Origin: Bacteroidota bacterium
Lineage (GTDB): Bacteria; Bacteroidota; Bacteroidia; Palsa-948
DNA: 37,179 bases
NCBI GenBank assembly: GCA_004297845.1
Contig: SCSP01000011.1
Location: 1 to 37,179 of the forward strand
Reading direction: 5' to 3'
A model generated the notes under the pieces. The model was given only the letters and a program-made list of their open reading frames with translations. It was not told the DNA's origin and made no database searches. How positions within the stretch are numbered: the stretch's first letter is position 1; the number at the start of each line of letters is the position of its first letter. A program made the translations under genes and the position numbers. This document shows, piece after piece, positions 1 to 37,179 of the stretch.

Positions 1-2
1 TA

Positions 3-125
3 TTCCTGATAGTCCCTGCTTTTATTTTTCTGTTGGGAACTATTATGGTTTATCTGGTATCATTAACGGGAGTAGTTATTACCAACCCGGCATATATTTT
101 CTCAAACAATAAAACACATGCTTGA
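3..125 (+). CDS. C-terminal end of a membrane protein (partial)
   Basis: An open frame enters from the left edge and ends at TGA 123-125, giving 40 residues. It begins with a strongly hydrophobic stretch (FLIVPAFIFLLGTIMVYLV) that would form one membrane helix, followed by a short polar tail ending NNKTHA. The stop overlaps the ATG of the GH130 gene at 118 by 8 bases, so the two are probably translated together. The fragment is too short to assign a family. Given the glycan genes that follow, a membrane glycosyltransferase or sugar transporter is possible, but that is only a guess from context. Confidence 0.55.
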   Translation, partial: FLIVPAFIFLLGTIMVYLVSLTGVVITNPAYIFSNNKTHA

Positions 126-1176
126 AGTTAAAAAACACGGAATTCTGCTTGATTCCACTGAGCTCAAATTTGAGAATCACGGTGTGTTTAATCCTGCCTG
201 TATTGAAGCAGATGGAAAGATTCATCTTTTGTATAGGGCAACAAGCAAGGGCAATTATTCTTCCATAGGATATTGTGAAATGAAATCACCTACCGAAGTT
301 GCCATAAGAAGCGAAAAACCTCTTCTTATTCCACAAGAGAAATATGAATCGCATGGAATAGAAGATCCGCGCATTGTAAAGATTGATGACACCTATTTTA
401 TGACTTATACTGCTTATGACGGCAGCAATGCGCTAGGTGCCTTGGCAACTTCAAAAGACATGAAAGCATTTGAGAGGCAGGGAATCATCACTCCGCAAAT
501 GACTTACAAAGAATTTCAACTCTGCATAGAATGTTGCGAAGGAGTGAATGAAAAGCATCTTCGTTTTGTAAAACTATTTTACGAACGGGCCGGAGAAGAA
601 GCTGCTCACAAACTCTTGATTTGGGATAAGGATGTTGTCTTTTTTCCGAGACAAATAAATGGAAAGTTCGCATTCCTCCATCGGATTTACCCGGACATAC
701 AAGTTGTTTATTTCAATGATGTAAAGGAACTAAGTAATGGTTTCTGGCGGGAGTACCTGTTCAACATTAGAAAGTACACCGTGCTTGAAAGCAAAATGCC
801 CTTTGAGGCGAGTTATATCGGTGGTGGTTGCCCGCCTATAGAAACTGAACGTGGTTGGCTTATGATTTACCACGGAGTAGAAGACACAAAGGAAGGGTAC
901 ATCTATCACGCAGGCGTAGCTCTTCTTGATTTGAATGACCCTACAAAGGAAATAGGACGATTGAAGTATCCGCTTTTTTCCCCAGAGCATGAATGGGAGA
1001 AACACGGAGTAGTAAACAATGTTGTTTTTCCTACGGCAACCCTCTTGAAGGAAGATACACTTTACATCTACTATGGTGCGGGTGATAAACGCATCGGAAC
1101 AGCATCAGTGAGTCTACAAGCACTACTCAATGAAATTAAAAATTCCTTCGAAGGAGTCCCTTCGGGAAAAAATTAA
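118..1176 (+). CDS. GH130-family glycoside phosphorylase/hydrolase
   Basis: A 352-aa cytoplasmic protein of the GH130 (DUF377) five-bladed propeller family. These enzymes phosphorolyse or hydrolyse beta-mannosides such as beta-1,4- or beta-1,2-mannooligosaccharides. Seen: the motif EDPR at residues 82-85, which holds the usual catalytic Asp; an aromatic-rich strand after it (IDDTYFMTYTAYDG); a CPPIETERGWLMIYHG strand near residue 240; and the C-terminal GAGDKRIGTAS strand. Length is normal for the family and no signal peptide is present. The start overlaps the preceding gene by 8 bases and the end overlaps the glycosyltransferase gene by 47 bases, so degradation and synthesis of a glycan seem to be co-transcribed. 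The sugar cannot be decided from sequence. The family is often mislabelled a pesticidal protein in databases. Confidence 0.85.
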   Translation: MLEVKKHGILLDSTELKFENHGVFNPACIEADGKIHLLYRATSKGNYSSIGYCEMKSPTEVAIRSEKPLLIPQEKYESHGIEDPRIVKIDDTYFMTYTAYDGSNALGALATSKDMKAFERQGIITPQMTYKEFQLCIECCEGVNEKHLRFVKLFYERAGEEAAHKLLIWDKDVVFFPRQINGKFAFLHRIYPDIQVVYFNDVKELSNGFWREYLFNIRKYTVLESKMPFEASYIGGGCPPIETERGWLMIYHGVEDTKEGYIYHAGVALLDLNDPTKEIGRLKYPLFSPEHEWEKHGVVNNVVFPTATLLKEDTLYIYYGAGDKRIGTASVSLQALLNEIKNSFEGVPSGKN

Positions 1177-3472
1177 ACCTGTGAACCCACTAAATGAAAT
1201 TTTATTCGTTAGTTCTTTTCCACCGAGGGAATGTGGAATAGCGACATATACGCAAGACCTGATGCAAGCCATCGGACAAAAATTCGGAAAATCATTTTCA
1301 TTAAAAGTTTGCGCACTGGAAAACAGTACGCAAAAAAGAGGGTACGGTGAAAAAGTGAAATATATTCTTAACACTTCCAGTCATTCACAGTACATTGATG
1401 TTTCGGAAAAAATTAACCGCGATAAAAATATTAAAGCAGTTTTCGTTCAGCATGAGTTCGGATTGTTTTCGGGAGAATATGGAGAGAATCTTCTCTCTTT
1501 TCTTTACACACTTCACAAACCCATTATTACTTCGTTTCATACAGTTCTTCCGAATCCCGACAGCAAAAGAAGAGATGTTGTAAAAGCAATTGTTACTGCA
1601 TCGGATTCAATAATTGTGATGACAGAGAATTCAAAAAGAATTTTGGAGAATGAATATTTTGTTCCTGCAGAAAAAATTTCTGTCATTCATCACGGCACTC
1701 ATCTTGTCGCATGTCCTGAAAGAAATACGATTAAAATACGATTCAATCTTTCCGGAAAACATGTCCTATCCACTTTCGGACTTTTGAGTTCGGGCAAGTG
1801 CATTGAAACCGCACTTGATGCGCTTCCTTCCGTTATTGCAAAATTTCCAAACACCGTTTATATGGTTATCGGTAAAACGCATCCTGAAGTCGTGAAGCAT
1901 GAGGGAGAAAAGTACCGTGAGTTTCTTGAAACAAAAGTTTGTGAACTTGGAATCCGGAAGCATGTAAAATTTGTGAACAGGTATTTATCATTAGAAGATT
2001 TACTGGAATATCTTCAACTTACAGACGTATATCTTTTCACTTCCAAAGACCCAAACCAGGCAGTTAGCGGTACCTTTTCATACGCAATGGGCTGTTCCTG
2101 CCCTGTTATTTCCACACCAATTCCTCATGCAAAAGAAATGCTAAGCGATAATGCAGGAATCATTGTTGATTTTCAAAACCCGAAACAACTTGCGGATGCA
2201 GCAATTGAACTGCTTTCAAACCCTAAAAAGAGGAGAGAGATGAGTTTGAACGCGCTTCATAAAATTCGTCCCACAGCTTGGCAGAACTCTGCTGTTGCTC
2301 ATGTTGAGTTATTCAAGAAGATTATGAAAACGGAACAACCAATAAAATATTCCATTCCCGAAATTTCGCTCAATCATATTAAAAAAATGACGACCGAATC
2401 CGGCATCATTCAGTTTTCCGATATATGCCGACCCGATTTGAATTCGGGCTACACGCTTGACGATAACGCGCGCGCATTGATTGCAACTATAAAACATTAT
2501 GAACTTACGGGAGAGCCGGCCGATGTCATGCTGATAGATGTTTATCTCAACTTCATCAAATTTGCTCAGCAGAATGACGGGAGTTTCCTCAACTATGTTG
2601 ACAAGTACGGAAATTACCATGAAAAAAATAAATATGTCAATCTTGAGGATTCGATGGGAAGAGCAATATGGGCGCTAGGAGAATTTATTTCGAGGGGACA
2701 TTTGCTTCACGGCTATTTTTCAAACCGCGCTGAGGGCGTGATGAAAGAATCATTAACTGTTATTCGGCAATTTGAATCGCCACGCGCAATTGCTTTTGTT
2801 ATAAAAGGTCTTTACTCATACAATTTAAAAAATAAAAATCCTTTCATTACAAATTTAATTTCAGAATTGGCAGATAAACTTACTTCTTGCTATCATAAAT
2901 CATCTGACAGCAGTTGGAAATGGTTTGAAGAATATCTTACTTATGCAAATAGTGTTCTGCCAGAATCTTTACTCTGCGCTTACCTTGCAACAGAAAACGA
3001 ACTTTACAAACAAATCGCAAAACTATCTTTCGACTTTTTGCTTGCAATCACCTTTGTTGACAAGAAAATCAAAGTGATTTCCAACCGGGGTTGGCACAAA
3101 AAAGGAGAAGCGAAGAATCATTTCGGTGAACAACCGATTGATGTGGCATATACCATTTCATCTCTTGATTTATTTTATGAAGTGTTTGGAGATGAGGAAT
3201 ACCGAAATAAAATTGAAACGGCTTTCAGCTGGTTTCATGGCAACAATCATCTTCATCAGATTATCTACAATCCTGCAACGGGCGGGTGCCAGGATGGTTT
3301 GGAAGAACATAATGTGAACCTGAATCAGGGTGCGGAATCTGCAGTGTGTTATTTACTTGCAAGAGTAATTATGAAAAAATACATTGAAGTGAAAGATGGT
3401 GTGGAAGAGAAAAAGCTGACATACATACCCATTGCATCAGAATACGGTAAAGAGAAAATTTATATTAAGTGA
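1130..3472 (+). CDS. GT4 glycosyltransferase fused to an alpha/alpha-barrel-like domain
   Basis: A 780-aa two-part protein. Residues ~20-400 form a GT-B glycosyltransferase of family 4: SSFPPRECGIATYTQDL near the N-terminus (nucleotide-sugar glycosyltransferase Rossmann start), FVQHEFGLFSGEYG, SVIHHGTH, and VSGTFSYAMGCSCPVIST in place of the usual E-x7-E loop, a variant known from a GT4 subgroup. Residues ~410-760 are helical with GYTLDDNARALI and EDSMGRAIWALG, resembling six-hairpin or AGE-type toroids. The ATG at 1130 lies 47 bases inside the GH130 gene. An in-frame GTG at 1181, just past the GH130 stop, is an alternative start that keeps the whole GT domain. A glycan-building role next to the GH130 enzyme is inferred; donor and acceptor are unknown. 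Confidence 0.8.
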   Translation: MKLKIPSKESLREKIKPVNPLNEILFVSSFPPRECGIATYTQDLMQAIGQKFGKSFSLKVCALENSTQKRGYGEKVKYILNTSSHSQYIDVSEKINRDKNIKAVFVQHEFGLFSGEYGENLLSFLYTLHKPIITSFHTVLPNPDSKRRDVVKAIVTASDSIIVMTENSKRILENEYFVPAEKISVIHHGTHLVACPERNTIKIRFNLSGKHVLSTFGLLSSGKCIETALDALPSVIAKFPNTVYMVIGKTHPEVVKHEGEKYREFLETKVCELGIRKHVKFVNRYLSLEDLLEYLQLTDVYLFTSKDPNQAVSGTFSYAMGCSCPVISTPIPHAKEMLSDNAGIIVDFQNPKQLADAAIELLSNPKKRREMSLNALHKIRPTAWQNSAVAHVELFKKIMKTEQPIKYSIPEISLNHIKKMTTESGIIQFSDICRPDLNSGYTLDDNARALIATIKHYELTGEPADVMLIDVYLNFIKFAQQNDGSFLNYVDKYGNYHEKNKYVNLEDSMGRAIWALGEFISRGHLLHGYFSNRAEGVMKESLTVIRQFESPRAIAFVIKGLYSYNLKNKNPFITNLISELADKLTSCYHKSSDSSWKWFEEYLTYANSVLPESLLCAYLATENELYKQIAKLSFDFLLAITFVDKKIKVISNRGWHKKGEAKNHFGEQPIDVAYTISSLDLFYEVFGDEEYRNKIETAFSWFHGNNHLHQIIYNPATGGCQDGLEEHNVNLNQGAESAVCYLLARVIMKKYIEVKDGVEEKKLTYIPIASEYGKEKIYIK

Positions 3473-3717
3473 AAGTTGCCGTATATAGCATCCATAAATT
3501 TGAAAAGGATTATCTGGAAAAAGCATTTAGCGGAAAACATGATGTAAAATACATTGGTAGTCCGCTTTCAATTGATACCGCCCCGCTTACTCAAGACTGT
3601 GATGCTGTTTCCATATTTGTGAGTGATGACGCCTCCGATCCTGTGCTTCAGATTCCGAGCAAGGCAGGAGTTAAGTTTCTTGCGCTCCGCTCCGCAGTAA
3701 GTAACACAAGTGATAAG
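3469..3717 (+). pseudogene. Truncated D-lactate dehydrogenase N-terminus
   Basis: From GTG 3469 (a GTGA overlap with the previous stop) the frame reads like the start of fermentative D-lactate dehydrogenase (D-isomer-specific 2-hydroxyacid dehydrogenase family): MKVAVYSIHKFEKDYLEKAF, then DCDAVSIFVSDDASDPVLQ and VKFLALRSA. This is the N-terminal catalytic-domain lobe of a protein normally ~330 aa long. After ~77 residues the similarity stops at about base 3696. The NAD-binding domain and the catalytic Arg/Glu/His are absent. The frame stays open through a seven-residue linker into the signal peptide of the next gene. The simplest reading is a deletion that removed about three quarters of the gene. 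The stub cannot be an active dehydrogenase. Confidence 0.75.
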
Positions 3718-4293
3718 ATGAACTTCTTAAAAACGATACGAAAGATTATTTTAATTTTCTTATTGGCATTCATGCTGTTTCCTTCCCTTTCTAAAGCACA
3801 AATACCGGGCGAAACTTACAGAACTATCAATGGCTCGATTGGCATAACATTCGTTTTAAAAGACACCGTTTTAATTGCCAAAAGCAATCAACTTTTTGTT
3901 TTTCTGAATTATGAGACAAGTGAAATATTAATCAGACTTGATCTGACAACTTTGAGAACTGGCGTTGATTCGATAGACAAGAAAATACCGTATATAAACA
4001 ATTGCGAATGGACATATAAAGGGAAATTAAGTATTCCTTATGTCAACACTAAAAAACATGGTCCGCAAAAAATAACTACCGAAGGCACACTCAGCAGTTT
4101 CTCCGGTTCAGGGAAATTTAACGGAAAAGGAACAATCACCCACATTTATGGAGGAGATATTTCCTGCGTGCTTTCCCTTACATTTAAAATGAATCTTGTT
4201 GAAGCAGGGTTATACGAGGGAGATTTGAAATCATTTAATGAAAACATTCAGATTGATATATGGCAATCTCTCTTGAAACGTCTAAACGGATGA
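3718..4293 (+). CDS. Small secreted protein, possibly YceI-like
   Basis: A 191-aa protein starting at ATG 3718. It begins with a textbook signal peptide: basic MNFLKTIRK, hydrophobic IILIFLLAFMLFPSL, then a likely cleavage site after SKA before QIPGETY. The mature part is beta-rich, with alternating hydrophobic strands and a stretch (SEILIRLDLTTLRTGVDSID) that resembles the strand-and-loop pattern of YceI-family periplasmic lipid-binding barrels. That assignment is tentative. The open frame continues upstream into a lactate dehydrogenase remnant. I chose 3718 because a signal peptide must be N-terminal to work. If translation started at 3469, the hydrophobic segment would sit inside the chain as an anchor. 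It lies just before the PEP synthase operon. Confidence 0.6.
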   Translation: MNFLKTIRKIILIFLLAFMLFPSLSKAQIPGETYRTINGSIGITFVLKDTVLIAKSNQLFVFLNYETSEILIRLDLTTLRTGVDSIDKKIPYINNCEWTYKGKLSIPYVNTKKHGPQKITTEGTLSSFSGSGKFNGKGTITHIYGGDISCVLSLTFKMNLVEAGLYEGDLKSFNENIQIDIWQSLLKRLNG

Positions 4294-4328
4294 TATAATC
4301 AATCCAATAAATTATTGAAAGCACCAAC

Positions 4329-6737
4329 ATGAAAAGCAACATTAAATACTTTAATGAAATATGCCTTCAAGATTTACCACTTGTAGGCGGGAAAAACGCT
4401 TCTCTTGGGGAAATGTTTCAACGATTATCTTCGAAAGGAATTAATGTTCCCGATGGTTTTGCCGCCACATCATCAGCGTATTGGGATTTTCTCGATAAAA
4501 ACAATTTACTAAACAAACTTGCGGATATTCTCAACTCTTTAGACAGAAACAAGTTTTCAAATCTCAGTGATGTTGGCTCAAAAGCACGGATATTAATTCT
4601 CCAGTCTCAGCTCCATGACACTCTGAAAAAAGATATAACAAATGGATATTCTCTTTTATTAAAAAAATATGGGGGACAGATTTCTCTTGCCGTCAGAAGC
4701 AGTGCTACAGCCGAAGACCTTCCTAACGCCAGTTTTGCCGGGCAACAGGAAACATATCTGAACATACATGGAGCAGATGAATTATTAAACGCTTGTCTTA
4801 AATGCTATGCTTCGCTTTTTACTGACAGAGCCATCAAATACCGCGAAGACAACGGCTTTGAGCACATGAAAGTCGCTCTATCTATTGGAGTACAATTAAT
4901 GGTACGTTCAGATAAAGCCTCCTCCGGGGTAATATTCACACTTGATCCCGACAGCGGTTTCCGGGACGTAATTCTCATATCCGGCTCATGGGGAATTGGA
5001 GAAAATGTGGTGAAAGGAAATGTGAACCCGGATGAATTTTATGTATTCAAACCCTCTTTGAAAAGAAATAAAATATCCATTATCAACCGGAAACTTGGAG
5101 ATAAAATTAAAACAATGGTTTATGCCGTTGACACGGCACAATCCTCTCAAGACGAAGAAACTGTTGTCAATATTGATACACCTGCAATAAAACGGGAACA
5201 GTTTATATTAAAAGACGATGAGATAATAACCTTAGGCAAATGGTCGCTTTTGATAGAAGAACATTATAGCAGACCGATGGATATTGAATGGGCGAAAGAT
5301 GGAGTTACAGGAGAATTGTTTATTGTACAGGCAAGGCCCGAAACAGTTTTCAGTCAGAAAAAAGGCGCAAAGTTCTCCACATACAAATTGTTAAAGAAAG
5401 GAAATGTTATCTGCAAAGGAATGGGATTAGGGAGCAAGATTGCTTCAGGAAAAGCGAGAATTATCCTTTCACCCAAAGAAGCATATAAATTAAATAAAGG
5501 GGAAATTCTTGTTACAGAAAAAACAGATCCCGATTGGGACCCTATTATGAAGAAGGCGGCAGCCGTTATTACCAATCAGGGCGGGCGCACCAGTCATGCA
5601 GCAATTGTTGCACGCGAATTAGGTGCAGTGGCAATTGTAGGTACTGGAAATGCAACAAAAGTCATTCAGGATGGTCAAGAGATTACTGTTTCCTGTGCTG
5701 AAGGCGAAACAGGGAAGGTATATGAAGGATTGTTAAAATGGGAAGAAAAGGAAATTGATATTGAAAAAGTAGTGATGCCTGAAACAAAACCTATGCTCAT
5801 ATTGGGTGATCCCGGGAAAGCATTCCGATTAAGTTTTTTACCAAATGCCGGAATTGGATTGATGCGTATGGAGTTTATCATCAACAATGCTATACAAATT
5901 CACCCTATGGCATTAAAACATTTTAAAGAATTGAAAGATGAAAAATTGAAGGAACAAATTGAAAAACTGACACACCATTATCCGAATAAAGAAGATTATT
6001 TCATTCATAAATTGGCTGAAGCCACTGCTGTAATTGCCGCTGCCTTTTACCCAAAGGATGTAATTGTTCGCATGAGTGATTTTAAATCCAACGAATATGC
6101 CAACCTGATAGGTGGCAAACAATTCGAGCCATTGGAATCAAATCCCATGATTGGCTTTCGCGGAGCATCACGTTATTATCATCCGCTTTATCAGGAGGCA
6201 TTTCAAATGGAATGTAAAGCAATGAAAATGGTACGAGATGATATGGGCCTGGAAAATATAAAAATCATGATTCCTTTCTGTCGCACATTGAAAGAGGCTG
6301 AAAAAGTGGTAAATATTCTTGCTGATAATGGATTAAAGCGAGGCGTAAACGGATTGGAATTATACATGATGATTGAAATTCCAAGCAATGCAATTCTCGC
6401 AGAAGAATTTGCTGAGTACTTTGATGGTTTTTCTATCGGCTCAAATGATTTGACCCAACTCACGCTTGGCGCAGACAGAGATTCTGAATTGCTCAGTGAA
6501 ATATTTGACCCATTTGATCCTGCGGTAAAAAAACTGATTGCTATGGCAATTGAAAAAGCTCATGAGAAAGGAATCAAAATTGGGTTGTGCGGACAAGCGC
6601 CAAGCGATTACCCGGAGTATGCAAAATTTTTGGTGGAACATGGAATTACAAGCATTTCCTTTAATCCTGATGCGTTGATAAAAGGAATTGAAAACATTAC
6701 TCAAGCAGAAAGTAAAATAGAATTAGCAATAAAATAA
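4329..6737 (+). CDS. ppsA: Phosphoenolpyruvate synthase
   Basis: An 802-aa cytoplasmic enzyme that makes phosphoenolpyruvate from pyruvate and ATP, giving AMP and phosphate, for gluconeogenesis. The order of domains is typical: an N-terminal ATP-grasp region (GGKNASLGEMFQRL near residue 20, AVRSSATAEDLPNASFAGQQ near 122), a central phosphohistidine domain with GGRTSHAAIVAREL and the phosphorylated His at residue 423, and a C-terminal PEP-binding barrel with GSNDLTQLTLGADRDS and CGQAPSDYPE (catalytic Cys 754). Length matches the E. coli enzyme (792 aa). It is the first gene of a tight + strand operon reaching to 13416. AMP released here could feed the AMP/thymidine-phosphorylase-family enzyme encoded five genes downstream, which is an inference. 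Confidence 0.95.
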   Translation: MKSNIKYFNEICLQDLPLVGGKNASLGEMFQRLSSKGINVPDGFAATSSAYWDFLDKNNLLNKLADILNSLDRNKFSNLSDVGSKARILILQSQLHDTLKKDITNGYSLLLKKYGGQISLAVRSSATAEDLPNASFAGQQETYLNIHGADELLNACLKCYASLFTDRAIKYREDNGFEHMKVALSIGVQLMVRSDKASSGVIFTLDPDSGFRDVILISGSWGIGENVVKGNVNPDEFYVFKPSLKRNKISIINRKLGDKIKTMVYAVDTAQSSQDEETVVNIDTPAIKREQFILKDDEIITLGKWSLLIEEHYSRPMDIEWAKDGVTGELFIVQARPETVFSQKKGAKFSTYKLLKKGNVICKGMGLGSKIASGKARIILSPKEAYKLNKGEILVTEKTDPDWDPIMKKAAAVITNQGGRTSHAAIVARELGAVAIVGTGNATKVIQDGQEITVSCAEGETGKVYEGLLKWEEKEIDIEKVVMPETKPMLILGDPGKAFRLSFLPNAGIGLMRMEFIINNAIQIHPMALKHFKELKDEKLKEQIEKLTHHYPNKEDYFIHKLAEATAVIAAAFYPKDVIVRMSDFKSNEYANLIGGKQFEPLESNPMIGFRGASRYYHPLYQEAFQMECKAMKMVRDDMGLENIKIMIPFCRTLKEAEKVVNILADNGLKRGVNGLELYMMIEIPSNAILAEEFAEYFDGFSIGSNDLTQLTLGADRDSELLSEIFDPFDPAVKKLIAMAIEKAHEKGIKIGLCGQAPSDYPEYAKFLVEHGITSISFNPDALIKGIENITQAESKIELAIK

Positions 6738-6771
6738 ATCACCATCAATCAACCATTTAAAAATAAAAACA

Positions 6772-7071
6772 ATGAAACAATATATTTTAACAGCAGTAAC
6801 AATCACAGCATTGTTATTTATCAGTTCATTTTCATACGGACAATGTTGTGGCAAAAGCTCTCAGGGCGGTCAAAATAAAAAAACCTGCAAGTCAGATTCA
6901 GCAACAAGCAATACAGGTATTGTTACAGAAACTGCAAAGTACTCCTGCTCAATGCACCCGGAAGCAGTTAGCGATAAGCCGGACGAATGTTCTAAATGCG
7001 GAATGGCTTTATCAGAAAAAAAGAAAAAGAAAAAAGAAAGGCACAAAGAATGCTGTGGAAATAAACATTAA
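6772..7071 (+). CDS. Secreted heavy-metal-binding-domain peptide
   Basis: A 99-aa exported protein. A signal peptide (MKQYILTAVTITALLFISSF) ends before YGQCCGKSS. Residues ~62-82 carry YSCSMHPEAVSDKPDECSKC followed by GMAL, the heavy-metal-binding domain (HMBD) signature found at the ends of copper pumps and CusB-type proteins, with Cys, Met and His ligands. The C-terminus is a Lys-rich run followed by HKECCGNKH, which could add metal ligands. The protein is therefore probably a periplasmic metal scavenger or chaperone. It sits 34 bases after ppsA and 27 bases before the SDR gene, inside the operon that also encodes a P-type cation pump. Which metal it binds cannot be read from sequence. Confidence 0.75.
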   Translation: MKQYILTAVTITALLFISSFSYGQCCGKSSQGGQNKKTCKSDSATSNTGIVTETAKYSCSMHPEAVSDKPDECSKCGMALSEKKKKKKERHKECCGNKH

Positions 7072-7098
7072 CAACATAAACACTAAAATCTAAACATT

Positions 7099-7854
7099 AT
7101 GGAAAAACAATTTGAAGGTAAAGTTGCCATTGTTACCGGAGGGAGTTTCGGTATTGGCAGAGCAGCATCCATTGCATTTGCAAAACGCGGAGCAAAAGTG
7201 ATGATTGCAGATTGGGTGGAAGACAATGAAACGCTGAATACCATAAAAGGATTCGGAGGCGAAGCAATTTTCTTCAAATGTGATGTGTCGGATGATACAA
7301 ATGTGAGGTTGATGATAGAAACAACCATAGAGAAATACGGGCGGTTGGATTTTGCTTTTAACAACGCAGGCGTGGAGGGAATTTCTGCCCCAACGCAGGA
7401 CTGTACTATAGAAAATTGGGAAAGAACGATCAATGTCAATTTGAGAGGCGTTTGGCTTTGCATGAAATATGAAATCCCACACATGCTTAAGCAAGGAAAG
7501 GGTGCAATTGTCAATAACGCCTCTATCGCTGGCTTAGTTGGCTTCCCGGGAATACCTGCTTATGTTGCTTCTAAACATGGAGTATTAGGACTTACAAAAA
7601 ATGCTGCGCTTGAAAATGCAAAACTTGGAATCAGAGTGAACGCAGTTTGTCCGGGTGTTATAAAAACTCCTATGATTGACCGATTCACAGGCAAAAACAA
7701 AGAGGTAGAAAAACAATTTGAAAATATGGAACCCATCGGAAGAATGGGACAGCCCGAAGAAGTTGCCGAAGCTGTTATCTGGCTTTGCTCCGATTCAGCA
7801 TCATTTGTTACCGGACACACAATGGCGGTGGATGGCGGTTGGGTCGCGCAGTAA
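7099..7854 (+). CDS. Short-chain dehydrogenase/reductase
   Basis: A 251-aa classical SDR of the FabG/glucose-1-dehydrogenase type, cytoplasmic, using NAD(P)H. Seen: the nucleotide-binding TGGSFGIG near residues 13-20, the acidic D after the second strand (MIADW, suggesting a preference for NAD over NADP), NNAG near residue 88, the catalytic triad Ser142, Tyr155 and Lys159 (YVASK), and the PGVIKTPM loop. The length is normal and the C-terminus (VTGHTMAVDGGW) is complete. The substrate is not predictable. It follows the metal-binding peptide by 27 bases and precedes the P-type ATPase by 12 bases, so it is part of the same transcript. Confidence 0.9.
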   Translation: MEKQFEGKVAIVTGGSFGIGRAASIAFAKRGAKVMIADWVEDNETLNTIKGFGGEAIFFKCDVSDDTNVRLMIETTIEKYGRLDFAFNNAGVEGISAPTQDCTIENWERTINVNLRGVWLCMKYEIPHMLKQGKGAIVNNASIAGLVGFPGIPAYVASKHGVLGLTKNAALENAKLGIRVNAVCPGVIKTPMIDRFTGKNKEVEKQFENMEPIGRMGQPEEVAEAVIWLCSDSASFVTGHTMAVDGGWVAQ

Positions 7855-7866
7855 ACCTGAATAAAA

Positions 7867-10452
7867 ATGCTCGTCACTGATACTTTAAATAAATCTAAAT
7901 CTGATTCCACAAAAAAATCAGAAGTGCCTCTGGGGTTATCAAACTCTGAAGCGAAGAAGTATTTATTGCAGTTCGGGAAAAACAGCATAGAGCAAGAATC
8001 TAAAAAGAATGCATTCCTCATTTTTCTTGCTCAGTTTAATAACCCTATTGTTTATCTCCTTCTGTTTGCGGCAGGCATGTCTTTCTTTTTCAAGGAATGG
8101 TTAGACGGGATTGCGATTTTGGTCGTACTCCTTATTAATTCGTGCATTGGATTTTATATGGAGTTTCAGGCAGACCGCTCAATGGAGGCTTTAAAAAAAC
8201 TTTCCACCATTTCTGCTAAGGTTTTCAGAGATGGAGAATTGATAGAAATTAATTGCGAAGAAATTGTACCCGGAGATATTATTTATCTCGAAGCCGGAGA
8301 TTTGGTCACAGCCGATTCCCGAATCCTTAAATCATCGCAACTACAAGTTGATGAATCATCACTTACGGGAGAATCAATCCCTGTTGAGAAACAGGCTGAA
8401 AAAACAGATGAAAATTCCCCGATAGCTGAACGAACAGACTTACTATACAAAGGCACATGCGTTGCCAAAGGAAACGCCCATGCTTTAGTGACCGCTACAG
8501 GAATGAGAACTGAATTGGGGAAAATTGCCCGTCTTGTTCAATCGGCTGATCAATCGGCAACACCTCTCGAAAAGAAGCTGGAAGAGTTCAGTAAGATGCT
8601 TATCAAAATAACGGTTGCTATTGTTGTAATAATTTTTATTGTAGGATTACTGAACGGGCAAAAACTTTTTGAGATGCTCGAAACTTCTATCGCGCTTGCA
8701 GTGGCTGCAATTCCAGAGGGGTTACCAATTGTTGCAACACTTGCGCTTGCTCAAGGTATGTTGAAAATGGCAAGACAAAATGTGATTGTAAAAAAACTTT
8801 CAGTAGTTGAAACGCTTGGAGGTACGAATGTAATTTGCACGGATAAAACAGGAACACTCACGCAAAATAAAATCGAGGTAAGCGAAGTTAAATCGCACGA
8901 TTCAGAAATCATGATGAGAATAGCGGTTTTATGTAATACTGCAACTGTCAGCAAAGAAGGAAAAGAAACAGGCGATCCGCTTGAAACTGCATTGCTGAAA
9001 TATGCCATGAAACAAGCTATATCAGCAGATGAATTCAGAAAAAAATATCCAATAGAAAAAGAAGAACCATTTTCATCCGAAACAAAGGTGATGACAATGC
9101 TGTGTAAAACAGATAATGGATTCACAGCGTATTGTAAGGGAGCAGTCGAAGAAATTCTGAAACGATGTATCCATTCCCTTGAAGCGGGTGGAGTTATTAC
9201 GATGAATGAACCTATAAGAACAGAATGGCTGACAAAAGCAGAACAAATGGCTTCTTCCGGATTAAGGGTGATAGGTGGAGCGTTTAAAAACACAAATAAA
9301 TATGACAACGAGATTTCTCAGGGGCTTGTATTTACAGGTTTATTTGGAATGATTGATCCGCCTCGTGATGATGTGTTTGAAGCAATAAAAGAATGTAAAG
9401 CAGCTGGAATTAATGTGGTGATGATTACAGGCGACCACCCAGCAACCGCAAAAAATATTGCACAACAACTCGGAATCATTTCAAGCCAAAATGCAGGAGG
9501 CGTAATCGGAAAGGAAATGAATGAGTATGATAAGTTGAGTGAAGATGAAAAAACCCATTGGATAAACTCGCATGTATTTGCCCGAGTAAATCCAAAACAG
9601 AAATTGGATTTGGTGCATATTTTTCAGGAGAAAAAATTCATTGTAGCAATGACGGGCGATGGAGTAAACGATGCCCCTGCTCTGAAAAAGGCAGATATAG
9701 GCATTGCAATGGGCATGAACGGAACCCAGGTAGCACAGGAAGTTGCCGACATGATTCTAAAGGACAATTCTTTTACATCCATTGTTCGTGCAATAAAACA
9801 AGGGCGAATCATTTTTGAAAACATACGCAAGTTTGTCATCTTCCTTTTATCCTGTAACATCAGTGAGTTGTTAGTGATTGCAACTGCCTCCTCACTTAAT
9901 CTTCATTTTCAATTATTCCCGCTTCAGATTTTATTCATCAATATAATTACCGATGTTTTGCCTGCACTCGCTTTGGGAATTACTGAAGGAAGCGACAGCA
10001 TTATGAAACTTCCACCAAGAAATATAGAAGAACCAATCATTGACAAAAAAAGATGGTGGACTATTATTTTTTATTCGATTATTATAGCCGTTTCATCAAT
10101 AGGAGCAGTGTTCATCAGCCATCTCACTGTTCACAACACCGAATTATGGAACCCTGAACTTTGCAACAACATTTTATTTTTCTCTCTCATATTTTCACAG
10201 CTATTTCATGTTTTCAATATGGGCAGCAGCACTTCCTTTTTTAATTCAGAAGCGTTCAGGAATAAATATGTATGGGGTGCAATTATTCTTTCGCTAACTA
10301 TTTTGTTTGGCACCTATGCAATTGAGCCGATAAGAAATGTCTTATCAGTCTATGAAATGTCTGTATACGATTTGCTTATTTCGTTTGGCGCAAGCATCGT
10401 TTCACTGATAATTATTCAGATAGCTAGAAAATTAAAAATTGTAGTTCAATAA
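7867..10452 (+). CDS. P-type cation-transporting ATPase, Ca2+-ATPase-like (P2)
   Basis: An 861-aa inner-membrane pump of the P2 class. Seen: the actuator motif LTGES, the M4 ion-binding turn AAIPEGLP, the phosphorylation motif DKTGTLTQNK with Asp326, the KGA nucleotide-binding motif, MITGDHPATA, and MTGDGVNDAPALKKAD. M6 reads INIITDVLPALALG, keeping the Asn, Thr and Asp used by SERCA and PMR1 pumps for calcium. This argues for Ca2+ or a related divalent ion and against heavy metals, and there is no N-terminal CxxC domain. The length is normal for bacterial members. It lies 12 bases after the SDR gene and 2 bases before the SRPBCC gene. Pumps of this class sit beside USPs in other hypoxia regulons, for example CtpF in the mycobacterial DosR regulon. 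Confidence 0.92.
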   Translation: MLVTDTLNKSKSDSTKKSEVPLGLSNSEAKKYLLQFGKNSIEQESKKNAFLIFLAQFNNPIVYLLLFAAGMSFFFKEWLDGIAILVVLLINSCIGFYMEFQADRSMEALKKLSTISAKVFRDGELIEINCEEIVPGDIIYLEAGDLVTADSRILKSSQLQVDESSLTGESIPVEKQAEKTDENSPIAERTDLLYKGTCVAKGNAHALVTATGMRTELGKIARLVQSADQSATPLEKKLEEFSKMLIKITVAIVVIIFIVGLLNGQKLFEMLETSIALAVAAIPEGLPIVATLALAQGMLKMARQNVIVKKLSVVETLGGTNVICTDKTGTLTQNKIEVSEVKSHDSEIMMRIAVLCNTATVSKEGKETGDPLETALLKYAMKQAISADEFRKKYPIEKEEPFSSETKVMTMLCKTDNGFTAYCKGAVEEILKRCIHSLEAGGVITMNEPIRTEWLTKAEQMASSGLRVIGGAFKNTNKYDNEISQGLVFTGLFGMIDPPRDDVFEAIKECKAAGINVVMITGDHPATAKNIAQQLGIISSQNAGGVIGKEMNEYDKLSEDEKTHWINSHVFARVNPKQKLDLVHIFQEKKFIVAMTGDGVNDAPALKKADIGIAMGMNGTQVAQEVADMILKDNSFTSIVRAIKQGRIIFENIRKFVIFLLSCNISELLVIATASSLNLHFQLFPLQILFINIITDVLPALALGITEGSDSIMKLPPRNIEEPIIDKKRWWTIIFYSIIIAVSSIGAVFISHLTVHNTELWNPELCNNILFFSLIFSQLFHVFNMGSSTSFFNSEAFRNKYVWGAIILSLTILFGTYAIEPIRNVLSVYEMSVYDLLISFGASIVSLIIIQIARKLKIVVQ

Positions 10453-10454
10453 AT

Positions 10455-11042
10455 ATGAAAGAAATCGTAAAGTATATCTTTTTATTTGCCTCCCTCTGCT
10501 TAAGTTCAATTCCGGTATTTTCTCGGGACGATACTTTGAAACCTCCACCAAACAGAAAAGTAAGGGTTGTTGAGCGGACAATGATTATTAATGCAAAACC
10601 CGAAGAAGTTTTCGCTTTCATGGATGATATCAATAATACAGGCAGACACATGACAGAAAGCAATGCACAAATGGCAGGAAGTAAACTTAAATTGGAGTGG
10701 CTTACTGACTATAAAACAGGACTATATGCAAAGTACAGATGGACTGGAAAAGTAATGGGAATGAAAATGAACTTTATTGTTATTGTTACTCAATGGGACA
10801 AAGGAAAATCCAAAAAATGGGAAACAACCGGAGAAGCAAAAATGATTGTGATTTCGTGGTATAGGATGTATTTAGAATTGAACCCGAATGGCGATGGAGC
10901 CACTACAGCGAAACTCGGCATTTTATATACCAAATCAAAAAACATGCTGGGATTTCTATTAGGAAAAAGGTATTCAATTTGGTGTGTGAAAAGTATGCTA
11001 AAAGACACTAAAAAACATTTTGCTGAACATGAAAGAAAATGA
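10455..11042 (+). CDS. Exported SRPBCC-fold protein
   Basis: A 195-aa protein with an N-terminal signal peptide (KYIFLFASLCLSSIPVFS, cleavage likely before RDDTL). The rest has the START/SRPBCC helix-grip pattern: a first strand (RKVRVVERTMIINAKPEEVF), AFMDDINNTGRHM, several long beta strands, and a C-terminal amphipathic helix. These proteins bind hydrophobic ligands such as lipids, and a signal peptide on one suggests work in the periplasm. It begins 2 bases after the P-type ATPase stop and its end overlaps the phosphorylase gene by an ATGA, so it is surely co-translated. The ligand is unknown. Confidence 0.7.
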   Translation: MKEIVKYIFLFASLCLSSIPVFSRDDTLKPPPNRKVRVVERTMIINAKPEEVFAFMDDINNTGRHMTESNAQMAGSKLKLEWLTDYKTGLYAKYRWTGKVMGMKMNFIVIVTQWDKGKSKKWETTGEAKMIVISWYRMYLELNPNGDGATTAKLGILYTKSKNMLGFLLGKRYSIWCVKSMLKDTKKHFAEHERK

Positions 11043-12544
11043 ATAACCAACACTTACATAAATTAAGAGTAAAGAATATTGGGATAGACACCTATCGTGA
11101 GAATACCATTTATATGCGCGCAGATTGCCATATATGCCAATCTGAAGGATTTACTGCCCTAACAAGAGTGATGGTAAATTTTAGTGGAAGAAGCATTGTT
11201 GCAACACTTAATGTGGTTTATTCTGAATTAATACATCACAACGAAGCGGGTCTTTCCAGAGAAGCAATGAAACGATTGGAAGTAAAAGATGGTGATGAAA
11301 TTAACATTACTCATCTTGATCACATTGAATCATTAAGCAAGGTTCGTGCTAAAATCTATGGAAAAGAATTGAATGAGATTTCTTACCATGAAATTATTTC
11401 GGATATAGTAGCAGGGAAGTATTCCAATGTTGAGTTATCCGCTTTTGTTTCTTCCTGTGCCGATGATAATCTTTCTGTAAATGAAATAATATCGCTCACA
11501 AAAGCAATGATTAATACCGGGCAGAGAATAAACTGGGGGAAAGACATGGTGCTTGATAAACATTGTGCAGGCGGGCTTCCCGGCAATCGTACCACTCCTA
11601 TTGTTGTAAGTATTGTTGCCGCAGCAGGTTTAATGATTCCCAAAACTTCATCAAAAGCAATTACTTCTCCTGCCGGAACGGCTGATATGATGGAAGCGAT
11701 TACTCGCGTTGATTTATCCGTTGAGGAAATGAAAAAAGTGGTGAAAAAAGAAAATGGTTGTTTTGTAGGAGGTGGTTCTATGCAATTGGGTCCTGCTGAT
11801 GATATTCTTATTTCAGTAGAGAAGGCACTTGACATAGATAGCCAGGGTCAAATGATAGCGTCTGTGCTTTCCAAAAAAGCGGCAGCAGGATCAACACACG
11901 TATTAATTGATATTCCGGTCGGGAAAACGGCAAAGGTTCGTTCAAATGAAGAAGCCCTGCATCTTCAATATTATTTCAAAGCAGTTGCAGAGGCTATTGG
12001 ATTAAATGTAACTGTTGTTATTACAGATGGGAGACAACCTGTTGGAAATGGCATAGGGCCTGCATTGGAGGCAATAGGAGTGCTTTCTGTTTTAAGAAAC
12101 GAAACAAATTGCCCCAAAGACCTTAAAGAACGTTCGCTGGTACTTGCCGGAGAATTATTGACAATGTCAGGGAAATTTGAACAGGGCAAGGAAAAACAAG
12201 TTGCAAAAGAAATTCTTGAAAGCGGAAAAGCTCTTAATAAATTTATGGCTATTTGTAAGGCACAAGGCGGATTTACAGAGCCGGAATACGGGAAATATCG
12301 TTTTGATGTTTTGTCTGAGAAAAGCGGCATTATAAAAGAAATTGATAACCGAAAACTTGCCCGTATTGCCAAACTTGCGGGTGCACCAAAATCGTCAAGA
12401 GCAGGTGTATGGTACAATGCACATATTAATTCAAAAATTTCAACAAGAGACTTGCTGTTTTCCATATACGCTGATGCGAAAGGAGAATTAGAGTATGCAA
12501 AAGACTATCTGAAAAGCATAAATGATTTAATCATAATTGAATAA
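11039..12544 (+). CDS. AMP phosphorylase / thymidine phosphorylase family enzyme
   Basis: A 501-aa enzyme of the nucleoside/nucleotide phosphorylase family. Its length and ~85-residue N-terminal extension match archaeal AMP phosphorylases (about 500 aa) better than classical bacterial DeoA (about 440 aa). Seen: DKHCAGGLPGNRTTPIVVSI from residue 173, the glycine-rich phosphate-binding region; SPAGTADMMEAITRVDL; GGGSMQLGPADDILI; and QMIASVLSKKAAAGSTHVLI. The likely reaction is AMP (or another nucleoside monophosphate) plus phosphate to free base plus ribose-1,5-bisphosphate. Bacterial members are usually labelled thymidine phosphorylase, and true specificity has rarely been tested. It overlaps the SRPBCC gene by 4 bases and the PRPP synthetase gene by 1 base, so a joint role in nucleotide salvage is likely. 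Confidence 0.82.
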   Translation: MNNQHLHKLRVKNIGIDTYRENTIYMRADCHICQSEGFTALTRVMVNFSGRSIVATLNVVYSELIHHNEAGLSREAMKRLEVKDGDEINITHLDHIESLSKVRAKIYGKELNEISYHEIISDIVAGKYSNVELSAFVSSCADDNLSVNEIISLTKAMINTGQRINWGKDMVLDKHCAGGLPGNRTTPIVVSIVAAAGLMIPKTSSKAITSPAGTADMMEAITRVDLSVEEMKKVVKKENGCFVGGGSMQLGPADDILISVEKALDIDSQGQMIASVLSKKAAAGSTHVLIDIPVGKTAKVRSNEEALHLQYYFKAVAEAIGLNVTVVITDGRQPVGNGIGPALEAIGVLSVLRNETNCPKDLKERSLVLAGELLTMSGKFEQGKEKQVAKEILESGKALNKFMAICKAQGGFTEPEYGKYRFDVLSEKSGIIKEIDNRKLARIAKLAGAPKSSRAGVWYNAHINSKISTRDLLFSIYADAKGELEYAKDYLKSINDLIIIE

Positions 12545-13416
12545 TGAAAAAAATTGTATTCGCACTTTCTTGCAATGAACTTCTTGCAAAAAGCATTTCG
12601 GAGAAACTTAGTGCTGAAACAGGACAAATAGAAATACGTTACTTTCCTGACGGTGAAACTTATGTTCGTGTATTATCAAATGTACTCGGCAAGGACGTAA
12701 TCATTGTAGCAACATTACATAATCCCGATGACAAGTTGTTGCCACTTTATTTTCTATCGAAATTGCTGAAAGAGCTAAAAGCAAACAAAGTTACGCTCGT
12801 TGCTCCTTACCTTGCTTATATGAGACAGGATAAACGGTTTAAAGAGGGAGAAGCTGTTACGAGCGAGTATTTTGCAAAACTTCTTTCTTCATTCACGGAT
12901 GAAATTATAACGATTGATCCCCATCTTCACCGCAGGCACTCTATGTCGGAAATTTATACTGTTCCCTGCAAAGTCATTCATGCTTCCGAACTAATTTCAA
13001 AATGGATTAAAGAAAATGTAAATCAACCCTTGCTCATCGGACCCGATAGCGAAAGCGAACAATGGATTTCAGAGGCAGCAAAAAATGCAAATGCTCCGTT
13101 TATTATCCTTGAGAAGAAACGATTGGGAGATAATGAAGTAATAATTTCCATTCCACAGGTAGAGAAATATAAAAACCACACACCAGTATTGGTAGATGAT
13201 ATCATTTCTACTGCTCATACAATGATTGAAACAATTGGACATTTGAAAGAAGCAGGAATGAAATCTTCTGTTTGTATCGGAGTCCATGCAGTCTTTGCCG
13301 GAAACGCGTTTGAGGAATTAAAAAAAACAAGTGCGAAAGAAATTATCACTTGCAATACTATTCCGCATGAGAGTAATGGAATAGATATTTCAGACTTGTT
13401 GGTTTCTGCAATTTAA
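12544..13416 (+). CDS. prs: Ribose-phosphate diphosphokinase (PRPP synthetase)
   Basis: A 290-aa cytoplasmic enzyme making phosphoribosyl pyrophosphate from ribose-5-phosphate and ATP. Seen: the N-terminal FPDGETYVRV, the PYLAYMRQDKRFKEGE loop, the IDPHLHR metal/ATP-binding stretch, and the PRPP-binding signature VLVDDIISTAHT at residues 215-226. It is shorter than the usual bacterial housekeeping enzyme (about 310-315 aa), closer to the archaeal-type short class. It is therefore probably an accessory copy, not the only one in the genome. Its ATG shares a base with the TAA of the phosphorylase gene (TAATG). It is the last gene of the + strand operon and converges on phoU with a 14-base gap. 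Confidence 0.88.
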   Translation: MKKIVFALSCNELLAKSISEKLSAETGQIEIRYFPDGETYVRVLSNVLGKDVIIVATLHNPDDKLLPLYFLSKLLKELKANKVTLVAPYLAYMRQDKRFKEGEAVTSEYFAKLLSSFTDEIITIDPHLHRRHSMSEIYTVPCKVIHASELISKWIKENVNQPLLIGPDSESEQWISEAAKNANAPFIILEKKRLGDNEVIISIPQVEKYKNHTPVLVDDIISTAHTMIETIGHLKEAGMKSSVCIGVHAVFAGNAFEELKKTSAKEIITCNTIPHESNGIDISDLLVSAI

Positions 13417-13430
13417 CGATGTAACCTCCA

Positions 13431-14105
13431 TCAATCACCTTTTTGATTTCCTTTAGCGTGTTTCAGCACTTTTGCTTCCACATAAAAAATAATTTCTTCG
13501 GCTATATTTTTACATTGGTCACCAACGCGCTCGAGTTTCCGGATGGTGGAGAGTATGTATAACCCCTGCTCCAAGTTGTCGGGATTCTTTCTGATATAAT
13601 CTGCTACTACCGAATTTGCCTTGATATTAATTTCATCCAGCATTTCATCGCGCTGGAAAATTCTTCGTGCGAGTTTTGTGTCCTCATTTGTAAATGAGGT
13701 CAGCACATCCTGAAGTATGTCGGTTGCTTCTTCAAACATTACAAGCGTTTCGGTTTGTGATAATAATTTTTCATCAAACGAATGATTGGCGTTGACAATA
13801 AATTTTGCAATACCTTCTGCAATATCACCTGTGCGTTCGAGGTTGTTATTTGTTTTGAGAACTGAAAGAACAAAACGCAAATCAACGGCAACAGGGTTGA
13901 AGAGCGCGAATATATTTTCGCAGTCGCGGTCGATTTTCAATTCAAAGCCGTTCACCCGTTTTTCATTGGCGATTACTTCCCGCGCCAGATCCTTGTCAAA
14001 TGTAACGATGGCTTCCTGCGTTTTTTTCAATTGCTGTATAATGAGATTCCACATATTGGTAATCTCTGATTTCAGTTGTTTGAGTTCTTCGTCTAAGTGT
14101 GTCAT
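13431..14105 (-). CDS. phoU: Phosphate signalling protein PhoU
   Basis: A 224-aa all-helical cytoplasmic protein that links the PstSCAB transporter to the PhoR/PhoB two-component system and dampens it when phosphate is plentiful. Seen: two PhoU repeats, each with the expected metal-binding helix pattern. The first contains ANEKRVNGFELKIDRDCENI; the second contains RRIFQRDEMLDEINIKANSV and ends with the helix RKLERVGDQCKNIAEEIIFY. Length is typical (about 220-240 aa). It is the last gene of the pst operon, 51 bases after pstB, and ends 14 bases from the convergent prs gene. Confidence 0.92.
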   Translation of the reverse strand: MTHLDEELKQLKSEITNMWNLIIQQLKKTQEAIVTFDKDLAREVIANEKRVNGFELKIDRDCENIFALFNPVAVDLRFVLSVLKTNNNLERTGDIAEGIAKFIVNANHSFDEKLLSQTETLVMFEEATDILQDVLTSFTNEDTKLARRIFQRDEMLDEINIKANSVVADYIRKNPDNLEQGLYILSTIRKLERVGDQCKNIAEEIIFYVEAKVLKHAKGNQKGD

Positions 14106-14156
14106 GCTTGAAAGTGTTAGTCGTTAATCTTTAATTGTTATTCTTTGTTTGTGGGT

Positions 14157-14906
14157 TTATCCGAATCTTCCTGTAATATAATTTTGTGTTCTCGGGTTTT
14201 TGGGGTTGGTGAAAATTATTTTTGTGTCATCGTATTCAATCAGTTCTCCGAGATAGAAAAAACCTGTTTTATCGCTTACGCGCCCTGCCTGTTGCATGTT
14301 GTGTGTTACAATTATTATGGTGTAATTCTTTTTCAGTTCGTAAATCAGTTCTTCAATTTTAGCAGTGGAAATAGGGTCAAGCGCGGAAGCGGGTTCGTCC
14401 ATGAGAATTATTGAAGGTTCAATAGCCAATGCACGGGCAATACATAATCTTTGCTGTTGTCCACCTGAGAGTTCAAAAGCCGATTTCTTCATTTTATCTT
14501 TTACTTCATCCCACAAAGCGGATTGATGAAGCGAACGCTCCACTCTTTCTTCAATGAATTTTTTATCATTTATTCCATTTACACGCAAACCATAGGCAAC
14601 ATTTTCAAAAATAGATTTCGGAAACGGATTTGGTTTCTGAAAAACCATCCCGACATTTTTCCGCAAATCATCAATGTTTGTTTTCCTGTCGTAAATTTCT
14701 TGTCCGTCAATAAAAATATCTCCTGTAATTTTTACTCCGTCAATCAAATCATTCATTCGGTTAAATACTCGGAGAAAAGTAGATTTTCCACAGCCCGAAG
14801 GACCAATAAGGGCGGTTACTGTGTTTGCAGAAATTTCCATCGTGATTCCTTTCAGCGCATGAAAATCACTGTAATATAAATTTACCTGATGTGTTCTTAT
14901 CTTCAT
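14157..14906 (-). CDS. pstB: Phosphate ABC transporter ATP-binding protein PstB
   Basis: A 249-aa cytoplasmic ATPase that drives phosphate import through PstC and PstA. Seen: Walker [10 protein letters not shown] at residues 35-43, a PstB-typical [16 protein letters not shown] stretch, Q-loop [20 protein letters not shown] signature [16 protein letters not shown], Walker [14 protein letters not shown] and switch His in [11 protein letters not shown]. The length is standard. It follows pstA after a single base and is followed 51 bases later by phoU. Confidence 0.96.
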
Positions 14907-14907
14907 A

Positions 14908-15786
14908 TTAATTCATTTTAACTTTATTTCCGAAATATCTTCTTAACCCGTTGGCTAGTAAATTCACAATGAGAACAATCGCAATCAATACAAGCGCAGT
15001 GCCGTAAGCAATCGGGCGTGATTCTTCTATGTTTGTTCCGCTCGTTGAAATCACATAGAGGTGATAGGGCAAAGCCATCACCTGGTCGAAAATACTTGTG
15101 GGAAGTTTTGGCAGAAAATAAGCTGCGACCGTAAAAAGAATTGGCGCGGTTTCGCCTGAAACTCTGCCGATGGAAAGAATTAATCCTGTAATAATATTCG
15201 GAAGCGACATTGGCAATACAACTCTGCGTATTGTTTGAAGTTTTGTTGCGCCCAGCGCGTAACTTCCAAGACGGAAAGAATGGTCAACTGCTTTTAATGC
15301 TTCTTCGGTTGTGCGAATGACAACGGGAAGCGTGAGCAAGCCGAGTGTTAAACTTCCTGCGAGAATAGAATCACCGAAGCCGAGGGTATTTACAAACAAA
15401 CTCATTCCGAAAAGCCCGAAAACTATTGAAGGAATTCCCGCAAGATTGTTTGTCATAAGTTTTACGAAGCGTTTGAAGAATCCATCCTTTGCGTATTCAT
15501 TAATATATATTGCTGAAAGAACTCCAATTGGGAAAGCGAAGAGCATACTACCCGCTATTAAATAAAAAGTGCCGATAATAGCAGGATAAATTCCGCCTTT
15601 GGTCATTCCATCTTCTGGCATGGCGGTAAGAAATTCCCATGAGATTGCCCGGAATCCTTTTATAGTAATAAATGATAGGATAATTATGAGAATTGCCACA
15701 ACTGAAAAGCTGAGAATGCGAAAAAGATTAAATGCAATTGCTTGCTTTAACATTTTATTGGAACTTATTTTTTCCCCTTCTGCCAT
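14908..15786 (-). CDS. pstA: Phosphate ABC transporter permease PstA
   Basis: A 292-aa inner-membrane permease with six predicted helices. The first is [19 protein letters not shown]. The cytoplasmic coupling loop is visible in [20 protein letters not shown] with [14 protein letters not shown], the EAA-type motif that contacts Pst[16 protein letters not shown] and [19 protein letters not shown] are typical PstA stretches. It starts directly after the pstC stop with no gap and is followed by pstB after one base, so the three transporter genes are translationally linked. Confidence 0.95.
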
Positions 15787-16995
15787 TTACTGTTTGTTGT
15801 ATTTTCTTTTTTTAGAAATATATTCTACTAAAAGATTTGTTGCCATTGTGAGGATGAATAATATGCAACCAAGCGCGAACAATGCTTCGTAATGCAAACC
15901 ACCCTGAGGCGCTTCGCCCAGCTCAGCAGCGATAGTAGCGGGAATTGTGCGAACGGGTTCTAAGATTGTATGCGGAATTACAGCCGCGTTTCCTGTTACC
16001 ATCAGCACTGCCATTGTTTCTCCGATAGCGCGACCGATTCCGAGAATTGCGGCTGCGGTAATTCCTGACATGGAGTAGGGAATGATTACACGCGCGATTG
16101 TTTGCCATTTGTTTGCTCCAAGAGCCAAACTTGCTTCTTTCATTGCGCGGGGAGTAGTTCGGATTGCGTCTTCAGAAATGGTAATGATGGTCGGCAAAGC
16201 CATAATTCCTAAAACAATACTCCCTGCCAAACCTGTTTCGCCAACCGGCAAGTCAAAAACTTTTTGAATAAGCGGAACAATTACGATTAATCCGAAGAAA
16301 CCATAAACCACAGAAGGGATTCCCGCGAGAAGTTCAATGAGTGGTTTTAAAATTCTGCGAACTTTTTCGCTTGCAATTTCTGCCATATAAATTGCGGTTG
16401 CCAAACCAAGCGGAAGCGCGATCAGTATCGCCATCAAACTAACCCATAGTGTTCCGAGTATCAACGGGAGAACTCCTAATTGAGAAGCGGGTTGTGCGGT
16501 CGGAAACCATTCTTTGCCCGAAAGAAATTTTCCAACGGATATTTTGTCCATCGGAAGTTTTCTTCCTGCAAAGTGTTTATCTATATATTTTTCTGGGATG
16601 AATGCGATAATTCCTGTAAGACTATCCACCAAAGAAGAAATACACTTGGGAACATACTGAAGCGAATCTCCCAACTGCTCATCGGTAAAATAATTGCTGA
16701 TGTCGTCAATGCGGAAAAGAATTATTGAATCGTTGTTCCCTCCGAGCGTTTTCCAGTTGGTGATGTTCTGGTCAAATATATTTTTCATGTCTAAAGAAGA
16801 AATTTCTTTCACTGAATTATTTTTGTTCAGCGCAATGGCAAATCCTTCTTCTATGGGAGTTTTATTGAAAACACCCATTCCTTCCCTGAATAAAAAAACG
16901 ACAATGAGCAGAACAGTTAATGTTGTAACCGAACTGCTCAAAAAGAAAATTCCTTCAATGAACTTCTCTATGAAGCGTCTGAAAAACCTTTTCAT
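15787..16995 (-). CDS. pstC: Phosphate ABC transporter permease PstC with PstS-like insert
   Basis: A 402-aa inner-membrane permease, about 80-100 residues longer than E. coli PstC (319 aa). Residues ~18-37 form the first helix. Residues ~50-165 are an extracytoplasmic insert that resembles part of PstS: EGFAIALNKNNSVKEISSLD followed by NIFDQNITNWKTLGG, which matches the PstS pattern IFTGKITNWKDVGG encoded three genes upstream, and later LTGIIAFIPEKYI like the PstS AIGYIGLAYME. The permease core follows with GLATAIYMAEIAS, AGIPSVVYGFFGLIVIVP, an EAA loop (SLALGANKWQTIARVIIP) and GRAIGETMAVLMVTGN. The insert may help receive phosphate from PstS or act as a tethered partial binding lobe; both are inferences. 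Confidence 0.9.
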   Translation of the reverse strand: MKRFFRRFIEKFIEGIFFLSSSVTTLTVLLIVVFLFREGMGVFNKTPIEEGFAIALNKNNSVKEISSLDMKNIFDQNITNWKTLGGNNDSIILFRIDDISNYFTDEQLGDSLQYVPKCISSLVDSLTGIIAFIPEKYIDKHFAGRKLPMDKISVGKFLSGKEWFPTAQPASQLGVLPLILGTLWVSLMAILIALPLGLATAIYMAEIASEKVRRILKPLIELLAGIPSVVYGFFGLIVIVPLIQKVFDLPVGETGLAGSIVLGIMALPTIITISEDAIRTTPRAMKEASLALGANKWQTIARVIIPYSMSGITAAAILGIGRAIGETMAVLMVTGNAAVIPHTILEPVRTIPATIAAELGEAPQGGLHYEALFALGCILFILTMATNLLVEYISKKRKYNKQ

Positions 16996-17000
16996 ATTTT

Positions 17001-17383
17001 TTAATCGTCCATTTCTTCGTGTATCATTTCTTTTAGCATACCTGAGATCATATTTATTTTTATCGGCTTATTTAGATATTGAGTTCCCCCGGATTGATGC
17101 GCTGACATTGCGAGATACTCATCACTATCCGCAGTGAGGAAAAGAACAGGCACATCTTTCAGCATTTTTATTTTTCTAATCTGTCTGCACATTTCTATTC
17201 CGTCCATTTCGGGCATTCGTATGTCGGCAATGATTGCGTCAGGCAGAATCTGAATTGCTTTGCTCAGTCCGTCTTTTCCATTTAATGATGTTGCCACTTC
17301 AAATCCTTCCTTTTAAAATTGTATGATAAAAATTCGAGTATATCTTTTTCGTCATCTACAATCAGTATTTTTTTGTTTCTCAT
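17001..17383 (-). pseudogene. Stand-alone receiver domain of a PhoB-like regulator, frameshifted
   Basis: Reading from ATG 17383 the frame gives MRNKKILIVDDEKDILEFLS, the start of a response-regulator receiver domain with its acidic pocket. It then breaks after FKRK near 17305-17316, reaching a stop within about 9 codons. A second frame continues as VATSLNGKDGLSKA, then IIADIRMPEMDG (phospho-acceptor Asp, residue 54 of the corrected protein), VLFLTADSDE and YLNKPIKI, ending at 17001. One added base in the run around 17305-17316 would restore a ~127-aa receiver with all key residues. The gene has no DNA-binding domain of its own. It overlaps the upstream winged-helix gene by an ATGA and lies 5 bases before pstC. 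The break may be a real mutation or a sequence error. Confidence 0.75.
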
Positions 17384-17676
17384 TTAAAATCTTTAACTAG
17401 TATTTCTTCTTCTGTTATTTTATATCCTACACCTGTTATGGTTCGGATGAGTTTGTCTCCTAATTTTTTGCGGATGTTCACTATGTGAACGTCTACTGTT
17501 CTATCATTGGATTTAGATTTTTCGCCCCACACCTTTTCAAATATTCGTTGCCGTGAAAAAACTTTTCCGGGGACTGAGCAGAGGAGACGAAAGAGTTCAA
17601 ACTCCTTGCGGGGAAGCTCAATTTCCTTCCCCGCTATTATCACTACATATTTCTCTCGGTCAATTATTATACTCAT
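17380..17676 (-). CDS. Stand-alone OmpR/PhoB-type winged-helix protein
   Basis: A 98-aa protein that consists only of the DNA-binding domain of a PhoB/OmpR-family regulator: SIIIDREKYVVIIAGKEIEL (the N-terminal beta sheet), PRKEFELFRLLCSVPGKVFS (first helices), EKVWG, DRTVDVHIVNIRKKLGD (recognition helix) and IRTITGVGYKI (wing). A normal PhoB is ~230 aa with the receiver first. Here no receiver precedes it; pstS ends 9 bases upstream. The receiver is a separate gene immediately downstream, starting in the ATGA overlap. It is the obvious candidate to bind the 11-bp repeats before pstS and the porin. Being uncoupled from a receiver, it may bind constitutively or depend on contact with the receiver protein. 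Confidence 0.85.
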   Translation of the reverse strand: MSIIIDREKYVVIIAGKEIELPRKEFELFRLLCSVPGKVFSRQRIFEKVWGEKSKSNDRTVDVHIVNIRKKLGDKLIRTITGVGYKITEEEILVKDFK

Positions 17677-17685
17677 ACTTCAATA

Positions 17686-18522
17686 TCATTTGCTGAGTGG
17701 CACATAGCCCACTTCTCCAACTATTTTTTGTCCATCAGCAGATAAAATAAAATCAATAAGCGGTTTTACTTTTGCTGCGTCTTTTGTGAGATAGTAGTAA
17801 TACAGAGGACGGGTAATAGGATATGTTTTTGATTGTGCGTTTGGAACGGTTGCTTCTACATAGGTTTTTCCTTTGTCATACGAAACTTTTACGTCCTTCA
17901 CGGTTTTTTCCATATAGGCAAGACCGATGTAACCGATTGCCCCTTTAGTTTGGCTTATACTTTGAACGATTGCGCCAGTCGCTGGCATATTGAGAACAGT
18001 AGAGCCATAATTTTTATTATTCAAAACATGTTCTTTGAAAAATTCGTAAGTGCCTGAACTGGATTCGCGCGAGTAAGCAATTATTTTTTCATCATCACCG
18101 CCCACATCTTTCCAGTTGGTGATTTTTCCTGTGAAGATTCCTTCCAGTTGTTCGCGGGTAAGTTGCGATACTTTATTATTGGGATTTACAATTATGGAAA
18201 GAGCGTCATTGGCGATAACAACTTCTTTGTATGCTTTTCCTGCGTCCTGCAATTTCATCTTTTCGCTCATTTTTATTTTGCGTGATGACATTGCAATGTC
18301 GGTTGTACCATCAAGGAAAGCAGCAATCCCAACTCCGCTTCCTCCACCAATGACGGTGATTTTTGCCATTGGATTTTTTTTCATGAACACTTCGGCTTCT
18401 TTCTGCGAGAGCGGAAGAACAGTATCGCTTCCTTTAATTTTGATGTTGATGTCTCCGAGTTTGAATGCGACTGCTGAAATAATTATTGTTCCGAACAGCG
18501 CGATTGTTTTTATCTTTTTCAT
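17686..18522 (-). CDS. pstS: Periplasmic phosphate-binding protein PstS
   Basis: A 278-aa phosphate-binding protein that delivers phosphate to PstC/PstA. A signal peptide (MKKIKTIALFGTIIISAVAF) is followed by IKGSDTVLPLSQ (first phosphate loop), VIGGGSGVGIAAFLDG, MSSRKI, IFTGKITNWKDVGG, and SRESSSGTYEFF (second phosphate loop). An in-frame ATG at 18552 would add ten residues before the signal peptide. I chose 18522 because it gives a clean signal peptide and because the predicted -7 element at 18543-18550 places the transcript start near 18537, downstream of 18552. It heads the operon pstS, winged helix, receiver, pstC, pstA, pstB, phoU, and has its own Pho-type promoter separate from the porin gene. 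Confidence 0.93.
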   Translation of the reverse strand: MKKIKTIALFGTIIISAVAFKLGDINIKIKGSDTVLPLSQKEAEVFMKKNPMAKITVIGGGSGVGIAAFLDGTTDIAMSSRKIKMSEKMKLQDAGKAYKEVVIANDALSIIVNPNNKVSQLTREQLEGIFTGKITNWKDVGGDDEKIIAYSRESSSGTYEFFKEHVLNNKNYGSTVLNMPATGAIVQSISQTKGAIGYIGLAYMEKTVKDVKVSYDKGKTYVEATVPNAQSKTYPITRPLYYYYLTKDAAKVKPLIDFILSADGQKIVGEVGYVPLSK

Positions 18523-18542
18523 ATTGTTTGTTTTTATCGTTA

Positions 18543-18609
18543 CAAATTTCATGTTATTGTATGTTTTGAATGTTAACCAAACATGAAGGTTTGATTAAGA
18601 GATTGTTAA
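18543..18609 (-). promoter_or_regulatory. Pho-type promoter of pstS: four hexamers at 11-bp period
   Basis: On the minus strand, reading toward pstS, hexamers TTAACA (18604-18609), TTAATC (18593-18598), TTCATG (18582-18587) and TTAACA (18571-18576) start exactly 11 bp apart. The nearest hexamer is followed 20 bases later by GAAATTTG (18550-18543), matching five of six fixed positions of the Bacteroidota -7 element TAnnTTTG. Direct repeats at an 11-bp period are the known layout of PhoB/PhoP boxes. The same layout and spacing occur before the porin gene. Confidence 0.75.
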
Positions 18610-18613
18610 GTTT

Positions 18614-19930
18614 TTAGAATTTATACTGCATTCTAAGGGTGAAAACATTATCTGTGAGGTCTTTCCCCCATAGAGCGATGTTTTTAGTGGTTTCGTTTGT
18701 TACCATGTCATAATAGGCGGTGAACTTCACATTTGTGTCCCAACGGTAAACCCAGCCAATTCCAATTGTTGTATACTTCAGGTCTGTTGTGCCTGTTTTT
18801 GCAAATGTTTTTCCCGAAGGGGCTGTAACTGTTTTACCAATGTTATCGCCTTCCACATCCGTATTAGGATCATACCAGTCGTACTTCAAAACCAATTGGT
18901 GTTTTGTGTGGGCGATGTTTTGTAAAAAGTAGAAATATGCTCCGTTGAAGTTCCTTATATATGTATCAGAAGTAGGTTGTGTTTCGGGACTTTTGCTTGT
19001 AGAAGAAGTTCCGGGCTGTTGCCCCTGAATATATTCTGCGCGAAGTGAAGTAATTCCTGCAACCCAATCAATACTTATCTGTGCGTCTGCACCTATGTAT
19101 TGTCGTTTTGCAATCGCACCATAATTAAGTGTGTCCTTATCTCTTTCAAATGCGTTCAGCCCGAGTGAATCGCTTGCGATGGTATATACCTTGCTTGTGT
19201 TTTGCCTCCATCCACCATTATAATAGGAAGCGCGGATGCCCCAATTAATATTTTCTTTCTTGTTTGTTTTATTAATCCCGATGTTACCTATGAAATCTTT
19301 CTGATAATCAAAGTCAACTGCTTTCGGTCCTGATCCGTTGAATATTCCACCTTCTATTTTTAGAAAATTCCATTTAGAAGTTTTTGGCGGTTGAAAAGTC
19401 AGTTTCGCTCCTACTTCTCTTTCATCAGGAAAAATTGTCTGAAACAATCTTGAACGCTCTGGTGTTTCGCGCATACTTGATGAATAAGAAATTTCAAAAC
19501 CGAACGGGCGGTCAAACACTCCCGCCTGCAAACTCAGTGCTTTTGTCCAAGGGTCGGTTATTTTTACATAAGCGTCTTTTATTCCGACACCTTTTTCAGT
19601 AACATCAACCTGAATGGTATATAAGGCAAGCGCATTGTCGTAAGCGATTTTGAATCTTCCCCTTCGAACTGAAAACCTTTTATCTGCATTGGCTGGGAAA
19701 TCGCCTCCTGCAAATGATTTTATTCCATTTGAATCTGCTACCTGAAATTGCGCTTGCAGGTATCCTGAGATTTTTATTTTCTTCAGCAAATCCAAATCAT
19801 TTTTCAATTTGAGAATACTTACCGCCTGTGTGTCTAAAGGATTGACAGGTGCTTCCTGTGCATTTGCGCTGTTGTTCAGCCATAAGGAAGCAACTGCACT
19901 TATTGCTCCGAGTAAAATTGTTTTTTTCAT
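18614..19930 (-). CDS. Outer-membrane phosphate-selective porin (OprO/OprP family)
   Basis: A 438-aa outer-membrane beta barrel. A signal peptide (MKKTILLGAISAVASLWLNN, cleavage before QEAPVN) is followed by a short coiled segment and then strands typical of phosphate-selective porins: ISGYLQAQFQVADSNG, FSVRRGRFKIAYDN, GVFDRPFGFEISYSSSMRET with PERSRLFQ, and EREVGAKLTF. The protein ends in phenylalanine (RMQYKF), the usual barrel signal for BAM. Length fits the family. It lies 61 bases upstream of pstS on the same strand with its own Pho-type promoter, so outer-membrane and inner-membrane phosphate uptake would be induced together. Confidence 0.88.
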   Translation of the reverse strand: MKKTILLGAISAVASLWLNNSANAQEAPVNPLDTQAVSILKLKNDLDLLKKIKISGYLQAQFQVADSNGIKSFAGGDFPANADKRFSVRRGRFKIAYDNALALYTIQVDVTEKGVGIKDAYVKITDPWTKALSLQAGVFDRPFGFEISYSSSMRETPERSRLFQTIFPDEREVGAKLTFQPPKTSKWNFLKIEGGIFNGSGPKAVDFDYQKDFIGNIGINKTNKKENINWGIRASYYNGGWRQNTSKVYTIASDSLGLNAFERDKDTLNYGAIAKRQYIGADAQISIDWVAGITSLRAEYIQGQQPGTSSTSKSPETQPTSDTYIRNFNGAYFYFLQNIAHTKHQLVLKYDWYDPNTDVEGDNIGKTVTAPSGKTFAKTGTTDLKYTTIGIGWVYRWDTNVKFTAYYDMVTNETTKNIALWGKDLTDNVFTLRMQYKF

Positions 19931-19956
19931 AATCTTTATTTAGTTTTTATTTGACG

Positions 19957-20023
19957 CAAAGAAATAGGTATGGCATTAATCGAATGTTACGCGTACATTA
20001 AATGTTCTTTAATGAGTTGTTAA
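19957..20023 (-). promoter_or_regulatory. Pho-type promoter of the porin gene: four hexamers at 11-bp period
   Basis: On the minus strand, reading toward the porin, hexamers TTAACA (20018-20023), TTAAAG (20007-20012), TTAATG (19996-20001) and GTAACA (19985-19990) start exactly 11 bp apart. TTTCTTTG follows at 19964-19957, matching five of six fixed positions of the -7 motif TAnnTTTG. The gap between the last hexamer and this element is 20 bases, identical to that at pstS. The implied leader to the ATG at 19930 is about 20 bases. Confidence 0.75.
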
Positions 20024-20121
20024 GTTTTGTTAGGAATTATTTAACAGGGCTTGGATTATGAAGGAAGAATTCTTAGTTTTTTGCCCTCTATAAATCAGAT
20101 ATCTTGGAGATAAACAAATCC

Positions 20122-20186
20122 TGACAATAATCATATCAGGTTCTGATTTCAGTCATGCTTTCGTTTTTATTACTGCCACATCTTTA
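20122..20186 (+). promoter_or_regulatory. Tandem CRP/FNR-type operator before the 145-aa/DUF2267/USP/CDF operon
   Basis: Two 12-bp sites fit TGAY-N4-RTCA: TGACAATAATCA at 20122-20133 and TGATTTCAGTCA at 20144-20155, starts 22 bp apart. CATCTTTA at 20179-20186, 35 bases after the start of the second site, is a weak match to TAnnTTTG (four of six fixed bases). The predicted leader is long, about 85-90 bases. Of the four such promoters here this has the weakest individual sites, and it is accepted because of the exact 22-bp spacing. Confidence 0.6.
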
Positions 20187-20278
20187 CCCCATAATTCACA
20201 ATCATGCAGTTGACAATTATTCAAACACAAACCCCGTGGAATCAAAATCAATATTCAAGGGGGTAAACCGCTTTTAAT

Positions 20279-20716
20279 ATGAAATACATTACATCTCCCA
20301 AAAGTTCCTTCTTATTGGAAGCGCCATTAGAAGTGCTTCATTCCGAAAGCTTAGAATGGCTCGAAGAAATTGAATTTCTGAAAGACGAAACCGCGTTCTT
20401 TTACGCATTAATCGTGAAAAAAACAAAGCAGGATCCATCGGTATTCAAAATCAAGGAAGCGAAAGACGTTGAAAAGCATCTCATTTACGTTTCCGCTGAG
20501 AAAATTGACGACCTGAAAATGGAAGTACAAGCACATGAGCGATTTCTCGCGCGGCTGTTGGATAATCCAAAGTTGAACGAACAGTTGTACCGATCACGAC
20601 ACAAGGTCATCACTGAAAAGATCCATTCTTTCGAATATGAGTTCAAAAAGATGAAGAGAAAGGTTTTTCTGTTGGCAGAAAAGGCTTCCGGAAAGAAAAA
20701 AGCGCTCAGTATCTGA
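20279..20716 (+). CDS. Hypothetical 145-aa protein, first gene of a stress operon
   Basis: I do not recognise a family. The protein is soluble, charged and mostly helical, without a signal peptide or membrane segment. The first half (SFLLEAPLEVLHSESLEWLE, then FYALIVKKTKQD) suggests alternating helix and strand. The second half, from about residue 75, is a long lysine/glutamate-rich helical region with a likely coiled coil (HKVITEKIHSFEYEFKKMKR). It is the first gene after a tandem CRP/FNR-type operator and precedes DUF2267, two USPs and a CDF exporter in tight order, which marks it as part of a general stress or low-oxygen response. A DNA- or protein-binding role is possible but unproven. 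Confidence 0.7.
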   Translation: MKYITSPKSSFLLEAPLEVLHSESLEWLEEIEFLKDETAFFYALIVKKTKQDPSVFKIKEAKDVEKHLIYVSAEKIDDLKMEVQAHERFLARLLDNPKLNEQLYRSRHKVITEKIHSFEYEFKKMKRKVFLLAEKASGKKKALSI

Positions 20717-20737
20717 ACAATACTTAATTAACGTCCC

Positions 20738-21220
20738 ATGCCACTCGATTTTGAAAAACAAGCGCAAAAAGGAAATAAATTCTTAAAGGATGTTGCCGAA
20801 GAACTGGGCAACAAAGCCGATACTTCGAATGCAGGGCGTATGCTTCAGGCGGTACTTCATACTCTGAGGAATCACCTCCCTTTTGAAGAAAACCTTAAAC
20901 TTCTTTCACAATTGCCAATCGCACTGAAAGGGGTTTATGTTCATGAATGGTCGCCTGAAAAAAAACGCGATATAAGTCGAAAAAGAAATGACTTTATTGA
21001 AGAAGTCTTGCGCTATGCCGATGGAACCTGTCTTCATGGATTTTCCGATATCCAGAAAGGCACCGAAGCGGTTCATGCGGTATTCAAAACACTAAAACAG
21101 TATATTTCCCCGGGAGAATTCAATAAAATGGAAGCCGTGCTTCCGGATCAGTTAAAAAAACTTGTTCGGGAAAGCATTTATTCGAAAACTTTAACATTAA
21201 ATCTTGCAAGCAAAAAATGA
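20738..21220 (+). CDS. DUF2267 domain protein
   Basis: A 160-aa soluble helical protein matching the DUF2267 pattern: an N-terminal FEKQAQKGNKFLKDVAEELG with a following GRMLQAVLHTLRNHLPFEEN, then LSQLPIALKGVYVHEW, and a second half-repeat with AVFKTLKQYISPGEFNKMEA and VLPDQLKKLV. The two halves repeat the same HTLR.hl...e / LP..lk pattern, as usual for this domain. Function is unknown. DUF2267 proteins recur beside universal stress proteins in many bacteria. It begins 21 bases after the 145-aa gene and overlaps the USP gene downstream by 4 bases (ATGA). Confidence 0.8.
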   Translation: MPLDFEKQAQKGNKFLKDVAEELGNKADTSNAGRMLQAVLHTLRNHLPFEENLKLLSQLPIALKGVYVHEWSPEKKRDISRKRNDFIEEVLRYADGTCLHGFSDIQKGTEAVHAVFKTLKQYISPGEFNKMEAVLPDQLKKLVRESIYSKTLTLNLASKK

Positions 21221-22071
21221 GAACTATCCTTGTCCCCACCGATTTTTCAAAAAACGCAAAAAATGCGCTTGATTACGCTGCATCCGTAGCTAAAAAGGAA
21301 AACTCCAAATTGATCCTCTTGCATGCATTTCATATTTTTTATCCTTCTTCGGAAATTCCGGTTGCAATGGTTGTTGAAGAAGTATCCGGAACTCAAAAAA
21401 AAGCGGAAGAAGAATTAAATAAACTGTGTCTGGAAATAAAGAAAAATAAAAAATTGAAGTGTGATTTTATATGCAGAGAAGGGTTAGCAGTGGATATATT
21501 ACTGGAAGTATCCAGGAAAATCCGGCCTGATCTTATTATTATGGGCACAAAAGGAGCGAGCGGTATCCGGGAGGTTATATTAGGAAGCAATACCGCCAAG
21601 GTGATCGAGAAAGCAATTTGCCCCGTAATCGCAGTGCCTGCAGGCGCATCTTTTAAAGGGATACGGAATATCGTATTTTCAACCGACTACCACGAAAGCG
21701 ATGTGAATGCTCTGAAAAAAACAACAGGTATTGCCAAGATATTCGGGAGCCGGATAAACATACTGCATGCCTCCGACCGGGAATTTACGCAGGAAGTGGA
21801 AGAAGGATTGATGCGGCAATTTATGAAAACCGTATCAAAAAAAATAAAGTATAGCAAAATATCGTCCTTAGTAAAATATGGCGAACTGCCGGAAAATATT
21901 CTCCAGGACTACATTAAGAAGAAAAAACCCGATTTGATAGCCATGTCCACACAACGCAGGAGTTTGCTTGAAAAACTTTTCGGAACAAGTATCACCAAAA
22001 AGATGGCTTATCATACAAACGTGCCCCTGCTTGCCTTTCATCATAAACACGAATCAGTTGTTTTTATTTAA
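21217..22071 (+). CDS. Universal stress protein, tandem UspA domains
   Basis: A 284-aa cytoplasmic protein with two Usp domains. The N-terminal domain begins MRTILVPTDFSKNAKNALDY and carries the ATP-binding pattern G-2x-G-9x-G(S/T) in MGTKGASGIREVILGSNTAK, ending CPVIAVP. The C-terminal domain starts at about residue 145 (RNIVFSTDYHESDVNALKKT) and lacks the glycine loop, having MSTQRRSLLEKLFGTSITKK instead. One half therefore probably binds ATP and the other is degenerate. It overlaps the DUF2267 gene by 4 bases and precedes a second USP by 8 bases. Such proteins usually help survival in starvation or low oxygen; the partner is unknown. Confidence 0.92.
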   Translation: MRTILVPTDFSKNAKNALDYAASVAKKENSKLILLHAFHIFYPSSEIPVAMVVEEVSGTQKKAEEELNKLCLEIKKNKKLKCDFICREGLAVDILLEVSRKIRPDLIIMGTKGASGIREVILGSNTAKVIEKAICPVIAVPAGASFKGIRNIVFSTDYHESDVNALKKTTGIAKIFGSRINILHASDREFTQEVEEGLMRQFMKTVSKKIKYSKISSLVKYGELPENILQDYIKKKKPDLIAMSTQRRSLLEKLFGTSITKKMAYHTNVPLLAFHHKHESVVFI

Positions 22072-22079
22072 CACCGCGC

Positions 22080-23006
22080 ATGAATACAAAATATAAAATA
22101 CTGCTTGCAACAGATTATTCTGAAGCGGTAATGAACGCTGAACGTTATGCCGTTCAGTTTGCCAAAGCCACCAATTCCATATTGGTATTCCTTCATATAT
22201 ATGACACGCCTTTGCCGCCTCCCAAGATAACCATGAGCTATAAAGATATGCTGGTGAATACAAAAGCGTTTGAAATAGAAAAGCTGGAAAATCATCGGGA
22301 AAAATTGTTTCAGACCCTGAATATAAAACCGGGAGGAATAGCCGGAGAGTGCATTGTGCGCGAAGGGCTTGCAGGAAAGCAGATCAGAAAAGAAGCAAAG
22401 GAGACAGATGCGGATTTTATTATTGTCGGAACACATGGAGCTACAGGATTTCGCGAAGTGTTTTTCGGAAGCCATTCATGGGATGTGATAAAAAAATCCA
22501 GTGTGCCTGTGATCGCTGTCCCGAAAGAGGCGCTTTTCACAGGATTCAAAAATATCGTATTTGGAACGGAATACAGAGAGGGGGAGATACCTGTTCTGAA
22601 TTTTCTCACAAAGTTCGCAAAGCATTTTGACGCGGAAGTAACGGTGCTGCATTCCACTAACTATGTTCTTTCCAAGCATTTTGAAAAAGATATGTTTGAG
22701 CGGTTTCGGAATGATATTAAAGGGAAGGTAGTGTATGATAAGATAAAAATCGAGCTCATCAAAAGCGGAAATGTAGTCGATGGATTGAACAGATTCTGCG
22801 AGCGTACGAAAGCAGATCTGCTGGTAATGTCACCTCAACAGCCTTATCTTCTTGAAAAAATCTTTACTCCTGATCCGAGTATGACAAAAAAAATGAGTTT
22901 TCATGCAACTACCCCTCTGATGACAATTCCGGATTTCTATAATCCTGAATACATTGATTTCTGGAAACATTTTGCCCAGGGCGATTATGTGAATGAAGAT
23001 TTCTGA
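22080..23006 (+). CDS. Universal stress protein, tandem UspA domains
   Basis: A 308-aa paralogue of the preceding gene. The first domain starts YKILLATDYSEAVMNAERYA and keeps the nucleotide-binding loop VGTHGATGFREVFFGSHSWD. The second starts near residue 155 (KNIVFGTEYREGEIPVLNFL) and has MSPQQPYLLEKIFTPDPSMT in place of the glycine loop. A C-terminal tail (NPEYIDFWKHFAQGDYVNED) extends past the fold and is not found in its neighbours. It is 8 bases after the first USP and 17 bases before the CDF gene, clearly one operon. Confidence 0.9.
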   Translation: MNTKYKILLATDYSEAVMNAERYAVQFAKATNSILVFLHIYDTPLPPPKITMSYKDMLVNTKAFEIEKLENHREKLFQTLNIKPGGIAGECIVREGLAGKQIRKEAKETDADFIIVGTHGATGFREVFFGSHSWDVIKKSSVPVIAVPKEALFTGFKNIVFGTEYREGEIPVLNFLTKFAKHFDAEVTVLHSTNYVLSKHFEKDMFERFRNDIKGKVVYDKIKIELIKSGNVVDGLNRFCERTKADLLVMSPQQPYLLEKIFTPDPSMTKKMSFHATTPLMTIPDFYNPEYIDFWKHFAQGDYVNEDF

Positions 23007-23023
23007 CGTATGTTTGCGCCCCT

Positions 23024-24019
23024 GTGACAACACTTTCGGAAACAAATGAAATTAAAATCCGCACCATGCGGATCACTTTGTTGGTCAGCGTGGCGCTGAT
23101 GGTCATCAAGTTTACCGCATACTTCATAACAAATTCAGTCGCTGTTTTATCCGATGCATTAGAAAGCATCATCAATGTAACTGCAGGATCGTTTGCATTG
23201 TACAGCATTTATTACGCTTCTCAGCCCAAAGATGCAGATCATCCTTACGGACACGGGAAGATCGAAAACCTTTCAGCAGGATTTGAAGGGTCCTTGATCT
23301 TCATAGCTGGAATTGCTATCATTGCCGAAGCAGTATATGCTTTTTTCTTTCCGCCAGAATTAAAGAAATTAGATACCGGCCTGATGATTGCAGGTTTTGC
23401 AGGGCTTTGTAATTTTATCATGGGCACTTATCTCGTGCAAAAAGGAAAACATTTCAATTCCTTTACGATGGTGGCAGACGGGAAACATCTCATCAGCGAT
23501 ACGATTTCCAGTATCGGGTTGATTGTCGGGCTGGGGATAATTTATTTTACCAATATTTTCTGGATAGATAATATCCTTGCAATTATTTTCGGGTGTGTGA
23601 TCCTCTTTACGGGATTTAAACTGGTTCGTGAATCGGTTACCAATCTTCTCGACAAGGCAGACCTTGAGAAACTGAATTACCTGATCTCCCTTCTGAACAA
23701 GAACCGCAGGCCCAAATGGATCGATATACATAACCTGCGCATTCTGAAGTATGGTTCCCGCCTTCATGTGGATGCCCATCTTACTCTCCCGTGGTATGAT
23801 TCCCTTGAAGAATCGCACAAAGAAATGATATTAGTTGAAAAAATAATCAGAGAAAGCCTGGGAGATGAGATCGAATTTTTTATTCACGCGGATCCATGCC
23901 CGTCCGCTTCCTGCCCGGTTTGTATAGTGGAGAATTGTCCGCAGAGAAAGACTTCTTTCATCAAAAAACTGAACTGGACCGTTGAAAATCTCATGCCAGA
24001 CGAAAAACATAAAATCTGA
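23024..24019 (+). CDS. Cation diffusion facilitator family metal exporter
   Basis: A 331-aa inner-membrane exporter of divalent metals (zinc, iron, cobalt or similar) in exchange for protons. Six helices can be traced. Metal-site motifs are visible: SDALESIIN in helix 2, HPYGHGKIE in the following loop, and ADGKHLISDTISS in helix 5. The cytoplasmic C-terminal domain (residues ~220-300) is followed by an unusual Cys-rich stretch, DPCPSASCPVCIVENCP, which could bind metal. The GTG at 23024 was taken as start; an ATG at 23066 (MRITLLV) would also keep all helices. Last gene of the operon beginning at 20279; it converges on the TerB-like gene with a 17-base gap. Confidence 0.9.
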   Translation: MTTLSETNEIKIRTMRITLLVSVALMVIKFTAYFITNSVAVLSDALESIINVTAGSFALYSIYYASQPKDADHPYGHGKIENLSAGFEGSLIFIAGIAIIAEAVYAFFFPPELKKLDTGLMIAGFAGLCNFIMGTYLVQKGKHFNSFTMVADGKHLISDTISSIGLIVGLGIIYFTNIFWIDNILAIIFGCVILFTGFKLVRESVTNLLDKADLEKLNYLISLLNKNRRPKWIDIHNLRILKYGSRLHVDAHLTLPWYDSLEESHKEMILVEKIIRESLGDEIEFFIHADPCPSASCPVCIVENCPQRKTSFIKKLNWTVENLMPDEKHKI

Positions 24020-24036
24020 AGTTCGGAGCTTAATAA

Positions 24037-24441
24037 TCAAAGAGTTTTCTCGTAATAAACAGGGTCGCCATTGATTGGCGCAATATCTCTTTTGAATTTA
24101 TCAATGAGGGTCTTTTCACTTGGTGTAACAGGGGGGAATGCTTTTGCCACTTTATCCATCACCCGGAGGAAAGTCTCCTTTAATTTCGGACTGAGATAGT
24201 GGCTATTAAGTTTGATCTGGTCCATCGCCCATTTGTACGTGGTGAGGGCATCTGCCTTGTCCTTATCCATCATTTGAAAAATAATGTCGGAAACATCGAA
24301 AGCATAGTCCTTGCAGCGGAGTTCCGCTTCAACTATGTCGTGGAATTTTTTTCGTTCTTCTTTCTGAACGCTGCCGTCAGCGCGTGCAACGGCATAAGCA
24401 AGTTCGCCTATGGCGTAATGGAGACTTTCAACCGGTGTCAT
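24037..24441 (-). CDS. TerB-like domain protein
   Basis: A 134-aa soluble helical protein with the TerB/DjlA-N-like pattern: LAYAVARADGSVQKEERKKF near residue 14, where Asp and Glu residues of the first helix pair would bind metal, followed by further helices containing DKDKADALTTYKWA and LKETFLRVMDKVA. TerB proteins belong to tellurite/stress systems and are thought to sit at membranes or bind Ca2+ or Mg2+. It is the third gene of the leftward operon (66-aa membrane protein, USP, TerB), 21 bases after the USP. Its exact job is unknown. Confidence 0.7.
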   Translation of the reverse strand: MTPVESLHYAIGELAYAVARADGSVQKEERKKFHDIVEAELRCKDYAFDVSDIIFQMMDKDKADALTTYKWAMDQIKLNSHYLSPKLKETFLRVMDKVAKAFPPVTPSEKTLIDKFKRDIAPINGDPVYYEKTL

Positions 24442-24462
24442 GAGTGTTGTTGTTAATTGTTA

Positions 24463-25389
24463 TTATACGGATGGTATCTGGTATAAAAGATCTGAATCAT
24501 ATTTCCGAATATTCTTCCCCTGCACCTTCCACCCTGAAGTTGCAGGTAATCTATGAAAATTTACAGTGAACACAGGAAGGGATGCATGGCTCACCACATC
24601 CTCAGCAATGCTTCCCTGAAAAAGATGCGACAGCCCGTTTTTGCCGTGTGTGCCTAGTGCGATCATATCCGCACCCAGAGCACCGGCACTTCGCCTGATG
24701 CCTTCCTCTTTTGAATCAGCGTAATATATGCTTGTGGAAAATTCGAATGCTTTGTTTCTGCCTCTGAATTTCTCAATCAGCTTTTCTGTTTGAGAGGATG
24801 TTTCAAAATTATTCAGCGTAATTATTTTTGCAAGAACCAACTTTGCCTTTAACAACTTTGCAATATGGCTGACAGCAGGCAGAATTTCCTCCGTTTCCTT
24901 CGAAAAATCGGCAGCAAACAGGATGGTGTCCAACTTCGGATTTTTCATGGCATGTTTCACGGAAAGAACCGGGATTCCCGCATTACGTACAATTTTCTCT
25001 GCATTGGTACCTATGAATTTCTCCTGCAACCCGTTCCTGCCATGGGTACCCATTACAATCATATCTATCTTATATTTTTGGGCGGCTTTAAGGATCATCT
25101 CAGGCACAGAACCCAGTTCAATTATTTCCTCCACATCCGCGCCTTTAAAAGTTTTACCATTTCGTATCTTACCCATTCTTGCTTTTGTCAATTGCATCAT
25201 TTCCATCATGAAATGGGTATCCATCCGCGTTTCTTTGTTACCGTTCGCACTCAGCGAAGGAGAGGGAATATCCAATACATGCAGCAAGTAGATGGTTGCA
25301 TCTGATTTTTCTGCCAGCAAGGCAGCATAACTATATGCCGCAGCAGAACAGTCTGAAAAATCCGTAGGAACTAAAATTGATTTGCTCAT
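24463..25389 (-). CDS. Universal stress protein, tandem UspA domains, both with ATP loops
   Basis: A 308-aa cytoplasmic protein with two Usp domains. Unlike the two rightward paralogues, both halves keep the nucleotide-binding loop: MGTHGRNGLQEKFIGTNAEK in the first and LGTHGKNGLSHLFQGSIAED in the second. It starts MSKSILVPTDFSDCSAAAYS and ends with a short tail after VFTVNFHRLP. It follows the 66-aa membrane protein by 20 bases and precedes the TerB-like gene by 21 bases, all under the divergent tandem operator at 25664-25697. Confidence 0.92.
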   Translation of the reverse strand: MSKSILVPTDFSDCSAAAYSYAALLAEKSDATIYLLHVLDIPSPSLSANGNKETRMDTHFMMEMMQLTKARMGKIRNGKTFKGADVEEIIELGSVPEMILKAAQKYKIDMIVMGTHGRNGLQEKFIGTNAEKIVRNAGIPVLSVKHAMKNPKLDTILFAADFSKETEEILPAVSHIAKLLKAKLVLAKIITLNNFETSSQTEKLIEKFRGRNKAFEFSTSIYYADSKEEGIRRSAGALGADMIALGTHGKNGLSHLFQGSIAEDVVSHASLPVFTVNFHRLPATSGWKVQGKNIRKYDSDLLYQIPSV

Positions 25390-25409
25390 AGTTGTTGTTT
25401 TTTTTGAAT

Positions 25410-25610
25410 TTATTCGCCATTATACATCCAGCCTATAAGTCCGCCTAACCCAAGCATTATTGCTCCTACAAGTCCGGCTTCAAAAAGGTGCCCGGTCGAA
25501 AAGCAATAAATGAGCGCTAAAAGATAGACCACCGCAGAAAGTCCTGCATACACACGAAGTCCCTGCCTGTCCATTTGACGTGCGAGGCTGTTCTGATTAT
25601 TTGTTTCCAT
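25410..25610 (-). CDS. Small two-helix membrane protein
   Basis: A 66-aa protein of unknown family. After a polar N-terminus (METNNQNSLARQMDRQGLRV) there are two hydrophobic segments, YAGLSAVVYLLALIYCF and FEAGLVGAIMLGLGGLIGWM, separated by a short loop, so a helical hairpin in the inner membrane is expected. It is the first gene of the leftward operon. The start codon lies 59.5 bp from the centre of the nearest CRP/FNR-type site, almost the same distance as the histidine kinase start on the other side. Being first in a regulated operon makes it a credible real gene in spite of its size. Confidence 0.7.
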   Translation of the reverse strand: METNNQNSLARQMDRQGLRVYAGLSAVVYLLALIYCFSTGHLFEAGLVGAIMLGLGGLIGWMYNGE

Positions 25611-25663
25611 AAGTAGCGGTTTTTTTTATATGTAAATATGTGGGTTGCTTTAAAAATATACGC

Positions 25664-25728
25664 TGATGATTGTCAGAAAAAGGCATGATATATATCATGG
25701 TGTACATGGATTTCATATTCGTTCTTTG
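25664..25728. promoter_or_regulatory. Shared tandem CRP/FNR-type operator between divergent operons
   Basis: Two sites, TGATGATTGTCA at 25664-25675 and TGATATATATCA at 25686-25697, start 22 bp apart. The second lies within a perfect 16-bp palindrome at 25684-25699. The centre of the left site is 59.5 bp from the 66-aa gene start and the centre of the right site is 58.5 bp from the kinase start, so one pair can serve both directions. GTTCTTTG at 25721-25728 is a possible rightward -7 element (TTTG exact, TA missing). Confidence 0.75.
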
Positions 25729-25749
25729 TAAGTTTTAGATATATAGAAA

Positions 25750-27003
25750 ATGAGTACCTTCGAGGTTAGCCAATCACAGGCAAAAAAAATGGACAGTAAA
25801 GAAGGTCTGGAAGCGCTCTTTGAGTTCGCCACGGAAGGTATATTGGTCACCAATCATACCGGAACGATTATAAAAACCAACCCCGCCACTGAACGAATGT
25901 TCGGTTATGGAAAAAACGAGTTGATTGGAAAAAAAGTAGAAGTTCTTGTTCCTGCCAGACATTCACATTCCCACGTAGCTCATCGTGATAAATACAACGG
26001 AAGTCCTCATGCCCGATCTATGGGAGCAGCTATGGACCTGTATGCAAAACGGCAGGATGGAAGCGAATTTCCGGTAGAGATAAGTTTAAGCCCATTCACT
26101 GCTTCAGACGGGCAATTCGTCATTGCATTTATCATTGACATTACGATACGCAAAAAAGCTGAAGAATCCGTTATACAACAGAAAAAAGAACTGGAACTGC
26201 TGAATACAGATCTGGAAAAACGAGTGAAAGAGCGCACCATGATACTGGAGGAAGCCATTTCGGAATTAAACCAGACAAAGGAAGAGCTGAATGATGCCCT
26301 GCAAAAAGAAAAAGAATTGAACGATCTCAAATCACGCTTTGTGTCCATGGCATCGCATGAATTCCGAACACCGCTTGCCACCATCCTTTCTTCGCTTTCA
26401 CTGGCTACTAAATATTCCGAAAAGGGCGACAAAGAAAACCAGGCTAAACACATAAACAGGATCAAGACTTCCATTGGAAACCTGACGGACATACTGAACG
26501 ATTTTCTCTCCATCAGCAAGTTTGAAGAAGGCAAGATATCCGCTTCTCCTGAAAAATTAAATATCAAGGAATTTGTATCAGAATTACTTAAAGAGGTTCA
26601 ATCCATAGTTAAGACCGGACAGAACCTTGATTACACCCATAGCGGATATGCAGAGACGGTTTCGGATAAAAAATTTCTGAGGCATATTTTATTGAACCTT
26701 CTTTCCAACGCCATTAAATTTTCTCCGGAAGGAAAGTCTATTGTGTTAAAGACCGAAGTAAACAAGTCGCATTTCATTTTTTCCGTGAAAGACAGCGGCA
26801 TCGGGATCTCGGAAGAGGACCAGAAGCACTTGTTCGAACGTTTTTTCAGGGCGCATAACGCTACCAACATACAAGGAACAGGGCTGGGATTGAATATTGT
26901 ATCCAAGTATGTGGAAATGCTGGATGGAACCATTGATTTTAAGAGCGCTCTTGCAAAAGGAACAACATTTACTATTCATCTGCCAACAGGAAATGGAAAC
27001 TGA
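25750..27003 (+). CDS. PAS-domain sensor histidine kinase (FixL-like architecture)
   Basis: A 417-aa kinase without membrane helices, so cytoplasmic. Residues ~18-135 are a PAS domain (ATEGILVTNHTGTIIKTNPA, then GYGKNELIGKKVEVLVPARH). Residues ~140-195 are a coiled coil. The HisKA domain has MASHEFRTPLATILSSLS with phospho-acceptor His203. The ATPase domain has LLNLLSNAIKFSPEG, KDSGIGISEED and GTGLGLNIVSKYVEM. The PAS segment HSHSHVAHRDKY puts a His where FixL has its haem ligand, but related non-haem PAS domains share this residue and the distal Arg position is Met here. Oxygen, redox or another small signal could be sensed. Its partner is almost certainly the response regulator 79 bases downstream. 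Confidence 0.9.
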   Translation: MSTFEVSQSQAKKMDSKEGLEALFEFATEGILVTNHTGTIIKTNPATERMFGYGKNELIGKKVEVLVPARHSHSHVAHRDKYNGSPHARSMGAAMDLYAKRQDGSEFPVEISLSPFTASDGQFVIAFIIDITIRKKAEESVIQQKKELELLNTDLEKRVKERTMILEEAISELNQTKEELNDALQKEKELNDLKSRFVSMASHEFRTPLATILSSLSLATKYSEKGDKENQAKHINRIKTSIGNLTDILNDFLSISKFEEGKISASPEKLNIKEFVSELLKEVQSIVKTGQNLDYTHSGYAETVSDKKFLRHILLNLLSNAIKFSPEGKSIVLKTEVNKSHFIFSVKDSGIGISEEDQKHLFERFFRAHNATNIQGTGLGLNIVSKYVEMLDGTIDFKSALAKGTTFTIHLPTGNGN

Positions 27004-27064
27004 TAAATATCATATTGGCTGCTGATAAAAATCAGGGCACCGTGAATATCATGCATTACTTTCG
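27001..27064 (+). promoter_or_regulatory. Tandem CRP/FNR-type operator of the response regulator gene
   Basis: TGATAAATATCA at 27001-27012 overlaps the stop codon of the kinase gene, and TGATAAAAATCA lies at 27023-27034, starts 22 bp apart. TACTTTCG at 27057-27064 matches five of six fixed bases of TAnnTTTG. A transcript start near 27070 would place the centre of the second site at about -41.5, the class II position of CRP/FNR activators. The gene encodes a CRP-type regulator, so autoregulation is likely. Confidence 0.75.
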
Positions 27065-27082
27065 AATAAATATCAGATACAA

Positions 27083-28147
27083 ATGAGCAAATCAATTCTT
27101 CTTATTGAGGACAACAAAGATATGCGCGAAAACACTTCCGAGATTCTGGAGTTGGCGCATTACAAGGTTCAAACGGCAAAAAACGGAAAAGAAGGAGTTG
27201 ACCTTGCCCAAAAGAGCAAGCCGGACCTTATCATCTGCGACATCATGATGCCGTTGCTTGATGGCTATGGCGTGCTTCACATGCTTTCAAAAAATAATGA
27301 AACCGCAGGCATTCCGTTCATCTTCCTCACTGCCAAAGCAGAGCGCAGCGATCTGCGAAAAGGAATGGAGATGGGCGCTGATGATTATTTGACCAAACCT
27401 TTTGACGACATTGAGCTGCTGAACGCGGTGGAAAGCCGGTTAAAAAAGTCGGACATGATGAAAAAGGAATTCTCCAAAAACATGGAAGGACTCAACGAGT
27501 TCATCACCAGCGCGAAAGGCATTGAAGACCTGAAAAAACTTTCACATGAACGCGATGTAAGGATATTTAAGAAAAAAGAAAATATTTATTCAGAGGATGG
27601 GTACCCGCGGGGAGTTTATTTTGTGGTGAAAGGAAAGGTGAAGACTTATAAAACACACGAACAGGGAAAAGAATTCATTACCGGACTTTTTAAAGAAGGG
27701 GATTTTTTCGGATACCTCGCTCTACTGGAAGAAGAGGGAAAATACACTGATTCCGCAATGACATTGGAGGATTCAGAAGTTTGTCTGATTCCCAAGGATG
27801 ATTTCTTTTCATTGGTATATAAAAATGCGGAGGTATCGCGCAAGTTCATCAAGATGCTTTCAGATAATCTGCAGGAAAAAGAAGACCATCTTATTAAGTT
27901 GGCATATAACTCGGTCAGAAAGCGTGTTGCCGAAGCGTTGGTTACGCTAAGCAACCGCTATAAAAAAGACGGGGAGCAGCAGTTCAGCATGAATATTTCG
28001 CGCGAGGATCTTGCCAATCTGGCCGGCACCGCCACCGAAACCACCATACGCACACTCAGCGATTTTAAAGAAGACGGGCTTGTTGACATCAAGGGGGGCA
28101 CCATTGCTGTAATGAATTACGACAAGCTTGCCCGAATGAAGAACTAG
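27083..28147 (+). CDS. Response regulator with CRP/FNR-type output domain
   Basis: A 354-aa transcription factor. Residues 1-125 are a receiver domain (ILLIEDNKDMREN, phospho-acceptor Asp53 in CDIMMPLLDG, FLTAKAER, TKPFDD). Residues ~150-270 are a cNMP-binding-fold beta roll. Residues ~275-354 are a CRP/FNR winged helix (SREDLANLAGTATETTIRTL). The cAMP pocket is not conserved: the Glu of CRP GELGLF is Tyr (GYLALL) and the Arg-Ser pair is lost, so phosphorylation is probably the switch, not cAMP. There is no Cys cluster for Fe-S. The recognition helix keeps Glu and, four residues on, Arg, as in FNR, which fits TGA half-sites. It is the likely binder of the four tandem operators in this cluster. 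Confidence 0.9.
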   Translation: MSKSILLIEDNKDMRENTSEILELAHYKVQTAKNGKEGVDLAQKSKPDLIICDIMMPLLDGYGVLHMLSKNNETAGIPFIFLTAKAERSDLRKGMEMGADDYLTKPFDDIELLNAVESRLKKSDMMKKEFSKNMEGLNEFITSAKGIEDLKKLSHERDVRIFKKKENIYSEDGYPRGVYFVVKGKVKTYKTHEQGKEFITGLFKEGDFFGYLALLEEEGKYTDSAMTLEDSEVCLIPKDDFFSLVYKNAEVSRKFIKMLSDNLQEKEDHLIKLAYNSVRKRVAEALVTLSNRYKKDGEQQFSMNISREDLANLAGTATETTIRTLSDFKEDGLVDIKGGTIAVMNYDKLARMKN

Positions 28148-28160
28148 CCTTCTTTCCAAC

Positions 28161-28225
28161 TGATTTCTATCACGTCCGTCTCTGACGACAGTCATTCCGG
28201 TGCTTGTGCGTTATGCGTACTCTTG
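28161..28225 (+). promoter_or_regulatory. Tandem CRP/FNR-type operator before the DoxX/USP operon
   Basis: TGATTTCTATCA at 28161-28172 and TGACGACAGTCA at 28183-28194 start 22 bp apart. TACTCTTG at 28218-28225 matches five of six fixed bases of TAnnTTTG and lies 35 bases after the start of the second site, nearly the same offset as at the response regulator gene (34). This position rules against the GTG at 28200 as the DoxX start and supports the ATG at 28242. Confidence 0.75.
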
Positions 28226-28241
28226 TCCTAAGATTTGCCGT

Positions 28242-28694
28242 ATGCACACTATTCTACATAACCACGAAATCGCGGGAGCGTTGATTGCCCGGGTATTTTT
28301 AGGGCTGCTGTTTTTTTTTCAGGGCTTTGATGCCGTATTTCGGGTGAAGATAAGCGGGGTACTTCAAACGATAGAAGATCCATTGTCGAGGATTGGATTA
28401 CCCCGGTTCTTTATTGTATCAGGAGCTTACTTTACTTCATACGTTGAATTAATCGGAGGTTTTTTTCTGATCATTGGCTTTGCAAAATATTATGCCATGT
28501 ATCTGTTGGGAATAGATCTGGTGATTGCTTCCATTGCATTCGGAATTGTGAAGCCCATGTGGGATATGCAATATGCTTTCCCGCGCCTTGCACTGCTGAT
28601 ATTCCTGCTGATGATCCCCTCACAGTGGGATGTAATATCCGTTGATTATGTATGGTCGATTATAAAATTCATTAAATCAATAACTCCGCAATGA
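28242..28694 (+). CDS. DoxX-family membrane protein
   Basis: A 150-aa inner-membrane protein of the DoxX family with four predicted helices: ALIARVFLGLLFFFQGFDAV (the family hallmark of helix 1), FTSYVELIGGFFLIIGFAKY, YLLGIDLVIASIAFGIV, and FPRLALLIFLLMIPSQWDVI. DoxX relatives act in quinone or thiosulfate redox chemistry and in stress complexes, but most have no proven role. An upstream in-frame GTG at 28200 would add 14 residues. I prefer ATG 28242 because the predicted promoter element lies at 28218-28225. The stop overlaps the following USP gene by 4 bases (ATGA). Confidence 0.8.
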   Translation: MHTILHNHEIAGALIARVFLGLLFFFQGFDAVFRVKISGVLQTIEDPLSRIGLPRFFIVSGAYFTSYVELIGGFFLIIGFAKYYAMYLLGIDLVIASIAFGIVKPMWDMQYAFPRLALLIFLLMIPSQWDVISVDYVWSIIKFIKSITPQ

Positions 28695-29515
28695 GAACCA
28701 TTCTTGTTCCCACAGATTATTCGGATGTTGCAAACAATGCATTGCAATACGCAGTTGAACTTGCAAAATTCAGCCGCGCGAAATTAGTTTTGATGCACGC
28801 GTATCAGGTGCCTGTTCCCACTGGGGAAGTGCCGGTCATGATGATCTCCCCGCAGGAACTTGAAAAAGAAAATCTGAAGAGGATCGAAAATCTTGAAAAG
28901 AAGTTCGCTGAAAAAACAAAAGGTGAAATCAAGATTGAATCATTGGTTCGTTCGGGGTTTGCCGTTGAAGAGATCATAGATGTAATTAAAGAAAAGAAAG
29001 CGGACCTGGTGGTGATGGGGGTTACAGGCGCTGGAAAAGTAAGTGAAGCGCTGATCGGCAGCCATACTTTCTCACTGATGAAGCAAACACAAATTCCGGT
29101 ATTAGTTGTTCCCAAAGACGCCCGCTTCAATGAAGTAAAAAAAATAGTTCTTGCTTATAATTATAATGAGGCGGTAAGTAAAACAGCAATTGATAAAATC
29201 AAAGGATTTGCCCGGCTTTTTAGTGCAAAAATTTTAGTGCTGGATGTAGAAAAACCCGTTGCAGTTCCCATGTACGAAAATATGGAGGCAGGCGAATCAT
29301 TAGAAAGATCATTAAAGGGTGTTGAGCATGTCCTGTTTTTTTCATCGTCAGAGGATATTGCGGATGGGATAAACACATTTGCCGATGACCATAAGTGCGA
29401 CTGGGTGGCAATGATTCCTCACAAGCATAACCTCCTTGATAAGTTGTTTCACAGGAGCAATACAAAAAAAATGGCATTTCATACCCATATTCCTTTACTA
29501 TCCATTCACGACTAA
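28691..29515 (+). CDS. Universal stress protein, tandem UspA domains
   Basis: A 274-aa cytoplasmic protein with two Usp domains. It starts MRTILVPTDYSDVANNALQY. The first domain keeps a nucleotide-binding loop in altered form, MGVTGAGKVSEALIGSHTFS, with Val in place of the usual Thr/His. The second domain, from about residue 145 (KKIVLAYNYNEAVSKTAIDK), has a non-glycine segment (MIPHKHNLLDKLFHRSNTKK) like the two rightward paralogues. It overlaps the DoxX gene by 4 bases and precedes a 135-aa gene by 11 bases. Confidence 0.9.
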   Translation: MRTILVPTDYSDVANNALQYAVELAKFSRAKLVLMHAYQVPVPTGEVPVMMISPQELEKENLKRIENLEKKFAEKTKGEIKIESLVRSGFAVEEIIDVIKEKKADLVVMGVTGAGKVSEALIGSHTFSLMKQTQIPVLVVPKDARFNEVKKIVLAYNYNEAVSKTAIDKIKGFARLFSAKILVLDVEKPVAVPMYENMEAGESLERSLKGVEHVLFFSSSEDIADGINTFADDHKCDWVAMIPHKHNLLDKLFHRSNTKKMAFHTHIPLLSIHD

Positions 29516-29526
29516 TAAAAACACTT

Positions 29527-29934
29527 ATGAAAATCCAGATCAATGACAAGAGAAAAATATTTGCGATTCAGGAAGAGTTCGGAAAGACATTCCCCTACCT
29601 GAAGATCGAGTTTTTCGCAAAGCCGCACCGCGTGGGCGGAGCTTCTTCAAAAAAGATCATGAAACACCCGTCAAAAACGCTGGGCGAATGCAGAACCATT
29701 CATAGCGATGGCATAATAACTATCACTTCCGGAATGACTGTAGCCGATCTTGAACAGAACTTTCGGGATATATACGGACTGTCCGTCCAGGTATTCAGAA
29801 AATCAGGACAGGCATGGCTCGAAACAACAGTAACAGACGGGTGGACATTAGAAAAACAAAACCAACAGGGAGAAATGTTATCCGATTTTTTATCTCAAAA
29901 AAAGTCTATTGAGGAAAACGAAGCTGCAGAATGA
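29527..29934 (+). CDS. Hypothetical 135-aa protein of the DoxX/USP operon
   Basis: I cannot name a family. The protein is soluble with no signal peptide. It looks like a mixed alpha/beta fold: FAIQEEFGKTFPYLKIEFFA as helix and strand, IITITSGMTVADLEQNFRDI as strand and helix, then LSVQVFRKSGQAWLETTVTD as strands, with an acidic tail. The pattern of a helix followed by an edge strand and a second helix resembles small ligand or subunit-binding domains, which is only an impression. It follows the USP gene by 11 bases and is the last gene of the operon. Recurring association with USPs would make it a useful marker of this regulon. Confidence 0.7.
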   Translation: MKIQINDKRKIFAIQEEFGKTFPYLKIEFFAKPHRVGGASSKKIMKHPSKTLGECRTIHSDGIITITSGMTVADLEQNFRDIYGLSVQVFRKSGQAWLETTVTDGWTLEKQNQQGEMLSDFLSQKKSIEENEAAE

Positions 29935-30013
29935 GTGTATGGTACTACAATTAGAATTTCCATTCTTGCTCCTGTTGATGTCATTGTTTTATTAACGGAA
30001 CAAATACAAAAAC

Positions 30014-32641
30014 TTATTTTTCCCCGGTCGGATTCGGTCTTGCGCCTCCGGCTGCGGCAGGTTTTTTCTGAGGAGGATTCAGTTTCAGAATTTCCAACTG
30101 GGTTTTTTTGGCTTCTGCATCGGACTGTGCTTTTTTTGCCATCTCCTCAGCTTTTTTTGCATCCGCTTCTGCTTTAGCCGCCTCCGCCTTCGCCTTTTCT
30201 GCCGCTGCCATGTCTGCCGCTGCTTTTTTGGAGACAGCCTCTGCTGTTGCTTTATCCGTAGCAGCCTGTGCAGTTTTGGCAATTGCCTCAGCTTTGGCAG
30301 CATCTGCTTTTGCTTTTTCCGCATTCGCAATGTCTGCTGTAGCCTTCTTGATGGCAGCATCCGCTGTTGCTTTTTCGGCATTCATTACTGCTACTTTTGA
30401 AATCGCATCGGCTTTGGCAGCTTCGGCTTTTACTTTTTCAGCAAGAGCAATATCCGCTGCGGCTTTTTTAGATTCGGCATCAAACTTCGATTTTTCCGCA
30501 GAAGCAATCACCGCATCTGATTTTGCCTTTCCTGCAGCCGCAATTGTTTCCTGAGCTTTTAATTTGTCTGCCTCCGCTTTTGCTTTGTCCGCTTCTGCTT
30601 TTGCTTTTATTGCTTCATTCTTTGGTTTTTCAGCTTCCGCTAATTGATTTTTTAAGGTGAGATTAGTTTCCTCTTGCTTGGCTTTGGCTGTTACTGCCGC
30701 TGCTGCTGCCGCTATTGCCTTTTCTTTATCCGCTTCGGCTTTTACCTTGGCAGCTTCCGCCTGTACTGCTGCTGCATCGGACTTGGCTTTGTTTGCTTCG
30801 GCAGTTTTCGCATCCGCATTTGATTTTGCAGCCAGGGCATCGTCTTTCGCTTTTTGCGCTGCGGCAATGGCAGCATTTGCTTTGGCTTTAGTGGCTTCAG
30901 AAGCAGAAATAGTTGCATCGGCTTTCGCTTTATCCGCCTCGGCTTTGGCTTTCACTGCCACTGCCGCTGCCGCTTCTGCATTTGACTTTGCCTTACTGGC
31001 TTCTGCTATTTTAATATCAGCAATGGCTTTCACGCTGTCGGCACGGGCCTGCATCTTCATTGCTTCGTATTTGGCCCTTTCTATTTCGAGCTGCTGTTTT
31101 TCAAGTCCGGCCTCTTTTTTGGCAAGCACCATCATGGAATCCATTTTTGCTTTTTCTTTTTCCACATCAACTACATTAACTTCCTTGATCACTTCCACCG
31201 TGGTTTCGATGGTTTCAACGACCTCCACTTCTTTTTCCACAGTTTTCTGCACTTCCACTACATCCGATACGGTCATTTCCTGCGTGAGTGTAACTACCTG
31301 CCCGGAAACATCAATATTCTCAACCGCAAACCCGCCTCCTTCAATTTTGAATATATCGTAGCTGTTGTTTTCTTCACGAACCGTTGCATAATAACGCGTT
31401 CCTCCTCCGGTGATGTAGAAATTAATGTCATCGCGCGTTGTATTGATAGGAAATCCCATGTTCTGCGGCTGGGTCCAGGTTCCGTTGTCTTTCAATTCAG
31501 AATAAAAAATATCAAATCCTCCCATCCCATCGCGATAGCCGTTGGAAGCGAAAAACAATGTTTTGCCATTGGGATTGATATAAGGAGATGTTTCGCTGAA
31601 ACCGGTGTTGAGAGACGTTCCCAGATTTTTAGGGGATCCCCACTTCGCTCCTGCTTTTACGCATTGATAAATGTCGAAACGCCCTGTTCCTCCTTCGCGG
31701 TCAGAACAGAAATACAAATACTTTCCATCGGCAGAAACCGAAACGCCTGTTTCGTTAGCGCCCGAATTAATTTCCGCAATCGGTTTTGGGCTTCCCCATA
31801 CCTTATCCATGTAACTGCTTACGAAAACATCTGATTGCCCTTTTGTTTCTTTACTGAAATATAGGGTGAGTCCGTCAGCTGAAATATACAGCGGAGTTTC
31901 ATCTTTGTCTGTATTCCATTTGAAAGGAACCGGAGCATCCCATTTCCCGGAAACATCTTTACGTGCGTAATAAATATCCGCGTCAAACTTTCCATTAACC
32001 TTGCTCACCTGTTTGTTGGCATCCTTTACCGCCCTGCGTGAAGCGAAGAACATAACAGAATTATCAACGGTAAGAACCGGATTTGTTTCTGCATAAGAAG
32101 AATTGATGTTCTTGCCCGGATTTTTCATGGTTACATCGCGGGGATTCTTAACCGCATTCTTGGCATTGATGCAGTTGCGTATCTGCCTATCGACTGAAAT
32201 TGGAGGATTACCATTAAATTTATCTTCGTACTGGAAAAATATCCACAGCGCGCTGTCAGGCTGGTTGGAAGCCAGATAGGTTTCGCCCAGAAAATACAGC
32301 GCATCATAAGGTGCATTTTTTTCTGCCACGTTGAAGAAGTCATATTTATCGGTGATCTTCTTAGCTGCTTTCTTTAAATAAGGAAGAGCCTTCGGGGATT
32401 CATCCAGTGAATTATAGTAACACATTCCCATTTTGAAATTGGCATTGGCATTATCGGGCTCTGTAGCCAGCACCTGCTGCCACACAGCCATGGCCGCACT
32501 GAACTGGCCTTTACTTAAAAGCTTGTTTCCGTCTTCCACCAGCGGAGCCAGAGGAGAAACAGGCGCAGTGCAGTTCTTGCCGTCACCCGCAAAGGCGAAT
32601 GATGCTATAATGAGAAGGAAGAAAAGTGGAATGTTTTTCAT
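30014..32641 (-). CDS. TPR/PD40 envelope protein with a long Ala/Lys-rich coiled coil
   Basis: An 875-aa exported protein starting at ATG 32641, where MKNIPLFFLLIIASFAFAGD gives a clear signal peptide. An in-frame ATG at 32752 would bury that peptide and is upstream of the predicted promoter. Residues ~25-140 are TPR-like (AAMAVWQQVLATEPDNANAN), residues ~150-440 a PD40/TolB-like beta propeller with repeats such as SADGLTLYFSKET, SADGKYLYFCSDREGGTGRF and NPNGKTLFFASNGYRDGMGG. Relatives in Bacteroidota gliding and envelope proteins usually end in an OmpA peptidoglycan-binding domain. Here that is replaced by a ~380-residue helix rich in Ala, Lys, Glu and Asp, like TolA, and a short Pro/Gly tail. 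A periplasm-spanning or surface stalk role is inferred. Confidence 0.82.
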   Translation of the reverse strand: MKNIPLFFLLIIASFAFAGDGKNCTAPVSPLAPLVEDGNKLLSKGQFSAAMAVWQQVLATEPDNANANFKMGMCYYNSLDESPKALPYLKKAAKKITDKYDFFNVAEKNAPYDALYFLGETYLASNQPDSALWIFFQYEDKFNGNPPISVDRQIRNCINAKNAVKNPRDVTMKNPGKNINSSYAETNPVLTVDNSVMFFASRRAVKDANKQVSKVNGKFDADIYYARKDVSGKWDAPVPFKWNTDKDETPLYISADGLTLYFSKETKGQSDVFVSSYMDKVWGSPKPIAEINSGANETGVSVSADGKYLYFCSDREGGTGRFDIYQCVKAGAKWGSPKNLGTSLNTGFSETSPYINPNGKTLFFASNGYRDGMGGFDIFYSELKDNGTWTQPQNMGFPINTTRDDINFYITGGGTRYYATVREENNSYDIFKIEGGGFAVENIDVSGQVVTLTQEMTVSDVVEVQKTVEKEVEVVETIETTVEVIKEVNVVDVEKEKAKMDSMMVLAKKEAGLEKQQLEIERAKYEAMKMQARADSVKAIADIKIAEASKAKSNAEAAAAVAVKAKAEADKAKADATISASEATKAKANAAIAAAQKAKDDALAAKSNADAKTAEANKAKSDAAAVQAEAAKVKAEADKEKAIAAAAAAVTAKAKQEETNLTLKNQLAEAEKPKNEAIKAKAEADKAKAEADKLKAQETIAAAGKAKSDAVIASAEKSKFDAESKKAAADIALAEKVKAEAAKADAISKVAVMNAEKATADAAIKKATADIANAEKAKADAAKAEAIAKTAQAATDKATAEAVSKKAAADMAAAEKAKAEAAKAEADAKKAEEMAKKAQSDAEAKKTQLEILKLNPPQKKPAAAGGARPNPTGEK
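30110..31090 (-). repeat. Degenerate in-frame repeat coding the Ala/Lys/Glu coiled coil
   Basis: About 1 kb of low-complexity sequence inside the PD40 protein gene. The encoded protein repeats units such as KAEADKAKADA, AEKAKAEAAKAEA and KAAADIALAEK, with Ala at nearly every second or third position and charged residues between. This repetition makes long antisense open frames (for example on the + strand at 30657-31361), which are not genes. Copies are similar but not identical, so slippage has been followed by drift. Confidence 0.7.
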
Positions 32642-32669
32642 TGGTATGTTTATATACGTGTATAACCGA

Positions 32670-32677
32670 CAAAAGTA
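32670..32677 (-). promoter_or_regulatory. -7 element TACTTTTG of the PD40 protein gene
   Basis: On the minus strand TACTTTTG matches the Bacteroidota -7 consensus TAnnTTTG at every fixed position. It ends 28 bases before the chosen ATG at 32641, giving a leader of about 23 bases. No clear -33 TTTG was found upstream. It supports the start at 32641 over the one at 32752. Confidence 0.55.
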
Positions 32678-32808
32678 AAAAAATACCTTATTAAACACAT
32701 TGATTATTTGTGAAATATTGGGGTTAAAATTGACGTGTTTGGTAAGAATCATTTGCTTACTTTTATGCCCTCATACTAGAACCAAACCAACACATTTTAT
32801 CTATACGA

Positions 32809-35800
32809 ATGAAAAAGATTCTTTGCCTGCTGTTTGTTTTTGTCCTTGCGGGTTGTTTTCAAAAAAGCTATTCTCAATCCGTTGAAGCGGGTTATTACTT
32901 TTCCAATATTCTATGTAGCAGCGGCACTCCCAAAGGCACCGGGTACAATTGGAATGGTCAATTAGGGATAGGCCAATATTCAAGTGAAGTAAATCCTGTT
33001 GCAGCAAGCGGACTGAGTGGAATTATGTCCATCTCTGGCGGTGAATATCATACGCTGGTGCTTAAAAGTGACAGTACCGTTTGGGCCTACGGAGATAACG
33101 GAAACGGGCAATTAGGAGACGGAACATACAACGCTACCACCACCGCTGTTCAGGTGTCGGGCCTTACCGGCATAAAGGCAATATCAGCGGGCGGTCAATT
33201 TTCCCTTGCCTTAAAAAGCAACGGGACTGTATGGGCATGGGGAAATAACGGTGACGGACAATTGGGGGATGGAACATACAACACCTCAAATGTTCCTGTT
33301 CAGGTAAGCGGGCTTACCGGAATTACTGCAATTGGGGCAGGATATTACCATGCACTTGCAGTAAAAAGTCCCGGTACAGTTTGGGCCTGGGGAGCAAATT
33401 GGAACGGGATGCTGGGGGATGGCACCTACGGTGGTTCCAATATACCTGTGCAAGCAATTGGCTTAACGGGAATGACCGCTGTAGCAGGGGGATACGAACA
33501 TTCCCTTGCCTTGAAAAGTGATGGGACTGTATGGGGATTCGGATACAATGGATACGGACAGCTGGGTGATGGAACATACAACACAACAAATTTGGCGGTT
33601 CAAAGTATCATTACCGGTGTTTCACAAATTGCAGCCGGTTCCTATTTTTCGTTAGCAGTTAAAAGCACCGGCACCGCATGGTCATGGGGTGCTAACTGGA
33701 ATGGTGCATTGGGAGATGGAACTACTAATGATAATGAATTCCCAAGTCAGATCAGTGGGCTTTCAACTATTGTCTCCATATCAGGCGGCTACGAACATTC
33801 TTGCGCGGTTGAAAGTGACGGAACATTTTGGGCGTGGGGCGATAACGGGGACGGTCAACTGGGAGACGGAAGCTATGACGACTCGTATGTTCCACTACTG
33901 CTGCGGGATTGCTGCACCGGTTCGCCCGACATTGCTCTTTCCGACACTTGCGTTATTGATACCACAGAGATAGGTGGAAGTTCCCAGTATTTTTTCTACA
34001 TACGTAATTCAGCCTGCGGAATCCTGAATGTGACCAACATTACGAGCAACAATGCTGCATTTACCGCTACACCGAGTGCCGTATCTGTACAGGCATTTGA
34101 CTCTACAATGATTACCGTTACCTATTCTCCAACCATTCTGGGAAATAACCTTGGCACATTGACAATTTTCAACAATGCAAATGACACCACTATGTGTTTG
34201 GCGGGCTATTGCCTTCAGGCACCGCTGATCACTTATTCTCCGGCTTCCTTCAGTGTAACTCTTGGATGCAATACTGCTTCTACTTCTACCCTGACCATTG
34301 GTAATACCGGTTTGGGCATACTTGATTTTGACATTGCGATAGAGGCTTCCGGAACGGGCGCCAGTTTTTATGAGGGGTTTGAAAGTGGAAACATTGCGAC
34401 ATGGACCAACGAAGGAGGCGCTTACACGAAACAGGTGATCACAGCAGCCCCTGCAAACGGAACGTACGATTTTCAGCTGATAGGCGGAAGCAACGGCTGG
34501 CTTGACGGCATCAGCCATTCTTTTGCAGCTTCACAGCCCTCATACATTTCGTTTAAAATAAAATCTGAAGGAGGAAATATGGGCGCAAGCAACGATGTGA
34601 TGATCGGGCAAGCTTCAGATATTTCGGGCAGCGGACCCATTGGTTATTTCTGGGTGGATAACAACAGTTCTACGGTTAATATGTACACGGGGTGGTCTGG
34701 AACGTTAAGCTACCCCGTTGACTATAACACATGGCATAAAATTGAATTCAGAAATATCAACTACAGCACGCATAAGTTTGACTATTATGTTGACGGCAGC
34801 CTGATGATGTTAAACATTTCTTTTGAAAACTCAAACATAAACAGCCTGGATGTTGTTCATCTTTTTTCCTATGATTTTAATACCAGCTATTTTGACGAGA
34901 TTATTTTCGGAGAAGATCCTAACGGCTGGCTCTCGGCAAACCCGACATACAGCACAGTGGCCTCATTCGGTTCAACCAATTTGAATGTAAATTTTAATTC
35001 CAACAATTTCCCTGTCGGGGTTTATTACGGAAATGTTTCGGTTTATTCGAACGACCCTGCCACACCGCAGGTAGTGGTTCCCTGTACACTCACAGTTACG
35101 GGAGACCCGGAAATTGACGTACAGGTTACAGGATGCCCGGCATTCAATACAATCATGGTGGGTGCCACTCACCAGCAGAACTTCCAGATAGACAACATAG
35201 GATGCGACACGCTGCATATTTCAAATGCAACTTCTTCGTCCGGGGAGTTCATAGTCAATTCCTTTCCGACAGCGATCCCGCCTTTTGGTACGAGTACGAT
35301 TACGATAACATTCCAACCAACCGTTGTAGGAAGTCATACTACTACGATCGATGTAAGTAACGATGATAATGGAAGCGAGACATTTTGTTTGCAGGGAGTT
35401 GCCAACCCCGCTCCCACTTTAAGTGTTACCCCTACTTCATTTAACATGACTGCTGCCTGCAGCCAAACCGTAACAAACACACTCACCATAAGTAATCCGG
35501 GAGCAGCAAATCTTACTTATACTGTTTCCGGCTCCGGTTCCACTCCGATTGCGGCATGTGGGGCAAACACAGGCAGCAATTGCTGTAACTATGGAATAAT
35601 GAATGTTCAGTTCAACACCATTAATAATGCTTCGGCAAATGCTACCGTAGGGTATCAAAATTTCACTTCCATAAACACAGTGATCCAGAAATCAGTGCCC
35701 TATCTGCTAACTGTTCAAACAGGATATGCAAACGATTATGTAAATGCATGGATTGACTGGAACAATAACGGCATTTTTGAAGGTTCTGATTTAGTAATGA

Positions 35801-37179
35801 ACAACATGAATGGCGTTCTCAATCACACTGTAAGTGTTACATCTCCGGCAAATGCTGTACTAAGCGCTCCTTTGAGAATGCGGATCGTTTCAAGCTTTTA
35901 TAGCGGTCCTCCTTCCTGTGGCACCACAACTTACGGACAGCATGAAGACTATACCGTTTTTGTTTTAAAGTGGCTTACAGCCGGCCCACCTCTGACAGGA
36001 ACTGTAACACCAACCGGCTCAGTAAATATTCCCGTTACATTCAATGCTGCAGGCTTAACAGTGGGCACCTACACTTCTTCCATTACGGTTAGTTCCAATG
36101 ACCCTCTGAATCCAACTATTCAGATCCCCTGCAGCTTTACCGTTACAGGTACCCCCGATATTGATATAGCAGTGACGGGTTGCCCGAGTTTCAATACCAC
36201 TCTGGTGGGCAATGTTGATAAGGACACCTTCATCGTATCAAATCTTGGCTGCGATACGTTGAACATTACCAGTGTCACTTCTACCGTCTCCCACTTTGTT
36301 ATAAATTCCTATACAACAATGATCCCTCCGTTTTCTACCGGGAAGCTGATCATCTGGTTCCAGCCAACGATTGCAGGCAGTTATACAACCACGATAGATG
36401 TGTTTAACAACGATGCCAATACATCCTTTTGTTTACAGGGTGTTGCCATTCCTCCTCCTACCATCGTTGTAAGTCCTGCTTCGTACAGCGTATCTTTGGG
36501 ATGTAATTCCGTTTCTACTTCCACCTTAACGATCAGCAACACCGGAAGTTCAGATTTGTACTGGAACGGGTTGGTGAATGGATCAGGAGGCGGAGGCAGC
36601 GGCACTCCTCCCACCGGATATTGCTACCCGGGTATGTCTTCCGGAAATGGTTACTCGTATGTCAATAGGGTCACAACAACAGGAGGCCTGACAAATATTA
36701 CCACCATTGTAGATGCAGGATTTACAGGCAATGCGGGTATTGGGGTTAATTATTTTAATACTGTTTCTGCTTCTGAGCTGACCGGGGGAACATTTACAGT
36801 TACCGTTCAGGCAGCAGGCTCCGGCAACAATTCCCATTTTTCCATCTGGATAGATTGGAATCGGAATGCGGCTTTTGACGCGGGGGAACTAATGGTTAAT
36901 AGTGTTGCCTGCGCGAATAACCTTACCAATTTTGCGATAAACGTACCAGTTAATGCAACTACCGGAGCTACGCGAATGCGTATTATTAATTGGGGAGCGA
37001 ACACTTTGTTCGGACCTTGTGATGTAAGTAGCTATTATGGCGAATGTGAAGACTTTTTATTTTATGTCGCACAACTGGGAGTAACCATAGCGCCTACAAC
37101 CGGAACAGTAACACCTACGGGTTCTCAAACTGTTTTGGTAACCTTTAATAGCCAATTTCTGCTGACAGGCGTATATTCC
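32809..37179 (+). CDS. Giant modular secreted lipoprotein: RCC1 repeats plus choice-of-anchor and GEVED-like modules (partial)
   Basis: An open frame of 1457 codons starting at ATG 32809 and still open at the window end. The N-terminus MKKILCLLFVFVLAGCFQKS has a lipobox (LAGC, Cys16), so a lipoprotein is likely. Residues ~45-365 hold RCC1-type blades of about 50 residues with GTVWAWG and GQLGDGT motifs, enough for a seven-bladed propeller. Next come choice-of-anchor D/HYDIN-like beta sandwiches, a concanavalin-like segment (SFYEGFESGNIATWTNEGG, FRNINYSTHKFDYYVDG), and two 349-residue modules, each with a GEVED-type domain (IDWNNNGIFEG...GQHEDYTVFV; IDWNRNAAFDAGE...GECEDFLFYV). Such proteins are usually surface adhesins; a type IX sorting domain may lie beyond the edge. 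Confidence 0.85.
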   Translation, partial: MKKILCLLFVFVLAGCFQKSYSQSVEAGYYFSNILCSSGTPKGTGYNWNGQLGIGQYSSEVNPVAASGLSGIMSISGGEYHTLVLKSDSTVWAYGDNGNGQLGDGTYNATTTAVQVSGLTGIKAISAGGQFSLALKSNGTVWAWGNNGDGQLGDGTYNTSNVPVQVSGLTGITAIGAGYYHALAVKSPGTVWAWGANWNGMLGDGTYGGSNIPVQAIGLTGMTAVAGGYEHSLALKSDGTVWGFGYNGYGQLGDGTYNTTNLAVQSIITGVSQIAAGSYFSLAVKSTGTAWSWGANWNGALGDGTTNDNEFPSQISGLSTIVSISGGYEHSCAVESDGTFWAWGDNGDGQLGDGSYDDSYVPLLLRDCCTGSPDIALSDTCVIDTTEIGGSSQYFFYIRNSACGILNVTNITSNNAAFTATPSAVSVQAFDSTMITVTYSPTILGNNLGTLTIFNNANDTTMCLAGYCLQAPLITYSPASFSVTLGCNTASTSTLTIGNTGLGILDFDIAIEASGTGASFYEGFESGNIATWTNEGGAYTKQVITAAPANGTYDFQLIGGSNGWLDGISHSFAASQPSYISFKIKSEGGNMGASNDVMIGQASDISGSGPIGYFWVDNNSSTVNMYTGWSGTLSYPVDYNTWHKIEFRNINYSTHKFDYYVDGSLMMLNISFENSNINSLDVVHLFSYDFNTSYFDEIIFGEDPNGWLSANPTYSTVASFGSTNLNVNFNSNNFPVGVYYGNVSVYSNDPATPQVVVPCTLTVTGDPEIDVQVTGCPAFNTIMVGATHQQNFQIDNIGCDTLHISNATSSSGEFIVNSFPTAIPPFGTSTITITFQPTVVGSHTTTIDVSNDDNGSETFCLQGVANPAPTLSVTPTSFNMTAACSQTVTNTLTISNPGAANLTYTVSGSGSTPIAACGANTGSNCCNYGIMNVQFNTINNASANATVGYQNFTSINTVIQKSVPYLLTVQTGYANDYVNAWIDWNNNGIFEGSDLVMNNMNGVLNHTVSVTSPANAVLSAPLRMRIVSSFYSGPPSCGTTTYGQHEDYTVFVLKWLTAGPPLTGTVTPTGSVNIPVTFNAAGLTVGTYTSSITVSSNDPLNPTIQIPCSFTVTGTPDIDIAVTGCPSFNTTLVGNVDKDTFIVSNLGCDTLNITSVTSTVSHFVINSYTTMIPPFSTGKLIIWFQPTIAGSYTTTIDVFNNDANTSFCLQGVAIPPPTIVVSPASYSVSLGCNSVSTSTLTISNTGSSDLYWNGLVNGSGGGGSGTPPTGYCYPGMSSGNGYSYVNRVTTTGGLTNITTIVDAGFTGNAGIGVNYFNTVSASELTGGTFTVTVQAAGSGNNSHFSIWIDWNRNAAFDAGELMVNSVACANNLTNFAINVPVNATTGATRMRIINWGANTLFGPCDVSSYYGECEDFLFYVAQLGVTIAPTTGTVTPTGSQTVLVTFNSQFLLTGVYS
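32950..33910 (+). repeat. RCC1-type repeats, ~150-bp period
   Basis: Six full copies and one partial copy of a ~50-codon unit with the pattern GG-Y-H-ALKSDGTVWAWG-N-GQLGDGTY. At DNA level short exact blocks recur, for example GATGGAACATACAACAC near 33265 and again near 33568, which suggests recent duplication or gene conversion between blades. Confidence 0.8.
35104..37179 (+). repeat. Two copies of a 1047-bp (349-codon) module
   Basis: The segment beginning at 35104 (DPEIDVQVTGCPAFNT) recurs at 36151 (TPDIDIAVTGCPSFNT), 1047 bp on. Each copy has the same order: anchor domain, CDTL and FCLQGVA landmarks, a sandwich, then a GEVED-like domain. The second copy runs into the window end, so more may follow. 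Confidence 0.75.

Follow-up and report, generated by a model that had tools for sequence, protein, structure and literature searches.

A PhoB-type winged helix without a receiver in a Bacteroidota pst operon, possibly a reduced form of a regulator pair found in related genomes

In regulators of the OmpR/PhoB design a receiver and a DNA-binding domain are coupled in one polypeptide chain. Single-domain receivers are known as well, those of the CheY/Spo0F kind consisting of a receiver with a full active site and no output domain. Atypical regulators with dead receivers have also been described, and in aspartate-less or otherwise atypical OmpR/PhoB regulators such as ChxR, RitR and HP1043 the DNA-binding output is uncoupled from receiver phosphorylation (PMC4395418). 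In the Bacteroidota pst operon examined here, a PhoB-type winged helix and a PhoB-type receiver occupy two open reading frames (ORFs), the winged helix first, where full-length PhoB is one polypeptide with the receiver first. The winged helix is of the same family as the PhoB DNA-binding domain, keeps its DNA-backbone contacts and is linked to pst, but it has no receiver, carries Val and Asn in place of R200 and R201 and has lost V190 (its relatives have lost G185 too), and PhoB itself is encoded elsewhere. The receivers of this group consist, like CheY and Spo0F, of a receiver only with its active site complete; unlike these they resemble PhoB in sequence and are often encoded close to phoB or pst, and the frame of the one found here is broken. 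Decayed acidic pockets, which recall ChxR, RitR and HP1043, occur in regulators of related genomes; the differences are that the DNA-binding protein described here lacks a receiver altogether and that in the relatives the decayed regulator is accompanied by a phosphorylatable receiver encoded separately. What is new is that at pst the two functions reside in separate, linked genes. Searches of the open literature, with subscription journals largely outside their scope, found no account of a pst operon with a winged helix on its own or of such a receiver/decayed-receiver pair.

The window, by which we mean the whole stretch of 37,179 nucleotides that was analysed, carries the operon on its minus strand, in the ORF order porin, pstS, winged helix, receiver, pstC, pstA, pstB, phoU. 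The porin gene (18614-19930) holds the same position in relatives. It is followed by pstS (17686-18552), whose product is 47-80% identical to PstS of pst operons in the class, and, 9 nt further on, by the intact gene for the 98-residue winged helix (17380-17676). The stop codon of the latter overlaps the start of the receiver gene (ATG at 17383) in an ATGA (17380-17383), and the receiver's C-terminal ORF (17001-17297) is followed by pstC (15787-16995), pstA (14908-15786; 69-83% identity in relatives), pstB (14157-14906; with ATP-binding cassette motifs in its sequence) and phoU (13431-14105; PhoU-like by eye), the last two placed also by operon position. The first-pass annotation had placed a 98-residue winged helix ahead of a receiver, joined by an ATGA overlap, between pstS and pstC, and the ORFs and sequence agree with it; the two are PhoB-type single domains inside the pst operon, in an order that reverses that of PhoB. 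The region upstream of the operon (19931-20278, minus strand) holds a weak tandem array of four 11-bp TTAACA-like copies (p about 0.07), a candidate Pho box. Arrays with this spacing precede several relatives' pst operons and receiver modules and are stronger in several of them. Elsewhere in the window several genes read by eye like universal stress proteins (21217-23006, 24463-25389, 28691-29515), and near them lie apparent genes for a PAS-type histidine kinase (25750-27003) and a receiver-CRP-like regulator (27083-28147).

The 98-residue protein consists of a whole DNA-binding domain of the OmpR/PhoB type (Pfam Trans_reg_C, 87.9 bits, E 5e-25) and aligns almost end to end with solved domains of that family, including those of E. 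coli PhoB (1gxp, 3t72). R176, W184, R193, T194, V197, H198, R203 and T217 are kept in all 14 paralogous winged helices, that of the window included. Residues of the activation loop are mostly lost from the paralogs. Mutations G185R and V190M abolish activation by E. coli PhoB (PMC3973317); G185 and V190 are each present in 136 of 140 PhoB sequences and in one of the 14 paralogs, and no paralog has both. The window's protein is the one with G185 and has Ser for V190. R201 of PhoB makes a base-specific contact and R219 touches the bases between half-sites (PMC3973317); they are Asn and Thr, respectively, in the window's protein. The change of R200/R201 to Val/Asn in the recognition helix is found only in three lone winged helices, Arg-Lys being present in 132 of the 154 sequences. 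Since the DNA contacts are kept, G185 and V190 are mostly lost and Val/Asn replaces R200/R201, the lone winged helices should, to judge from these residues, bind tandem half-sites, perhaps with an altered preference, without making the usual transcription-activating contact. The loss of activation is less sure for the window's protein than for its relatives because G185 is kept.

The other two lone winged helices, of about 100-103 residues, 67-68% identical to the window's and lacking both G185 and V190, are encoded between pstS and pstC in G329 and G412, two species of another family than the window's. In both genomes the end of the gene overlaps or abuts pstC, no receiver adjoins it and PhoB is encoded elsewhere; no stand-alone receiver of the window receiver's family was detected in either genome. 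Between these two genes dN is 0.08 with dS saturated, and they are under protein-level constraint. G329 came from the pst operons of the class and G412 from a family scan. Relatives of the window's pstC, with identity of at most 76%, occur in 66 of 395 class genomes, and in almost all the class operons read there is nothing recognisable between pstS and pstC, the exceptions being G329 and, through the family scan, G412. No further lone winged helix appeared in a scan of 396 genomes of the phylum (E 1e-27) or of 265 genomes of the class, and a scan of named genomes found no close relative, its matches being ordinary regulators or contig-edge fragments. The position of the lone winged helix recurs in G329 and G412; the split order, whose conservation in related genomes the first-pass annotation had proposed to check, does not recur in any of them. 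It is absent from the other genomes of the window's genus, which is variable for pst, and from every other genome sampled. An ordinary gene encoding receiver and winged helix in one chain was not found here in close relatives either: they carry no recognisable gene, a winged helix on its own, or the pair described below. In G329 pstS is separated from the gene for the lone winged helix by a strong terminator-like hairpin (L079, about 3015-3065, minus strand, z -8.5), and a similar inverted repeat is seen in G412; the corresponding place in the window has no such hairpin.

The second gene is not the intact receiver half that had been described. Three-frame translation gives MRNKKILIVDDEKDILEFLSYNFK in one frame, from the start codon, and then runs out of frame to a stop (17282-17383), while KEGFEVATSLNG lies in the next frame; the frame changes by a single-base offset in an A-run at about 17311-17314, a site that full-length relatives cross in one frame. 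The annotated ORF of 98 codons (GTG at 17297 to 17001) is only the C-terminal part, lacking the first strand and the acidic pocket, and covers positions 30-107 of the Response_reg model (E 4e-17); the phospho-Asp, Thr and Lys are present in it. On a read-through of both frames all the active-site residues are there. A programmed -1 frameshift is unlikely: no slippery site lies in register, and slippage would end translation because the -1 frame stops directly, at TTT TAA.

The offset of one base in an A-run, in a genome of 412 contigs, is what a draft-genome error might look like, and the gene order could perhaps be wrong as well. We consider such an artefact quite improbable as an account of the locus. 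It would explain the frameshift only, the surrounding pst genes are intact, and G329 and G412 independently confirm a winged-helix gene on its own between pstS and pstC. The broken frame may also be read as real decay of a regulator module, in which a frameshift would have disabled the receiver as a first step and the winged helix would no longer matter. This fits the absence of the window's arrangement from all other sampled genomes and the piecemeal losses from the related modules of G001 and G087 (below). We nevertheless think it unlikely, since the winged-helix ORF is intact with its DNA-contact residues conserved, and the orthologues in another family are under constraint at the same place in the operon.

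The idea that PhoB itself had been split into two genes did not survive. A PhoB winged helix with an adjoining PhoR-like kinase lies at the start of contig C231 and a PhoB receiver, the N-terminal part, at the start of contig C4. Of the intact phoB and phoR that the first-pass annotation had proposed to look for elsewhere, phoB is present as fragments at contig edges, with phoR beside one of them. Both fragments cluster with the PhoB of the genus in trees, and they probably represent a single phoB gene cut by contig ends; other OmpR-type regulators are also encoded in the genome. The window's receiver belongs with other proteins. It is nearest to the stand-alone receivers of G195 (53%) and G049 (52%) and falls within the clade of stand-alone receivers with support of 100/100 and 98/99 in two trees. 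In a leave-one-out profile test it scored +32.7 bits in favour of the stand-alone profile (+31.6 for the C-terminal part alone, with no read-through), in the range of the stand-alone receivers (+21 to +55), PhoB receivers scoring -44 or below. An approximately unbiased (AU) test did not reject its placement with PhoB receivers (p 0.25). Tree support and profiles together favour its membership of a separate stand-alone receiver family. Because the receiver comes from a different group and PhoB is present elsewhere, we reject a PhoB broken in two by local rearrangement.

In related genomes stand-alone receivers of this kind form a tandem pair with the gene that follows, which encodes a PhoB-like protein with a decayed receiver. 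The two genes are adjacent in seven genomes of one family (G195, G247, G294, G782, G375, G783 and G137) and in G003, which belongs to the window's genus. Directly after the pair, G003 and G247 have porin, pstS and pstC, and G195 and G137 have a second pstS (L296, 10193-11089; L316, 13919-14833); in G782 about 5 kb separate it from porin-pstS-pstC downstream. Variants also occur. In G001 the second gene has lost its own receiver domain, a similar gene with a truncated receiver is found in G087, and in G049 the decayed-receiver gene precedes the porin-pst genes while the receiver adjoins phoB. Both acidic residues, the phospho-Asp, the Thr or Ser and the Lys are present in 21 of 21 full-length stand-alone receivers, as against none of 11 decayed receivers. 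A profile trained on eight stand-alone receivers places genes of this kind ahead of PhoB in about 17 of 385 genomes of the class, and several of the receivers found with it adjoin phoB or pst. Two further observations concern these modules. The stand-alone receiver of G219 and G781 has after it a second, decayed receiver without a winged helix (L257, 931-1374; L315, 9418-9819), the mirror image of the window's loss. In G001 and G003 a conserved gene of 76 codons (MFE.LR..METDA.VKFKNGKSLYGIIIDFI...) precedes the receiver gene (L056, 2369-2599; L057, 2017-2247), with a Pho-box-like array upstream.

Compared with the pair, the window has the genes in reversed order and lacks the decayed receiver, and it looks like a reduced and reordered form of the pst-linked pair. 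The suggestion that it was left over from a tandem pair of regulators thus came close: the relatives do have a receiver gene followed by a regulator gene, but that second gene is PhoB-like with a decayed receiver, and the window's winged helix has none. Phylogeny leaves two origins in play. The winged helices of the window, G329 and G412 form one clade (support 99/94), and a grouping of the window's with the winged helices of the pair rather than with PhoB has tree support of 96/90 or 94/90. Profile scores of the lone winged helices lie between those of PhoB and of the decayed-receiver paralogs (-0.7 to -3.6 bits), and an AU test did not reject a PhoB origin (p 0.62); they may descend from PhoB or from the decayed-receiver paralogs. 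Simple orthology with the pair of G001/G003 finds no support, the identity being 47-48% and the subclades separate.

The pair also raises the prospect of a working regulator in two pieces, in which the stand-alone receiver would take its phosphate from PhoR or some other kinase and then bind and switch, in trans, a separate winged helix or the decayed receiver attached to it. The two genes lie side by side in eight or more genomes, often linked to pst; the stand-alone receiver has a complete active site and its DNA-binding partner has lost its own; and every sampled class genome with the paralog also has the receiver, although part of the paralogs came to light as neighbours of receivers, so this is not an independent survey. 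For the locus at hand we hold such an arrangement to be possible but on the doubtful side, since the window's receiver frame is broken, its winged helix has neither a receiver nor a linker as a docking site, and in G329 and G412 the winged helix persists although no receiver of this kind was detected. The trans action that the first-pass annotation had suggested as one possibility for the window may occur in the relatives, and the evidence from the window, G329 and G412 speaks against it there.

Our preferred reading, to which we give a probability of roughly 0.45, is that the window encodes a receiver-less PhoB-type regulator within the pst operon, acting as a phosphorylation-independent feedback set by dose and representing a reduced form of the relatives' pair. 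By its place in the operon the lone winged helix would be made together with the phosphate transporter and would follow phosphate starvation. It would bind PhoB-type tandem half-sites without phosphorylation, its amount setting its activity. Most likely it would compete with PhoB at the pst promoter or dampen it, a built-in negative feedback; competition is likely because activation-loop residues are lost while DNA contacts are kept. The most economical model would be a phosphorylation-independent brake on pst whose production keeps pace with expression of the operon.

A broader proposal, which we put forward tentatively and with more doubt, is that Bacteroidota phosphate operons may use a two-protein response regulator, with the phosphorylatable switch and the DNA-binding output (a PhoB paralog whose receiver is decayed or missing) as separate polypeptides, beside PhoB as a dedicated brake on the pst promoter or a retuner of it. 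For annotation, the name PhoB should be avoided for a winged-helix gene that stands alone in a pst operon. The recurrent, pst-linked separation into two genes gives a natural setting in which to ask if an output domain can be switched in trans by a receiver. With its DNA-binding protein lacking activation residues of PhoB, it may equally serve to study how the phosphate-starvation response could be restrained independently of phosphorylation.
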